From: Nitrososphaerota archaeon
Lineage (GTDB): Archaea; Thermoproteota; Nitrososphaeria; Nitrososphaerales; UBA57
DNA: 64,000 nucleotides
Direction of reading: 5' to 3'
Assembly: GCA_024860875.1 (NCBI GenBank)
Contig: JACPSZ010000017.1
Coordinates: 1 to 64,000 of the forward strand
Numbering within the stretch: the first letter of the stretch is position 1; each line of letters begins with the position of its first letter. Below the pieces are notes generated by a model, which worked only from the letters and a program-made list of their open reading frames with translations, ran no database searches and was not told where the DNA came from. Both the position numbers and the translations under genes were made by a program. This document shows positions 1 through 64,000 of this stretch, in pieces.

Positions 1-681
1 AAGTTTGTACTTGGAATTCCTGAGCTGCATAGAGAGGAGATCAAGAAGTCAAGCTATGTTTCTGCCCCCGGTTGCATGGCTGTAACTTCGATCCTCGGAC
101 TTGCCCCTCTTGTAAAGAATAATCTGATAGACACTGATCATGTAGTGGTAGATGCGAAGATAGGCTCTTCTGGAGCGGGGGTCAAGCCTACAATCGCGAG
201 TCATCATGCGGAAAGATACGGCGTCGTAAGACCTTACAAACCTGTAGGCCATAGACACACTGCGGAGATAGTGCAGGAGCTTTCAGCTTTAGCTAAAAAA
301 GATGTGAAGGTTTCAATGTCGGCACATGCAGTAAACATGGTCAGAGGAATTTTGTCAACATGTCATACATTCATGAAAAGAGAAGTTGCTTTGGCAGAAA
401 TTTGGAAGGCATACAGAAGCACTTATCCCAATGAACCCTTCATCAGATTCGTTCGTGACAGAAAAGGCCTGTACAGATACCCTGATCCGAAGATAGTAGT
501 AGGCTCAAACTTCTGCGACATAGGATTCGAAATAGATGAAAGAAATGGCAGAATTGTCGTCTTATCAGCGACTGATAATTTGCTAAAGGGCGCCGCAGGG
601 ATAGCCGTGCAGAGCATGAACACAATGATGGGCCTTGACGAAACTTTGGGATTGAGATCAGCAGCTATACATCCAGCGTGA
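1..681 (+). CDS. lysY: N-acetyl-gamma-glutamyl-phosphate / LysW-aminoadipate-semialdehyde reductase, 5' truncated by window edge
   Basis: Frame open from window start; SAPGCMAVTSILGLAPL and SGAGVKPT..HHAERYG..RPYKPVGHRHTAEI are ArgC/LysY-type; followed directly by a kinase and an aminotransferase of the same pathway. Confidence 0.9.
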   Translation, partial: KFVLGIPELHREEIKKSSYVSAPGCMAVTSILGLAPLVKNNLIDTDHVVVDAKIGSSGAGVKPTIASHHAERYGVVRPYKPVGHRHTAEIVQELSALAKKDVKVSMSAHAVNMVRGILSTCHTFMKREVALAEIWKAYRSTYPNEPFIRFVRDRKGLYRYPDPKIVVGSNFCDIGFEIDERNGRIVVLSATDNLLKGAAGIAVQSMNTMMGLDETLGLRSAAIHPA

Positions 682-685
682 TAAT

Positions 686-1492
686 ATGGCCATAGTGGTC
701 AAGGTAGGCGGCTCCATACTCGGAGAAGGCGTGAACCCTTCAATCATCAGCGACATTCAAAATCTTGCTAAGAGTAACAAGCTGGTAATTGTTCACGGAG
801 GAGGAGATGAAGTCACGGAGATTGCGGAGAAGATGGGCAAGCAGCAGAAGTTCATCGTTTCCCCAGAAGGCATTCGAAGCAGGTACACCGACAAGGAAAC
901 TGCAGCGATTTATACAATGGTCATGGTTGGAAGGTTGAACAAGGAAATTGTTGCAGCTCTTGAAAAAATAGGCCTTCACGCTGTTGGGCTTTCGGGCATA
1001 GATGCAGGCCTGATAAGAGCTGAGAGAAAGAAGAAGCTCATAGTGGTCGAAGAAGGGAGGAAGAGGATCATCGATGGAGGATACACCGGTAAAATTCAAA
1101 GTACTAATGCAGATCTTCTAAGATCGTTAATAGGCATGAACTACATTCCCGTAGTTTCTCCTGTTGCACTTAGCGAGGAGTTCGAATTCCTCAATGTTGA
1201 TGGAGACAGAGCAGCGGCGTACGTTGCAGGAGGCTTGAAGGCTGACAAAGTAATCTTCCTCACAGATGTCAATGGAGTTTTGATGGATGGCAAGGTCGTT
1301 CAAAAAATGAAGGTAAGCGAAGCAAGAGCGATGCTGCCAAAGATTGGACATGGTATGGAGAAGAAGGTTCTGGCTTCTATCGAAGCGATAGAAATGGGCG
1401 TAAAGGAGAGTATTATAGCATCGGGAATAATTGATAATCCTATTTCAAATGCAGCTTTACATAACAATTGCACGGTGATAGTGTCTGACTGA
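686..1492 (+). CDS. lysZ: Acetylglutamate kinase / LysW-aminoadipate kinase family
   Basis: VVKVGGSIL, VIVHGGGDEV, LNVDGDRAAAYVAGGLKADKVIFLTDVNGVL are amino acid kinase motifs; operon context. Confidence 0.93.
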   Translation: MAIVVKVGGSILGEGVNPSIISDIQNLAKSNKLVIVHGGGDEVTEIAEKMGKQQKFIVSPEGIRSRYTDKETAAIYTMVMVGRLNKEIVAALEKIGLHAVGLSGIDAGLIRAERKKKLIVVEEGRKRIIDGGYTGKIQSTNADLLRSLIGMNYIPVVSPVALSEEFEFLNVDGDRAAAYVAGGLKADKVIFLTDVNGVLMDGKVVQKMKVSEARAMLPKIGHGMEKKVLASIEAIEMGVKESIIASGIIDNPISNAALHNNCTVIVSD

Positions 1493-2678
1493 TTCAACTA
1501 TAGAGCGCGAGGACAGGTACTCCGCTGCAACTTACCAGAAGTTCCCCGTAAATATTGTAAAAGGAAAGGGCACTCTAGTCTGGGATGTTGATGGTAAAGA
1601 GTACATAGACTGCATGGGCGGCTACGGCGTTGCTCTTGTAGGACATTCAAATCCAAAGGTCGTTGAAGCCATTGTGAAGCAATCTGAGAAGATCATTACA
1701 TGCCATAGCTCCTTGTACAATGAAGCTAGAGCGGAACTCGTTGAGAAACTTGCAAAATTAGCGCCAAAGGGGCTTACAAAGACCTTCTTCTCCAACAGCG
1801 GTGCAGAAGCAGTCGAAGCTGCAATAAAGATCGCAAAAAAGCACACGGCAAGGACACAGATAGTTGCAATGTCTGGAGGCTACCACGGAAAGACTCTTGG
1901 AGCGCTTTCTGCTACGTGGAACCCCAAGTACAGGGAAGCGTTTCAGCCATTGGTGCCTGATTTTGCATTTTCGCAGTTCGGCAATGTAGAGAAACTTGGA
2001 GAAACCGTAAGCAATAAGACTGCAGCAGTCATTGTAGAACCGATACAGGGTGAGGGAGGGGTGCACCTCGCTCCTGAAGGTTTCTTACCTGAGGTGCGCA
2101 AAATATGCAACGAGAGTGGTGCCCTATTGATATTTGATGAAATCCAGACAGGTTTGGGAAGGACGGGAAGAATGTGGGCTGCAGAACATTATGGCGTTGT
2201 ACCTGATGTGATGTGTGTAGCAAAAGGTCTCGGCGGAGGAGTACCAATTGCAGCCACACTGGCAAGAGATGAAGTAATGGCTTCCATGAAGGTTGGAGAC
2301 CATTCAACGACGTTTGGAGGAAATCCTGTAGCGTGCGCAGCGGCAAATGCAACTTTGGATTACATAGTTAATCAAAAACTACCAGACAGGGCTGCAGAAA
2401 TGGGCTATTTCTTCATGCAGAAACTCGAGGAGATTAAGCGCAAGCATCCTATTGTAAGAGAAGTTAGAGGGAAGGGTTTGATGATAGGATTTGAGATGAA
2501 ATTCGATATTCGCAATATTCTGATGAATGGTTTGGGTAGGGGAGTAATTCTGCTTTACTCAGGAAGAAACATACTGAGATTTCTTCCTCCGCTAGTAATA
2601 ACGAAGGAGCAGGTCTCCAAAGCTGCAGGTATTCTTGATAATCTGGTTGCAGATGAAGAGAAATCAAAAAAGCAATAA
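1485..2678 (+). CDS. lysJ: Acetylornithine / LysW-aminoadipate semialdehyde aminotransferase (start codon uncertain, possibly CTG 1485)
   Basis: FFSNSGAEAVEAAIKIAKK, GGYHGKTLGALS, IVEPIQGEGGV, DEIQTGLGRTG, HSTTFGGNPVACAAA; reading frame extends upstream of the listed ATG 1614 with conserved-looking N-terminus. Confidence 0.9.
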   Translation: MTDSTIEREDRYSAATYQKFPVNIVKGKGTLVWDVDGKEYIDCMGGYGVALVGHSNPKVVEAIVKQSEKIITCHSSLYNEARAELVEKLAKLAPKGLTKTFFSNSGAEAVEAAIKIAKKHTARTQIVAMSGGYHGKTLGALSATWNPKYREAFQPLVPDFAFSQFGNVEKLGETVSNKTAAVIVEPIQGEGGVHLAPEGFLPEVRKICNESGALLIFDEIQTGLGRTGRMWAAEHYGVVPDVMCVAKGLGGGVPIAATLARDEVMASMKVGDHSTTFGGNPVACAAANATLDYIVNQKLPDRAAEMGYFFMQKLEEIKRKHPIVREVRGKGLMIGFEMKFDIRNILMNGLGRGVILLYSGRNILRFLPPLVITKEQVSKAAGILDNLVADEEKSKKQ

Positions 2679-2806
2679 CTCGTAGCTAGTAATAGCAAAT
2701 TAAGATAAAGCAGATACAAATTGTCGAATAGCTGAGAATTTCTTAAACTGCGAAAATTCCTAATGACAAATGATGGGTTTAAAGGGAGCGTCGACAGCAC
2801 AGATCC

Positions 2807-3865
2807 ATGCAACACAACGTTGCGGTCTACCTAGTTTTAGGTTTGATTGCGGGAAGCCTTCCAGTTTCTACTTACTCCTATTTGCAAATGAACAGCGTTC
2901 AGGCCAACCTAGAATCCACCAAGACATTGGCTGAGACAAGAGAGAAAGAAAACTCAAATCTTCAGGGTCAACTAAGCGAGCTCAGTAAAAAGGCGGATAG
3001 CTTACGGGAAGAGGTTGGTGCTCTGAACAAGGAAATTACCGCAAAGGAACAAATGATAACATCGATAAACCAGAATATTCTGCAACTCCAAACAGACAAG
3101 GCTGGATTGACGGATCAACTAACTAAGCTCAAGGCAGATTCACAAAAACTTGATGGAGAGAAAACTGCCTTAGAGCAACAGGTAAGGTCACTGTCTGGCC
3201 AGATAACAACCTTGCAACAATCGATTTCCTCACTGCAAGCGGAAAGGACCAGCCTTCAACAACAAGTGACTAGCTTGACAACCGAGAGGAATAACCTTCA
3301 GGCACAGATAAATCCGTTGCAGAGCCAAATCCTATCGTTAGCTAACGAAAGAAATAGTCTTCAATCACAGGTAAATCTATTACAGGGTCAGGTTTCTGCG
3401 CTGACCACTGAAAGGAATAACCTGAAAAGGGACACTGACCAACTGAAAGCTAAATGGGATTTGTGGCAAACGCAATCTAATCTAGCGCCACAAACTAGGG
3501 GCAGCATATCCGTATTGGGTTATTATCCGCAAGCTGGCACCTACAGGGTTGACCAGCCTTCTATAATCATCTCATTCCCTAATCCTGCGAGTTGTTTCCA
3601 AGTCTGGCACATTCTCGGAACGAGCTCGATGAGGCCAGCAATCGATGCTGGTCACGAATTGATAGCTAACACATGTTTCACCAAAGACGATTTCAGGCCA
3701 GGAGACATTATTACCTATAGTAACTCCCTCGGAAACATCATTCATCAGATCATAGAGATCAGATCAGAGGGCGTTATCACGAAGGGCATTCATAATGATT
3801 CACCAGATTCGCTGCTAGTTAAGTGGGAAGAAATTACAGGTCTTGTTATAGCAATCATATATTAG
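2807..3865 (+). CDS. N-terminally membrane-anchored long coiled-coil protein with C-terminal signal peptidase I (S26)-like domain
   Basis: N-terminal hydrophobic segment; ~200 aa Gln/Leu/Ser heptad-type repeats; C-terminus GTSSMRPAIDAGHELI...FRPGDIITYSN...IIHQIIEI...GVITKGIHNDSPDSLLVKWEEITGLVI resembles archaeal SPase I boxes. Confidence 0.75.
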   Translation: MQHNVAVYLVLGLIAGSLPVSTYSYLQMNSVQANLESTKTLAETREKENSNLQGQLSELSKKADSLREEVGALNKEITAKEQMITSINQNILQLQTDKAGLTDQLTKLKADSQKLDGEKTALEQQVRSLSGQITTLQQSISSLQAERTSLQQQVTSLTTERNNLQAQINPLQSQILSLANERNSLQSQVNLLQGQVSALTTERNNLKRDTDQLKAKWDLWQTQSNLAPQTRGSISVLGYYPQAGTYRVDQPSIIISFPNPASCFQVWHILGTSSMRPAIDAGHELIANTCFTKDDFRPGDIITYSNSLGNIIHQIIEIRSEGVITKGIHNDSPDSLLVKWEEITGLVIAIIY

Positions 3866-3935
3866 CTCTGCCGCAGCTCTGATGGAAACATTGAACTAAC
3901 TTTTACGAAGATAGGTTCTTAACAGAATGGACTAT

Positions 3936-4250
3936 CTAAAGTAAACCTCTCCAGACCTTAACTCCCGGAGGAGTTAGTATTACTCTCTCGTCCCCAAGCC
4001 TTGCAATATCCCCTCCAAGAGAAACTACATAGGAGTAGAGCTCTTCAACCGCCCTTCTCAATTCATCGACATTCTTCTGCGCGAGAGGCGTAATCCTTAA
4101 AATCACGATGGAATTTTTGTGAACCTCTTCCTTGACCTTCTCGATCTCCTCTATGCCTCTCAGTGGGATTGCCTTCACGTACATCGTCTTAGGCTTGTGC
4201 TGAGCGGGTTCTTCCATCGCTCCCTGCGTCATATTATCTTGCAGGAGCAT
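3936..4250 (-). CDS. sepF: SepF-like cell division protein
   Basis: MYVKAIPLRGIEEIEKVKEEVHKNSIVILRITPLAQKNVDELRRAVEELYSYVVSLGGDIARLGDERVILTPPGVKV matches the archaeal SepF pattern. Confidence 0.8.
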   Translation of the reverse strand: MLLQDNMTQGAMEEPAQHKPKTMYVKAIPLRGIEEIEKVKEEVHKNSIVILRITPLAQKNVDELRRAVEELYSYVVSLGGDIARLGDERVILTPPGVKVWRGLL

Positions 4251-4310
4251 CTACCCTCTTATTAATCCGGCACCTCTTAAACCTTGACAAAGTATTAGGA
4301 CAAAATTGAG

Positions 4311-4793
4311 TTAGACGTTAGCTTCCTTGAACCCTTCCCAGACTCTATCGCCTACATAGTGCATGTTCTTTACAACTGCACCCTTCTGGGCACTCTCCAA
4401 TTCAAAACTAGTGAACAATGCTTCCCCTACTGCAATTGCCTTACCATGTGTGCTCTCTTTGACTACCACTCTTGCACCTTTGTCAAAAACTCCTTCGACC
4501 TTTACAATTCCCGGCCTCATTACGTCGGCTCCATTGCAGACGAACTTTATCGCTCCAGGATCTACTACTACGGAAGGCATGCTCCCTATTGTCTTTGCAT
4601 CACCAAGAAATGGAACTACAGAATTGTCAAACTGCACCACCTTGAAGTTCTCGTGAACCAGAACTCTAACATTCCCATCAATTTCAACTACCTTGACGTC
4701 TTTGAGCTTCTTCTCCTGCTTGACTTTCAATTGAGCATCCATAAGTTGAACCAGTTTCTCTATTTCGCTCTTCGCAAGGTTGTAAACTCTCAT
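4311..4793 (-). CDS. PUA-domain RNA-binding protein (MCT-1-like)
   Basis: PSVVVDPGAIKFVCNGADVMRPGIVKVEGVFDKGARVVVKESTHGKAIAVGEALF is a PUA domain. Confidence 0.85.
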   Translation of the reverse strand: MRVYNLAKSEIEKLVQLMDAQLKVKQEKKLKDVKVVEIDGNVRVLVHENFKVVQFDNSVVPFLGDAKTIGSMPSVVVDPGAIKFVCNGADVMRPGIVKVEGVFDKGARVVVKESTHGKAIAVGEALFTSFELESAQKGAVVKNMHYVGDRVWEGFKEANV

Positions 4794-4886
4794 TTTGCCG
4801 TTGATACCCTAAACTATTCGATGCTGAAATGCAATTGATTTAAATAAAGGCGTCGCTCGAATTGGCGCAACGAGATAGGCTCAGCA

Positions 4887-5117
4887 ATGTCAGTAGATAT
4901 GGCTATCAAGGTTCTTGAAGAGAGCCTTGGCAAGATGGTGCTCATAAAGCTCAAGGGAGGGAAAGTGATCAGAGGTAATTTGCACGGCTTTGACCAGCAC
5001 ATGAACCTGACCCTCGAGCAGTCAGAGGAGATTATGGAGGATAACAAGACAAATTCATTAGGAACTATTATTGTTAGAGGGGACAATGTGGTGATAATAT
5101 CACCGCCTCCAAGGTGA
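4887..5117 (+). CDS. Archaeal Sm-like (LSm) RNA-binding protein
   Basis: MVLIKLKGGKVIRGNLHGFDQHMNLTLEQSEE.....IIVRGDNVVIISP: Sm1/Sm2 motifs. Confidence 0.92.
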   Translation: MSVDMAIKVLEESLGKMVLIKLKGGKVIRGNLHGFDQHMNLTLEQSEEIMEDNKTNSLGTIIVRGDNVVIISPPPR

Positions 5118-5122
5118 GTTAA

Positions 5123-5299
5123 GTGACAAAGGGAACAACATCATTTGGTCCAGCAGGAAGAGCCAAGACGCACATTCGCTGCAGAAGATGCGGAAGACAC
5201 GCTTACCATGTAAGGAAGAAAAGGTGCGCCTATTGCGGCTTCGGAGCTACTACAACGATAAGAACCTACAGATGGTACAAATACAAATCGCAGCTATAG
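5123..5299 (+). CDS. rpl37e: 50S ribosomal protein L37e
   Basis: GTG start; VTKGTTSFGPAGRAKTHIRCRRCGRHAYHVRKKRCAYCGFGATTTIRTYRWYKYKSQL; missing from the ORF track (<60 aa); sits directly after LSm. Confidence 0.93.
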   Translation: MTKGTTSFGPAGRAKTHIRCRRCGRHAYHVRKKRCAYCGFGATTTIRTYRWYKYKSQL

Positions 5300-5369
5300 G
5301 CTCGGTCAAAATTTTATGAGCCATAGATTTAACTAAAAAATTGCAGGCGAGTTAGAGGAAACAACACTC

Positions 5370-5999
5370 ATGGAAGCCATGGATGTCCTGATAGGTCTCG
5401 TGCCTGGCGTAATAATTGGAGCCGTTCTAGTGTTCGCGCTGAGGTATGGCAAGAAAAGCGAAGCATCAGCAAAGACCGTTCCCATGGTTGGACGGACGAT
5501 TCTGAGGGAAGAGCTCGACAAGGGCAAGAGCGACTACAAATCATTGAAACTCGAAAAAGAGATACTTGCAGGTGCACTAACAAGGGTATTCGAAGCCGAA
5601 TCGAAGGGCAAGATTACAAAAGCTGAAAGAGAAATTCTGACAACAAAGTACAGAGAACAAATCAAGCAGGTAGATACTAAAATTGCTGACCTTGAAGTTA
5701 TCGTAGAGGTTGGGGAGCTTGAAAACCTTAGGTCTGACCTAGTAAACATGCTTGAAACGAAGGTTAGCCAGATAGAGAGGAGGCTAAACGATGCTAGGAA
5801 CAGGCTTGAGCAGATAAGAGGATCCGCACAGATAATAATTCAGGAAGGTGAAAAGCCTGCAACAGAGCAGTCAGAAGAGAAGAAGGCTGACAAGAAGGTT
5901 GCAAAGAAGGAACCTGCAGTGGACGATAAGGTTAAGGATATCAGGAATGAGGTCTTGGAAGCCCTTGCAAGATTAGAGCAGATGGACATAGAGGGCTAA
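5370..5999 (+). CDS. Membrane-anchored coiled-coil protein of unknown function
   Basis: N-terminal TM, then charged helical region; ends 1 nt before the rpiA ATG. Confidence 0.75.
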   Translation: MEAMDVLIGLVPGVIIGAVLVFALRYGKKSEASAKTVPMVGRTILREELDKGKSDYKSLKLEKEILAGALTRVFEAESKGKITKAEREILTTKYREQIKQVDTKIADLEVIVEVGELENLRSDLVNMLETKVSQIERRLNDARNRLEQIRGSAQIIIQEGEKPATEQSEEKKADKKVAKKEPAVDDKVKDIRNEVLEALARLEQMDIEG

Positions 6000-6000
6000 A

Positions 6001-6681
6001 ATGTCTTTACAGGACGCAATGAAGAAGATGGGAGAGAGCGTCTCCTCTCTAGTCAAAAATGGCTATGTAGTCGGATTAGGAAGCGGTTCTGCGGTAGCTG
6101 CCTTTGTGAACGCCCTTGGAGAGAGGATGAAGAAAGAAGGCCTAAAGGTAACTGCCATACCAACTTCGATGCAAATCGAGCTCATAGCAGAAAGCCTCGG
6201 CTTTGTTTTGGAACGATATCATAGGATAAACGATATCGATATTGTCGTTGATGGAGCCGATCAGATTGACAGCATGTTCAACATGATAAAGGGTGGAGGA
6301 GGAGCTCATCATAGGGAAAAGGTCTTCATCGAGGCCTCAAAGAAGAGGGTCATAGTTGCTGACGAATCAAAGTATTTGAAATATCTTAACAGGAACGTGC
6401 CTGTAGAAGTTTCCATCTTTGCAAGGCACTTTGTGTGGAAAAGGCTTGAGGCTATTGGAGGTAAGCCGAAGGTCAGGACACTCGAAAAAGGCTATCCGTA
6501 TTTTACGGAGAATGGGAACATAATACTTGATACTGAATTCGGCGAGATCAAAGACCCTCCAAAGTTGGAATCACAGTTGCAGAAGATACCGGGAGTTGTT
6601 GCCAATGGCGTATTTACCATGAAGATCAATGTTTTCTTCAAGGCCAAGAACAACGGCACCGTAGAAAAGATAGAGCGATAG
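6001..6681 (+). CDS. rpiA: Ribose-5-phosphate isomerase A
   Basis: VGLGSGSAVAAFV, DIVVDGADQID, IKGGGGAHHREK, VADESKY: RpiA motifs. Confidence 0.95.
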   Translation: MSLQDAMKKMGESVSSLVKNGYVVGLGSGSAVAAFVNALGERMKKEGLKVTAIPTSMQIELIAESLGFVLERYHRINDIDIVVDGADQIDSMFNMIKGGGGAHHREKVFIEASKKRVIVADESKYLKYLNRNVPVEVSIFARHFVWKRLEAIGGKPKVRTLEKGYPYFTENGNIILDTEFGEIKDPPKLESQLQKIPGVVANGVFTMKINVFFKAKNNGTVEKIER

Positions 6682-6703
6682 CAGAATCTTATCTGTATGA
6701 AAT

Positions 6704-7588
6704 TCAAACCTTCCCAGCAACTACCTTGTTCCTTATACTTCCAATCTTCTCGATTTCAATTTCAACCATGTCGCCAACCTTCAGCAGTTTTGGATGAGGT
6801 TTCCAAAACACGCCAACTCCGGGAGGAGTACCAGTGGCAATTATATCTCCCGCATCCAAGGTCATTACTTTGCTTACAAAGGAAACTATTGTTTTCACAT
6901 CAAAAATCATGTTGCCAGTGTTAGAGTTCTGCCTTACCTCTCCATTTACCCTGCTCATAATTTTCAAGTTTTGAGGGTCAGGTATTTCGTCAGTAGTTAC
7001 TACCCAAGGCCCTATAGGGGCAAAGGTATCGAACGATTTACCCCTTGTCCATTGACCATCTTTGAACTGGACATCTCTTGCAGAAACATCATTGAATGCC
7101 AAATAGCCTGCAATATTTTCATACACTTCCTCCTCCTTCATAGCTTTGCACCTCCTGCCTATCACGACTCCTAATTCTGCTTCATAATCCAGCTTGGTTA
7201 TGTACGAAGGATACTCTATTGCGTCTACAGGACCTGCAATAGATGTATACGGTTTCATAAATATTACAGGCTCTTCAGGAGGTCTTACGCCCTGCTCCTT
7301 CGCATGGTCTTTGTAATTCAAGCCTATGCAGATGACCTTCGGCCTGCCGTCAACAGGAGGAAGAAGTCTTGCAGAACCTATTGGTATTGCTTTATCCGCC
7401 TTTTCCGTTGCCGAAATTAGTTTTGCTTTCAGTTTAGCATTTGCAGTAATCAGCTCAAAAAAATCGCATGTTGAAGAAGGAAGTTCTCTTCCCAAATCCT
7501 TCTGGAGTATTTCTTTGCTGACAAATTTTCCATTATGGGCTATCCCATAGGTATTGCCATTCTTTGTAGAAACTCTGGCTATCTTCAT
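6704..7588 (-). CDS. Fumarylacetoacetate hydrolase family protein
   Basis: ICIGLNYKDHAKEQG, PVIFMKPYTS, DYEAELGVVIGRRCK, FNDVSARDVQ, GDIIATGTPPGVGVF. Confidence 0.93.
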   Translation of the reverse strand: MKIARVSTKNGNTYGIAHNGKFVSKEILQKDLGRELPSSTCDFFELITANAKLKAKLISATEKADKAIPIGSARLLPPVDGRPKVICIGLNYKDHAKEQGVRPPEEPVIFMKPYTSIAGPVDAIEYPSYITKLDYEAELGVVIGRRCKAMKEEEVYENIAGYLAFNDVSARDVQFKDGQWTRGKSFDTFAPIGPWVVTTDEIPDPQNLKIMSRVNGEVRQNSNTGNMIFDVKTIVSFVSKVMTLDAGDIIATGTPPGVGVFWKPHPKLLKVGDMVEIEIEKIGSIRNKVVAGKV

Positions 7589-7649
7589 GGCTTACATCTT
7601 TAGTAGGCAAAAACCCGCTTAAATAGAACCCTTCATTCATTATGCATAT

Positions 7650-8066
7650 TTGGTTCTGCAGTTCTTCATACACCCTGCAATCGCAATCTTTGTTGTATCA
7701 TTGACGATTCTCACGTTTCTCCTTAAAGCTCGAAAAAAGAAGTTCTTCAAGGCTCACTATGTTTCTGGCATAATTACTGTAAGCCTAGCTGCAGTCGCAA
7801 TTATAATCGCATTCTGGGCAACGCGACCAGTAGGATTTGATTACTTCCCTGATCCGAACCCAATTCACCTAATGGTCGCTATACCTGCAGCCTCGTCATT
7901 ATTCATACAGGGTATCATGGGAATTACAATGCTCCTGTACAGAAGGAGCATGGCAAAGGTATACATGATGCACAGAAGGTTTGCACGATTAGTTGCGATA
8001 ATAGTTCCCATTCAGGGAATACTCGGCCTTATGGTGTTGTACTACCTTTATGTAAGATATTATTGA
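7650..8066 (+). CDS. Small integral membrane protein, several TM helices with conserved-looking His residues (cytochrome b561-like not excluded)
   Basis: TTG start; hydrophobic segments with FFIHPA, KAHYVSG, PIHLM, MMHRR. Confidence 0.55.
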   Translation: MVLQFFIHPAIAIFVVSLTILTFLLKARKKKFFKAHYVSGIITVSLAAVAIIIAFWATRPVGFDYFPDPNPIHLMVAIPAASSLFIQGIMGITMLLYRRSMAKVYMMHRRFARLVAIIVPIQGILGLMVLYYLYVRYY

Positions 8067-8069
8067 GGA

Positions 8070-8471
8070 TTGCACATGGTTCTCAGCAAGAAGCATCTCG
8101 AATTCCTAGAGAAGCATGAAGTGTGCCGATTAGCAACGGCATCAAAAGACGCCATCCCCCATGCCACGCCTGTGATTTATGCACTTGATGGAGAAAATCT
8201 GATAATTGCTGTTGACTACGATACGAAAAAATTTGCAAACCTCAGAGAAAACCAGAACGTTTCGCTAGTAGTCGATGAGTTCAGGCCAAACAAGGCCGTC
8301 ATGATTCAGGGGAGATGCGAGATATACGAAAAGGGGAAAGAATACCTGCGACTATTGCAGATTCTGTTTGACAAATTTGCGTTTTACCGAAACAATCCTT
8401 GGGGCGAAGGCGAGTCTCCAATTTTGAAGGTTGTGGCACAAAAGGCTGTTAGCTGGGGCTTAAGAGAGTAG
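8070..8471 (+). CDS. Pyridoxamine 5'-phosphate oxidase-like FMN/F420-binding protein
   Basis: FLEKHEVCRLATASKDAIPHATPVIYALDGENLIIAVDYDTKKFANLRENQNVSLVVDE. Confidence 0.85.
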   Translation: MHMVLSKKHLEFLEKHEVCRLATASKDAIPHATPVIYALDGENLIIAVDYDTKKFANLRENQNVSLVVDEFRPNKAVMIQGRCEIYEKGKEYLRLLQILFDKFAFYRNNPWGEGESPILKVVAQKAVSWGLRE

Positions 8472-8590
8472 TAGAGTATTCTACTTCTTTACTATATTTT
8501 CGCTTTATATGGCAACCCCCCCCATCTTTTGTGCAGGGACACGCATGTACCCCCATACGGGAGTCATACAGGAGCGAGCGTACAATAGCG
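8466..8590 (+). repeat. Dispersed repeat family copy A
   Basis: CTTTACTATATTTTCGCTTTATATGGCAACCCC...GGGAGTCATACAGGAGCGAGC; shares blocks with the reverse complement of 19321-19400 and 28093-28157. Confidence 0.6.
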
Positions 8591-8614
8591 CAATACTCAA
8601 CAAATAATCTGCAA

Positions 8615-9250
8615 TTAGTAAGAAAATGCAGAAGGACAAACATCATTCAATATGCAGTCAGCACATCGGGGCTTCCTCGCGTAGCACACGTTTCTGCCGT
8701 GCAGTATCAGCAGGATTGCAATTTTATTCCATAGAGCCTTGGGCGTTATGGTCATTAGATCCTCCTCAATTTTATCAGGATTGTCGCTTTGTGTCAAACC
8801 GAGCCTTTTGGAGAGACGTTTGACGTGCGTGTCTACCGCTATTCCTTCGGTCTTATTGTAAGCAACAGAAAGTATGATATTGGCAGTCTTTCTGCCTACG
8901 CCCGGTAATTGCAATAATCCTTCCATGGTGTCAGGAACTCTTGAACCAAACGATCTAACAATGATCTTGGAGGCTTCCTTGATATATTTGGCCTTGCTGT
9001 GGTAGTAACCAGTCGGCCTAATGATGCTTTTAAGTTTCTTCGTATTGGCAGAAGAGAAATCTTCTGGAGTCCTGTACTCTTTGAATAGCGTCTTTGTAAC
9101 TATATTGACTCGTGCATCGGTGCATTGGGCTGATAATATGGTTGCTATTAGCAACTCGAACGGATTTCTATAATTTAGGGAGGTCTTTATTGGAGGATAT
9201 AGTCGTTTCAGTCTGTAGACTATTTTTCTTAAATTTGCTTTTGATATCAT
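8615..9250 (-). CDS. nth: Endonuclease III
   Basis: LLIATILSAQCTD, LPGVGRKTANIILSVAY, VDTHVKRLSKRLGL; FeS motif CYARKPRCADCILNDVC. Confidence 0.95.
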   Translation of the reverse strand: MISKANLRKIVYRLKRLYPPIKTSLNYRNPFELLIATILSAQCTDARVNIVTKTLFKEYRTPEDFSSANTKKLKSIIRPTGYYHSKAKYIKEASKIIVRSFGSRVPDTMEGLLQLPGVGRKTANIILSVAYNKTEGIAVDTHVKRLSKRLGLTQSDNPDKIEEDLMTITPKALWNKIAILLILHGRNVCYARKPRCADCILNDVCPSAFSY

Positions 9251-9267
9251 TCAGGTCTAAAATAGCT

Positions 9268-9891
9268 CTACGAAATAGAATTCAACAGGGATTTAGAGAA
9301 TATACGCTCCGCAACAGCTAAATCCTTTGGAGAATTAACATTAATCAGAGTTTCAGCATCATAAACTATGAAATCCTCTTGCTCAGGTTCAGAACCATTG
9401 ATTGCACTTCCGTCCAGCACGTTTACTCCTGCAGGTACAACATCCAAACCTTCTATGTTGAAGATGATTTCTGGCTCAACCCCGATTTTCCTGTATTCAG
9501 AAACGGGTACCATGACAGAAAGTGCTGCCTTGGAGCAGCTCTCAAAACGAGCAAGAATAAGATCGAGAGTTGTAGGTCTTATACATGGCATGTCAGCAGA
9601 TATGATTATTGTTTCTCTTAACCCGAGTTTCTTTATGGCATAGCGTAAATCTTCCACATAACCAAGACCTTCAGTTTCAACTACTTCTGCTCCAAACTTC
9701 TTAGCTATCAAAGCGGTTTTAGGTGTATTGCTGGAAACAGCAACTATCACCCTCCTAATGTTCTTGCATGCTCTGAGAGCATTAATGACATGTTGAATCA
9801 TCGGCTTTCCAGAAACTTCGAGTAGGGGTTTTTCACCTTTGCCAAGCCTGCTACCCTTACCTCCAGCCATTAGAAGCGCTACAATGTTCAT
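9268..9891 (-). CDS. cobY: Adenosylcobinamide-phosphate guanylyltransferase
   Basis: LLMAGGKGSRLGKGEKPLLEVSGKPMIQHV; in cobalamin operon. Confidence 0.88.
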   Translation of the reverse strand: MNIVALLMAGGKGSRLGKGEKPLLEVSGKPMIQHVINALRACKNIRRVIVAVSSNTPKTALIAKKFGAEVVETEGLGYVEDLRYAIKKLGLRETIIISADMPCIRPTTLDLILARFESCSKAALSVMVPVSEYRKIGVEPEIIFNIEGLDVVPAGVNVLDGSAINGSEPEQEDFIVYDAETLINVNSPKDLAVAERIFSKSLLNSIS

Positions 9892-10640
9892 CGGCTTATC
9901 GCCAGAATAGCAAGAAGAGAAGTTAGGCGGGAGATATCGTTTGTAGCTCCAAATACATCTCCTGTGATCCCTCCAAAGTTTCTATTTGAAACCCATGTCA
10001 AGAATATGGTTGTAAGGAAGCCTACCAACACTATGAGTATTCCCGTAAGACCCGTAATAAGAATCGCTAGAACAATCGAGATTGTAAGAGAAGAAGCCAA
10101 ACGCACTCCTCTCTTATCTCCTCGCATCTTTTCTATGAAGGAAACGTTCATGCCTGGAGCAGCAGACTTGCCTATCCATGCTAGAGTCACCATCGCAAAC
10201 TTCGCAGATATTTCAACAACAATGAGGTCTTGCAGAAAGGTTAGAGCACCAAGATATGGGATACTTAGGGCTGTTGCAGCAAGTATAACGAAACCTAGAG
10301 CGAAGCCTCCTACACCTGTATTCTTGTCGTGCATGGCTGCAATCTTCTCCTTGGGAGAACCGTTGTACATCAATCCATCTCCAAAGTCTATTAGCCCGTC
10401 GGTATGGTGCAGCCCAGTAATGTATAGCAGGAAACCAAACGCAAGAATTCCTGCTATCATCGTCGGAAATATCAAGCGAAATACTCCAAGTACTATCCCT
10501 GCCAGAAGCCCGATAACTGCACCTATCAAAGGAGCAAGTGGCATATAGTTAGCCGCCTCAGTAAGAGTGCTCTCATCTGATTTGATCGGAATGACGGTGA
10601 AAAATGCGAATAGAGACTTGATGCCTTTTAGAGCTCCCAA
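9888..10640 (-). CDS. cobS: Adenosylcobinamide-GDP ribazoletransferase
   Basis: FFTVIPI, YITGLHHTDGLIDFGDGLM, KIAAMHDKNTGVGGFALG; polytopic; 4-nt overlap with cobY. Confidence 0.93.
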   Translation of the reverse strand: MGALKGIKSLFAFFTVIPIKSDESTLTEAANYMPLAPLIGAVIGLLAGIVLGVFRLIFPTMIAGILAFGFLLYITGLHHTDGLIDFGDGLMYNGSPKEKIAAMHDKNTGVGGFALGFVILAATALSIPYLGALTFLQDLIVVEISAKFAMVTLAWIGKSAAPGMNVSFIEKMRGDKRGVRLASSLTISIVLAILITGLTGILIVLVGFLTTIFLTWVSNRNFGGITGDVFGATNDISRLTSLLAILAISR

Positions 10641-10663
10641 CTCTACCGCTCCTTAAATTTCTC

Positions 10664-11605
10664 TCAATTAGAAAAGACTCCCGTTAAAGCAATTATTGGC
10701 AATATTATCAACACTACAAAGAGCGTGGTTGCAACGTACATTATCCTCAAAGCTTTTGCTATATGCACAGCCGTCATAGAAGCTCTTCTGTCCCCCAGAA
10801 TATAATACTGTGGTTTTTCGAGCTGGACATTTAGAGCTCCTGCAACTGCTGCCATGGACCATCCTGCATTGACGCTCTGAGTCTTTGCATGATCGCGCTT
10901 TAGAATTCTCCAAGCGTTCTGCCAGTCTTCACGAAGGATTGCTGCTGAAACTATTATCAGAAATGCAACAAGGCGGGCAGGTATTAAATTCACTATTGTG
11001 TCCATCTTTGCAGAAAATTTTCCCACATATTCATATCTTCGTTCTCTATAACCTACCATAGAATCAAGTGTGTTAATTGCTCTATAAGCGACCGCTCCAG
11101 ATACGCCGAAAATTCCAAAGTAGAATAATGGAGATGCGATGCCATCTACCAAGCCCTCTGCCACAGTTTCAACCGCTGCAGAAATTATCTGCTGTTCATC
11201 AAGTCTGTTAACATCCCTTCTGACGACCTTCTGCAGTGGCATTCTGGCTTTTTCTGTAGATCCTTCTTGGATGGCATAGAGGATTGGTAAAACATGGTTT
11301 CTTAGCGATTTGATGGCGAATGTAGTTTTGAGTATTATTGCCGAGCATAGGATATAGGCGAGCAGCCCAAGGATGAGTCTTGAAATTTCAATTATTGCTA
11401 GTGATGCTATCGAAAATATGGCTATTATTATTATAGCCAGAAATGAACCCTGAACCAACTCGCTTCTGGGGCTTCCAATTTGTATTGAAGAGCTCAATCG
11501 CCTAGAAACTTTACCCATCCAGACGGTCGGATGAAACTTTTCTGGAGGTTCACCGAAGATTATGTCTATTCCCAGAGCCAGAAACAGAATAAGAAGTTCC
11601 TGCAA
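10664..11605 (-). CDS. cbiB: Adenosylcobinamide-phosphate synthase
   Basis: DIIFGEPPEKFHPTVWMGK, AAVETVAEGLVDGIASPLFYF, AINTLDSMVGYR. Confidence 0.93.
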   Translation of the reverse strand: MQELLILFLALGIDIIFGEPPEKFHPTVWMGKVSRRLSSSIQIGSPRSELVQGSFLAIIIIAIFSIASLAIIEISRLILGLLAYILCSAIILKTTFAIKSLRNHVLPILYAIQEGSTEKARMPLQKVVRRDVNRLDEQQIISAAVETVAEGLVDGIASPLFYFGIFGVSGAVAYRAINTLDSMVGYRERRYEYVGKFSAKMDTIVNLIPARLVAFLIIVSAAILREDWQNAWRILKRDHAKTQSVNAGWSMAAVAGALNVQLEKPQYYILGDRRASMTAVHIAKALRIMYVATTLFVVLIILPIIALTGVFSN

Positions 11606-11616
11606 ACAGGTTCAAC

Positions 11617-13176
11617 TTAACCTGACAAATCAAGCATTTTGAACAATTTCTTCATGTTAAGACTACTTTCAACAACGCTTGCAAGTCTGTCCAGACTCTC
11701 CTGCCAAACTTGCATAGAATCTCTTTTCTTTAGTGCAGGCTTGTTATTCCTTCTTTGCATCAAGAATTTAATGAGCGCGTTTCTTGCACCTTCATTCTCA
11801 AACAAGCCATGGACATACGTTCCTATTACTAAACCATCATTGCTAACTGCTCCATCATTGATATTTACAGTATTTTCGCTTCTACGTATGATTTTGAATG
11901 CTGGCCTTACGCTATTATTGGCAACAGTTCTGCCCATGTGAATTTCGTAACCCATAATTTTCCTTCTGCCAAGTGAACCAAAGATTGGCGTCCAAGCAAA
12001 ACTCTCTGCCGAGATGCGCTCAGTCACCTTTCCATATTTCTCAAAATATGTTACAACATCTAGAAGCCCAAGACCCTTAAACTCTCCCTTAACCTTACCC
12101 TCTATACCATCTTTGTCGATGATACGCTTTCCTAAAATTTGGTAGCCGCCGCAAACACCTAAGATAGGTCTATTCTTTGCCATGCTTACAATTTTCTTTA
12201 CAAGGCCAGATTTTTCTAGCCAGAGCAGATCTTGTATCGTGTTTTTTGTGCCTGGCAGTATTATTGAATCGGGGTCTCCCAATTCTGCTTCCGATTTTAC
12301 ATATCGCGTTCTAACATTGGTCATCATTTTGAAAGGTTCGTAGTCCGTAAAATTGGAAATTCTTGGAAGATGAATTATTGCTATGTCAATTTGCGGTTCT
12401 TGTGCTGTGCCGAGATCTTCAAGGGCTACGGAATCTTCGCTCGGTAGTTGCAGTCCTTCAATGAAAGGAACTACTCCGAGCATTGGCTTCTTTGTAATCC
12501 TCTGAAGTTGAACCAAACCCGGCTTGAGAATAGCCAAATCGCCTCTGAACTTGTTGATTACAAAACCCTTGATTCTTCTCCTGTGCCTAGGTTTTAGGAG
12601 CTCTAGTGTCCCTACAATGCTTGCAAACACCCCACCTCTGTCTATGTCCCCAACGAGAATCACAGGAGCATCGACAATGTCTGCAACCCTCATATTCGCT
12701 ATTTCATGATCATAGAGGTTAATCTCTGCAGGACTTCCAGCTCCTTCAATTACGACGATTTCAAAATCCGCTTCCAGCCTCTTAAGCGATTCCTTTAGGC
12801 AGTGTATCCCTTCTCCGCGAGCAAAATCGGAATAGTAGTTTGAAGCACTGATATCGATATACGGTGTGCCATTTAGCACTATTTGAGAGGTCATGTTCCC
12901 TTTTGGCTTAAGGAGAATTGGGTTCATGTCAGATGTTGGCTCGGTTCGTGCGGCAATTGCTTGCACTGCTTGTGCACGGGCTATCTCTTTACCATCGTTT
13001 GTAACGAAGGAATTTAATGACATGTTTTGAGCCTTAAAGGGTGCAACCCGATATCCAGCATTAGAGAAGATTCTGCAAAGTGCTGCCACCATCAGACTTT
13101 TGCCACAATGCGATGATGTGCCCTGAACCATGATCTTGCGACATTTCTCCGCTTTCCGCCCTTCAGAATTCTCCAA
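11617..13176 (-). CDS. cobQ: Cobyric acid synthase
   Basis: IMVQGTSSHCGKSLM, PFKAQNMSLNSFVT, EGAGSPAEINL, GVCGGYQILGK, IGTYVHGLFEN. Confidence 0.95.
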   Translation of the reverse strand: MENSEGRKAEKCRKIMVQGTSSHCGKSLMVAALCRIFSNAGYRVAPFKAQNMSLNSFVTNDGKEIARAQAVQAIAARTEPTSDMNPILLKPKGNMTSQIVLNGTPYIDISASNYYSDFARGEGIHCLKESLKRLEADFEIVVIEGAGSPAEINLYDHEIANMRVADIVDAPVILVGDIDRGGVFASIVGTLELLKPRHRRRIKGFVINKFRGDLAILKPGLVQLQRITKKPMLGVVPFIEGLQLPSEDSVALEDLGTAQEPQIDIAIIHLPRISNFTDYEPFKMMTNVRTRYVKSEAELGDPDSIILPGTKNTIQDLLWLEKSGLVKKIVSMAKNRPILGVCGGYQILGKRIIDKDGIEGKVKGEFKGLGLLDVVTYFEKYGKVTERISAESFAWTPIFGSLGRRKIMGYEIHMGRTVANNSVRPAFKIIRRSENTVNINDGAVSNDGLVIGTYVHGLFENEGARNALIKFLMQRRNNKPALKKRDSMQVWQESLDRLASVVESSLNMKKLFKMLDLSG

Positions 13177-13181
13177 AATTA

Positions 13182-14276
13182 TCAGTTTACAATTTCCTTT
13201 AGCGATTGGACTAGTTTCTTATTTTCTTTCCTGCTCCTTATAGCTATGCGTATATGATTAGGCAGTCCGAACGAACTGCACTCTCTGATCAAAATATCTC
13301 GTTGCAGAAGTTTTCGTTTAATATCTGATGCTGAAAGGTTGCTTGAACTAACATCTACAAAAATAAAATTTGCATCAGGCTTTACAGGTCTGAAGCCGTT
13401 AATTCTGCCTAAGGTTTCGAACAGAAATTCTCGCTCTTCCTCTACAAGATGACGTACTTTGATCAGACCTCTATCATGCAAAGCTGCTACGGCTGCAACC
13501 TCTGCCAAGCAATTTACACTCCAAGGCGGTTTTACTCTATTCAGCAGATCAACAATTTCCTTTGAACCAATACCGTACCCTACTCTAAGTCCTGTCAAGC
13601 CGAAGAACTTGGTGAATGATCTCAGAACAAAGAGATTTGGATATTCTCCAACAAGACCAACTGCTGTATTCCGTTTCGGGTTAGATATGAACTCGACAAA
13701 ATCCTCATCAACAAACACCAGAGCATCTTGCTTTATAGCTCGCTCCAGAACTTGAACGATGGTTCGCCTTGAGGTAAATGTGCTAGTAGGATTGTTGGGA
13801 TTACAAATAAAGATGATTTTGCTTTCATAATTTATCTTGTCGGGGTCTACTTTAAACACTGAATCCAATTCAAAAAATTTCGGCCTTGCTCCTGTCCTTC
13901 TTACTGCGATTTCATATTCTCCGAATGTAGGCTTTGGTATCTGAACTTCCTCACCTTTATCTAGAAAGACTTCGCAGAAAAGATAGATTATCTCTGTGGA
14001 GCCATTTCCTACAAGTATGTTTTCTTCATCAACGTTAAGATATTCTGAAATGGCTCGATGCAGCGATGGATATTTTGTATCTGGGTAGAATGGAATTCTC
14101 CACAGATTCTTCTTTATGACATTGATTACTTTGAACGAAATGCCGAGAGGGTTTACATTGGAGCTAAAGTCAATTATCTCGGAAGCAGGTTTTCGCTGAT
14201 TCCAAATCTCGCCACCGTGCGTAGCTGGTTCTATATGTCTAATATGCTCCTTTGCAATGTCATATGCAGATTTCAT
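13182..14276 (-). CDS. Threonine-phosphate decarboxylase-like PLP enzyme (HisC fold)
   Basis: IDFSSNVNPLG, NILVGNGSTEIIYLF, IFICNPNNPTS, VLRSFTKFFGLTGLRVGYG; operon with cobQ and the CobT-like gene. Confidence 0.85.
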   Translation of the reverse strand: MKSAYDIAKEHIRHIEPATHGGEIWNQRKPASEIIDFSSNVNPLGISFKVINVIKKNLWRIPFYPDTKYPSLHRAISEYLNVDEENILVGNGSTEIIYLFCEVFLDKGEEVQIPKPTFGEYEIAVRRTGARPKFFELDSVFKVDPDKINYESKIIFICNPNNPTSTFTSRRTIVQVLERAIKQDALVFVDEDFVEFISNPKRNTAVGLVGEYPNLFVLRSFTKFFGLTGLRVGYGIGSKEIVDLLNRVKPPWSVNCLAEVAAVAALHDRGLIKVRHLVEEEREFLFETLGRINGFRPVKPDANFIFVDVSSSNLSASDIKRKLLQRDILIRECSSFGLPNHIRIAIRSRKENKKLVQSLKEIVN

Positions 14277-14278
14277 TG

Positions 14279-15379
14279 CTATTTACGCTCCATAACCATC
14301 TGTGCATAACCTCGTTCAACATTTTTCAGAACGATGTCTCTGGTAATGCTACCATTTGACTTTATCATGGTTGAAATTATTGCTCCTCCCGCACCAACAC
14401 CCTCTTTTACAACACCTTCCTCGTATGCCCTTAAGCCTTGAAATCTGGAAGAACCGAAATCAAGATTGGCCGCAAGAATAGGCACATCAGAAATCTGCTT
14501 TATAATTCCCACCAAATCAGACATTGGATCTTGTGCGAGCCAACTTGTTGTGCCGATGGCAAGATTTTGCGAGACACGAGGTTCTATTCTGTGAATCAAA
14601 GAGAGCGCGGCCCCCATCTGAGTACCTCCTGCAAGCATAACTGGGATGTTGCCTGTTGCACCTACTGCAAGCCCGGCAATTGCTGCAAGTACAGGGTCTC
14701 CAACTTTAGATACTGCTTGAATCGGTTTATCTACCAAAGAACCCTCTTCTATCCCGGCAGCCTTCAACGCGGTTTTAGCGACTTCCGTCTTTAGGCTATG
14801 AGGGTTTGTGGACATGCTACTACTGACCCTTCCAATGGCATCAATGCCTAATGCAAGTAATACTGCCAAGGCTGTAGTTGTTCCTCCAGGTATGCTCTCT
14901 CCTATGACAAGATAACCCGGAAGTTTGGATAGTTGTTCTCCAAGGGTCTTTGCATTCTGAAATATTTCTAGAGCGTCTTTACACGCTTTTCCGCTCCTAA
15001 TGTCCTTTCCATAACTGCCATCAAGATTTACAAAAGGAACCATTGGTTTTATTCTGCTACCAGCATCTACTATTAGTGATGGAACGTTGGAAGATTGTAT
15101 TGCAGAGCGGGTTATTATCGCTGGTGTTGGTATCCCTTCAGGCGTGACAGGTATCTGTCTTATACACTTGCATCTGCCAAGCAGAAGAATTTCTGCATCA
15201 GCCGGAGGAGTGTAATCGGTCAAGTTCGGATTCTTTCCGGCTGCCGAAATGTTAGGTATCTTTGCAGTTTCGGTAGTTCCAATTACGCACACGAATAAAG
15301 GATTTTTTGACACCAGTCTTTTTGCAAATTCTTTGCCTCCTGTTTTGTTGCTGACAAAAAGCAGATCAGTCGTCCTCAT
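14279..15379 (-). CDS. Archaeal nicotinate-nucleotide dimethylbenzimidazole phosphoribosyltransferase family (CobT-like)
   Basis: SIPGGTTTALAVLLALG, KVGDPVLAAIAGLAVGA, VMLAGGTQMGAALSLI; cobalamin operon context. Confidence 0.85.
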   Translation of the reverse strand: MRTTDLLFVSNKTGGKEFAKRLVSKNPLFVCVIGTTETAKIPNISAAGKNPNLTDYTPPADAEILLLGRCKCIRQIPVTPEGIPTPAIITRSAIQSSNVPSLIVDAGSRIKPMVPFVNLDGSYGKDIRSGKACKDALEIFQNAKTLGEQLSKLPGYLVIGESIPGGTTTALAVLLALGIDAIGRVSSSMSTNPHSLKTEVAKTALKAAGIEEGSLVDKPIQAVSKVGDPVLAAIAGLAVGATGNIPVMLAGGTQMGAALSLIHRIEPRVSQNLAIGTTSWLAQDPMSDLVGIIKQISDVPILAANLDFGSSRFQGLRAYEEGVVKEGVGAGGAIISTMIKSNGSITRDIVLKNVERGYAQMVMERK

Positions 15380-15440
15380 TCGAGATTGGACAATCCATTC
15401 TTAAAAGATATAAAGATATGGTTGGATCATCCATCCAGCT

Positions 15441-16442
15441 ATGTCTATCAAAACGGTTTCACTAATTGCAATTGGGATTATAGTTCTTGGTTCAATTGCG
15501 GGTCTATTTTACTTTCAAACTCCGGCCCAGATAAAGAAGAGAGAATCATATCCATTAAGCGTAGTTGACGATTTAGGGAGAAACATAACAATCAGGGCAA
15601 AGCCGACTAGGATAGTTTCGCTTATACCAAGTGCAAGTGAACTTGTCTATGCAGTTGGGGCTGGCAATTTGCTTGTCGGTGTGGATCAGTTCAGCGCCTA
15701 TCCGGATCAACTTGTGCGGAGGGTGGAATCGGGAAATCTAACAATTGTAGGTTCAGGTCTTAACCCAGATTTAGACAAGGTGATTTCCCTCAACCCGGAC
15801 ATCATACTCATTAGTGGTCAAAGCTCCTTCAACGCCAAAGGCGTTCAACGACTTTTAGAGTTTGGGTATACAATTGTCAGTCTCGACGCACAAAATATTT
15901 ATGGCGTATTTTCAAATATAGAACTTTTGGGAAAAGTGACTGGAAATTCAGAGCAGGCATCTAAGCTAAGTACAAGTTTGAGAGAGAGGATTTCTAAAGT
16001 TGAATCCGCAGTCAAAGGCTCTCCAAAGGCCAGAGTTTATGTAGAAAACTGGAATGACCCGTTATTCAGCGTCGGACCAGGATCTATACAGGACGAATTG
16101 ATTAACAGGGTTGGAGGGATTAACGTATTCTCCGATCTGCCGAAGAAATCTGCTCAGGTAAGTTCTGAGGCTGTAATTGCGAAGAATCCAGAAGTTATAG
16201 TGCTTTTCCACAAAATTACCAAAATTGAAGAAGTAAAGAACAGGCCGGGCTGGAATGTTATTGATGCTGTAAAGAAGAATAGGGTATATTACATTTCTGA
16301 GGAGGAGAATATAGCACCATATGGAGCCCCAGGACCAAGAGTTGTTGATGGTCTTGAAAAGATTGCTGTATTGATACATCCAGAGATATTCAAGAATCAA
16401 AACAAAAACCCAAACATATTACTGATGCTGAAGGCTAACTGA
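15441..16442 (+). CDS. btuF: Cobalamin ABC transporter substrate-binding protein
   Basis: N-terminal TM; IVSLIPSASELVYAVGAGNLLVGVDQFSAYPDQL, NPDIILISGQ; next to btuC and btuD. Confidence 0.9.
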   Translation: MSIKTVSLIAIGIIVLGSIAGLFYFQTPAQIKKRESYPLSVVDDLGRNITIRAKPTRIVSLIPSASELVYAVGAGNLLVGVDQFSAYPDQLVRRVESGNLTIVGSGLNPDLDKVISLNPDIILISGQSSFNAKGVQRLLEFGYTIVSLDAQNIYGVFSNIELLGKVTGNSEQASKLSTSLRERISKVESAVKGSPKARVYVENWNDPLFSVGPGSIQDELINRVGGINVFSDLPKKSAQVSSEAVIAKNPEVIVLFHKITKIEEVKNRPGWNVIDAVKKNRVYYISEEENIAPYGAPGPRVVDGLEKIAVLIHPEIFKNQNKNPNILLMLKAN

Positions 16443-16444
16443 TT

Positions 16445-17521
16445 TTGAGCGAACTTGCAGAACGACATTTCAGGCGTATTGCGAGCTGGAAGAGGACAGT
16501 TGCTATCTTAGTAGTAGTGCTTGCGTTTACTTCCATCGCTGGTTTGAATGTTGGATTTTCGCAGATACCCTTTCAGAAGATTATTGCAATCCTGTTGCAA
16601 AATGTGCTGAACACTAGCCAAGCTCTAAACATGCCCGAACCAACTGCCGCTGAATCTGCAATTCTGCTGCAGGTCAGGCTTCCAAGGATTCTTGCTGGAA
16701 TTCTTGTTGGAGCTTCGCTTTCTGTTGGAGGAGTAGTCTTCCAAGCGGTGTTCAGAAACCCCATGGCTGACCCCTATGTGCTCGGTGTATCTTCTGGTGC
16801 CGCTGCTGGTGGTGTTGCAGCTATAGCATTTGGCTTTGGAACTGCGACACTTGGTGTGTTCGCAGTTCCTGCCATGGCGTTTTTTGGTGCGTCTATGACC
16901 TCTATGCTCGTTTACAGGCTGGCAAAGATTGGAGGCACAACTCCAGCGATGACCCTTTTGCTCTCTGGGATTGCCATAAGCATAGTCCTATCCTCCTTTG
17001 TTACTCTCACACTATTTTTTGCGAATCCCTACAATCAGCTGCAAGGAATAATCTTCTGGCTCATAGGAAGCCTTGCATCTATGTCTTGGACTGAAGTTAT
17101 TGTGGCTACTCCATTAATCCTGATACCTGCTCTATTGATAAACTTCTTTGGAAGGGACCTAAATGTTATGCTCCTTGGAGAAGAAGAGGCAGGCCATTTG
17201 GGGGTTGAACCTGAATCGTTGAAGAAGATCGTTATTTTGCTTGCGTCGCTTGCCGTTGCTTCCGCAGTGGCGATAAGTGGGATCATAGGATTTGTTGGGC
17301 TAATAGTGCCGCATATTGTCAGGCTTCTAGTAGGCCCTGATCATAGAATACTGATTCCTGCCTCCATAATTGGAGGAGCTACGTACATGGTAGCTTTTGA
17401 TGCTGTCAGCAGGGTGATTTATCCTCCATTGGAGTTTCCTGTTGGCGTGATAACCGCGCTTGCTGGAGGGCCATTCTTCCTATACCTTCTAAGAAGAAAG
17501 AAGGGGAGCTACCGAATATAG
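16445..17521 (+). CDS. btuC: Cobalamin/iron-siderophore ABC transporter permease
   Basis: RLPRILAGILVGASLSVGGVVFQAVFRNPMADPYVLGVSSGAAAG; FVGLIVPHIVRLLVGPDHR. Confidence 0.95.
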   Translation: MSELAERHFRRIASWKRTVAILVVVLAFTSIAGLNVGFSQIPFQKIIAILLQNVLNTSQALNMPEPTAAESAILLQVRLPRILAGILVGASLSVGGVVFQAVFRNPMADPYVLGVSSGAAAGGVAAIAFGFGTATLGVFAVPAMAFFGASMTSMLVYRLAKIGGTTPAMTLLLSGIAISIVLSSFVTLTLFFANPYNQLQGIIFWLIGSLASMSWTEVIVATPLILIPALLINFFGRDLNVMLLGEEEAGHLGVEPESLKKIVILLASLAVASAVAISGIIGFVGLIVPHIVRLLVGPDHRILIPASIIGGATYMVAFDAVSRVIYPPLEFPVGVITALAGGPFFLYLLRRKKGSYRI

Positions 17522-17532
17522 CGTGGTAGAAA

Positions 17533-18807
17533 ATGGTTGTCATCACTGTCAACGATGTTGATTGCTATTATGATTCGGCGAAGGTTCTCGAAGGCATCAA
17601 GCTAAAGATTGGCAAAGGAGACTTTGTTGGGATAATCGGGACTAATGGGTCAGGCAAGACTACGCTACTAAGAGCTATAAGCGGCACGCTAAAGCCAAGA
17701 AAAGGTACAGTTTTTCTTGAGGATATCGATGTTAACAGAATAAAAAAACTAGAGCTTGCTAGGAAAATGGCCGTAGTCCCTCAGGATACCAACATTTTGT
17801 TCGATTTTACTTCTTTCGACATCGTGATGATGGGCAGGAACCCCCACGTTGACAGGTTAAGGTTCGAAAGCGAAAAGGATGTCCAAGCAGTAGAGAAGGC
17901 TATGGAATTCACAGGCTCCCTACAATTTGCGAATCGTCCGATAGGGAGTCTCAGTGCGGGTGAAAGGCAGAGAGTTTCTATAGCAAGGGCGTTGGCACAG
18001 GAACCAGAAATAATACTGCTTGACGAGCCTACGAGCCATCTTGACATCGGCTTTCAGCTCGAAATCCTAGAGCTCCTTCTGAAACTTTCGGAGAAGGAGA
18101 AACTTACTGTAATTGCCGTATTCCATGATCTGAACCTTGCGGCTGTATATTGCAAGACCATTTTGCTTTTGAAGGGTGGGATGGTCATGGCCTGCGGGAA
18201 CATTGACGATGTTATCCGCCCCGAAATTATTAGAGATGCTTATGGTGTTAATGTTGATGTCAAGCTTCATCCTCTTACTGGCTCGCCGTACATAGTTCCT
18301 CTTGCCAGAGTAGGTTCCAGAGTTCAAAAGAAAAATTTGAAGGTGCATGTGATATGTGGAGGTGGAACAGGCTCAGCGTTGTTCAAAACGCTTGTAGACG
18401 AAGGTTATGACGTTAGTGCTGGAGTATTGAGCTGGCCTGATTCTGATTATGAGTATGCGGGCGCTCTTGGCATTGATGTTGTCGGAGAGTCGCCTTTTTG
18501 CTCCGTAGGCGAGCAGTCTTCCGAAGAAAATCTTGCCAGAATTAGGGATGCTGATGCTGTGATCCTAACAGACATGCCTGTCAGCACTGGGAACATTAAG
18601 AACCTTGAAGCTTTCAAGATTGCCGTTGAAGAGGGCAAGCTAGCAATTTGTGTTGGGCAGACAACTCCAGAGAAAAGAGATTTTGCTGGAGGGAGAGCTG
18701 TTCAGCTATTAGATGAAATTTACCGTATGAATGTCGTTCTAGTAAATGATGCTCATAACGCAATAAAAGTTCTGACAGATGGTGCTAGATGGAAAAAGGA
18801 CTCGTAA
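17533..18807 (+). CDS. btuD: Cobalamin ABC transporter ATPase with ~150 aa C-terminal Rossmann-like extension
   Basis: GTNGSGKTTLLRAI, LSAGERQRVSIARALAQEPEIILLDEPTSHLD, then NLKVHVICGGGTGSALFKTLVDEGYDVSAGVLS... Confidence 0.92.
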   Translation: MVVITVNDVDCYYDSAKVLEGIKLKIGKGDFVGIIGTNGSGKTTLLRAISGTLKPRKGTVFLEDIDVNRIKKLELARKMAVVPQDTNILFDFTSFDIVMMGRNPHVDRLRFESEKDVQAVEKAMEFTGSLQFANRPIGSLSAGERQRVSIARALAQEPEIILLDEPTSHLDIGFQLEILELLLKLSEKEKLTVIAVFHDLNLAAVYCKTILLLKGGMVMACGNIDDVIRPEIIRDAYGVNVDVKLHPLTGSPYIVPLARVGSRVQKKNLKVHVICGGGTGSALFKTLVDEGYDVSAGVLSWPDSDYEYAGALGIDVVGESPFCSVGEQSSEENLARIRDADAVILTDMPVSTGNIKNLEAFKIAVEEGKLAICVGQTTPEKRDFAGGRAVQLLDEIYRMNVVLVNDAHNAIKVLTDGARWKKDS

Positions 18808-19316
18808 TAATCTATACTGGCGATGGCAAGGGCAAAACAACTGCTGCTCTTGGCCTGGTATTAAGGGCTGCTGGATACAAATCTAAGGTCTTGATGTTGC
18901 AGTTCATCAAGGGAACATGGAAGACCGGAGAATTAGAATCTGCAAAGATGTTAGCACCATACTTTGAAATCAGGCAACTTGGGATAGGGTTTGTGACATG
19001 GCATCCAAAAAGGCCCTTTGAAGAGCATCGCAATGTTGCGCAGAAGGTTTGGGAGGAAGTCAAGAATATCGTACTTTCTGATGCTTATGATGTAATCATA
19101 CTAGATGAAATAAACAATGCTACCCGCTTTAATCTGATTCCTGTTCAAGAAGTTGTTGACTTGGTGAAAAGGAAGCCTGCAAGACTGCATTTGGTTCTGA
19201 CAGGAAGGGGTGCCGCTCAAGAAGTTATAGAGGCTGCAGACTTGGTTACCGAAATGAAGATGATAAAGCATCCCTTTGAAAAGGGGGAGTGGGCCAGAAA
19301 GATTATAGATTATTGA
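18789..19316 (+). CDS. cobO: Cob(I)alamin adenosyltransferase (CobA/CobO/BtuR type)
   Basis: IIYTGDGKGKTTAALGLVLRAAGYKSKVLMLQFIKGTWKTGE; VILDEINNA; overlaps btuD end. Confidence 0.95.
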   Translation: MEKGLVIIYTGDGKGKTTAALGLVLRAAGYKSKVLMLQFIKGTWKTGELESAKMLAPYFEIRQLGIGFVTWHPKRPFEEHRNVAQKVWEEVKNIVLSDAYDVIILDEINNATRFNLIPVQEVVDLVKRKPARLHLVLTGRGAAQEVIEAADLVTEMKMIKHPFEKGEWARKIIDY

Positions 19317-19320
19317 TTGG

Positions 19321-19400
19321 ATGCCCGCGCCTGCATGACTCCTCCGATAGGGTTGCAATATAAAGCAGTAATAGTAAAGGAGTAGAGTATTCTATTTTGG
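19321..19400 (-). repeat. Dispersed repeat family copy B
   Basis: rc: CTCCTTTACTATTACTGCTTTATATTGCAACCCTATCGGAGGAGTCATGCAGGCGCGGGCAT. Confidence 0.65.
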
Positions 19401-19455
19401 TTGCAAAGAGTTTGGATACCCATAAATCCCTGCCAATTGTAGTTCAACTAATTCC

Positions 19456-20580
19456 ATGCCTGCAAACTTCACCAAGGAAAGGGTTCGGAAAATTGCCAGA
19501 ATAGCAGAATCGGAGGGCAGGAAATTCGACTTTATCCTGCTGAAGAATGCTACAGAACCACATTTGGATCTTTCGTTCTTTTTCATCACTGGTTTGGAAG
19601 CTGGTTTATTTGAAGGGTGCGCTTTAGCAGCCTACCCAGACGGAGAAACCAGAGTTTACTCGTCAAAGTTGGAAGAACAGAGTGCGCTAAAAGGGGGTAA
19701 AAGATTTCATGTTACCACTTTTAAGGACAGAAACAATCTTGCAGGGCTGCTGAAGAAGGATCTTTCTGATGGCGGTAGTTTGAAAATCGGAATAAACTCT
19801 AATGAACTTACCCACAAGAGCTTTGAGGATTTCAAAAACATCTTTCCTGAGGCTGAATTTATTGATGTCAGCTCAGCAATCGTCAGAGCAAGAATGATAA
19901 AAGACGAGCATGAGATAGCGGCCATAAGGGAATCCGCTTATATTGCAAGCAGAGTCTTCCCCAAGCTTCTGGATAACCTGAAGGATGGCATGACAGAATA
20001 TGAAGCTGCAGCCTTTCTGAATTCCACTATGCAGTCTCTTGGAGCTCAAGGGCCATCTTTTGATACAATAGTAGCCTTTGGAGAAAATTCTGCAGAGCCT
20101 CACTATTCCCCGGGAAGTGTTAAGCTGAAGAAGGGGCAGTTCGCGCTCTTCGATTACGGAGCAAAATACAGAAGATACTGCTCAGACATTACAAGGACTG
20201 TTGTTTATGGAAAGGCGAGCAAGCAGCAAAGGGAGGTTTACAATATCGTAATGGAGGCTAACCAGCTCGGCATAGAGGCTTCTAAAATAGGTACAAAGGC
20301 CGGCGAGGTTCACAAAAAAGTCTTGAAGTTTATCGATGCTACGAAATACAAAGGAAGGTTCATACACTCAACGGGACACACGATAGGGCTTGCAGTTCAT
20401 GACGGAGCTGTAATCCATCCTGCATTTAACGGAATTATTGAGGAGAACATGGTATTTACAATAGAGCCGGGAATATATGTACCGGGCTTCGGCGGAGTAA
20501 GGATTGAGGATGACATAGTAGCAAGGAAGAACAAGGCTGAAGTGCTTACCACTGCTTCTAAAGAGTTCATAGAAGTTTAA
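19456..20580 (+). CDS. pepQ: Xaa-Pro aminopeptidase (M24)
   Basis: FDTIVAFGENSAEPHY, FDYGAKYRRYCSDITRT, STGHTIGLAVHDG, FTIEPGIYVPGFGGVRIEDD. Confidence 0.93.
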   Translation: MPANFTKERVRKIARIAESEGRKFDFILLKNATEPHLDLSFFFITGLEAGLFEGCALAAYPDGETRVYSSKLEEQSALKGGKRFHVTTFKDRNNLAGLLKKDLSDGGSLKIGINSNELTHKSFEDFKNIFPEAEFIDVSSAIVRARMIKDEHEIAAIRESAYIASRVFPKLLDNLKDGMTEYEAAAFLNSTMQSLGAQGPSFDTIVAFGENSAEPHYSPGSVKLKKGQFALFDYGAKYRRYCSDITRTVVYGKASKQQREVYNIVMEANQLGIEASKIGTKAGEVHKKVLKFIDATKYKGRFIHSTGHTIGLAVHDGAVIHPAFNGIIEENMVFTIEPGIYVPGFGGVRIEDDIVARKNKAEVLTTASKEFIEV

Positions 20581-20621
20581 CCTTTCAAATTGGGAAATCG
20601 TTTTTCTATTAGGAAAACACG

Positions 20622-21341
20622 TTGTTATTTGAAATGGCCGACCCTCTGACTTTAGTGCTTACTGGCAGCGCAGGAGTCCTGTCGTTCTTCTCTCCCTGCA
20701 TATTGCCTATGCTGCCAGCATATTTAGGCCATTTAGCAGGTGTTACGCTTGTGGATCTTGAGGGTGCAGAAAATTCAAGGGTTCAGAGAAATGTTTTCTT
20801 TCATGCGTTGCTCTTTGTTCTGGGTTTCGCATCGATTTTCATTCTTATGGGTTCGGCACTTGCGTTTGTAGGGCAGCAGCTAGGCACTTTCCAGATATGG
20901 CTTTCCAGAATTGGAGGCATCATAATAATCGGCTTCGGAATGTACACACTCAGGGTTCTCCCTTCACTGCCGATGTTGGAAAGGCAGAGAAGATTATTTT
21001 CAATATCGGGAGGCAGCGGATACTTCAGCTCAGCACTAATTGGAGCATCGTTTGGAGTTGGCTGGACACCCTGCGTGGGTTCCATACTTGCCAGTGTTCT
21101 AGTTCTTGCGAGTAGCTCTTCCAGCGTAGCTGAAGGTGCAACTCTGCTCACAGTATTTTCGATAGGGCTCGCAGTCCCATTCCTCCTGCTCGGCTTATTC
21201 ACATCGAGGTTTTCAAAGATAATCAAGAAGCTGAACAGAAGGTTGTCATTGATCAACATAGTTTCTGGAGTGCTCTTAATAGCTCTCGGCGTGATAGTAT
21301 TCACGAACAACTTTAGCAGGCTTCTCAGCATATTCTTGTGA
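20622..21341 (+). CDS. ccdA: Cytochrome c biogenesis protein CcdA-like (DsbD core)
   Basis: GVLSFFSPCILPMLPAYLGHLAG and GASFGVGWTPCVGSILASVLVLA: paired Cys TM motifs. Confidence 0.93.
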   Translation: MLFEMADPLTLVLTGSAGVLSFFSPCILPMLPAYLGHLAGVTLVDLEGAENSRVQRNVFFHALLFVLGFASIFILMGSALAFVGQQLGTFQIWLSRIGGIIIIGFGMYTLRVLPSLPMLERQRRLFSISGGSGYFSSALIGASFGVGWTPCVGSILASVLVLASSSSSVAEGATLLTVFSIGLAVPFLLLGLFTSRFSKIIKKLNRRLSLINIVSGVLLIALGVIVFTNNFSRLLSIFL

Positions 21342-21345
21342 GAGC

Positions 21346-22410
21346 ATGAACCCGAAGATCAGAACAGTTGCATTTGTTCTGGTGCTGATAACCGTAGTAT
21401 CTAGCATCGTATATCTTCAAAACCTTTCTGGTGCTCCAATAACAGGCCCTAGTGGTTTCGAATTTGCAGGAATATCGAGCTGGATAAACTCAGAGCCTCT
21501 GACCATGCAAGCGCTAAGAGGCAAGGTAGTGCTTGTAGACTTCTGGACTTACAGCTGCATAAACTGCATAAGGACTCTGCCGTACATAGTTGCTTGGAAC
21601 GAGAAGTATTCCAAATACGGATTTGTAACAGTTGGAGTGCATTCTCCGGAGTTTGCGTTTGAGAAGAACCTTGACAATGTTAAAGATGCTGTGCAGAAGT
21701 TCGGCATAAAATATCCCGTTGCCTTAGATAATGACCATCTCACGTTTTCAGGGTTTGGCAACAGGTTCTGGCCCCACAAGTACCTTTTCGATGCCAAGGG
21801 AAACCTGCGCTACGACCACATAGGAGAAGGAGGCTATGAGGAGACTGAAAAGCAGATACAGAAACTTCTTACCGAGAATGGTGCAAGCGTTTCGGACATA
21901 CCGATTGAACCCGAAAACAAGTACGCAAATCCAGATCTGGGAGGTGCAGTTGAAGGGATGAGCAATGAAATGTACGCCACTAGAGATGTCATAAATACCG
22001 ATGGCCCGAACATTGCAGGGAGAAAAGCGACATACAAGGACGACGGAAACCACCGTGTTGAGGGAATATACCTCGACGGAGAATGGATGACTGGCAATGA
22101 TTACATGCTACATACAGGGAATAAGGGCTCTTTTGTAATAGCCTATTCGGGAAGGACTGCCTCTCCAGTTATAGGTTCCCCATCAGGCCAGAAGTTCACG
22201 GCAAACGTGTTCCTTGATGGGAATTCGGTGCCCAAAGCCTATGCAGGACCAGATCTAAAATTTGATCAAAACAACAATTCCTATGTGGAGATTTCAGGTC
22301 CTCCAAGGCTTTATTCGCTGGTAAATGCAAAGGTCTCCTTCGGGAAGCACGAGATTAAGGCAGAAACTGACACCGGATTAGCTATTTGGTCGGTTACATT
22401 CGGCGCCTAA
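21346..22410 (+). CDS. Thioredoxin-fold (TlpA/DipZ-C-terminus-like) secreted/membrane protein
   Basis: LVDFWTYSCINCIRTLPYIVAWNEKY (CxxC), HSPEF, RFWPHKYLFD; paired with ccdA. Confidence 0.92.
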   Translation: MNPKIRTVAFVLVLITVVSSIVYLQNLSGAPITGPSGFEFAGISSWINSEPLTMQALRGKVVLVDFWTYSCINCIRTLPYIVAWNEKYSKYGFVTVGVHSPEFAFEKNLDNVKDAVQKFGIKYPVALDNDHLTFSGFGNRFWPHKYLFDAKGNLRYDHIGEGGYEETEKQIQKLLTENGASVSDIPIEPENKYANPDLGGAVEGMSNEMYATRDVINTDGPNIAGRKATYKDDGNHRVEGIYLDGEWMTGNDYMLHTGNKGSFVIAYSGRTASPVIGSPSGQKFTANVFLDGNSVPKAYAGPDLKFDQNNNSYVEISGPPRLYSLVNAKVSFGKHEIKAETDTGLAIWSVTFGA

Positions 22411-22606
22411 ACCCCGGTTATCATTCCATCTATTAAAGAAGACCGGTTTATTATTTAATGCCAGACCGGTAGCACAAATATGATCCGGACGTTAGAGGTA
22501 GATTAACCATTCTGCAATAGGGTAATTATTGGTAGATCGTCGAATCCGGACTATCTATCCAGTAATAATTTATATCTAACCCATCTTTTGGGCGTATTGC
22601 GAGTAA

Positions 22607-22774
22607 TTGACTTTCGAAATAATCTGCGATTCCTGCAAATCTCTGATTTATGCGGGTTATGACCTTCGTTATGTGAGAGAGGTTCTGAAACCTAATGCTG
22701 GAAAGTGTAAGAACTGCGGGTCTAAGCTATCTCAAAACGACTTTGCAATAGAGATAGTCAAGGTTGGCTCCTGA
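22607..22774 (+). CDS. Small zinc-ribbon-like protein
   Basis: TTG start; LTFEIICDSCKSLIYAGYDLRYVREVLKPNAGKCKNCGSKLSQNDFAIEIVKVGS; two CxxC; 55 aa so absent from the ORF track. Confidence 0.7.
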   Translation: MTFEIICDSCKSLIYAGYDLRYVREVLKPNAGKCKNCGSKLSQNDFAIEIVKVGS

Positions 22775-23576
22775 TCTTCTTCATCTTTTCGATTAGATTC
22801 TGATTGCTCAAGCCAGTCATGTAGATGCATTCGTTGAATGGCACTGCAACGCTTTTCGGATCAATTGCTCTGTTTGTAATTTTGAGGCCTGTATTTCTGG
22901 CAATTACAACCGGTACCCCTTCGTCTGCTTCTCCCATTAACAGCTGGGCTGCAGAGCATAGGTCGTCAGCAAGTGCCCTCTGGGTAACCCTAAGCACGTT
23001 TCCAAAGAGGTCTTTTCTCCCCCGCTCATCTTTTACAGGTTCAAATCCTGCTATTGCCAATGCAACTCCAGTAGTGCCTATTCGAGTAGGCATTAATCTG
23101 CTGTCGCTCAAAACTATTCCAACTTTCTTGCCCATTTTTTCCAGAATCTTCTTTCTGATCCTCTCTGCTGAAAGATAGGGGTTCTTTGGATACAGTATTG
23201 CGTGCCCATGAAAGACGTTTGACCGGTCTATTCCTGCATTCGGAGCCACTACGCCGTTTTTTATGGCAAGTGCAAAACCCTGTACGCCGGAGAATATCGT
23301 ATCGGCTTCGTCTACAACAAGCTGAGCAAGAGAAGGATCCATGCCAAGAGAATTGGCAAGTTCTCTGCCATCTTTCTTCACTCTGACCTTTGCAAGATCA
23401 ACGATCCTGTTCTCTGACATCGAAACGAACTTGCTCGAAATTATCAGGATGTCCCCATTCTCCAGCTCCTGCCCGTTCTTCTTGACAGCATCAAGAATAG
23501 TTGTGTGAATATCGAAACTAGGCTGCTGCCGTCTAACCTTGATCTCTATTAATTCTATCTTCAATAAGACTCTCAC
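22758..23576 (-). CDS. cofE: Coenzyme F420-0:L-glutamate ligase
   Basis: GDILIISSKFVSMSENRIVDL, ANSLGMDPSLAQLVVDEAD, APNAGIDRSNV, VLSDSRLMPTRIGTTGVALAIAGF. Confidence 0.92.
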   Translation of the reverse strand: MRVLLKIELIEIKVRRQQPSFDIHTTILDAVKKNGQELENGDILIISSKFVSMSENRIVDLAKVRVKKDGRELANSLGMDPSLAQLVVDEADTIFSGVQGFALAIKNGVVAPNAGIDRSNVFHGHAILYPKNPYLSAERIRKKILEKMGKKVGIVLSDSRLMPTRIGTTGVALAIAGFEPVKDERGRKDLFGNVLRVTQRALADDLCSAAQLLMGEADEGVPVVIARNTGLKITNRAIDPKSVAVPFNECIYMTGLSNQNLIEKMKKIRSQP

Positions 23577-24028
23577 TTTATCTCGGCGAGGATTTCGACT
23601 TCTACTGCGGCACCAAGAGGGAGAGTATTGGTTCCTACTGCAATTCTTGCGTGCTTCCCTGCATCACCAAATGCCTCTGCAAAAAGGTCTGAAGCGCCAT
23701 TGATCACTTTGGACTGATCCGTAAAATCCTCTGCGCAGTTCACAAAACCCGCAACCCTCACTATTCTGGCGACTCTGTCAAGAGTTCCGAGTTCGCTTTT
23801 CAATACACTCAAAGCGTTCAGGGCACATATTCTTGCTGCCTGATAACCCTCCTCAAGAGTGATGTCTTTACCAAGCTTCCCTTTGTATTTCAGAACGCCC
23901 TTGACAAACGGTATCTGGCCCGCAACAAAGACAAGATTCTGCACCTTTACTGCTGAAACATAAGCTCCTGCAGGTTTCGGCAGCTCAGGTAATTCTATAC
24001 CCGTGCTCTTCAGTTTTTCCTCTATCAT
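23573..24028 (-). CDS. RidA/YjgF family protein
   Basis: PKPAGAYVSAVKVQNLVFVAGQIPF; GKHARIAVGTNTLPLGAAVEVEILAEI. Confidence 0.93.
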   Translation of the reverse strand: MIEEKLKSTGIELPELPKPAGAYVSAVKVQNLVFVAGQIPFVKGVLKYKGKLGKDITLEEGYQAARICALNALSVLKSELGTLDRVARIVRVAGFVNCAEDFTDQSKVINGASDLFAEAFGDAGKHARIAVGTNTLPLGAAVEVEILAEIK

Positions 24029-24092
24029 TACTACTATCGTCTTTTAGACCACATGATAAATTCTTCCCAAAACTCGACTATCGATTTACAAA

Positions 24093-24806
24093 TTGGAATC
24101 TCTGGCGCGACAAATCATTTTATGTAACGCTAGTCTTAAATCAACCCACCCAACATCGAAACCGTTGACATCTAGTTCGACGCCTACAGAAGATGCATGG
24201 AACCGATTTCACGCTCAACTTTACAAGCAATGGAGACCGCGTGTAGTAGTTGACATAGGTCCAAGCAAGACCGACTGGCCTGGCCTCTTTGATGTGAGTA
24301 TTCGCAACATAGGAGGAAGCCCAGCATTTGGCATTAGTTGCGTATTTACTCCTGACTTGCCATACCCGGAACAAGAAAAACTATCTTCACTGGCAATTTT
24401 TCAAAAACTGCCAATGCTCGCGCAAGGGGATGAAATAAGGTTTTTCTTTGAAAGTTCTGTTACATATCTAAATAATCCAGAAACTCCAAAACGTTCGACA
24501 GCAACTATTAGTTATCGTGACAGTGACGATACTTCTTACACAGAGAAAAATGAGATTAATCTAGAATTATATCGTGGTATACTGTATGGCGATCGCAAAG
24601 ATATTGACGATGTTGTAAAGGAACTAAGGAATTTGACCAGAATTCTTGAGAAACTAGAACGGGATGGGATTTACGCAAAATCTTGGGAAGACATCCAGAG
24701 GGAACGCAGAGAGCATGAGGAATGGGTAAAGAAAACAAAAGAGGAATTCGCCCAACGTAAGCAATCGGAACTGAAAAAGGATGTGTCATCTACTGAGCAA
24801 GGTTAG
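24093..24806 (+). CDS. Hypothetical protein: beta-sandwich-like N-terminal half, charged coiled-coil C-terminus
   Basis: Open frame overlapping the nuclease-like gene downstream; DVSIRNIGGSPAFGISCVF, then KELRNLTRILEKLERDG and EEHEEW-type helices. Confidence 0.65.
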   Translation: MESLARQIILCNASLKSTHPTSKPLTSSSTPTEDAWNRFHAQLYKQWRPRVVVDIGPSKTDWPGLFDVSIRNIGGSPAFGISCVFTPDLPYPEQEKLSSLAIFQKLPMLAQGDEIRFFFESSVTYLNNPETPKRSTATISYRDSDDTSYTEKNEINLELYRGILYGDRKDIDDVVKELRNLTRILEKLERDGIYAKSWEDIQRERREHEEWVKKTKEEFAQRKQSELKKDVSSTEQG

Positions 24807-25320
24807 CTTTATTGAGAAACTTGTTAGTAGGATCAAATTACTTAACGAAGATCAACTTAGATACCTTATCCGTGGTTTTCTTATCGAAAAATTTGGTCCA
24901 GCTGTAGATGATACACATGGGACTGCTGAACATGGGGCTGATATCGTTTGGGTTGTAAATGAGTATGCAGACCCTTTACGAAAGAAACAGTTAGTTCTTA
25001 TTCAAATAAAGGCATCAAATATCACATTACCAATCTGGAGGGAGGGTTTGTGTAATCAAATGTGTCAATTATATTACTGGTCAGGTTCAGTGTATGGTGT
25101 GGATAGATCAACTCCAAGGCGTTTTATACTTATAACTTCTGGTGACATTACGACAGAAGCCAGAACTGCGATTGATAATTGGAACGCAAAAATGCCTATT
25201 CCTGTTGAAGCCTTTGGGATAATTGATTTCGCTGATTGGTTGGATAAAGTAGGTTATCCAGAATCTAAGATTGACGATCTAATACAACTTGGGAAACCTA
25301 AAATCGCTGCAATTGCTTAG
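24781..25320 (+). CDS. PD-(D/E)XK nuclease-like protein (Mrr-type fold suspected)
   Basis: LRYLIRGFLIEKFG...HGADIVWVV...QLVLIQIKAS, then RRFILITSGDITTEARTAIDNWN, similar to restriction-endonuclease-like folds; overlaps preceding gene by 26 nt. Confidence 0.6.
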   Translation: MCHLLSKVSFIEKLVSRIKLLNEDQLRYLIRGFLIEKFGPAVDDTHGTAEHGADIVWVVNEYADPLRKKQLVLIQIKASNITLPIWREGLCNQMCQLYYWSGSVYGVDRSTPRRFILITSGDITTEARTAIDNWNAKMPIPVEAFGIIDFADWLDKVGYPESKIDDLIQLGKPKIAAIA

Positions 25321-25430
25321 AGTAATCTCATCGTGTTATAGATTAGCTTGTAGATGTTTAGACTAATACACCAATTACAAAATAATAGTAAGAAATGTTT
25401 GAATTATGCTCTTACGGGTGCGTGTAACTA

Positions 25431-25722
25431 ATGCTTAGAATAGAGCATTCAAGGCTTGTCAGAGCGCCAAAGCGCAAGATATACGAATGGTGGACGGACT
25501 TTCAGGAAACCGATCCTTCGCTTTCTGGCAAGATAATACGCAACAGGAGAATTGTTAGCAGGAGTAGCAACGAAGTAATCTATGAGGACGAAGGGAATAT
25601 GCTGAGACAGTTTCAAGGGATGGCTAAGGCCTTTTGGAGGGATTGCAAAATGGGGGATAAAGAGGGCTATCGAAAGAGAATGGAACGATTACATCAAATT
25701 AGTTGAAGAGGCTTTATTATGA
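25431..25722 (+). pseudogene. SRPBCC/polyketide-cyclase-like gene remnant (frame-broken, internally shortened)
   Basis: LRIEHSRLVRAPKRKIYEWWTDFQETDPSLSGKIIRNRRIVSRSSNEVIYEDEGNM in one frame; C-terminal-like KWGIKRAIEREWNDYIKLVEEALL* in another. Confidence 0.6.
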
Positions 25723-25882
25723 ACGGCTTTGAGCAAGGGAAACTGGAGGGAATAATGTATCGGACATTGCAAGGCACCTAGCAAACCTTGCAAGCCACAA
25801 GACCTCTTCCTTAATGCTATGGCAAGAAAGCATGTCAAGAGGAATTCATAGCTAAGAGTAGATGATATAAGAAGCCAAGGCT

Positions 25883-26458
25883 TTGAAATATTATTTGTCA
25901 AAGAGCGAAATCAGGAACCGTATCAGAGAACTGAGGAGGAAGCAGGATTCTTCAACTATAATCCAGAAGAGCAGGGCCATCTGGAAGTCTCTTTTATCAT
26001 TGCCAGAATACCGCAGAGCTACAAACATAGCGTTTTACGCTTCCATTGAAAAAGAGGGAGAAGTTGCTACGCTGAAGATGATTGAAGATTCTCTTACACA
26101 AAACAAGAAGGTCTGCCTTCCAAAAGTCGTCGCTGACCGTCTGGAGTTTTTCAATGTCAAGAGCGTTAAGGAATTGAAAGAGGGAGCATTTGGCATACTT
26201 GAACCGATAGGAGATAAGATCAAACCGGAGCAGATAGACATGGTTGTTTTACCGGGCATAGCGTTTGATGCCACTGGTAATAGAATCGGTTTCGGAAGGG
26301 GCTATTATGATAGGTTTCTCAAGAAGGTCAGAAATGTGTCAAGAATAGCTCTGGCCTTCGACTTCCAGATAGTTGATAAGATTCCCTCTACAGAATCCGA
26401 TGTCAGAATCCACAAGATAATCACTGAATCCAGAATCATCGACTGCTCAAAAGGATAA
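25883..26458 (+). CDS. 5-formyltetrahydrofolate cyclo-ligase family
   Basis: IAFYASIEKEGEVATLKMI, KKVCLPKV, MVVLPGIAFDATGNRIGFGRGYYDRFL. Confidence 0.94.
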   Translation: MKYYLSKSEIRNRIRELRRKQDSSTIIQKSRAIWKSLLSLPEYRRATNIAFYASIEKEGEVATLKMIEDSLTQNKKVCLPKVVADRLEFFNVKSVKELKEGAFGILEPIGDKIKPEQIDMVVLPGIAFDATGNRIGFGRGYYDRFLKKVRNVSRIALAFDFQIVDKIPSTESDVRIHKIITESRIIDCSKG

Positions 26459-26494
26459 GAAACCTTAACTATATTCCGTTCTAATCAAGGTAAA

Positions 26495-27313
26495 ATGCAA
26501 AGCGCTCTGTCTCTAAGGCTTGAGGAGCTTTTGGGCTGGTTCTCGGACAAGGACTCCGTCATCGTAGCCTTTTCAGGAGGTGTGGACAGCACGTTTCTCG
26601 CCAAAGCTGCGTATATTTCGTTAAAGAATAATGCGATTGCGGTTACAGCAGATTCACCAAGTTTACCCAGAGACGAGCTGGAAGAGGCTAAAGAGCTCGC
26701 ATCCAAGATTGGAATAAGGCATCTGATAATCAAGACCAATGAACTTGAAAATCCAGACTATGCGAAAAACCTCCCCGACAGGTGCTACTACTGCAAGAAG
26801 GAGCTCTTTGTCACGCTAAAGCCTTTAGCTGCTGAACTTGGATTTACAACTATCGTTGATGGGACGAATGCTGATGACCTGAAAGGCCATAGGCCTGGAG
26901 CACGTGCAGAAGTTGAAGAGGGGATAAGGAGGCCGCTTGCGGAGCTTGGATTTAACAAAGAAGAAATCAGGGAATTGTCAAGAAGCCTTGGACTTCCTAC
27001 TGCTGACAAGCCTTCTATGGCCTGCTTATCTTCAAGGTTTGCCTATGGAGAGACGATAACGTTGAGCGGTCTGTCGAAAGTGGAAAAGGCGGAGAAGTTT
27101 GTTAGAGCGCTTACGGGCGTCAGGCAGCTCAGAGTCAGGAATCATGGGGAGATTGCAAGAATAGAAGTTGCGAAGGAAGAAATGGGCAAGTTATTCAATG
27201 ATGGAATAATTGCCAAGATTGATGCAGAATTAAAAGCTCTTGGGTTTGCCTATGTGACAATCGATCTTGCGGGATATTCGACGGGAAGCATGAACAAGAG
27301 CATTCGGAAATAG
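26495..27313 (+). CDS. larE: ATP-dependent sacrificial sulfur transferase LarE
   Basis: VIVAFSGGVDSTFLAKAAY, DRCYYCKKELF, IVDGTNADDLKGHRPG, KPSMACLSSRFAYGE. Confidence 0.95.
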   Translation: MQSALSLRLEELLGWFSDKDSVIVAFSGGVDSTFLAKAAYISLKNNAIAVTADSPSLPRDELEEAKELASKIGIRHLIIKTNELENPDYAKNLPDRCYYCKKELFVTLKPLAAELGFTTIVDGTNADDLKGHRPGARAEVEEGIRRPLAELGFNKEEIRELSRSLGLPTADKPSMACLSSRFAYGETITLSGLSKVEKAEKFVRALTGVRQLRVRNHGEIARIEVAKEEMGKLFNDGIIAKIDAELKALGFAYVTIDLAGYSTGSMNKSIRK

Positions 27314-27316
27314 ATC

Positions 27317-28093
27317 GTGAACATGCAGATCAGGGACATTCTGGAAAAGTTTGCCAAGAAGGAAATCTCTATTTCGGAAGCGGAGAAGCTGCTAAGGCTC
27401 AATGCGATCGAAGAAGTAGAAGACTTGGCGAAGATAGACGTTTCAAGGCAGCTCAGGAAAGGCGTTCCAGAGATAATACTTGCGGAGGGGAAACTGCCTG
27501 AACATACTGCAAAGATAGCCGTCAAGGCTCTGGCCAGAAATGGAAGCGTGATAATCAGCAGAATCAATGATGCAGATGATAAAGCCGTCAGGAAAAATCT
27601 GCCGAAAGGAGTTTCCATAGAAAAAAATGAACTTGCAAGGATAATCGTGTTGAGAAAAGGGACTAAGAGAAAGACAACTAATGGAAAAGTCGGCATAATC
27701 ACTGCTGGAACTTCCGATATGGCTGTTGCGGAGGAAGCTAAGGTTGTCTTGGAGGAGATGGGCTGCAGAGCTTTGTGCACATATGACGTTGGCGTTGCAG
27801 GGATACACAGGCTCTTCCCTTCAATCAAGATGATGATAGAGGAAGATGTCGATGTAATAGTTGCCGTTGCTGGCAGGGAAGGCGCTATGCCTACCATAAT
27901 AGCTGGTCTTGTGGATGTGCCGATAATCGGGGTTCCAACATCAGTAGGCTATGGGTTTGGGGCCAAAGGAATAGCGGCCCTGCAGTCGATGCTGCAGGCG
28001 TGTTCGCTTGGCGTTGCAACTGTGAACATAGATGCTGGTGTCGCTGCTGGAGTCATAGCTGGACTTATTGCAAAGAGAGCGTCAAAGAGTTAG
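27317..28093 (+). CDS. larB: Nickel pincer cofactor biosynthesis protein LarB
   Basis: PEIILAEGKLPEHTAKIAVKAL, VGIITAGTSDMAVAEEAKVVLE, VDVIVAVAGREGAMPTIIAGLVDVPIIGVPTSVGYG. Confidence 0.95.
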   Translation: MNMQIRDILEKFAKKEISISEAEKLLRLNAIEEVEDLAKIDVSRQLRKGVPEIILAEGKLPEHTAKIAVKALARNGSVIISRINDADDKAVRKNLPKGVSIEKNELARIIVLRKGTKRKTTNGKVGIITAGTSDMAVAEEAKVVLEEMGCRALCTYDVGVAGIHRLFPSIKMMIEEDVDVIVAVAGREGAMPTIIAGLVDVPIIGVPTSVGYGFGAKGIAALQSMLQACSLGVATVNIDAGVAAGVIAGLIAKRASKS

Positions 28094-28157
28094 CCCGTGC
28101 CCGCCCCTGTGCAAGATTTACGACGGGGTTACAATATAAAGCAACAATAGTAAAGTT
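28093..28157 (-). repeat. Dispersed repeat family copy C
   Basis: rc: AACTTTACTATTGTTGCTTTATATTGTAACCCCGTCGTAAATCTTGCACAGGGGCGGGCACGGGC. Confidence 0.6.
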
Positions 28158-28497
28158 ACTAACAAAACAGGCCCCATGTTAGACTAGACCGGTGACGTAA
28201 TAAAAGTGAACGGCATAAGTGTTGATGAAGGTTTTTGTATTGTTTGTTCATACAGTTTCCAACAAGGGATCTATTAGCTAGGGCCCCTATCGTTTTGACT
28301 AGGACCCCCCGTAGGGGTATAAAAAGCGGATAAACAGAGGTACTGTCAAGCCTTCGGTTGATGGAGCGGGAAACCTGCTTGTCATCAACCCACAACTTTA
28401 CAGAGCCTAAACGGATCTCTCGAAGAGTTATCAGAACCGTAGAACCTAAAGGTATTAAAGAACTCCAAGTTTCAGGAGAGCCTCTCTGGGCGATAGC

Positions 28498-29478
28498 GTG
28501 TCAGAAGTTTCGGGCTTGATGTGGGTCGAGAAGTATAGACCGATGAGGCTGCAGGATGTTATTAATCAAAAGGCCATAGTCGAAAGACTCTTCTCTCTTG
28601 TAAAGTCTCCTGCGTCCATGCCTCACTTGCTCTTTGCTGGCCCTCCGGGTACGGGGAAGACTACCTGCGCCCTTGTCCTTGCTAGGACTATTCTTGGGGA
28701 GCCTTGGAGGGATTATACTTTGGAGCTCAACGCTTCTGACGAAAGAGGTATCAACACTGTCAGGGAGAGGGTAAAGACCTTTGCGAGGTATGCTGCTCAG
28801 GACATCGACATTCCGTTCAGGATAATAATTCTTGACGAAGCAGATGAAATGACGAACGATGCCCAGACAGCATTGAGGAGAATCATGGAAGAGACCTCAA
28901 GGTTCACGAGGTTCAATTTAGTTTGCAATTACAGTTCAGGGATCATCGAACCAATACAGAGCAGGTGTGCCGTCTTCAGGTTTTCTAGGTTAGCGGAGAA
29001 AGATGTAGTGTCCTATTTGGGATTGATATGCAAGAAGGAGAAGATCAAGCACGATGAGGAGGCACTGTCAAAGGTCTTCGAATCAACCAATGGGGACCTG
29101 AGGCATGCTATCAACCTCCTTCAAGCATGTTCTATTATTGGCGATGTGACACTTGAAAATGTCGAAAAGACTGCGGGAATCTCCAGCAAAAACAAGGTTG
29201 CTGAAGTCGTGAATTTAGCTTTGAAGGGTGATTTCAAGGAGGCACGCAACAAACTAGTTGTACTGACAGGAGTTTATGGCCTTTCAGAGAGGGACTTTCT
29301 AAAGTACGCTACCGAAGAAGTATTCAAGTTAGCACTTCCGAATACCGATCAGGCTGCAGAAGCCCTTGCAAAGTTCGATTATAGATTAATTGTTGGAGCG
29401 CACCCAGACATTCAACTGGCGGCGTTGCTTGCAGAGCTAGGACGAATAGGGAAGGAAGCTGGCTTTAAGGGCAAGTAA
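28498..29478 (+). CDS. rfcS: Replication factor C small subunit
   Basis: WVEKYRPMRLQDVINQ, LLFAGPPGTGKTTCALVLAR, IILDEADEMTNDAQTALRRIME, FNLVCNYSSGIIEPIQSRCAVFRF. Confidence 0.96.
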   Translation: MSEVSGLMWVEKYRPMRLQDVINQKAIVERLFSLVKSPASMPHLLFAGPPGTGKTTCALVLARTILGEPWRDYTLELNASDERGINTVRERVKTFARYAAQDIDIPFRIIILDEADEMTNDAQTALRRIMEETSRFTRFNLVCNYSSGIIEPIQSRCAVFRFSRLAEKDVVSYLGLICKKEKIKHDEEALSKVFESTNGDLRHAINLLQACSIIGDVTLENVEKTAGISSKNKVAEVVNLALKGDFKEARNKLVVLTGVYGLSERDFLKYATEEVFKLALPNTDQAAEALAKFDYRLIVGAHPDIQLAALLAELGRIGKEAGFKGK

Positions 29479-29501
29479 GCTCATTTAGAGTGTTTTGGCA
29501 C

Positions 29502-29669
29502 ATGGGCGAGCTGCGCTTCTGCAACCACTGTCTGCAGAGAGTCGAACATGAAATTCTTGAAGATCCTAACATAACGATGCGGAAGGCAAAAGCGTTCTAC
29601 CAGTGCACGAATTGTGGACGTAAAAGCTGGAAGAGGCACCTCCGCCCCTCTTCAGAAATAAGCTATTAG
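29502..29669 (+). CDS. Small zinc-ribbon protein
   Basis: MGELRFCNHCLQRVEHEILEDPNITMRKAKAFYQCTNCGRKSWKRHLRPSSEISY; two CxxC; 55 aa so absent from the ORF track. Confidence 0.7.
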   Translation: MGELRFCNHCLQRVEHEILEDPNITMRKAKAFYQCTNCGRKSWKRHLRPSSEISY

Positions 29670-29706
29670 GGCAATTTAGAAGAGGTTGAACGTATTTACT
29701 ATGTAG

Positions 29707-30555
29707 TTAGCGGTTGATCCTGACAATTTTCCATTCTATTTGGAGCTTATCCTTGGCGTAAAGCTTCAGGGCCCTTACGAGTACATTCGCTTCGACTCTT
29801 TTACCTCTCTTCACTATGGTTTCCAAGGATTCGCCCGGTTTTACATGGAAGGCCTCCTGCCAGATAATGGGGCCTTCATCGAGCTCCCATGTTGCGAAGT
29901 GAGCTGTACAGCCAATTACCCTAGCACCTCTTTCATATGCTTGAACGTATGCAGAAGCACCCGGAAAAGCGGGCAACAATGAAGGGTGTATGTTGATAAT
30001 TCTGTTCGGATACCTCCATATGAAGTTAGGTGAAAGTATCTTCATATACCTAGCCAAGGCTATGAAATCAATTCTACATTCCTCTAAGAGCTTTAACATT
30101 CGCATCTCTCTCTTTCCCTCCTCCTGATCATTTACGAGATGGAATGGTATCGAGGCCTTCTCAGCGATCTTCATACATTCTGTAGAACTCCCTATCATCA
30201 CAGGTATCTCGACCCGGAGCCGTCCTGAAGCCTGCTCTCTCAAAATAGCTTTAAGACAATGAATCTCTTTGCTGACAAGAACAGCCATTCTCTTAAGAGT
30301 TCCTGATCCTCTTAACCTAGAGCCTATCTCCAGATTGAGTTCTTTTGCAAGACTTTCAAGCCCTCTTTCGAGATATTCTTCAGAAGGCAGTGACTCGAAT
30401 GACGCTTCTAGTTGCATTCCGAAGATGCCCTTGACCACGTTCTGGTTTATCGCTTCTATGTTGCCGCCGTTTTTAAAGATGAACGAGGTTATCGCTGAAA
30501 CTATACCCTCTCTATCTGGGCCTACCACTGTAAGATCTACTAGGGTCTTGTGCAT
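29707..30555 (-). CDS. purU: Formyltetrahydrofolate deformylase-like (ACT + formyltransferase)
   Basis: DLTVVGPDREGIVSAITSFIFKNGGNIEAINQNV; LARYMKILSPNFIWRYPNRIINIHPSLLPAFPG. Confidence 0.92.
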   Translation of the reverse strand: MHKTLVDLTVVGPDREGIVSAITSFIFKNGGNIEAINQNVVKGIFGMQLEASFESLPSEEYLERGLESLAKELNLEIGSRLRGSGTLKRMAVLVSKEIHCLKAILREQASGRLRVEIPVMIGSSTECMKIAEKASIPFHLVNDQEEGKREMRMLKLLEECRIDFIALARYMKILSPNFIWRYPNRIINIHPSLLPAFPGASAYVQAYERGARVIGCTAHFATWELDEGPIIWQEAFHVKPGESLETIVKRGKRVEANVLVRALKLYAKDKLQIEWKIVRINR

Positions 30556-30831
30556 TCGTCCCGCCCTCGCTGACTGAAGTTCCCCATACTGTGGTTATCT
30601 GTTTTGCTATACAGGTTCTGTTGACCTGCTCTGACACAGGTATCATTAGCTAGTCCCCCTATACTAGGGGAGTCACACAGGCGGGGGTTTGTTAGGTAAG
30701 TGTCTCAGTGTTGTCTGAACGTCAGGACAAGTTAACAGAACCCTAATGCAAGTCTTAACGTCTTGGTCATGAGTATAAGTTAACTGGCCTAGGAAATTGG
30801 TCCAAGAATTCAGTCAGTTTGCCTGATTGTT

Positions 30832-31392
30832 TTAAAGGAGTATTGGCTTCGGAGTTTTTGTCCTGATAATTTCCGCTACTCCTTCTCTAAGCTTCCCCAA
30901 GTCGATTCCTTCGTAGAACCTGTCGTGCCATTTCAGCCTTGATTGATATCTTTGCAGCATCGAGATAGCAACATCTGCTTCGTTCTTCTGGAAGTGAACA
31001 AAAGCTGCACACACAAGAATTATAGCCTGCACAAGAGTTTTCTCGTCGCCCTTCAAGACTCGCCACAAATTCTCCAGAATCTCATGGCATTCCCAGTATC
31101 TTTCATGGTTGAATAGGTGCTTGGCTTCTATGATTGTTTTGGCCTTGTTTGGTACTGTTGAAGGGAGGTCTAATCGTTTTACCGTTAATATCTTTGCAAT
31201 TTTTGAGAATGTATACTGTGCATCATTCAGTTCATCCATATTCTTGGCGAAGAGGTCGAATTCTAATGCCTTGTTTGTAACCCTCAGGTTCCCGACCTTG
31301 CCGTTTTGCACCAACTGCTGTATCTCGCGCTGTTTTTTCATCGAGTCTTTCGGCTTTATTTTGTCATTCTCAAGGCGAATAAGAAATCGCAA
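30832..31392 (-). CDS. DUF309-like protein
   Basis: AKHLFNHERYWECHEILENLWRVLKGDEKTLVQAIILVCAAFVHFQKN. Confidence 0.8.
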   Translation of the reverse strand: MRFLIRLENDKIKPKDSMKKQREIQQLVQNGKVGNLRVTNKALEFDLFAKNMDELNDAQYTFSKIAKILTVKRLDLPSTVPNKAKTIIEAKHLFNHERYWECHEILENLWRVLKGDEKTLVQAIILVCAAFVHFQKNEADVAISMLQRYQSRLKWHDRFYEGIDLGKLREGVAEIIRTKTPKPILL

Positions 31393-31959
31393 TCAAATCC
31401 TCCGCACTATGAAGACGACTCTCTGCAGGAAGGTTATCAAAGCTAGAATTAGTACTATTACAACGCCCCAATAAACTAGCCCTACAATGCTAAAGATTAC
31501 GAGTGCAAGTATCCTTTCAGGCCGCTCTCCAACTCCTACTCCACCTAAAGTTAGACCGAGAGATTCTCCTTTTGCTCTGGTATAGCTGACGAGCAAGGAG
31601 AAAGCAAGTGCAAGAATCACCAAATACCCATCAACAGTATTGCTGATTAAGATTCCTGCAAATACTGCAACTTCAGAAACTCTATCAGCTGTTGAATCCA
31701 AAAATGCTCCAGATTTTGTTACCCTGTTCGTTGCCTTTGCAACTGCTCCATCCACAATGTCTAATGCTCCTCCAAGAAGTAGAACCAGACCTGCTAACAG
31801 GAAACCTCCTTCAATGTATCCAGCATAGATTGCCCCAGCTACTGCAGAAACTAACAACCCCAAAAATGTCCAGAAGTTTGGAGGGAGGCCTGTCTTCCCT
31901 AGCCCTTTGCCTACTGACAATACCATAGGCGCAATTGCATTTCTGAGCCTGTCGAGCAA
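31393..31959 (-). CDS. CDP-alcohol phosphatidyltransferase family
   Basis: GGALDIVDGAVAKATNRVTKSGAFLDSTADRVSE approximates DGx2ARx8Gx3Dx3D; TM helices. Confidence 0.88.
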   Translation of the reverse strand: MLDRLRNAIAPMVLSVGKGLGKTGLPPNFWTFLGLLVSAVAGAIYAGYIEGGFLLAGLVLLLGGALDIVDGAVAKATNRVTKSGAFLDSTADRVSEVAVFAGILISNTVDGYLVILALAFSLLVSYTRAKGESLGLTLGGVGVGERPERILALVIFSIVGLVYWGVVIVLILALITFLQRVVFIVRRI

Positions 31960-32045
31960 CTCTAGCCCTTACTCCCAACCAAATATTATTTAATCAATAG
32001 GGAATTACTGCATAATCGTTCTATGCGTCTTCCAACCCCAAAGCC

Positions 32046-32401
32046 TTGAGGACTGGCCTTAGTTTAGAACTAGCCCCTCAAGTTCTGCTGAATGGTTTAG
32101 CTTGGACTAACGGGATCGTTGTGGATAGTAAAGAGAACGTATTCTTTGCCGATTATTTCACTAGCGTGTACATGCTTCCTGCTGGAGCTAGCACATATTC
32201 GACTGTAGCAACAGAAGGCTCGTCCAAAGTTTTGCTTGTGATAGATAGCGAAGGGAGTCTGTATTATAACGACAATATCGGAGGGTTATCTGGAAGAGTC
32301 CTGTACTTGGACCCATTGCCGTTCCCCAGTTTTGGTTCAGCCCAATTCTATTAGCTCCTGTGATAGCACTTATCTATTTGATCAGGAAGCGTGGTCGCTA
32401 G
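32046..32401 (+). pseudogene. Remnant of secreted, C-terminally anchored beta-propeller (NHL-like) protein
   Basis: NGLAWTNGIVVDSKENVFFADYFTSVYMLPAG..., then frame change into KSPVLGPIAVPQFWFSPILLAPVIALIYLIRKRGR*; no N-terminus. Confidence 0.6.
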
Positions 32402-32440
32402 GGTCAAGATCCCAAAAGACGTCGAAATTGGAACTATTGA

Positions 32441-33172
32441 TTGAGCCAGTTTATTAGGCAAAGCGTATGGTCAGTCTTGATGGAAAAGGTGAAGAAGGAA
32501 GGTAAGCGATGGAAGGTCTTTGGGATAATTCTCGCTGTCTGGATTGTAATCACGGGTGGGGGTTATTTTGCCTACGAAACAAGCAGACAACCGAACATAC
32601 AGCCTACGTCTTTTCAGTTCCAGACTGTTAATGATCCAAAAGTCGCACGAGTCGTTAACCAGGGACTAGTTAGAGAGTTCAGTTCGTTCGATTATGCGGC
32701 CCAAGTTCCTGGAAAATACATGCTTGTGTTTACAAACCCTGCTCCGATCCTTTCTTCCAAAACCGTCTCACTGTCTTACGCCGCTGGAGAGCAGAGCAAA
32801 TCGATTAGTATTGAGCTCAAGTTTAGTACTCCAAATCCTGCGTTGATTGAAGTGGATTTGTCCAAAGGTCAAAGACTCCAAGGGAACTTTAGGGTAACTA
32901 GTGTTGGACTCGACATAAATGCAGGTGTTGATTTTGAAATCCTAGGATCTATATGCAGCCAAGCAGTGTCATTCAAGTTCGAACTCGTTAACAGTGGGGA
33001 AGTAGATGGATACGCCACTATAGGACTTCTAGTCGATGGAGTTTCTTCTGAGTGGTCCAACAAATACTTTGTTAAGCAGGGTGAAATACTAGAGGAAAGT
33101 GGGGCCGTTATTTTGGATGATTGTCAGAAACATACGTACAAAATCGTCAACATTGAACAAAGCAAAGCCTGA
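32441..33172 (+). CDS. Hypothetical membrane-anchored extracellular protein
   Basis: N-terminal TM (WKVFGIILAVWIVITGGGYFAY), beta-rich remainder. Confidence 0.7.
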   Translation: MSQFIRQSVWSVLMEKVKKEGKRWKVFGIILAVWIVITGGGYFAYETSRQPNIQPTSFQFQTVNDPKVARVVNQGLVREFSSFDYAAQVPGKYMLVFTNPAPILSSKTVSLSYAAGEQSKSISIELKFSTPNPALIEVDLSKGQRLQGNFRVTSVGLDINAGVDFEILGSICSQAVSFKFELVNSGEVDGYATIGLLVDGVSSEWSNKYFVKQGEILEESGAVILDDCQKHTYKIVNIEQSKA

Positions 33173-33231
33173 GGTCCCTTGCCAGATTCTTAATAAATAG
33201 GATTTTATCTATTCGAAACAGTGTTGGGCTA

Positions 33232-33843
33232 ATGCCCAAACGCAAATTCCCCCAGGCTCTGGTCTTATTCGCCCCGTCGGCCCCGTTTTTGGTACTCACA
33301 GGTTTCCTTTCAGTATATCTATTTTACCTCGTGTTTACAGGACATCATGAGCTCCTTTCACCTGCCCTAGCTTTTGCTGGGGTGCCCTTGATTGTCATAT
33401 CGATACGTCTTCTCCCATATGACAGATTTGCACCAAAAAGATTCCTCGCTATTCATGCATTGCTGGTCGGTGGATACATGCTCGTGCTGAGCTCTCTTAA
33501 GACTGGGGTTCCGTTCACCTCCGTCACCTCTTTCGAAATGGGCTCATTCGCATTAATTTTCACAGGTTTTTTCCTAGCGAGAAAGGGGGAACCGTATCAG
33601 AATGTTTTGTTTTTCTCGGCAACCAGTACGTTATTTTTCTTCACGGCTGGTATTTTCTTGGCTCATAACGAGGTCCTTTATGTGCCCTCAAACATATCTG
33701 ACGGTCCAAATCTCGTGGTCGTATCTAATTCATTGATTCTTGTGGCTATGATGGACCTGTTGATTTTGGGATTTCAACTATATCTGATTCTATTTGAGAA
33801 CCTTCTGAAACTAAAGAAACCTCAGGAGGGGGAGAATCCATAA
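33232..33843 (+). CDS. Hypothetical polytopic membrane protein
   Basis: About six hydrophobic helices. Confidence 0.7.
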   Translation: MPKRKFPQALVLFAPSAPFLVLTGFLSVYLFYLVFTGHHELLSPALAFAGVPLIVISIRLLPYDRFAPKRFLAIHALLVGGYMLVLSSLKTGVPFTSVTSFEMGSFALIFTGFFLARKGEPYQNVLFFSATSTLFFFTAGIFLAHNEVLYVPSNISDGPNLVVVSNSLILVAMMDLLILGFQLYLILFENLLKLKKPQEGENP

Positions 33844-33939
33844 GCTGGTTTTAGCATCTGCCTATCAGCCGACGCTAATGTCCTCAAATGCTTATTTTCC
33901 GAGGCATAACTCCGATTCATAAAGAGTGATTTCTGAGCT

Positions 33940-34776
33940 TTGGGCTGGTATCAAGTGGAATTCCTGATAGAAGGGTATCTACTCCCCTTCCTCTTGGGGC
34001 ATCTTCAGGTATCGGAGATCATGCTTTTGGAACATGCCTCTACTGATACCGGGTCAACTGCTGATGGCAAACCAAGACAATATGCCCTAGGATTTGTGGC
34101 TGCTAATGATGGGCATGGGTTTTTCCAGTGTTTCCAGACGGCTACCGCATATTTGGAGTTCTTTCTCTTGATCTCTTCCTTCAGATTGGGACAACCATTC
34201 AAATTCCATACAGGAGCTGGGACTCCTTTGTCTGATCCCACAGCTCTCGGTAGGAGAAAAGTAACCTTCCCAAAATATGAGAAAGTCACTTTTCTGAATG
34301 AAACTCCTGATTCAGAACTTTCAGAACTTAGCAAAGAATTCTGCAAGCCAATATGGGAGGCAAGGGACCTCTTTCTGAAACTTGAGTCTGAGAAAGAATT
34401 GATAATGCAAAGCTCCTTGGGTTTGGCCCTCAGGTACTACGCAGCTGCTTTGCAAGCTGATTCAGAACGCCGACTTAGTGATGTAGTTATTGATTTGACT
34501 ATTGCAGCAGAGGCTCTATTTTCTACGGGAAGCAATTTCACTAGAAACCTTAAGGATCGTCTTTCGAAGTTCATCGAAGAAGATAAAGAGGCAAGGGCTG
34601 AGATTGGGAAAACAATAGGCAACTTCCTGAGAGTCAGAGGATTGATTGCACATGGAAACATGACTAAGATTCCTTTGAAGGACGTGCGGACCTTCAATCT
34701 GTACATTCGCAGGGGTGTCGAAAAGGCGTTGACCATGAAACTCTACACAAAAGAGCAGCTTGTTGCTTCCTCTTGA
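33940..34776 (+). CDS. HEPN (Apea-like) domain protein
   Basis: LGLALRYYAAALQADSERRLSDVVIDLTIAAEALFS...LSKFIEEDKEARAEIGKTIGNFLRVRGLIAHGN: HEPN-like helices and an RGLIAH (Rx4H-type) motif. Confidence 0.7.
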   Translation: MGWYQVEFLIEGYLLPFLLGHLQVSEIMLLEHASTDTGSTADGKPRQYALGFVAANDGHGFFQCFQTATAYLEFFLLISSFRLGQPFKFHTGAGTPLSDPTALGRRKVTFPKYEKVTFLNETPDSELSELSKEFCKPIWEARDLFLKLESEKELIMQSSLGLALRYYAAALQADSERRLSDVVIDLTIAAEALFSTGSNFTRNLKDRLSKFIEEDKEARAEIGKTIGNFLRVRGLIAHGNMTKIPLKDVRTFNLYIRRGVEKALTMKLYTKEQLVASS

Positions 34777-34870
34777 ATGCACGAATCGCTCCTGTCTAAT
34801 GCCTATTTGTGAATACCAGATCTCTTAGTCAAAAGTCTAACTTTCTTAGGTTGGGGCGAGGTTTATTAGA

Positions 34871-34892
34871 TGTCTTTAGCATGCTAAAGACA
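34871..34892. promoter_or_regulatory. Perfect 22-bp palindrome TGTCTTTAGCATGCTAAAGACA overlapping a start codon
   Basis: Direct reading; TGTCTTTAGCA/TGCTAAAGACA. Confidence 0.85.
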
Positions 34893-35062
34893 TGGGAAAA
34901 GAAAAGTGGAAAATCGTTTCTTGGGAAAGAGAAAAGAAAATTCGAAAGTCTAATGGAAAGACCTACGTTTATCGGTATAGGATAACTGAAGAAAGCCTAG
35001 GGCTAATCAGGATTGAAGAAAATGAGAAGGGTAGGTTGGGTAAGTCAACCCACCCTCTGTAA
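34892..35062 (+). CDS. Small basic hypothetical protein
   Basis: MGKEKWKIVSWEREKKIRKSNGKTYVYRYRITEESLGLIRIEENEKGRLGKSTHPL; 56 aa so absent from the ORF track. Confidence 0.55.
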   Translation: MGKEKWKIVSWEREKKIRKSNGKTYVYRYRITEESLGLIRIEENEKGRLGKSTHPL

Positions 35063-35116
35063 TTATGCAATAATCTCTTCTGGTCAAATATTATATATGC
35101 ACTCAAGCAAATCAGC

Positions 35117-35329
35117 GTGATTATGGGAAGGGTCGATAAGGGCGCACCTTGCTCTGTTCAAGGCTGCAAGAACCAAGCCGAGAGATCAATAAGCAAGAAC
35201 AACATGTCAGGATCAGACCTGAAAATTGGAGGAGAAGGAAGAAGAGTCTACCTCTGCAGAGACCATTACAAGCAGTGGAAGAAGGCTACCAAAGACTCCC
35301 GAAGCTTAGAAAGGGCAAGGTTTGGTTAG
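35117..35329 (+). CDS. Small Cys/His-containing protein (putative Zn-binding)
   Basis: KGAPCSVQGCKNQAERSI...VYLCRDHYKQWKK. Confidence 0.75.
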   Translation: MIMGRVDKGAPCSVQGCKNQAERSISKNNMSGSDLKIGGEGRRVYLCRDHYKQWKKATKDSRSLERARFG

Positions 35330-35336
35330 CTGCTAG

Positions 35337-37190
35337 ATGAAAATCCTCCAGCTGCACTCGGATTTCATAGAGTACAAACCGGTAAAGAAGGAGATAGAGG
35401 CTGCTGAGGATGCAAAGACAGATGCGGTAAGAATTGATGATGCACTTGTACTTCTTATTAGTGCAGAAGAGGGGGACGATAATTCAGTTCTGAACAGAGC
35501 TGTTGCAGAGCTTAAAGATTCCATTGCAAAACTCAAGGCTACGAAAGTTGTAATTTATCCGTATGCACATCTGAGCAGCAAACTTGCCCATCCAAATAAC
35601 GCACTAAAACTGCTGAAGCAGTTTGAATCGCTATGCGTTGAGCAGGGTATAGACGTACATAGAGCGCCATTCGGCTGGAACAAAGAATTTGCTATAAAAG
35701 TCAAAGGCCATCCCCTTGCAGAGTTATCAAGAAATTATGCGGCTGGAGAAAAAGTCGAAGACACAAGCCAAGCGCTAAAAGCCGAAGAAAAATTACACTC
35801 ATACTGGTACATTCTGACTCCGAATGGAGAATTGGTAGACTTCAAACAGTTCAACTTCTCACAGCACAAGCAATTAAAACTGCTTGCAGATTATGAAATC
35901 GAAAAATCGAGGGCTGTCCATCAAGCTCCTCCTCATGTAGAATTAATGAAGAGGCTCCAAATTGCAGACTACGAAGCAGGATCAGATCCAGGAAACATGC
36001 GCTACTACCCGAAGGGAAGATTGATAAAATCTTTGATCGAGCAATACGTCACTCAAAGGGTAAAGGAATACGGGGGCATTGAAGTCGAAACTCCAATAAT
36101 GTACGACTCGAATCATCCAAGCTTGGCAGACTATCTCAATAGATTTCCAGCAAGGCAATACAGAATCAAGTCAGAGGAGAAAGATCTCTTCCTCAGGTTC
36201 TCGGCATGCTTCGGGCAATTTTTGATGGTCAAGGATGCCCAATTCTCGTACAAACAATTACCTTTGAGAATTTATGAATTGACGCGCTACAGCTTCAGAA
36301 GAGAGAAGAGCGGTGAACTAGTCGGATTAAGAAGACTTAGAGCTTTTACTATGCCAGACTGCCATGCAATGTGCGCAGATCTAGAACAGGCAAAGAGCGA
36401 AGCCGAAGTCAGATTCAACCTCTCACAGAGCGTCCTGCAGGAGTTAGGGATTTCAAAGGATGATTACGAATTCGCTATAAGGTTCACGGACGACTTCTAC
36501 AAAGAGAACAAAGATTTCGTTCATTCATTGGTGAAGAGTTTTGGGAAACCAGCTCTAGTTGAAATGTGGAAGGAGCGCTTCTTCTACTTCACTTTCAAGT
36601 GGGAGTTCAACTTTGTAGACAATTTAGGTAAAGCCTCAGCATTATCAACAGATCAAATAGATGTTGAGAATGCTCATAGATACGGCATAACTTACGTCGA
36701 TCCACAGGGGAAGAAGAAAGAGCCGATAATACTGCACAACTCTCCCAGCGGGGCAGTCGAAAGAGTGATCTATGCTCTCCTCGAAAAGGCCGCAAGAAAT
36801 CAGCAACAAGGGAAGGTAGCTACCCTTCCCTTCTGGATGTGTGCAACTCAAGTCCGCCTGGTACCTTTGAACGACGGATTTCTCAACAGATCAATTGAAA
36901 GTGCTAAGGCGTTTGAGCAGAATAAGATAAGAGCAGACATTGATGACAGAGACGAATCTGTTGCAAAGAAGGTCAGAGATGCCGAGAAGGAATGGATACC
37001 TTTGATCATAGTGATAGGACAGAAGGAGGTCGAAAGTGGAAAATTCCAAGCCAGAGATAGGTTTCAGGGAAAGATGGTCGAATTCACTTTAGACTCTTTG
37101 ATTGCAGAATGCCAGAAAATGATTGTAGGAAAGCCGTACGCAACGCTCCCGCTTCCGAAGATGGTTTCTTTAAGACCGCTATTCGCCTAA
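35337..37190 (+). CDS. thrS: Threonyl-tRNA synthetase (archaeal type)
   Basis: MKILQLHSDFIEYKP N-terminal editing domain; DPGNMRYYPKGRLIKSLIEQYV; FLRFSACFGQFLM; WMCATQVRLVPL. Confidence 0.95.
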   Translation: MKILQLHSDFIEYKPVKKEIEAAEDAKTDAVRIDDALVLLISAEEGDDNSVLNRAVAELKDSIAKLKATKVVIYPYAHLSSKLAHPNNALKLLKQFESLCVEQGIDVHRAPFGWNKEFAIKVKGHPLAELSRNYAAGEKVEDTSQALKAEEKLHSYWYILTPNGELVDFKQFNFSQHKQLKLLADYEIEKSRAVHQAPPHVELMKRLQIADYEAGSDPGNMRYYPKGRLIKSLIEQYVTQRVKEYGGIEVETPIMYDSNHPSLADYLNRFPARQYRIKSEEKDLFLRFSACFGQFLMVKDAQFSYKQLPLRIYELTRYSFRREKSGELVGLRRLRAFTMPDCHAMCADLEQAKSEAEVRFNLSQSVLQELGISKDDYEFAIRFTDDFYKENKDFVHSLVKSFGKPALVEMWKERFFYFTFKWEFNFVDNLGKASALSTDQIDVENAHRYGITYVDPQGKKKEPIILHNSPSGAVERVIYALLEKAARNQQQGKVATLPFWMCATQVRLVPLNDGFLNRSIESAKAFEQNKIRADIDDRDESVAKKVRDAEKEWIPLIIVIGQKEVESGKFQARDRFQGKMVEFTLDSLIAECQKMIVGKPYATLPLPKMVSLRPLFA

Positions 37191-37226
37191 CCTCATTTTT
37201 AAGCACGAAATTTTAGGGGAAGTAAG

Positions 37227-38300
37227 ATGAAGGATCTAGCTAAGAAACATCATATCATGGGAAACATAGAGCCCATGAGACTTCCCAAGAATTCCTCAAT
37301 AATCGATTTAGTCAGAGCTTATGAAAAATCTACCTCTTACAATTCGAGGAGGCTTGCAGAGGCGTGTAGGATTCTCGATGCCATGATAGATGAAGATGCG
37401 ACGATATGCGTCACTCTTGCAGGGGCCATGATACCTGCAGGGATGGGAGGTTTGCTAAATTCGATGATGGAGGCTGGCTTCATAGATTTTATGGTAGCGA
37501 CTGGAGCCAATTTGTACCATGATCTGCATTTTGCCTTGGGGATGCCTGTCTACAAGGGCGATTTCAGGGCTGATGATGCCAAACTGCTGGAAGATGGATT
37601 AGTTAGAATTTATGACATTTATGTGCCTATGGATGCACTGCTTGAAACTGACAAATTCGTTCAAGGCATTTTCAAATCTTTCGACCCTTCAAAGCCTACG
37701 ACAACATCTGTAGTACATAATACCATAGGCAAAACTGTGCTAAAAAAGGGAAAGTACCCTGAAAAGTCCGTGCTTGCAACAGCGGCAAAGTATGATGTTC
37801 CGATATTCTCCTCTTCACCGGGAGATTCCTCGATAGGGATGAACCTTGCAGCCCTAAAAATACAGAAGAAGGGGGTCACAGTAGATCCCGACCTTGACGT
37901 TTTAGAATCTACAAGCATCGTCATGAGTTCTAAGAAAAATGGAGTAGTAATTGTTGGAGGGGGCTCTCCAAAGAACTTCTACATGCAGACGCAACCAATG
38001 CTGTCGCAGATTTTCAATATCAACAAAGGAGGGCACGATTACGTCGTGCAGATAACCGCTGATTATCCTCAATATGGAGGATTATCAGGTGCAACTCCAG
38101 AAGAAGCGGTTTCGTGGGGCAAAGTTGTCCCGCATGCCCTGAGCAATGTAGTAGTAATCTATTCTGATGCTACTCTAGTTCTTCCAACATTGTTCGGCTA
38201 CGCTCTGGCAAGCCATACGAAAAGGAAACCCAGACGTCTTTTTGCAAAGAGAATTGAACTCGTTGAAGAGTTGCGGAAGGCTGCCCGGAAAAAGAACTAG
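37227..38300 (+). CDS. dys: Deoxyhypusine synthase
   Basis: VTLAGAMIPAGMGGLL, MVATGANLYHDLHFALG, VIVGGGSPKNFYMQTQPML, GGLSGATPEEAVSWGKV. Confidence 0.93.
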   Translation: MKDLAKKHHIMGNIEPMRLPKNSSIIDLVRAYEKSTSYNSRRLAEACRILDAMIDEDATICVTLAGAMIPAGMGGLLNSMMEAGFIDFMVATGANLYHDLHFALGMPVYKGDFRADDAKLLEDGLVRIYDIYVPMDALLETDKFVQGIFKSFDPSKPTTTSVVHNTIGKTVLKKGKYPEKSVLATAAKYDVPIFSSSPGDSSIGMNLAALKIQKKGVTVDPDLDVLESTSIVMSSKKNGVVIVGGGSPKNFYMQTQPMLSQIFNINKGGHDYVVQITADYPQYGGLSGATPEEAVSWGKVVPHALSNVVVIYSDATLVLPTLFGYALASHTKRKPRRLFAKRIELVEELRKAARKKN

Positions 38301-40867
38301 TTTCCTCCGCCCCAAAATATTTCGTCCAAAGTTCTTGCACCGAGAATCTCGTCAAAGTCATAGCCCAGAGCGTCGAGCAATTGATCGAAGGTGCTACGCA
38401 TATACTCCATGTACTTGTCTGTATCGACTTCTTCCTTCTTTGCCAGACCTAAAGGTTTCACACCATCTTTATCCCGAGTCTTGATAAAAGAAACTACCTC
38501 GCCTGCCTTTACTTCCTTGATCTTCTTGTCCCTGAGCTGCTTTGCAGCTTTTACGTGCTGAGGTGCTGTGCCTTTGTAATCTTCAATATCCTTCCCCATC
38601 ATGACTTCGAATGCGAGCTGATCGAGTGGTATTTCTTTGGCCCTCAGTGCATTTGCTCTCTTCCTGACATCTTCGCGAATATCCTCTCTGGCCTTCTCGA
38701 AGTCGTTTGGAGACGAAACCATGCTGAGAATTTCAACTGCCTTGTAGAAAGAATCTTTGATAAATTGAGGTATGTGACTCTTCTTCCCCGTCAGACCTTT
38801 GATGTCCACTGTTCCATCTGCCTTTACGCCCAGATAGTTCTTCTTCCTCGAAGAAAACGCTACGTATCTGTACATTTTGTCAAGGTCTAATTCAATTCCA
38901 AGTTTCTCTGAAGACCAGTCAGTTATCTCCTTGATCTGCTCTTGACTTGGGGCTTTGAGGAATAATGAGTCAGTATCTCCATAGACGACTTCTATGCCCA
39001 GTTCCTTGCACCTGTTTATCGTTGCGGAAATTATGTTTCGGCCCAATGCTGCTGTAGCGTCCGCAACTGGCAAACAGTAGAGGGGGAATATCTCCGCGCC
39101 CATTACACCGTAGCTTGCATTCAGAATGACCTTGAGCGCTTGCGAAACGACATTGTACAAATCCTTCTGCTCTTGTGTGAGAGTTGGGTTCTTTGAAATG
39201 GGCTTATAGTAATTGACCCTCAGGTCACGCAAAGAGCCTATGAGCAGAGAAGTTATCCCTCTCCTCTTCCTGCAGACCCAGTACTCCGTCCCTGCTATCG
39301 TGTTACTCTTGCACTCTTCGTGGACACATCTAACAGTTTCGTAAGAAAGGTTGTTGACCTTGATGATGCTTGGATACAGGCTGGCGAAGTCTAGCACTGC
39401 AACATTGAAGTGCACTCCAGTTTGAGGCTCAACGACCATTCCGCCCTTGTACTTCTTGCCCTTGATGACTGCCTCGGTTGGGGCTCCTCCAACTTCCTCA
39501 AGGTCTTCCTTGCGGGGAATAAGAGCATTCATTCTTCTGTGCTCGAAGTAGATCATGCTGCGAATCCAATTTGACACTCCGATTCTCGAAACGTCGTCTA
39601 TAGGCATTTTTGCAACCCTTGCAATGACGAGCAAGATTTTCATCAGCACGTCTTGAGAGAAACTCGTTAGATTGTATGTAATCCATGAGTCGTTGTAGCA
39701 GTAGTTTGCAAGTTCGTACATGGGAAGATCGCCTATGAAACCGTCGTACTCTATCTTCGACATTCCGAGCAGTCCTTCTGCAACGCCGTTCAGAGTGTGC
39801 TCGGAATACTTGTTCCCGAATGCGTAAATCTGGAGAGATCTGTTGATGAAGGTCTTGTAGAGGTCTATATGCACACCTTTTTTGAGCAAGGCCCAGTCCC
39901 TGCCCATCTCTATCGGAATCTCTTCGTCAGTGAGCCCAAGGTTCTTGGCCCTGTTCATAAGATACTGGAGGTCGAACTCGTCTCCGTTGAACGTTACAAC
40001 AAAAGGATACTCGTTCATTCTTGCAAAAATTGCTTCGATCATGTCCCTCTCGTCGTCGAAAAAGCGTATGCTGATTTCAGGGGGGAGGACATTCTTACCT
40101 TCTTTGACTTCGTTCCTCCTCAGCACCAGAACTTCCTTCAAGCCGTCGCTCGACACTAGAGAGGTAGCAATGACTCTGTGCTCTGCAGTTGCTGGGTCAG
40201 GCAACCTGTTCTCTTCAGGAGGGACGACCTCAATGTCCAAAGCGATGCGCTTTATGTCGGGAAGAGGCTGATTCAATAAACGGGTCCACTCCATAATCTT
40301 TGCAGCGGAATCAGGATCGGCTCTCTCCAGAGTCTTCTTCAGTGCCTCACTAACGTTGGCAGGAATTTCGAAGTCTACAGGAATTATTTTCGAGTCCTGT
40401 ATCCTGTAAAATGCCCCAGGCACTAGACCGGAATCGTAATCATAGAGGAAGTTTTCGTAGTATTTGATGTCGGATTCCCATGTAGTCGCCATGCTCCGGA
40501 TGTTTTCTCCTCCAGACCCTCCTATTGCCAGAGGGTTGCTGGCAATGATCTTAGCAACGGTAACCTTTTTGTCCCTCCTAAGATCTAGTTTTTCTACATC
40601 TTTTATGCCGATTACGTCTTTCCTGCTACGCAGCTCCTTAAAAATGTCAAGCGAAGCTTTGTCCCTTCGGATCAGGCAGTAGGGCTTATGATCAGTATTA
40701 TCTTCCCACAGGTAGATCTTCTGCTCCTTCGGCTCGTAAAACTTCAAGACCGCTTTCTTTTTGTCCCCGTTGTAGGTTGCTGACACAAGCACAGAATCAG
40801 AAAGGTTCTCGACGCTTTGATCTAAAGGCGTCCTGCCGACAAGCAAAGATTGTTTATTAACTGACAA
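38297..40867 (-). CDS. polB: DNA polymerase family B
   Basis: ALDIEVVPPEE, FNGDEFDLQYLM, LDFASLYPSIIKVNNLS, LNASYGVMGAE, YGDTDSLF. Confidence 0.96.
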   Translation of the reverse strand: MSVNKQSLLVGRTPLDQSVENLSDSVLVSATYNGDKKKAVLKFYEPKEQKIYLWEDNTDHKPYCLIRRDKASLDIFKELRSRKDVIGIKDVEKLDLRRDKKVTVAKIIASNPLAIGGSGGENIRSMATTWESDIKYYENFLYDYDSGLVPGAFYRIQDSKIIPVDFEIPANVSEALKKTLERADPDSAAKIMEWTRLLNQPLPDIKRIALDIEVVPPEENRLPDPATAEHRVIATSLVSSDGLKEVLVLRRNEVKEGKNVLPPEISIRFFDDERDMIEAIFARMNEYPFVVTFNGDEFDLQYLMNRAKNLGLTDEEIPIEMGRDWALLKKGVHIDLYKTFINRSLQIYAFGNKYSEHTLNGVAEGLLGMSKIEYDGFIGDLPMYELANYCYNDSWITYNLTSFSQDVLMKILLVIARVAKMPIDDVSRIGVSNWIRSMIYFEHRRMNALIPRKEDLEEVGGAPTEAVIKGKKYKGGMVVEPQTGVHFNVAVLDFASLYPSIIKVNNLSYETVRCVHEECKSNTIAGTEYWVCRKRRGITSLLIGSLRDLRVNYYKPISKNPTLTQEQKDLYNVVSQALKVILNASYGVMGAEIFPLYCLPVADATAALGRNIISATINRCKELGIEVVYGDTDSLFLKAPSQEQIKEITDWSSEKLGIELDLDKMYRYVAFSSRKKNYLGVKADGTVDIKGLTGKKSHIPQFIKDSFYKAVEILSMVSSPNDFEKAREDIREDVRKRANALRAKEIPLDQLAFEVMMGKDIEDYKGTAPQHVKAAKQLRDKKIKEVKAGEVVSFIKTRDKDGVKPLGLAKKEEVDTDKYMEYMRSTFDQLLDALGYDFDEILGARTLDEIFWGGGN

Positions 40868-41068
40868 GGCTCCACCCGCTAACCGATCTTCAGAATATAA
40901 ATTGGAAGGCTCGTCCCTTACATTCTGAGCTGCTGTACAATACAGGAAAAATTCTGTAGAAAGATGATTTTTTGAAATTTAGAGTTAGAATGAAACCGAA
41001 AAGGCTAAAATTTTGTTCTGCTTATCTTCCATGCAGCAGGAATGGGCTATTAGGTATGAAAGATCCGG

Positions 41069-41608
41069 GTGAGTATTTTGGTTGAAACTAAAAGGTTAAT
41101 CGTTATTGGAGGGATAATAGCGGTCATTGCAGCGGCCGTAGTAGCCAGTCGTGAAGGAATTGGCCCTAATTTATCGGGGCTCCCCGAATACAAGATTCTA
41201 AGCCTTGACAAGAATGTTTCGGCGCTCTATGATCAAGAGGGAAATCTTTGGGACAAGTGGGGTGCTGGAGAGATAAATGCGACAGAATTTTCGCTGAAGT
41301 CGCAACTTTCAATTGGCGAATTGAACAGGTATGCAGAGCAGATAGACCCCGAAAAGGTTCCTGAGGAATGGAAGGAGACATATAGTAATTACAAGTCCTA
41401 CATTCTTATTCTTCGCGATGCTTTTCAAAAGTCGCATGAATTCGCAGTTCTAAAGGAGAGGGGTAACCTGACAGATGTTGAAGAATATTACAGGCAACAA
41501 GAAATATCTGCAATGTTTCAACAAGCTTCCGAAACTCTGCAGGCTTCCAAGTCAGCATGGCCTGTCGCCGCCAGACAGAATGTGCCAGGATTTAGAGGGT
41601 TTCCATGA
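41069..41608 (+). CDS. Hypothetical membrane-anchored helical protein
   Basis: N-terminal TM, helical remainder. Confidence 0.6.
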   Translation: MSILVETKRLIVIGGIIAVIAAAVVASREGIGPNLSGLPEYKILSLDKNVSALYDQEGNLWDKWGAGEINATEFSLKSQLSIGELNRYAEQIDPEKVPEEWKETYSNYKSYILILRDAFQKSHEFAVLKERGNLTDVEEYYRQQEISAMFQQASETLQASKSAWPVAARQNVPGFRGFP

Positions 41609-41774
41609 TCTATCTTCAGGCTTGTCCAGATAATTCTTCAGGAACTTATCCTAAATGCATGATCTTAACTGCAATAACTGCGGCACGGATGGACTTGCCC
41701 CGGTAAGCAGAAGCGATATGCAGATGCCCAGAGTCAGGTTCAGGTAAAGATCAGCAACCCAAAAAAGACTAATT

Positions 41775-43850
41775 TTATTTCTTCCTTTTGGCTTTGACTT
41801 TTTTCTTTTTGCTTCTTCGCGTTAAGATGCCTGCAATCAGAACCACTGCAACGGCAACGCCTAACCCAGCATAGGCAAACTGGCCCATGAATTGTATTGG
41901 AGAGGTACTTTCGGGAATATCTTCGTATGGTTCTATTTGCAAGTTGTCGGGCAGGCCGTATGCCATTATTGCCCCGGGAGTATTCGAACCGAAGCCCTGC
42001 TGGTTCACGATGTTCTGGAAGTAGGCGTGCCCTCCAATAATCCTGAAGAGCTTCATCTTGCCGTCTGAATCTGCACCTATCGTTGGCTGAACAAGCGTAG
42101 AAGAGCCTAAGCTCTGCTCGTACATAATATTGCCGTTGTCTGCATTTAGAGCCCTCTGAATCCCATCTGGAGCAGAGAACCATACCAAGCCTCCGCTGAC
42201 CATTACTCCTCCCCTGAACGGGAAGCCGTCAACGAAATACTTCCATTTTAGAGAGCCGTCATCAATATTGTAAGCATTAATCGTGTAATTGATCTTGGGG
42301 ACAAAAGGTCTGTCGGGAAGGCTCGCCCTCCCTCCAAGAGCATTGCCCCTAAGATCAGCATTTGTAACCAGGTTCCATCCCGGCGCGTTGTAGGTTGCAA
42401 AGTAGACAATGTTCCGTATGGGATCATAGGCTATGTCGGACTCCAAGCATCCAGTCAGGTTGCAGTTCATCCAGAACGGCTCTGATTTGGGGTAGTTGAC
42501 CCATGGCCTTGTCATGTCTTCTCTGTTCCTGGGGTTCAATAATTGGGCATTCTGTGTCCTCTTTATGTCTGGAGACTCTAAAACATGGTAGGCCTCGCCC
42601 GTCGCAGCGTCAAAGACATACACGATCCCGTTCTTGCAGCCTTTTATCACAACGTTCCTGTTCTGACCCTTTACCCTAGCATTTGCCAAGATGGTATTCC
42701 AGCCGCAGTCGTAGTCCCAGAGATTCCTTGCAGTAGTCTGATGGGACCAGATGAGTTCCCCTGTTTTTGCATTGAGAGCTATTACGGATGAACTGAAAAG
42801 CCTGAAACCCGGAGAATGTGTCGCATTCAGGTTTGGACCCGGTTGAGCGGTTCCGAAATAGTATATTCCAGTTTCTTCATCAATGACCCTCTGGCCCCAG
42901 ACATTGCTTATACCTGAATTGAAGCGCATTTTATCCCAGTCGTTTCTGAGCAAATCTTGATCTAATTCGCAGGATTTGATCCTTTGTATCCATATCTTGT
43001 CGCAGTTATCAACGAGCCATTGGCCCCATACCTGCTTCTCTCTCTCAAATTCTGGTCTACATGTTGCAGAATCTCCGCACGGAGGAGCGTAGAAGAACCT
43101 CCACAACACTTTGCCAGTTTCAGCGTCCATCCCCTGCTCGTAAGCCCTCCCACCCCACGTACCCTCCGATGCTCCACCGACGCCCCAGATGACTACGTTC
43201 TCCTTCTTGTATAATGAGGGAGGATGCGCACCTCCTCCAGCGTAGTAGCCAGAATTGGTTGGTATACCAAAACCGCGTACGCTATTGAGTGGAATTTCTT
43301 TGCACAGGTCTTCGTACGTTCTAGCTACGCTCCCAGTCTTTGCATCAAGTACCGTAATCTTGCATCCAAAATCGTTGAGCCATATCTTTCCATCTATGTA
43401 GTAAATCCCATGAGTATGGCCCAGTGCATAGGCTGCAAGAAGGGGATACGAGTTCTCTATATTTCTGCTGTCGAAGTTGGTTACATGCCTCCAGATTTCC
43501 TTGCCAGTCTTTGCATCCAGCGCTATTACCATCTTGCTGTTCAGAACTATGTACACAATACCATCAACCACAAGAGGAGGGGACATGCTACCCTCAGCAA
43601 TTGAAGGAAATCCTAATAGCTGCGCTCCCTGCTGCGAAACTGGCAGAACCTGGTAAGTCCATTTCAGTTCTAAGGACTGCACATTGCGCTTGTTGATCTG
43701 AGTCTGAGGATTGTAGTTAGTACCAAAAGCGTCATGGTTGATATATTCCCAGTTCCTCTGCTCCCTCGGCAGCTGCTGAGCTTCCAGTTGCCCAGTTGAT
43801 AGAAGCATTCCTATTGTAAAGAGAGAGATAAAATACTTTGAAAAATGCAT
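41775..43850 (-). CDS. PQQ-type beta-propeller dehydrogenase-like protein, secreted, C-terminal TM anchor
   Basis: Signal peptide; NWEYINHDAFGTNYNPQTQINKRNVQSLELKW; repeated ALDAKTGKEIW-type blades; WDYDCGWN; C-terminal AGLGVAVAVVLIAGIL-RRSKKKK. Confidence 0.88.
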   Translation of the reverse strand: MHFSKYFISLFTIGMLLSTGQLEAQQLPREQRNWEYINHDAFGTNYNPQTQINKRNVQSLELKWTYQVLPVSQQGAQLLGFPSIAEGSMSPPLVVDGIVYIVLNSKMVIALDAKTGKEIWRHVTNFDSRNIENSYPLLAAYALGHTHGIYYIDGKIWLNDFGCKITVLDAKTGSVARTYEDLCKEIPLNSVRGFGIPTNSGYYAGGGAHPPSLYKKENVVIWGVGGASEGTWGGRAYEQGMDAETGKVLWRFFYAPPCGDSATCRPEFEREKQVWGQWLVDNCDKIWIQRIKSCELDQDLLRNDWDKMRFNSGISNVWGQRVIDEETGIYYFGTAQPGPNLNATHSPGFRLFSSSVIALNAKTGELIWSHQTTARNLWDYDCGWNTILANARVKGQNRNVVIKGCKNGIVYVFDAATGEAYHVLESPDIKRTQNAQLLNPRNREDMTRPWVNYPKSEPFWMNCNLTGCLESDIAYDPIRNIVYFATYNAPGWNLVTNADLRGNALGGRASLPDRPFVPKINYTINAYNIDDGSLKWKYFVDGFPFRGGVMVSGGLVWFSAPDGIQRALNADNGNIMYEQSLGSSTLVQPTIGADSDGKMKLFRIIGGHAYFQNIVNQQGFGSNTPGAIMAYGLPDNLQIEPYEDIPESTSPIQFMGQFAYAGLGVAVAVVLIAGILTRRSKKKKVKAKRKK

Positions 43851-43938
43851 CTGGGTATTTGTGTAGAATAGGATAAGGTGGTTTTATGTCTTTAAAAAAG
43901 AAAAATGTATGGTTGCCCTCTTGAGGCAACCTATTGCT

Positions 43939-46233
43939 CTATGCCTTCTTTCTTCTGCTAAATAGTACTCCTGATATGACTACAAGTACAACTCCTATAC
44001 CAATAGCAGCATAGGATATCGGACTGATTGTTTCCACTGTGACTTCTTTTGGTACTTCTTTGACTACCTCTTTGATTACTTCTTTTGGTACTTCCTTTAT
44101 GACTTCTTTAGGTACCTCTTTGATGACTTCTTTGATTACTTCTTTTGGTACTTCCTTTATGACTTCCTTTGTGATTACTTGCGGCTGCGGCAGCTGGTTA
44201 GGCAGGCCATATGCGACTAGGGCTCCATCTGCACTCGTGGCCCCAAATACACCACCTGGACCACCAATTTGAGAGCCTCCACCACCTACATAAACTAAGA
44301 TTTGGTACTTGCCTTCTTTAGTTGCTCCTACGGTGGGCATGACTGCCACTGGTATGCCGAATGTCATCTGGTGAGCTTGCCTGCCAGTTTCAGTGTCTAT
44401 GAACCTGAGGTTGCCGTCCGTGACATACACCATCAGCAGCCCTCCCGCTATTGCTATCCCTCCCCTAAAAGCTGCTTGCTCTATTCTGTACGTCCAGGCT
44501 TGCTTGCCTGTATTCACATCTACGGCGTAGACATTTGAATTGAGCCTTCTGGACATTTCCGTGTTGTTCAGCACGCCTTCAACGACTTGCGCGCCAATTG
44601 CACCTAGACCATTATTGCCTCTAGGAATGACGTTAGTCACTGTGTGGTACACCGGGGCGTTATATGAACCTAGGTAGACACGCTTTCCGTCATACGCAAT
44701 GTCTGACTCCAAGCATGTGGTGTAGCAGCTTGCCAGTATTCTCTCTTTGCTCGGATAGTGCGGCCAGGGCTTCGCCATGTCTTCCTTCGTCAATCTGCAG
44801 CAGGCATCTTTGCCCCTTGGATCGTTGTTCTTGTCGACGCCGTAGTTTAACCCAGTGTTTCTTAGTATTGTTGGAGGGTCGAATACCCAGAATGGCTTGC
44901 CTGTCGCTGCATCAAGTGCATAAACGATGCCATTTTTGCATCCTTTGATGAAGGCCTTCTTACCCTGTACCTGTCCTATGATTCCACTCCATGAGCAGTC
45001 ATAATCCCATATGTCACGAGTATTGGATTGGAACCACCATACCATTTTGCCTGTCCTAATATCGTGTACTGTGAATCCGCTCCCATGTAGACCTGGGCCA
45101 TATCTATGAGTTAGATTCGTATATGGCCCTTGATCTCCCCATCCTATGTATACTAGGCCAGTCTCTGCATCTATCGGATACGTACCCCATACTGGCGAGA
45201 TTGCACTTGCTGTATGAAGTTTCCCGAATGTTCGTGATCCTGGAACCATATCAATCCAGTCGTTCTTCACTACATCAGCAGGTACATCTGTACATTTCGT
45301 TGCTAGATATGTTGGTTCCCTGTCCCTCGCTGGGTGATTTATGCTTTCAAGGTATCGTGGATACTCAAAGTACCAGCCATTGCCATTGACCCTGTTGCAT
45401 TCACTGATTGCCCAGTCCGGGTCTCCATTAGGAGCCGGAGGCATTACGAATTCCCTGTACAGTCTCTTTGGATTTGTGGGGTCGCTCATGTCGAATGCAG
45501 TTACAAACGCTCTACCGCCTCCTCCGCTCCCAGCGCCCATCGGTATGAACATGATATTACCAATGAATTGCGGTGGATGTGCAGTTCCTGCAAGGTTCCC
45601 TTGATTACCAAGAGATCCCACTATTCCTGCAGCTGTATTTCCGAATTCCGCATTGGTACCGCAAACCTGCTCCTGATTCATGAACCATGCAGTCTTCCCC
45701 GTCTTTGCATCAACCGCATAGGACATGCATGCAAAAACGCTGGGTATGAGCCAGCCCTTGTCACGATAGAAGTTTAAAGCATGGATATAGCGCAGTTCTG
45801 TTGATCTTGTTTCCAAAGTCGTTGACCCATATGGTTTTACCGGTTGCTGCATCTAGTGCAAATAGTCTCCTATCTCCGCTATACATGTAGATGACGCCGT
45901 CAACTACAAGAGGTGGTGTGATAGTACCTGGGGCTATTGTCTGACCTGCAGAAAGTATCGGACCAGTCTGCCGAGTAAGTGGAAATACCCACTTTGTCTC
46001 AAGAAACTGTACGTTGTCCTTGGTTATTTGTGTCTGAGGACTGTGTAACTACCGCCATTTGGCCCGTAATTGATCATCTCCCAGTTTCCTGATGCCACCG
46101 ATGGAGCCGCTCCTCCAACTGGAGGGCCTCCAGGGTCAAATGCGCTGACCCTTGTTGATGTTAGTACTCCTACAGATGATGCAACTAGGATTGTTGCAAC
46201 TAACAGACTCAGTAACCGTTTTGATCGAGTCAT
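43939..46233 (-). pseudogene. Second PQQ-type beta-propeller dehydrogenase-like protein, split by two apparent frameshifts (long intact 3' ORF 43939..45852)
   Basis: N-term signal + NWEMINYGPNGGSY in ORF 46024..46233; SPQTQITKDNVQFLETKWVFPL...LFALDAATGKTIWVNDFG in a second frame; ELRYIHALNFYRDKGW... onward in a third. Confidence 0.75.
44037..44172 (-). repeat. Tandem repeat encoding (KEVIKEVPKEV)n juxtamembrane stalk
   Basis: VITKEVIKEVPKEVIKEVIKEVPKEVIKEVPKEVIKEVVKEVPKEVTVE. Confidence 0.9.
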
Positions 46234-46309
46234 TAGCGTCGTTGCAATACGTCCATTTATTTAAGGCTTGAACGAAGTCTACTTCGATCTGCAGTAATCT
46301 GCTTTCGTA

Positions 46310-47014
46310 TTACGGCCGGCCAAACGAGAAGAGATCTTTTATCCTGTCGTTCCAGACGCTATAGTCTCCTAGCTTCCTCCAGTGAAGAGGGAATACTGTT
46401 CCATCTGCAACTATAGAAGTTTTGAAGACACGGAAATTCCAATAATCATAATCCATCAACCACTTTCCGTCAGCATAGATGAACTTCTGGATTGCATCAA
46501 CCTCCATCTGAAAATCGCCTATTTCCTTGCCAGTACCATTCAGGTAGAGTTTGTATCTGACTTCTGCCCTGTCGCCCGTGATCTTAGCGTCATAATTATC
46601 AATCCTGTATCCGATCGTTATTGAGTTTCCTATTATCTGCGCCCAAAGAATCCTGATGTTTCCCGTCCCATCATACTTGCCTGCGAAAACACCTGCCTGA
46701 TTTGCCCATTCTGCATAAGCTCTGTCTGGAATGTAAACATCCATAAGCCCCCGAGCATCCCTTGCTGCAAGCTTGTCAAGATGAGTGATTATAGCCTGTT
46801 TTAGTGCATCTGCCCTTTGCTCTTGTACAGGAGCTGGAGCCTGTGGACTTGAAGGTGCCTGTTGAGGAGCGGGTTGTGCTGGAACCTGATTAATCTGACC
46901 CGGAGCTACTTGGGGAGTTTGCTGCAGAATTAAGAAATAGCCCGCGGCACCAACTACGACCACGACAGCCAGAACCGCTATTAAGACAACCTTGGAGAGG
47001 GCATTATTATACAT
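46310..47014 (-). CDS. Membrane-anchored protein, Pro/Gln-rich linker, NTF2-like-looking C-terminal domain
   Basis: N-terminal TM; QQTPQVAPGQINQVPAQPAPQQAPSSPQAPAPVQ linker; AIITHLDKLAARDARGLMDVYIPDR. Confidence 0.65.
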   Translation of the reverse strand: MYNNALSKVVLIAVLAVVVVVGAAGYFLILQQTPQVAPGQINQVPAQPAPQQAPSSPQAPAPVQEQRADALKQAIITHLDKLAARDARGLMDVYIPDRAYAEWANQAGVFAGKYDGTGNIRILWAQIIGNSITIGYRIDNYDAKITGDRAEVRYKLYLNGTGKEIGDFQMEVDAIQKFIYADGKWLMDYDYWNFRVFKTSIVADGTVFPLHWRKLGDYSVWNDRIKDLFSFGRP

Positions 47015-47078
47015 GTCAATAATTACAATAGTTATACTACGATATAGGCATTACGTATTCTAAACTGTAGAACATCAG

Positions 47079-47483
47079 CTAGAACAACTTCGAAATTACC
47101 CCGTATTCTCTCTCGAAACTTTCTTCAGAATCAGATGCATGTATGATATTCGCAGTTATTGCCAAACTGTAATCCCCCCTTATGGTGCCTGCAGCAGCTT
47201 CTGGAGACTTTGTCGCTCCTATCATTCTCCTGACAACCTCGACTGCTGAATTTCCTTCAAGCACAGCAGCAACTATAGGGCCGGATGTCATAAAAGACAC
47301 CAATTCTGCGAAAAATGGCTTGCCCTTATGCGGAGAATAGAAACCTTCAGCAACGTTCTTACTCATCTTTACCATTTTCATTGCAACTATTTTGAAACCC
47401 TTCTGCTCGAATCGAGAGATTACTGCCCCGATCAAGCCTCTAGATACGGCATCAGGTTTCAATAAAATTAAAGTTCTTTCCAC
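47079..47483 (-). CDS. ndk: Nucleoside diphosphate kinase
   Basis: [65 protein letters not shown]. Confidence 0.96.
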
Positions 47484-47659
47484 TACTTCTTCGACCTAGC
47501 CCACTTTAGTTTTCTAGGGTCTCTTTTGAAGACAAGAGTACTTTTCTTGCACTTTGCAGAGCAGAACCAGCTTATAGCGCCATCATTCCTTATCATCATT
47601 ATACCCTCTCCCATTGGAACAGGTTTTCCACAGAATGTGCAGTTCTTCAGGGAGAGCAT
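47483..47659 (-). CDS. rpl24e: 50S ribosomal protein L24e
   Basis: [58 protein letters not shown]; absent from the ORF track. Confidence 0.93.
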
Positions 47660-47664
47660 GTGCC

Positions 47665-47886
47665 TTACCTGATTTCCTTCCTAGCTTCCCTCTCTGTTTC
47701 CCTGAGCATTAGAATATCCGAAAGTCTTACAGGCCCCTTTACATTTCTCGTTAGAATTCTTCCCTTATCTCTTCCTTCAAGTATCCTGACTCTGACCTGA
47801 GTAATCTCACCAGCGACCCCAGTCCTTGTGACTACTTGGATTACTTCTGCTGGGGTTACATGCTCTTCGGATTCCTTTGCACTCAT
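47665..47886 (-). CDS. rps28e: 30S ribosomal protein S28e
   Basis: [58 protein letters not shown]. Confidence 0.96.
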
Positions 47887-47898
47887 TTGGTATCAGCT

Positions 47899-48273
47899 TT
47901 AGCCCTTCTTTGCTTTTGCAAGAGAGGAAACTATCTGCTCGAGGATTTGAGCTGCCTCTCCTGCCTCTACTATACACGCTGCTGCTGCACCTACATCCAT
48001 CCCTAATGCACTACCGATCTGAGCTTTTGAAGATACGAAGACGTAAGGAATGTTCCTTTCCTCGCATAGGATTGGAAGATGTGCAACGACCTCTGGAGGG
48101 TCAACATCCTCGGCAATTATCGTGAGTTTCGATATTCCTCTTTCTATTGCCTTTGTAGTTTCGTTGGTCCCTTTCCTAATCTTGCCAGTCTGCTTTGCCT
48201 GTCTTAACGCTTCGTAAGCGGCATCGACAAGCTCTCGTGGAGTCTCAAACTTTACAAAGTACGGCTTTGACAT
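47899..48273 (-). CDS. rpl7ae: 50S ribosomal protein L7Ae
   Basis: [61 protein letters not shown]. Confidence 0.96.
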
Positions 48274-48409
48274 GCTAAATTACCTCCGCCGGCTTAGGCG
48301 GATCCTAATTCGGATACTATTGGGTTCATCTAAATTCGCCCATCCCCCATGATTAATGCTATCTTAAAACCCTTTTGTGATTAGTTTAATGGGAAGCTCG
48401 CACTTTGCT

Positions 48410-48558
48410 TAAAGTCAAAGGTGTAGATGATTTACTACAATTTCATAGGACTACACCAAACATTAAAGGGAAAACCGCCAGCTCAGGTAGCTCAAATTGA
48501 TGTAGCTAATGGAAAGAACAAATGGCAAGAACTGCTAAAGAAAGCGATATTGTAATTG
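48410..48558 (+). pseudogene. Transposase C-terminal remnant (DDE type suspected)
   Basis: MIYYNFIGLHQTLKGKT in one frame, then PAQVAQIDVANGKNKWQELLKKAIL* in the next; YYNFxRPHQTLKGKTPAQ is a typical transposase tail. Confidence 0.65.
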
Positions 48559-48562
48559 ACTA

Positions 48563-48802
48563 CTAAAGCCTCGCACCTTTCTTTCTGAATATTACCAGAA
48601 GAAAAATTGCACCGTATAGCCATAACCCCCCAGATACCACAAATAAGAAAGGTAGATTACGGAGTGATATGCTGAAACCCTGAGAGGAACTCAAAATACC
48701 TCCAATGGCAAGAAATATTACCCCACCAAAGAGAAAGATTCTAAACATTTTTCTGATGAAATCTGGAGCTCTAGGTTTTTCACTCGTTCCTTTTTCAGAC
48801 AT
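48563..48802 (-). CDS. Small two-TM hypothetical protein
   Basis: Two hydrophobic helices, charged termini. Confidence 0.55.
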   Translation of the reverse strand: MSEKGTSEKPRAPDFIRKMFRIFLFGGVIFLAIGGILSSSQGFSISLRNLPFLFVVSGGLWLYGAIFLLVIFRKKGARL

Positions 48803-49110
48803 CAGGTAGATGGATTTTGGATAAATACTTAAGTCGATATGCTAGAACATGATTATTTCGATTCACCACACCAAAATCAACACACTAAAAGAACACACTT
48901 AGATTCAACAAAGCACAAATTTGTGAGCAAAGGCTTTTATTTGGACTCTCCAATTATAGAGGTGAAGATTATGTGTGATTGTTGGGATGAAGTAGAACTC
49001 GAAGAAATACTGGCAGCAAGGGCAAAGCGGAAGGAATCGTTGCCAATAGTTCAAGAATTTGAAGAGCCAATTGTTGTAGAGGTCACAGCATAAACCTCTA
49101 CACTTTTTTT

Positions 49111-50889
49111 TCATTTCACGGTTACAGACTTTGCTAGATGCCTCGGATAGTCAGGATCCAAGGCTCTTTCAACAGCAGCATAGTAAGCTAGAATCTGCAG
49201 AGGAATTACCTCTATTATAGGGAAGAATGCAGGATCAACAGAAGGAATGCTGATTATCTCATCGTAAAGTTCGTTGTCCTTATCACTGACAGCTATTACC
49301 CTAGCACCTCTTGCCTTCATCTCTGAAATGTTACTAAGAGTTTCACTATAAGTTTCGTCGCTAGGATTTATTGCTATTACTGGAGTACCTGCATCAACCA
49401 GTGCCAGTGTCCCATGCTTAAGCTCTCCAGCTGCAAGTCCCTCTGCATGAGTGTACGACAACTCTTTCATCTTCAAAGCTCCCTCAAGAGCTATGGGAAA
49501 GTGCAATCCTCTACCTATGAAGTAAAAGTCTGCAGCAAGTTTGTGCTTCTCTGCAATCTCCTTGATCCTTTCTCCTTGATTCAGTACAATTTCAACGTAC
49601 CTGCCAAGATCATTCAATTGTTCCCTTTTGTCATCAAGCCCAGCAAGCCTGAACGCAATATCGTAAATTATTGCTAATTGAGAAGTAAAACTCTTTGTCG
49701 CTGCTACACCAATTTCAGGGCCGCAGTTCAAAGGTAGAGAAACCTTGCTCTCCCTGGTGAGCGAAGAGCCTACCGTATTGACGAGCGATACTATTTTGGC
49801 TCCCTTTGCTGCAGCCTTCTTCACAGCCTCGAGCACGTCAGCAGTCTCGCCGCTCTGCGATATAGCTATGACAAGCGTATTCTCATCAATAAGATCAATT
49901 TCATGATCAATCTCACTTGAAATAAAGACTTGTGCATGTATCTTAGCAAGTTTTGCCAGCAAGTATCTCATTAAAATTCCAGCGTGGAAGCTCGTCCCCG
50001 AAGCCGTAATCCTGACGTTTTCCGCATTCCTTATCGCTTCACAGAATTCTACTATCTTAACTTCATCTTGATCCAGGGCAGCGTTTATCGTATTTGCCTG
50101 CTCGCTTATCTCCTTCAGCGTATAATGGGCAAATTCCTTCTTTGAAATGTCGCTCGCCTCCCAAGCTACCTGCGTAGAAACTACTGGGACAGGTTCTCCA
50201 TCAAAGGTGAATATCTGCACCTTGCTAGGAGTAATAGAAGCTATTTCATAGTCCTTGAGGAAGGCAACCTTGTCCGTATAGGAAATGAAAGAAACTATGT
50301 CGCTTGCTATGAAATTTTCTCCTTTACCTAAACCAACTACCAGAGGGGCGTCTTTCCTTGCTCCAAGGACTAATTCTGGTTTATCATCAAACAGTGCAAG
50401 TGTTGCAAAAGTTCCCTTGAGCTGTTTTACGGCTGACTGCAGAGCCTTCAGAGGACTCTTTTCTATTCTGTAATATTTCTCGATAAGATGTGCAATGACT
50501 TCAGTATCAGTTTCCGATGCAAACCTGTGCCCCTCATTTTTTAGTTTAGAAGAAAGCTCCTGATAGTTTTCGATTATACCATTATGTACTACTGCTATCT
50601 TGGTGTCGCAGGAAACGTGAGGGTGGGCATTGGTTTGAGTTACACCGCCGTGTGTAGCCCATCTTGTATGTGCTATGCCAGTAGTTCCTTTCTTAGTCCT
50701 TATGCTGACTCTGCTCGCAATATCATCAATCCTCCCAGCATCTTTTAGAATCTGAATCGACTTATCGTGAATGATTCCAAAACCTGCAGAATCATAGCCT
50801 CTATATTCCATCTTCTTCAAGGACTGGAGGAGAACCGGCGCTGCGTCCTTATTGCCGGTGTAGCCTATTATACCGCACATCTCCTGCAA
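49111..50889 (-). CDS. glmS: Glutamine-fructose-6-phosphate aminotransferase (isomerizing)
   Basis: MCGIIGYTGNKDAAPVLLQSLKKMEYRGYDSAG; ASGTSFHAG; ISQSGETADVLEA; KELSYTHAEGLAAGELKHG. Confidence 0.96.
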   Translation of the reverse strand: MQEMCGIIGYTGNKDAAPVLLQSLKKMEYRGYDSAGFGIIHDKSIQILKDAGRIDDIASRVSIRTKKGTTGIAHTRWATHGGVTQTNAHPHVSCDTKIAVVHNGIIENYQELSSKLKNEGHRFASETDTEVIAHLIEKYYRIEKSPLKALQSAVKQLKGTFATLALFDDKPELVLGARKDAPLVVGLGKGENFIASDIVSFISYTDKVAFLKDYEIASITPSKVQIFTFDGEPVPVVSTQVAWEASDISKKEFAHYTLKEISEQANTINAALDQDEVKIVEFCEAIRNAENVRITASGTSFHAGILMRYLLAKLAKIHAQVFISSEIDHEIDLIDENTLVIAISQSGETADVLEAVKKAAAKGAKIVSLVNTVGSSLTRESKVSLPLNCGPEIGVAATKSFTSQLAIIYDIAFRLAGLDDKREQLNDLGRYVEIVLNQGERIKEIAEKHKLAADFYFIGRGLHFPIALEGALKMKELSYTHAEGLAAGELKHGTLALVDAGTPVIAINPSDETYSETLSNISEMKARGARVIAVSDKDNELYDEIISIPSVDPAFFPIIEVIPLQILAYYAAVERALDPDYPRHLAKSVTVK

Positions 50890-51136
50890 CGAACATAAGG
50901 TGCTTTAAAAGAACCACAGAATCTGCATCCAGAAGCACTGTATAAAACCACATAGTGGTCCTTGCATCATTAATGGCAATAAATCAGATACCATTATGAA
51001 AAATTATATAGTGGTCAAACGATAATTAATTCAAGATGGGTAGGTTGACTTGCCCAACATGCCCTCCCCCCCTTTTCTTCAAATAATGATTATGGCGTGC
51101 GGGCCCCGGTGGGACTACATAACCTGTGGGTGCGAA

Positions 51137-51460
51137 GAGCCTATCTCAAAAAGCGTTATTTTAGTCCGATTTAGTCCATTTGACCATGGATGCATGCTGT
51201 AAGAGGATAATCGTCCTTCTCTGTCAGAGTGGACAATCGTCACCTCGAAGCCTAGCCAAACTGGTCGAGAAGACGGGTTTGGCCAGATCAAGCGTGATGA
51301 TGCGCCTGAAACATCTTGAAGGGCAGTCTCTTGTGGTCAAGGAAGAGATTCTGCAGGGAGCGGTAGGGAGGCCAAAGATGCTCTACAAGCCCACGCCCAA
51401 ACTACTGGAACAGAAGATTCAGACTAAATCGGACTAAATTCCTAATTTTGAGATAGGCTC
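51137..51460. repeat. Inverted repeat pair bracketing the HTH gene
   Basis: Left GAGCCTATCTCAAAA(51137-51151) and TTTAGTCCGATTTAGTC(51160-51176); right GACTAAATCGGACTAAA(51422-51438) and TTTTGAGATAGGCTC(51446-51460) are their reverse complements. Confidence 0.85.
51180..51437 (+). CDS. Small winged-HTH transcriptional regulator
   Basis: SPRSLAKLVEKTGLARSSVMMRLKHLEGQSLVVKEEILQGAVGRPKMLYKPT. Confidence 0.8.
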   Translation: MTMDACCKRIIVLLCQSGQSSPRSLAKLVEKTGLARSSVMMRLKHLEGQSLVVKEEILQGAVGRPKMLYKPTPKLLEQKIQTKSD

Positions 51461-51484
51461 GAATCGCTGTCATGGCTTTCTTGC

Positions 51485-51892
51485 TTAGTTGTTAGGATTG
51501 TTATGCCCATGGTGCGTATAGTGCTCTCGCCGCGCGTACATAAGCAAGATCATCGGGACGGTCATTGCCACGAGTACCAGTGGGAAGATTAGACCGAAAC
51601 CTGATTCTGCGAATAGCGAAGGGAATGCGAAGCGGGCTATCGGTAACAAAACGAGCATTCCAGCGAACATGGAGCCGTTCATCTCTGCAATATTACGCCA
51701 GGAATGACGGCGGATCAGCATCCACGTTGTCATCGGAACAACCATCACTACAAGAGCGACCGGAAATAGAAGGAAGAAAGATGGAGAAAATCCTACTGAA
51801 GGGAGGATAACTCGCACCACCACGAAAAAGACGCTAAATGGGATTACCATCGAAAGTACCATTTCGCTCATATGCCTCTGGAACATATCCAT
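51485..51892 (-). CDS. Hypothetical four-TM membrane protein
   Basis: Four hydrophobic helices, His-rich C-terminus HYTHHGHNNPNN. Confidence 0.65.
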   Translation of the reverse strand: MDMFQRHMSEMVLSMVIPFSVFFVVVRVILPSVGFSPSFFLLFPVALVVMVVPMTTWMLIRRHSWRNIAEMNGSMFAGMLVLLPIARFAFPSLFAESGFGLIFPLVLVAMTVPMILLMYARREHYTHHGHNNPNN

Positions 51893-52074
51893 GTTGGCTG
51901 GCGCTCTTCTTGTGGTCGCTTGTAAATGAACCTTATAAACCTAGCCACAGATTCTCAGCTTTGAGCACGGCGAAACATTTGCTAGGTGATTGAGGTTCGA
52001 TTCTATATAACATCCTGCTTTTCTCAAGCTGCGTGACCACATATATGAGAGTCGCACCCGGTTTCGAATCTATT

Positions 52075-52599
52075 TTATGGTTTACTCTCCCGAAGGAACC
52101 ACTCGGCTAGCGAGACCTCATTGGTGTTGCCCTTCTTCGCTATCTGGACAATCCCACGCTCTGCAAACCTAGCTATAATCCTGTGCGTCCTAAGCCTCGA
52201 TAGCCCAGCTTCTTTTGTTACGTACTTCTGAAGATATTTCCCATTGTGGGCCCTTAGCACATTTATTACCCTTTGTTCGTCTAGTTTTAGCGTCCTCATA
52301 ACCATCTGAGTAGCAACAGTTTCTGCAGTTGACTTATCACCTGCTGCATAGTTTCTTATCTCGGGCATTATCAGGTAGTATGTTATGCCTACCATGCTCG
52401 TTAGAACTGTGGTCAGAAACAAAAGCGGGGCGAGTGGGACAAAGAAAGGAATGTCTGTGGGTGGTCCATTGATTAATATTTGAAAAATCACATCGAGCGG
52501 GGGTTTCTCCGTCGCGATCAATGCGAGCAGGAACAGCGATAAAGCGAGTCCTGTCATTGCGGTCACCAATGCTATTAACAGCGTTCTGAGCCTATCCAA
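52075..52599 (-). CDS. Membrane-anchored winged-HTH regulator
   Basis: Two TM segments then QMVMRTLKLDEQRVINVLRAHNGKYLQKYVTKEAGLSRLRTHRIIARFAERGIVQIAKKGN. Confidence 0.75.
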   Translation of the reverse strand: MDRLRTLLIALVTAMTGLALSLFLLALIATEKPPLDVIFQILINGPPTDIPFFVPLAPLLFLTTVLTSMVGITYYLIMPEIRNYAAGDKSTAETVATQMVMRTLKLDEQRVINVLRAHNGKYLQKYVTKEAGLSRLRTHRIIARFAERGIVQIAKKGNTNEVSLAEWFLRESKP

Positions 52600-52729
52600 T
52601 CGCTCTTCGGAATATTGCTATGCAATCACAGCATCATAAATGCTTCTTGCCCATCGCTACTGTATCAAAAGCGTTTCACCGAACTAATTTACTGTCCCCC
52701 ATTGTATGATATACTGGAGGTGAAAATGT

Positions 52730-52951
52730 TTGGGCTGGAATAAGAGTTTGATTGCCGTATTGGCAGGCGTGCTGGCAGTCTGGCTAGTGGTGCCGTTCAT
52801 CATGCTAGGAGCTAGGCTAGGATTCGGCTATTGGGGCATGGGATGGATGGGTTTACCCTTCTTCGGGTTTGGACCCATAATATTCCTCTTGGTCATCATC
52901 CTGCTCCTAGGTGTAATTGGTGAGAGCCATGCAGACACTCACACAAAGTAG
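52730..52951 (+). CDS. Small Gly/Met/Phe-rich membrane protein
   Basis: TTG start after GGAGGTG; TM plus RLGFGYWGMGWMGLPFFGFGPIIF. Confidence 0.6.
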   Translation: MGWNKSLIAVLAGVLAVWLVVPFIMLGARLGFGYWGMGWMGLPFFGFGPIIFLLVIILLLGVIGESHADTHTK

Positions 52952-53005
52952 CCCTTTCGAAAGGGCTACTCCCTGATTTTTTGAATACTTTATTCAGAAC
53001 ACCGT

Positions 53006-53773
53006 TTACTCCACTGATGTCCATATTCTCCGAGGGGCTAATACTTCGCCGAGCATCTTCCCATGACTTTTCACATATTGGTGATGGACCGTGCTGAGAA
53101 TAGAAAAGGGCGGATATAAGACCATAGCTATTTCAACAACAGTTATCAAAGCAGAAATGAAACTACTGCTTTGAAACAGGTTATACACACCAAGCGCACC
53201 AAATACTACAGGAAGAACCGTTCCTACACCATTTCCTGCCATGCGCACCTCGCCACTTTTGCTACTATAGATTCTAACGCCCAAATCGTCCAAGGCCCAG
53301 ACGACACACAATAAAATGGAGACAAGCATGCTACTCAAAATAAATAGAAATGGGCGCAGAAGAATATCCACACTAGTCCCTGAATACTCAAACAAGTTCA
53401 GAAGCCTTTGTGCAAAAATCATAGAGAGACCAATACCCTGCAGAGGTCTTATGACCCAGCCTACCACTTTACCCATGTTAGGACTCTGGTCCAAATTCAC
53501 TATTGCCAGCTGAACTAACGTACGTTGTTTTTCAGCTGCATACTTTACGAAAGCCAAAAGTCTATGCAGGATTAAGATGGGTGCAAGAAGAATCGAAGTT
53601 ATTAGTAAGAACCTTAGAGGAATGTGTTCTCTTGCAGGAGCTAGGAATAAGCCCTCGCTGGCATCTATCACCAAAGAGATGACTAAAGTTATGAGAAGTA
53701 CGAGGAAAGATGGAGATATGGCAAATACCCATTTCGGAAGAACCTTAATCACGCTCACAACTCTTTCAGTCAT
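53006..53773 (-). CDS. Hypothetical polytopic membrane protein
   Basis: Multiple hydrophobic helices. Confidence 0.65.
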   Translation of the reverse strand: MTERVVSVIKVLPKWVFAISPSFLVLLITLVISLVIDASEGLFLAPAREHIPLRFLLITSILLAPILILHRLLAFVKYAAEKQRTLVQLAIVNLDQSPNMGKVVGWVIRPLQGIGLSMIFAQRLLNLFEYSGTSVDILLRPFLFILSSMLVSILLCVVWALDDLGVRIYSSKSGEVRMAGNGVGTVLPVVFGALGVYNLFQSSSFISALITVVEIAMVLYPPFSILSTVHHQYVKSHGKMLGEVLAPRRIWTSVE

Positions 53774-53982
53774 TTGTGTTAGGACTGGATACTTAAATTT
53801 GCAAGCCTTTCAATTTGTTGAGTTGACCCTGTTCAGCTAGGATGTTTTGTGATGAGCCATATACAAGGTCTCCGTACTTTAGTTCAGGCTATTAGATATC
53901 TTAGAAAAAGCCTGTATCAGAATCGTTTCACCAAACCAATTTAACTTTATGCTTCAGAGTAATCAGTGGAGGTAGTGGGATA

Positions 53983-54372
53983 TTGGGTGATATAACACAA
54001 AGCAACTATCCTAGTACGGCGTATGCCCTATCATTGGTAGCGGGGATTCTTATCATTGTTAGTGGGTCTGTAACTTCATTTTTAGCGTTTACTTGGGCAC
54101 CATTTCGGGGTGGGATGATGGGAGGAGGTATGATGGGTTTCGGGCCGATGTGGATATTTGGTGGTCTAACGGTATTTGGCTTGATCTCGGGCGTAATAGT
54201 TCTAGCAGGAGCTATTCTGCTCAAAAGCCGGCCAAAGGAATGTAATACATGGGGAGTGCTCATACTAGTCTTCTCAATACTTAGCTTCTTTGGAATGGGC
54301 GGATTCTTTGTCGGTGCTATCATAGGCATTATCGGTGGGGCTATGGCATTGAGCTGGAGGCCCCAACAATAG
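53983..54372 (+). CDS. Small four-TM membrane protein with Met/Gly-rich loop
   Basis: TTG start after GGAGGTAG; APFRGGMMGGGMMGFGPMWIFGGL. Confidence 0.65.
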   Translation: MGDITQSNYPSTAYALSLVAGILIIVSGSVTSFLAFTWAPFRGGMMGGGMMGFGPMWIFGGLTVFGLISGVIVLAGAILLKSRPKECNTWGVLILVFSILSFFGMGGFFVGAIIGIIGGAMALSWRPQQ

Positions 54373-54695
54373 AGTATTAGAGTAGATTAGATTCTATGGT
54401 AGATGGTCCTTCTATCTACGCTTACCTCTAGAGGAACTACAGAAACTCTACTCCAGAGCCATGCCAAGGCTCACCATATTCGCACAAGAACAGGTGAAGA
54501 CACAGGATATCCTTCACGAAGGGTCAAGAAACATGGATTAACAGACGCACAGATAGCCGATGTTCTTGAGAGGCTCGATCTCAATTAGAGAGGCCAATTC
54601 TCAAGACATTGGAGTTAGGAGAACGAAAAGAAAATTAATTATCGGTTGAAAGACCACTATGTAATTATATATAATGGTTTTATGGAACATAGATC

Positions 54696-55640
54696 GTGGA
54701 GAAAAAGCGGCTGCTCATCAGGGAGAGCCAAGAGGGACTGTTCGCAAAGGACACTCTTGTAGCGTCGGAGCCCTCAAGGCTGAAACCCCTGTTAAATCCA
54801 GTTTCGTGGAAGATTGCAAACCTCTTGGCTGAGAAGCCCATGTACCCGGCGCAGATAGCAAGGGAGTTAAAAATTCATGAGCAAACGGTCTATTCCTACA
54901 TTAGAAGATTGGTCAAGGCCGACCTACTCAAGGTAGAGAAGGAGGAAATGGTAAAGGGCGCCGTTGCTCGTTATTACACAATACCATTTGGAGCGTTAGC
55001 GGTAGAGTTTCCAAAAGGAGAGAGGAAGCTTACTTTTACGACTGCACAGTTAAGCGATAAAGTGCGTTCTTTTCTTGAACCGTTCATTCAAGATGGGACT
55101 TTCAGCGGAAGAATTGTAGTAGGCTCTCCAGACCCTCATGGCCCTGAAAAAACTACGGCGAGGGATGGACATTATGCGGTGCATTTAGCATTCTTTTTGG
55201 GACAGCTCTGCAAGGTTCCGAACGATTTCGTAGTCAAACTTGACGTAGACGTAAAGACGGAGAAGGAGGAGAGGCAGAACCTCATACTTATCGGAGGGCC
55301 AGGCACTAACTTGCTTTCTTCAGAAATTAACAAACACCTTCCGATAAGGTTCAACGAGAAGAACGTCTGGGCTGGACTGATGGATAACCAAGGAAGAACC
55401 TTCAACATTGATAGGGATGCTGTAATTGCCAGAATAAAAAATCCATTTGACCCTTCAAAGGTCGTCATAGTTCTTGCAGGCGTCAGGGCTGTAGGCACAA
55501 AATCAGCAATCATTGGATTAGCAAACTTTGCGGACAAGGTACTCAACGAGTACAAGGGAGAAGACGATTGGGCCGTAGCGATAAGAGGTTATGACCTTGA
55601 TGGAGATGGAAAAGTGGATTCTGTAGATGTAGTTTCCTAA
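54696..55640 (+). CDS. Winged-HTH regulator fused to S-layer-like/EF-hand-like C-terminal region
   Basis: [99 protein letters not shown]. Confidence 0.8.
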
Positions 55641-56038
55641 GCTCTTCTGCCCCTTCTTCCGCCAGCCTTCCTTGTAGTGTCGTGAGGAATAGGGGTAACG
55701 TCCTCAATTCTTCCAACCTTGAAGCCAGCCCTTGCAATTGCTCTAATTGCGGCTTGAGCCCCGGGACCGGGAGTTCTCGGACCTGTCCCTCCAACTGCAC
55801 GAACCTTAATGTGCAGAGCAGTTATGCCCTTCTTCTTTGCAGTTTCAGCACAAGCCTGAGCAGATTTCATTGCGGCATAAGGAGACGATTCGAATCTGTC
55901 AGCTTTGACATGCCTTCCTCCAGAGCTGAAGGCTATGGTTTCAGCTCCAGTAAGGTCTGTAACGTGCAGAACCGTATTGTTGTAGCTGCTGTAAATGTGG
56001 ACTATTCCCCATTTCTCTTTGGTAATGTCTTGTGCCAT
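55637..56038 (-). CDS. rps11: 30S ribosomal protein S11
   Basis: [59 protein letters not shown]. Confidence 0.96.
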
Positions 56039-56051
56039 TATATCTCACCGT

Positions 56052-56597
56052 TCAAGCTGCCGATGCTGCTTCAGCGGGCTGCTCTTCAGTTTGTTTCTGC
56101 CCCGCTGGTATAACTACCATGGTACTTCCTGACCTTAATTTGATCTCCAAATCCTCAACGTTCTTTACTGTATAGCCCGGTATTGTAATTCGCCTGTCTG
56201 TAATAACAATATGCCCGTGAGTGATCATCTGCCTCGCTTGGAACGGGGTTCGTGCAAGGCCCTTCTTCCAGACTACAGTCTGCAATCTTCTGTCGAGGAA
56301 GTTTTCTATGCTCAAACCAAGAATGTCATCTGGCGTTGCAGTTTCCCCTAAAACTCCAATCCTGTTAAGATATTTCAGAAGTTTAGCCTCCTGCCTAACT
56401 CTGACCTCTGCAGGTGCAGCTAAAAGTTCTCTGGCCTGCTTCCTTACCCTTGACAGTTCCGTCTTGGCCTTCCAGAGCTCCCTCTTGTTCCTCAAGCCAT
56501 AGGTTCCAACAAGATACAGCTCTTGAGAGAGGTCTTCGCTCTTCCAAGGGTTCCTCGGAGATGAAAACTGCTTTCTTGGCTTCTTAACGTCTCCCAT
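56052..56597 (-). CDS. rps4: 30S ribosomal protein S4
   Basis: MGDVKKPRKQFSSPRNPW...LYGTYGLRNKRELWKAK; FLDRRLQTVVWKKGLARTPFQARQMITHGHI; start shortened from the ORF track. Confidence 0.95.
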   Translation of the reverse strand: MGDVKKPRKQFSSPRNPWKSEDLSQELYLVGTYGLRNKRELWKAKTELSRVRKQARELLAAPAEVRVRQEAKLLKYLNRIGVLGETATPDDILGLSIENFLDRRLQTVVWKKGLARTPFQARQMITHGHIVITDRRITIPGYTVKNVEDLEIKLRSGSTMVVIPAGQKQTEEQPAEAASAA

Positions 56598-56598
56598 G

Positions 56599-57114
56599 CT
56601 ACTTCTCCTCCTTCTTTGGAGCTGCTGGTGCTTGCGTGGTTGTCTGGGCTGGTCCTCCGCCACGCATCATCTTCACCTTCTTCACGCCTACCGTCCTTCC
56701 CTTCCTCCCCGTTGTCCTCGTTCTTTGACCCCGGACCTTCAAGCCTAGGAAGTGCCTGATTCCTCTCCAGCTCTGCATGTTCTTCTCCATTTCAATACCA
56801 TTTCTTATTGCAAAATCCAGATCAGAGCCTATAAGGTGCATATTCGCTCCAGTTCCCATATCCTTCTGCTTGTTCAAAAGATAGGTTGGAAGTTTCAAGC
56901 CTGCAATGTCTTTTACGCTCTTCTCAAGGTCTGCTATTTGATTGTCTGACAATGATCCGACTCTGCTTCTCGGGTCGATCTTGCGCTCTGCCAATATGTA
57001 CGTTGCTAAATTGAACCCTACGCCCTTCAAATCTGCTAAGGCTGCCGCTAGGGTCTGGGTGCCCTGCAGGTCTCTCCCTGCCATTCTGACGATGAATCTG
57101 AAATCTTGCGACAA
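56599..57114 (-). CDS. rps13: 30S ribosomal protein S13
   Basis: RMAGRDLQGTQTLAAALADLKGVGFNLATYILAERKID; RGIRHFLGLKVRGQRTRTTGRKGRTVGVKK. Confidence 0.96.
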   Translation of the reverse strand: MSQDFRFIVRMAGRDLQGTQTLAAALADLKGVGFNLATYILAERKIDPRSRVGSLSDNQIADLEKSVKDIAGLKLPTYLLNKQKDMGTGANMHLIGSDLDFAIRNGIEMEKNMQSWRGIRHFLGLKVRGQRTRTTGRKGRTVGVKKVKMMRGGGPAQTTTQAPAAPKKEEK

Positions 57115-57180
57115 TGTCTAACCTTTGCGGAAGTGAACGGACTGTTGCATGGTTTATAAATTCTTACTTATAGTCATTTT

Positions 57181-58470
57181 CTAAGCAGGCTCAACTATCA
57201 GCACACCACCTTCTTTTCCAACTACCTTGACATGTTCACCAGATTTGATTGCTGAAGATGATTTTGCCTTCCAGTATTCCCCTTCAACATTGACATATCC
57301 TTCTTTGCCGGGTTCTAGGTTATCAACTGCTCTTCCAATGCCGCTTGGGTATTTTTCTATACGGGGTTTCATCCTGCGCACCTGCGAGAACTTGTAAATC
57401 AATATACCGAAGAATGCTGCTGCTAAAGCGTATGAAGGGATGAGAACTTGTAGAAAACTCTGGAAGTAGCCGGGATTGATGAGTAATGGGCCTGGAGGCT
57501 GAGTGATGAAGAAAGAAGTGCCGAGGCCCAAGAGTACTATCCCTCCCACACCTAAAATTCCAAGTCCCGGAGTATAGAGTTCGTAAATCAGGAGAGCAGC
57601 TCCGATGCCCATCAAAGCAAGTGCAGCATAGTTGACATTGAACCCCTGGCCCAGCAATCCCAGTAGCAGCATAACCACACCAAGAATCTCTGCTCCCCAC
57701 CCGGGCGTCGATAAGCCAAGAATCAGGGCGAAGAGCCCGAGGCCTACAAGTAGGTTTGAAACTATAGGGTCGGAGAATACTTTGACTACAAGGACTCTTG
57801 GGCTGTCTGCAAACTTGACTATTGCAGCTCCTTTAGTCTGCAGTGTCTTTTCCCCGTTAAGTGTTGTAACCTTGACTCCATCGACATTCAACAACAACTC
57901 TTCTGGACTTGATGCTACTGTTTCTATTACGTGCCTTGAGATAGCTTCTTCGGGAAGAAGATTGTCGTTGTGAGTTATGAACCTGATAACCTGCGTGGAA
58001 TTCCTATTATGAAGTTTGGCGAAACTTTCCATCTGCTTAGCAAAGGCGTTGACGAACTTGGTATCGTTTACAGGTACGCCTCCTGAAACTGGTTGGGCAG
58101 AGCCTATTCTTGAAAAAGGTGCCATTGCGGCTAGATCGGTAGCCATCAGAATGTACGTGCCTGCAGAAAGAGCCTGCCCTCCAGAAGGATATACGAATCC
58201 GATTACAGGAACAGGTGAATTCTGAATTTCTTCCGTAATCTTGAACGTAGAATCGACCAATCCTCCAGGTGTATTCAGTGCAAGCACTATAGCAACATAT
58301 TCTCTGTTCTTGGCTTCTTCTACTGCACCAGCAACCTGATCGACGGTTGCTGAGCTAATAATGTCGCGAATCTCTACCCAGAGTACCTTTGGCTCTTGCT
58401 GTGCGGCTGTCAAAGAGCCGTTCCAAAAAAGAAGGAAAGTTAAGAGAAGAAGGACTCTCAGTAGTTTCAT
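57181..58470 (-). CDS. NfeD/ClpP-like membrane serine protease
   Basis: ATG 58470; signal peptide; LALNTPGGLVDSTFKI, GFVYPSGGQALSAGTYILMATDLAAMAP; C-terminal OB-like NfeD domain. Confidence 0.92.
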   Translation of the reverse strand: MKLLRVLLLLTFLLFWNGSLTAAQQEPKVLWVEIRDIISSATVDQVAGAVEEAKNREYVAIVLALNTPGGLVDSTFKITEEIQNSPVPVIGFVYPSGGQALSAGTYILMATDLAAMAPFSRIGSAQPVSGGVPVNDTKFVNAFAKQMESFAKLHNRNSTQVIRFITHNDNLLPEEAISRHVIETVASSPEELLLNVDGVKVTTLNGEKTLQTKGAAIVKFADSPRVLVVKVFSDPIVSNLLVGLGLFALILGLSTPGWGAEILGVVMLLLGLLGQGFNVNYAALALMGIGAALLIYELYTPGLGILGVGGIVLLGLGTSFFITQPPGPLLINPGYFQSFLQVLIPSYALAAAFFGILIYKFSQVRRMKPRIEKYPSGIGRAVDNLEPGKEGYVNVEGEYWKAKSSSAIKSGEHVKVVGKEGGVLIVEPA

Positions 58471-59264
58471 TTCTCTGCCTTGCGCTTGGTCAACCCAACG
58501 ACAGTCCCTAGACCGGCAGTCCCTCCCTCTGTAACGACGATCAAATTCTTCTCCCTTGCAATTTCCGCCCATGTCTGCAGTTCCCTTAAGCGCATTGCTG
58601 CAGGATCCTTTGAGTACTGGGCAGCAGCCTCGGACATCGTCTTTGCCGCTTGGAGTTCACCCTCCGCAATGATTATCCTGCTCCTCTTCTCCCTTTCTGC
58701 TTCAGCCTGCTTTGCAATTGCTCTCTGCATATTCTCAGGTATCTCCGCGTCTTTTATGGCTACTGAAGTGACCTTTATTCCCCAAGGCTCCGTAACCTCA
58801 TCAAGAATTACCTGAATCTTCCTGTTCAATTCGTCTCTTTTGCTGAGAATGTCGTCAAATTCTACCTGCCCTAGAACATCCCTTAATGTCGTCTGCGCGA
58901 TAAGGCTTGATGCATTAATGTAATCTTGAACCTTTACAACGGCGCTTATGGGGTCTCCTACCCTGAAGTATACAACGGCATTTACATCGACAGTAATGTT
59001 GTCCTTGGTAATGACCCTCTGCTTGGGTATGTCGAGAGTGAATAATCTGAGGTCTACCACTCTCAACTGATCTAATATTGGTATTATGATAAAGATTCCG
59101 GGCCCCTTTGCTCCTAATAGCCTCCCTAATCGGAATATTATTGCCCTTTCATATTCTCTTACAATCCTGATCATCGAACGCAAGAGTCCGAGCAGAATAA
59201 TTGCAAGAAATATCAGACCGATTGTATTTACGACATCTCCAACCTGCAGAACTTGGCTAAACAT
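58467..59264 (-). CDS. Slipin/stomatin SPFH (band 7) protein
   Basis: REYERAIIFRLGRLLGAKGPGIFIIIPILDQLRVVDLRLFTLDIPKQRVITKDNITVDVNAVVYFRV. Confidence 0.95.
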   Translation of the reverse strand: MFSQVLQVGDVVNTIGLIFLAIILLGLLRSMIRIVREYERAIIFRLGRLLGAKGPGIFIIIPILDQLRVVDLRLFTLDIPKQRVITKDNITVDVNAVVYFRVGDPISAVVKVQDYINASSLIAQTTLRDVLGQVEFDDILSKRDELNRKIQVILDEVTEPWGIKVTSVAIKDAEIPENMQRAIAKQAEAEREKRSRIIIAEGELQAAKTMSEAAAQYSKDPAAMRLRELQTWAEIAREKNLIVVTEGGTAGLGTVVGLTKRKAEK

Positions 59265-59383
59265 AGTTTGAATCTAGATGGAGAGAATAATAATGTTTCG
59301 TACATGTTAAGGCGTTATGCAGGTTGAAGTTAGAATCATCCTAAAATCCGACTTAAATATCCGCTTCAAATTCTGCAAAGGAG

Positions 59384-59818
59384 ATGAAACTCCCTCCAGA
59401 AGCCAAAGGCATTGTTGAAACAGCTTACCAGAAATCCTATCCATGTATCCTTGCAACTTCTTCAAGAGATGGAAAGCCCGATATTGGCATCAAAGGCAGC
59501 ATGATGGTATTCGACGATGAATCATTAGCATACTGGGAGAGAACCAAAAGCACTCATTTGAACAATATACTTGCAAACCCTAACGTTGCCGTAATCTGTT
59601 GGGACGGCCAGGAAAAAACAGGATACAGGTTCTTTGGCACTGCTGTAATTGCAAACGACGAGAAGATAAGGGATGCTGTAAGAGAAAGGGTTTCGGAGAA
59701 CGAAAGGAAACTTGATCCAAATAAAGAAGGCGTGGTCATAATAATAAGAGTTTCAACAGTAATACCACTAGGAAAGGCTAAGCAGACCTTCAAGCCCGAA
59801 AACGCTTCGGCGCATTAG
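59384..59818 (+). CDS. Pyridoxamine 5'-phosphate oxidase family protein
   Basis: YPCILATSSRDGKPDIGIKGSMMVFDDESLAYWERTKSTHLNNILANPNVAVICWDG. Confidence 0.85.
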   Translation: MKLPPEAKGIVETAYQKSYPCILATSSRDGKPDIGIKGSMMVFDDESLAYWERTKSTHLNNILANPNVAVICWDGQEKTGYRFFGTAVIANDEKIRDAVRERVSENERKLDPNKEGVVIIIRVSTVIPLGKAKQTFKPENASAH

Positions 59819-61278
59819 TCCGTTTTTCTCTTTTCTCTGATAAGAGCGACGAAGATCCCTATTGCCGCTATTACTGCCCCTAACCTGAAGGCGTTGTTCA
59901 GTCCCATTACGTATTCAGGTACGGAAATCAAACCTCCCTGTTCGTATATATTCTCTGGCAGGAATATGCCAATTGCTGCGACACTCAAAACAAGGCTCAA
60001 GCTCTGGCCCATGTGCCTCATAGAGCCTAGCATCCCATTTGCAAGGCTCCTCTTGTCTGGAGTCACTGATGATAAATTAGCATTCGTATTGGGAGCTGCA
60101 AATAGCCCTACGCCTATGCCAAGCACGATTAGAGCAACGATAATGAGAACTATAGATGTGGTAGGAGATAGAAATCCAAGCACTGCCAGCCCCACCGTTA
60201 CCAAAGCCAAACCTATAGCGCTCAGCTCCCTAGAGCCTATGCGGTCAGAGAAATTGCCTCCGATAGGCGAGACTACGGTGACTGCTGCAGGCAACGCCGC
60301 TAAAATTATAGCAGCGTCAAAGGGATCCATCCCTCTGAAGAGCTGCAGGTAGAAGGAGAGCATTATTATCGCGCTATGGTGCGCAGTGTATATCAGCAGA
60401 ACTGCAAGGTTCGAAGATAGGAAGAGCCTGTTAGATGTCAGCAGCCTCAAATCTAGTACCGGATATCGAGTCTTTAGCTGCACAGCTCCAAATCCTATGA
60501 GCAGAGCTATGCCAAGTGCTAGCAGGCCGACTATGGGGACGGAGAAACTTTGAACCTGGCCTTCAATCAACTCGAAATAAGTTTCCTTTGTTCCCCAGTT
60601 ACTGCCGGGACCGAATGTCAAGCCAAGCAGCAAAGTGCCCAGGCCAAAACCAAGTAGCAGAGAACCAAGCCAGTCCATCTTTACCTTTGCAACTGCTTCC
60701 CTTTCCTTGACCTTGAAGTAGGCCAGAACCAGCATCACTATGCCAATTGGCACATTCACAAAGAATACAATCCTCCAGCCTACAAGGTCCGTTATAACGC
60801 CGCCGAGTGCAGGCCCTAGAGCTAGAGCAACATAGATCGTGGTAACATGGGTGCCCATGGCAAATCCCCTCTGATGTGGAGGGAAGGCATTAGTGATCAA
60901 TGCCCTGCCGTTTGCAAGCAAGAATGCTCCTCCAACTGCTTGAATTATTCTGAAGAAAAGAAGCTGGAATATGTCAGAGGCATTTCCGCTCAGGAATGAA
61001 CCAACGACGAACACAGCAAGCCCGATGATAAAGTACTTCTTCCTGCCCTTGATGTCGGAATACCTTCCGAAGCTTGTCATGAAGGCTGCGAGTATTATGA
61101 GGTAGATTACCGGAATCCATATTGCAAGGCTGATGGTCGCCCGAAAGTCTCTTGCTATATTCGGAAGCACTATGGAAATGATACCAGTATCAAGAGGTGC
61201 TATGAATGTGGCGATGTTTATGACGGTTAGGGCCAGCCATCTGTCTTTATACTCAGGTTTGGTTAATTCCTGCTTCAT
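59815..61278 (-). CDS. MFS drug exporter (EmrB/QacA-like)
   Basis: FIAPLDTGIISIVLPNIARDF, RYSDIKGRKKYFIIG, RALITNAFPPHQRGFAMG, GWRIVFFVNVPIGIV; ~14 TM. Confidence 0.93.
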   Translation of the reverse strand: MKQELTKPEYKDRWLALTVINIATFIAPLDTGIISIVLPNIARDFRATISLAIWIPVIYLIILAAFMTSFGRYSDIKGRKKYFIIGLAVFVVGSFLSGNASDIFQLLFFRIIQAVGGAFLLANGRALITNAFPPHQRGFAMGTHVTTIYVALALGPALGGVITDLVGWRIVFFVNVPIGIVMLVLAYFKVKEREAVAKVKMDWLGSLLLGFGLGTLLLGLTFGPGSNWGTKETYFELIEGQVQSFSVPIVGLLALGIALLIGFGAVQLKTRYPVLDLRLLTSNRLFLSSNLAVLLIYTAHHSAIIMLSFYLQLFRGMDPFDAAIILAALPAAVTVVSPIGGNFSDRIGSRELSAIGLALVTVGLAVLGFLSPTTSIVLIIVALIVLGIGVGLFAAPNTNANLSSVTPDKRSLANGMLGSMRHMGQSLSLVLSVAAIGIFLPENIYEQGGLISVPEYVMGLNNAFRLGAVIAAIGIFVALIREKRKTD

Positions 61279-61351
61279 GATGCACGACTGTCCTCAGGTG
61301 AGAGCCTATTCTCATTGCGTTATTCTCATATCTATTAGTTTTGTGTTAGAT

Positions 61352-63235
61352 TTACTGGGCCTTCTTCTTTCTTGAGTTCATCATCATTACTATTGCGAGC
61401 ACTATAACGACTGCAACTATTGCGATCGCCATGAGCCCAATGTCTCCAATAACTGACAATCCCTGATCTGGTGAGGGTGAGGTACCTGGAGAAACTCCGT
61501 TTGGAAGTGCAAATGCGACTATAACACCAGCACTGTTCGTACCTACTTGACCGCCTCCAGAAGGAGCAAGTAAGTACATCTGGCCTCTCGCAGTAGCTCC
61601 TATGGTGACACCAGCAGCGCCGAGACCGCCCCAAGACCACCTTTTGAGCAGCTGACCGGTTTCTGCATTTAGCGCGTACATGTAGCCAGCCCTGTCAATA
61701 GCATAAACCACTCCTCCACTTGTTACTATTGAAGCGCTTTGGTACCTGTTGGGCATCTCGAAAACCCACTTTATCTTTCTGCTAGATAGGTCGATGGCGA
61801 AAAGCGAGGAATTCTGCCTAGCTCCGGGTGCCGATCCGTAAACAAATCCATCCATGATCTTGCCCTTGTAAGTCACAGGACCTGTAAGTATCTGTCCGCA
61901 AACCCTCTGTGTTGCAACATATAGTATTTTACCATCAAATGAAGGCGGATGCTCTACTCCACCATTTACACCAGGACACCAAATCTTTCCAAGCAACTGC
62001 TTCTGCGAGGCTGTCATGTCAGCACTGTTGCCCGCATTGTCGTTGATGATATTCTCATATGGCTTGCCAATCTTGATCGGCTCATAAACTGGCTTACCAG
62101 TCTTGGCATCGAGAACGTAGATATGATCGTTCTTTGTAGCAGCTACAACGACCTTCTTCATCTGTCCGTCTATCTGAATATTTGCGAGCATGGTAGACCA
62201 ACCAGGTTCATGGCCGTGCATTGCGTGTGTATTTGTTTGATAATACCATCTGAGCTGCCCTGTGTTAAGATCGATGGAAACTATCGAATCTGCAAAGAGA
62301 TTCGGCCCTGGCCTTAAAGCCGCATCAAAGCTGTCTGGCGAGCTTCCAGTTCCGAAATATACAGCATTGTCCTCTTCATCCAATGCCATAAGTGTCCAAA
62401 GTGCTCCTCCTCCTATCAGATCGCTGGTGCCCCAGTCCCCTGGATACGGATTGATGTTGCCTTTCACAGCATCAAGATGCCAGTTTGGATCCCCACCTGC
62501 AGGAGGAACGGAATACCATCTCCACAAGAGATTCCTCGTCTTCAAATCATAGGCTGACAAGAAGCCCCTGCCTCCTCCTTCCTGAGTCGATAACCTGACC
62601 AGAAGCTTGTCCTTGAAGACCACTGGTGCATGCTCTCCAAAGTATCTGCCAGTGTTGCCGGGTATGTTGACGCATGTATCAGGAATAGTCCACTGAACCT
62701 CCCCAGTCTGCGCGTCAAACGCATAGACGGTGCAGTCCGATGCCATCATGTACAGCGTGCCGTCTTGGTAATGGAGGTCTTTCTGGGACAGAACTGGCCA
62801 CCAGTGCTTCTTCCCTTCAAACGCACTCACGTTGACCTGATACTGCCACACCTCGGATCCAGTTTCAAGGTTTAGAGCGATTATCCTATTGTAATATGTT
62901 GAAATGTAAAGCAGACCATTAACTATAAGCGGAGATGTCTGCAGACCAAGTGATGGAGCGACATAGGGAATTTTGAAAGGATCCTCGGGCACCTGAAAAA
63001 GCCATTTCAGCTCGAGCCTGTTTATGTTATCCTTGTTGATTACATTCTGAGGATTAAAGTTAGAATTATGGTTGTCATAAGCCGGGTAAAACCAGTTGAA
63101 ACCAGTCTGCTGCTGAGAATAAGCTATTGGAGATGATGTCACCATTGCTACAACGAAGATAGTCAGTCCTAGCACCGCAATCCTAGGCAACATGTGGATC
63201 GTCGCCTTCAGGCAATATTTATCCCTTTTAAACAT
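61352..63235 (-). CDS. Third PQQ-type beta-propeller protein, secreted, C-terminal TM anchor
   Basis: NWFYPAYDNHNSNFNPQNVINKDNINRLELKW; IALNLETGSEVWQY, VYAFDAQTGEVQW; MAIAIVAVVIVLAIVMMMNSRKKK tail. Confidence 0.88.
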   Translation of the reverse strand: MFKRDKYCLKATIHMLPRIAVLGLTIFVVAMVTSSPIAYSQQQTGFNWFYPAYDNHNSNFNPQNVINKDNINRLELKWLFQVPEDPFKIPYVAPSLGLQTSPLIVNGLLYISTYYNRIIALNLETGSEVWQYQVNVSAFEGKKHWWPVLSQKDLHYQDGTLYMMASDCTVYAFDAQTGEVQWTIPDTCVNIPGNTGRYFGEHAPVVFKDKLLVRLSTQEGGGRGFLSAYDLKTRNLLWRWYSVPPAGGDPNWHLDAVKGNINPYPGDWGTSDLIGGGALWTLMALDEEDNAVYFGTGSSPDSFDAALRPGPNLFADSIVSIDLNTGQLRWYYQTNTHAMHGHEPGWSTMLANIQIDGQMKKVVVAATKNDHIYVLDAKTGKPVYEPIKIGKPYENIINDNAGNSADMTASQKQLLGKIWCPGVNGGVEHPPSFDGKILYVATQRVCGQILTGPVTYKGKIMDGFVYGSAPGARQNSSLFAIDLSSRKIKWVFEMPNRYQSASIVTSGGVVYAIDRAGYMYALNAETGQLLKRWSWGGLGAAGVTIGATARGQMYLLAPSGGGQVGTNSAGVIVAFALPNGVSPGTSPSPDQGLSVIGDIGLMAIAIVAVVIVLAIVMMMNSRKKKAQ

Positions 63236-63261
63236 GATCGTATTTGGAAAGGCAACTCATA

Positions 63262-64000
63262 ATGGTCAACTGGCTTGAAAGGGATCAACTACTGCTGCAG
63301 GCAGCCTACGGGATAAGAGCTTTCATATTCGGCTACCTGAACATCGCATTCACAATTTATATGAGTATTGCAGGGTTAGACTCCATCTCCATTGGTCTGG
63401 TAATTACAGGTGCCATACTCTTTTCTTCCGTACTTTCTGCAGTTGTAGGACTTGCTGCTGACCGCTATGGAAGAAAGAAAATGATCCTTATGCTTGCAGG
63501 AATAGTTTGTGCAGGGGGCATTATGCTTCTGTTTTCTAACAGCATATTCGTTATCATTTTCGTTGCAATATTCGGCCTGTTCGCTGGGGGACCTCCTGCA
63601 GGAAATACCTTTGGAGTGCTCCAACAAGTAATGCTAGCTGATGTAGCGTCTGCAAAATCCCGCAATTCTGCTTTTGCGGTAACATTTCTAATAAGTTCTG
63701 TTTCAGCTGCTGGAGGCTCACTTATGGCCGGATTGCCAGACTTTTACCGGACATTCCCAAACGTTTCGCAGCTTGAGGCGTTCCGCCCCCTCTTCATCAT
63801 CACAGCCGTGCTCGCCGTATTGTACGCCTTGATGCTCCTCCCCGTGAAGGAAGTTAAGCATGAGAGGACCTCCACCAGCATCCTTCCAAAGTCAACCTCA
63901 TTCGTAGCAAAAATTTCTGGGCTTGCGGTAGTCGATGGTTTTGGCACCTCTCTTGTAGCACCGCTGTTGTCATACTGGTTCGCGATAACATATAATGCCC
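63262..64000 (+). CDS. MFS transporter, 3' truncated by window edge
   Basis: ATG 63262; MVNWLERDQLLLQAAYGIRAFIFGYLNIAFTIYMSIAG...LAADRYGRKKMILML. Confidence 0.88.
   Translation, partial: MVNWLERDQLLLQAAYGIRAFIFGYLNIAFTIYMSIAGLDSISIGLVITGAILFSSVLSAVVGLAADRYGRKKMILMLAGIVCAGGIMLLFSNSIFVIIFVAIFGLFAGGPPAGNTFGVLQQVMLADVASAKSRNSAFAVTFLISSVSAAGGSLMAGLPDFYRTFPNVSQLEAFRPLFIITAVLAVLYALMLLPVKEVKHERTSTSILPKSTSFVAKISGLAVVDGFGTSLVAPLLSYWFAITYNA

Follow-up and report, generated by a model that had tools for sequence, protein, structure and literature searches.

Transposase-less cassettes are usually regarded either as gene-less MITEs or as carriers of genes useful to the host. Mobile insertion cassettes (MICs) have inverted repeats, a target duplication and a passenger gene but no transposase gene, and they can be mobilized in trans by a cognate IS (PMC3913671, PMC3129680). 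The passengers named for MIC231 are an endopeptidase and a fosfomycin resistance gene (PMC3913671). MITEs have been reported from Sulfolobus and haloarchaea (PMC10969869). InsA, a small DNA-binding protein of IS1, acts as a repressor of its own promoter and binds, or competes for, both IS1 ends (PMC12428005).

Here, we analyzed a 324-bp unit at positions 51137-51460 of a 64-kb window (throughout, the whole stretch of DNA under analysis, 64,000 nucleotides). By the definition of PMC3913671, this unit is a mobile insertion cassette for whose ends (type A, below) no partner IS was found. We consider it highly likely that the unit is a transposase-less cassette moved in trans, and that its passenger is a self-regulating, end-binding winged-helix (wHTH) protein. 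We found no such cassette in the open-access literature; in the survey of thaumarchaeal mobile elements PMC6563490, the words "MITE" and "non-autonomous" are absent and the IS section describes no such cassette.

The original prediction, made from the window alone, described a small HTH gene bracketed by two blocks of exact inverted repeats, and this anatomy holds (Table 1). The outer arms are identical at 15/15 positions and the inner arms (TTTAGTCCGATTTAGTCC, 51160-51176 and 51422-51438) at 17/17. Among inverted repeats with arms <500 bp apart, these two are the longest in the window, where about 0.02 (15-bp) and 0.001 (17-bp) such pairs are expected by chance. The inner block extends to 18 bp, with 17/18 positions matching, and the direct repeat noted in its left copy is real, TTTAGTCC recurring with a 10-bp period. 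The final codons of the gene do lie inside the right inner arm (ACT AAA TCG GAC TAA, encoding T K S D and stop). For the 85-aa open reading frame proposed at 51180-51437, the bracketing by the arms stands, but the start is most likely ATG 51186 (83 aa) rather than TTG 51180, because MDACC... is the start conserved in relatives. A regulator is indeed the sole cargo: the wHTH gene is the only protein-coding gene supported within the 324 bp, and the inverted repeats bracket it alone, with no transposase gene inside the cassette.

Table 1. Features of the cassette and its immediate flanks, in window coordinates
Feature	Position	Strand	Remarks
Left target-site duplication GAA	51134-51136	.	Direct repeat with 51461-51463
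Left terminal inverted repeat GAGCCTATCTCAAAA, end type A	51137-51151	+	Exact 15-bp arm
TATA-like TTATTTTA	51156-51163	+	Overlaps inner repeat; probable leaderless-mRNA promoter, inferred from sequence
Left inner repeat TTTAGTCC-GA-TTTAGTCC	51160-51177	+	Probable wHTH site; 18/18 conserved between copies
83-aa winged-helix gene (MDACCKRI...QTKSD*)	51186-51437	+	ATG 51186; dN/dS, wHTH model
Right inner repeat, inverse of the left one	51421-51438	-	Encodes the last four residues and the stop codon
Right terminal inverted repeat	51446-51460	-	Inverse copy of 51137-51151
Right target-site duplication GAA	51461-51463	.	Matches 51134-51136

Outside the cassette, two 31-bp repeats (AAAACCACATAGTGGTCC...) at 50944-50974 and 51000-51030, 56 bp apart, lie upstream of a glmS-like gene (49111-50889); each has a (C/T)ATAGTGGTC core, and they may be regulatory sites. 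Genes resembling those of archaeal ribosomal proteins, identified by eye, are also found near the cassette; these genes, together with the archaeal MAGs that contain the close relatives (below), mark the window as archaeal.

We searched for the whole 324-bp unit in the genome from which the window comes (G000; 1.67 Mb in 25 contigs, 92% complete) and detected two further full-length copies at unrelated loci, C6:35091-35413 and C3:2120-2441. They share 81% identity with the window copy and 97% with one another; both terminate in GAACCTATCTCAAAA, both carry a frameshifted gene, and similarity among the G000 copies stops at the outer arms. Target-site duplications of 3 bp flank the window copy (GAA) and the C6 copy (TTA), and the flanks of the C3 copy, which lies at the stop codon of a pterin-4a-carbinolamine dehydratase gene, contain no clean target duplication. 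The C6 cassette splits an alpha/beta-hydrolase gene (L009 2311-3150, PF22316 N-terminal domain); when the cassette and one TTA are removed, the locus reads as a single 314-aa frame and a C-terminal Abhydrolase_3 match is restored. Three cassettes whose ends are related to these (GAACCTATTTCGAAAC) are present in a second genome, G412; the two with readable ends have the duplications CCT and TCT. Across G000 and G412, a 3-bp duplication is present in 4/5 copies with readable type A ends. We detected no cassette copy in G001, a genome of the same genus as G000. Three copies in G000, with target duplications and an insertion into a gene, identify the outer arms as transposon ends. Mobility is shown by the copy number, the target duplications and the interrupted hydrolase gene, in line with one of the alternatives initially offered for this locus, a tiny mobile cassette.

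The predicted structure of the 83-aa protein is a wHTH (pLDDT 83), with a C-terminal tail, encoded by the right inner repeat, that is predicted to be disordered. Pairwise dN/dS values for intact copies are 0.18/2.2 and 0.22/1.8 (about 0.08 to 0.12, with dS saturated), and a ratio this low (about 0.1) indicates that the wHTH gene is real and under strong purifying selection. The protein matches NCBIfam NF040939 (E 4e-7), and it scores 30 bits against the Lrs14 family, below the curated NCBIfam cut-off of 90; all of its family matches fall far under the family cut-offs. Foldseek neighbors of the predicted fold have TM scores of about 0.7 and about 15 to 25% identity, among them stand-alone archaeal wHTH regulators (Lrs14, Sta1 and PadR-MarR-like) and the pNOB8 centromere-binding protein (PDB 4rs8). 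A profile search of viral contigs detected no relatives of the protein, plasmids yielded nothing beyond generic wHTH matches, and defense and phage families gave only marginal HTH matches, such as Csa3. Related wHTH domains are also present in two larger reading frames, L054 1474-1752 (G408:C64; 38% identity to the cassette protein) and L055 1135-1794 (G344:C198). With LAGLIDADG-like segments (e.g., GGLIQGEG) near these domains, the arrangement recalls that of free-standing homing endonucleases, and the reading frames have no endonuclease match in Pfam; they may represent another mobile-element context for the cassette wHTH domain.

We sought relatives of the cassette in about 400 genomes each at the class level and the order level, most of them draft MAGs in which several copies lie at contig edges. 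Relatives were detected in about ten genomes, the weakest matches not being cassettes; the close relatives come from archaeal MAGs, of which one carries the name Thaumarchaeota. When the relatives are aligned, the inner repeats and the gene are common to them and the outer ends are not. Type A ends (GARCCTATYTC) have a 3-bp duplication, type B (GGCTTAGTCCCA) a 9-bp duplication (GAGGATATC), type C (GGTAGTGTCCCAG) an 8-bp duplication (AGAAATTC), type D (GGTGCTCCCCC, read from two contigs, C43 and C9) an 8-bp duplication (AAAAATTA), type E (GGTGTCCCTCGACA) an 8-bp duplication with a 3-nt offset on the left, and type F (CAGTCAATCAAAAAGTGG) a 5-bp duplication (GATTA). One genome, G258, harbors C, D and F cassettes together. 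Because types B to E all start with GG and have duplications of 8 to 9 bp, they may have diverged within a single IS superfamily, while A, B to E, and F are clearly different; we therefore use a conservative count of three unrelated end types. Judged by these end sequences, ends from at least three IS superfamilies have been joined to the core (site, wHTH gene, site). How many times the ends were switched is uncertain, since trees built from an 83-aa gene are weak. Among the relatives, the core was never found without outer ends.

Two of the end types, F and C, are common to a cassette and a transposase-encoding IS of the same cell, in both cases in G258. The F ends also bound a DDE_Tnp_1 IS (G258:C6) whose transposase gene is frameshifted and, by tblastn, has ISH3-family transposases as its best annotated relatives. 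The C-type ends lie about 10 to 25 bp past a transposase-like C-terminus at two G258 contig edges, and the 37-residue tail of this transposase yielded no family name. Homology between cassette and IS is confined to the terminal repeat (in F, and at the right end of C), and the readable partner-IS sequence contains no inner repeats. For type A, we searched with end patterns at ≤3 mismatches and checked every PF01609 locus for matching ends; no transposase with such ends was detected in G000 (92% complete) or G412. We rejected IS1 as the mobilizer of the types with 8- to 9-bp duplications: PF03400 is absent from six cassette-bearing genomes other than G000.

At ≤1 mismatch, the inner site has 6 matches in G000, all at cassette ends, and 0 in G001. 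The only other G000 match has 3 mismatches, and a reversed-pattern control also gives one match; no convincing site was detected at G000 host promoters outside the cassettes. In viral contigs, three exact matches occur on unrelated contigs without a cassette, which is about the chance level for an 18-mer in such a collection. Across the site search, the exceptions to complete pairs are partial copies, one lone end in G258 and 3-mismatch matches at chance level. The lone end is an inner repeat (TTTAGTCTGATTTAGTCC) beside a remnant (GGTGCTATTGGAG) in L141 around 1500 (G258:C32:74839); it represents the decayed end of a cassette or, failing that, the sole site lying outside one. The inner sites match at 36/36 positions in copies that are 76% identical over the gene region, and the inner repeats are intact in the frameshifted C6 and C3 copies. 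The four right-site codons (ACT AAA TCG GAC) are identical in most end types. Given that synonymous sites elsewhere are saturated and that the encoded tail is predicted to be disordered, we infer that this stretch is constrained as DNA.

The F-type relative, with a 39% identical protein, has an altered repeat (GTCTATTTTTGTCT and AGACAAAAATAGAC) in which the 10-bp half-site period is retained and the last codons are again covered. This joint divergence of protein and repeat, in one divergent member, is the best sign available that the protein reads the repeat. We take the inner repeats to be element-specific sites that the wHTH protein probably binds. The other alternative initially offered, operators of the regulator, is supported in that the presumed sites are element-specific, show stronger conservation than the gene, and have changed along with the protein in this divergent relative; the operator and mobile-cassette alternatives are therefore both supported at once. 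The F-type protein (L045 1366-1731, G258:C42) also has a cysteine-containing C-terminal extension (CIHRDGGKCVKSPNPCEMMRCPI) that is absent in the other types and may form a metal site.

The TATA-like element is centered about 26 bp upstream of the ATG, which we take to be the usual archaeal promoter layout for a leaderless message; scans for bacterial promoters and terminators are uninformative for an archaeon. We propose that the outer 15-bp inverted repeats would serve as substrates for an IS transposase supplied in trans, and that the wHTH protein would bind, at each end, to the half-sites that lie in tandem in the inner repeat. Since the left site overlaps the TATA region, protein bound there should block this region and silence its own promoter. 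With the inverse right site also occupied, the protein would sit beside both transposon ends of every copy. In this way the regulator could mark and hold the two ends of all cassette copies in a cell, whether these are intact or decayed. The most likely effect would be that its own expression is limited and that the ends are controlled (paired or masked) during transposition, with the core (site, gene, site) as the evolving unit. Autorepression seems quite probable to us, and for some direct effect of the protein on the ends, be it restraint, pairing or protection, we see roughly even chances. A more ambitious version, which we put forward tentatively and think rather unlikely, is a selfish site-regulator-site module whose own end-binding protein pairs or protects the ends of all copies in trans and which swaps outer ends between unrelated transposon lineages.

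The explanation that competes best with ours is that the cassette is an ordinary MIC with an autoregulated wHTH gene as passenger, the right site having no role in transposition. That site would then have arisen from inverted repeats lengthened by recombination, or it would serve only autorepression by DNA looping. MICs carrying passenger genes are known (PMC3913671), and in intact or near-intact core types the two sites are about 259 to 264 bp apart, center to center, or ~25 helical turns, as looping would favor; however, this phasing argument is weak because gene length nearly fixes the spacing. The right site has also survived both the exchange of outer ends and, in some copies, the frameshifting of the gene, although autoregulation of a dead gene needs no such site. 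We regard this plain passenger as a real possibility, somewhat short of even, and our confidence in it overlaps with that in the explanation we prefer because the two share their first half, a cassette with an autoregulated gene.

An unlikely alternative is a nested element, in which a mobile unit with the inner inverted repeats as its own ends inserted into miniature elements belonging to several IS families. A conserved core with constant inner repeats inside variable outer ends is what such nesting would produce, but complete site pairs are always enclosed by outer ends, the sequence between outer and inner repeats shows no apparent target duplication, and the partner IS (F, and the right end of C) are homologous to the cassette in the terminal repeat only. 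Also quite unlikely, to a slightly greater degree, is that the wHTH protein is an end-binding domain derived from a lost transposase, acting as an InsA-like transposition repressor. The layout matches that of InsA, known to repress its own promoter and to compete for the two IS1 ends (PMC12428005), but PF03400 is missing from the six genomes noted above, the F partner IS has no inner repeats, and the fold resembles stand-alone archaeal wHTH regulators. Finally, a static host regulator locus with looping operators, its other copies being ancient duplications, is very improbable: exact operators that overlap the promoter region and a conserved protein would suit it, but it is contradicted by the empty-site reconstruction at the C6 hydrolase, and the target duplications, the split gene, identity ending at the outer repeats, absence from G001 and the lack of a host promoter with a convincing site all count against it.

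The mobile cassette with an end-binding regulator, our preferred explanation, adds a passenger-carrying cassette family to Thaumarchaeota, one whose 260-bp core is found with the ends of several transposon families. Its single gene appears to serve the element itself and to be maintained by selection. Should the protein act on the ends, the movement of a non-autonomous element would be under that element's own control, whichever transposase it borrowed. Compared with MIC231-type MICs and with IS that have passenger genes (transporter IS), the cassette is alike in terminal repeats, target duplication, passenger gene and the lack of a transposase gene; it differs in having as passenger a regulator whose own presumed site lies within each end, in that one core occurs with ends of several IS superfamilies, and in being archaeal and 0.32 kb long. 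It shares with MITEs a size of a few hundred base pairs, terminal repeats, non-autonomy and multiple copies, but it carries a protein gene under purifying selection, whereas a MITE has no coding capacity. The Lrs14, Sta1 and PadR-MarR-like regulators and the pNOB8 protein (PDB 4rs8) have the same wHTH fold, with similarity far below family cut-offs. Like InsA, the passenger is a small DNA-binding protein, and repression of its own promoter and binding at both ends, demonstrated for InsA, are proposed here for the wHTH protein. However, InsA is the N-terminal part of a transposase and binds the terminal repeats themselves, whereas the wHTH protein shows no relation to a transposase and its presumed sites lie inside the terminal repeats; the cassette protein resembles InsA in its proposed behavior, not by descent.
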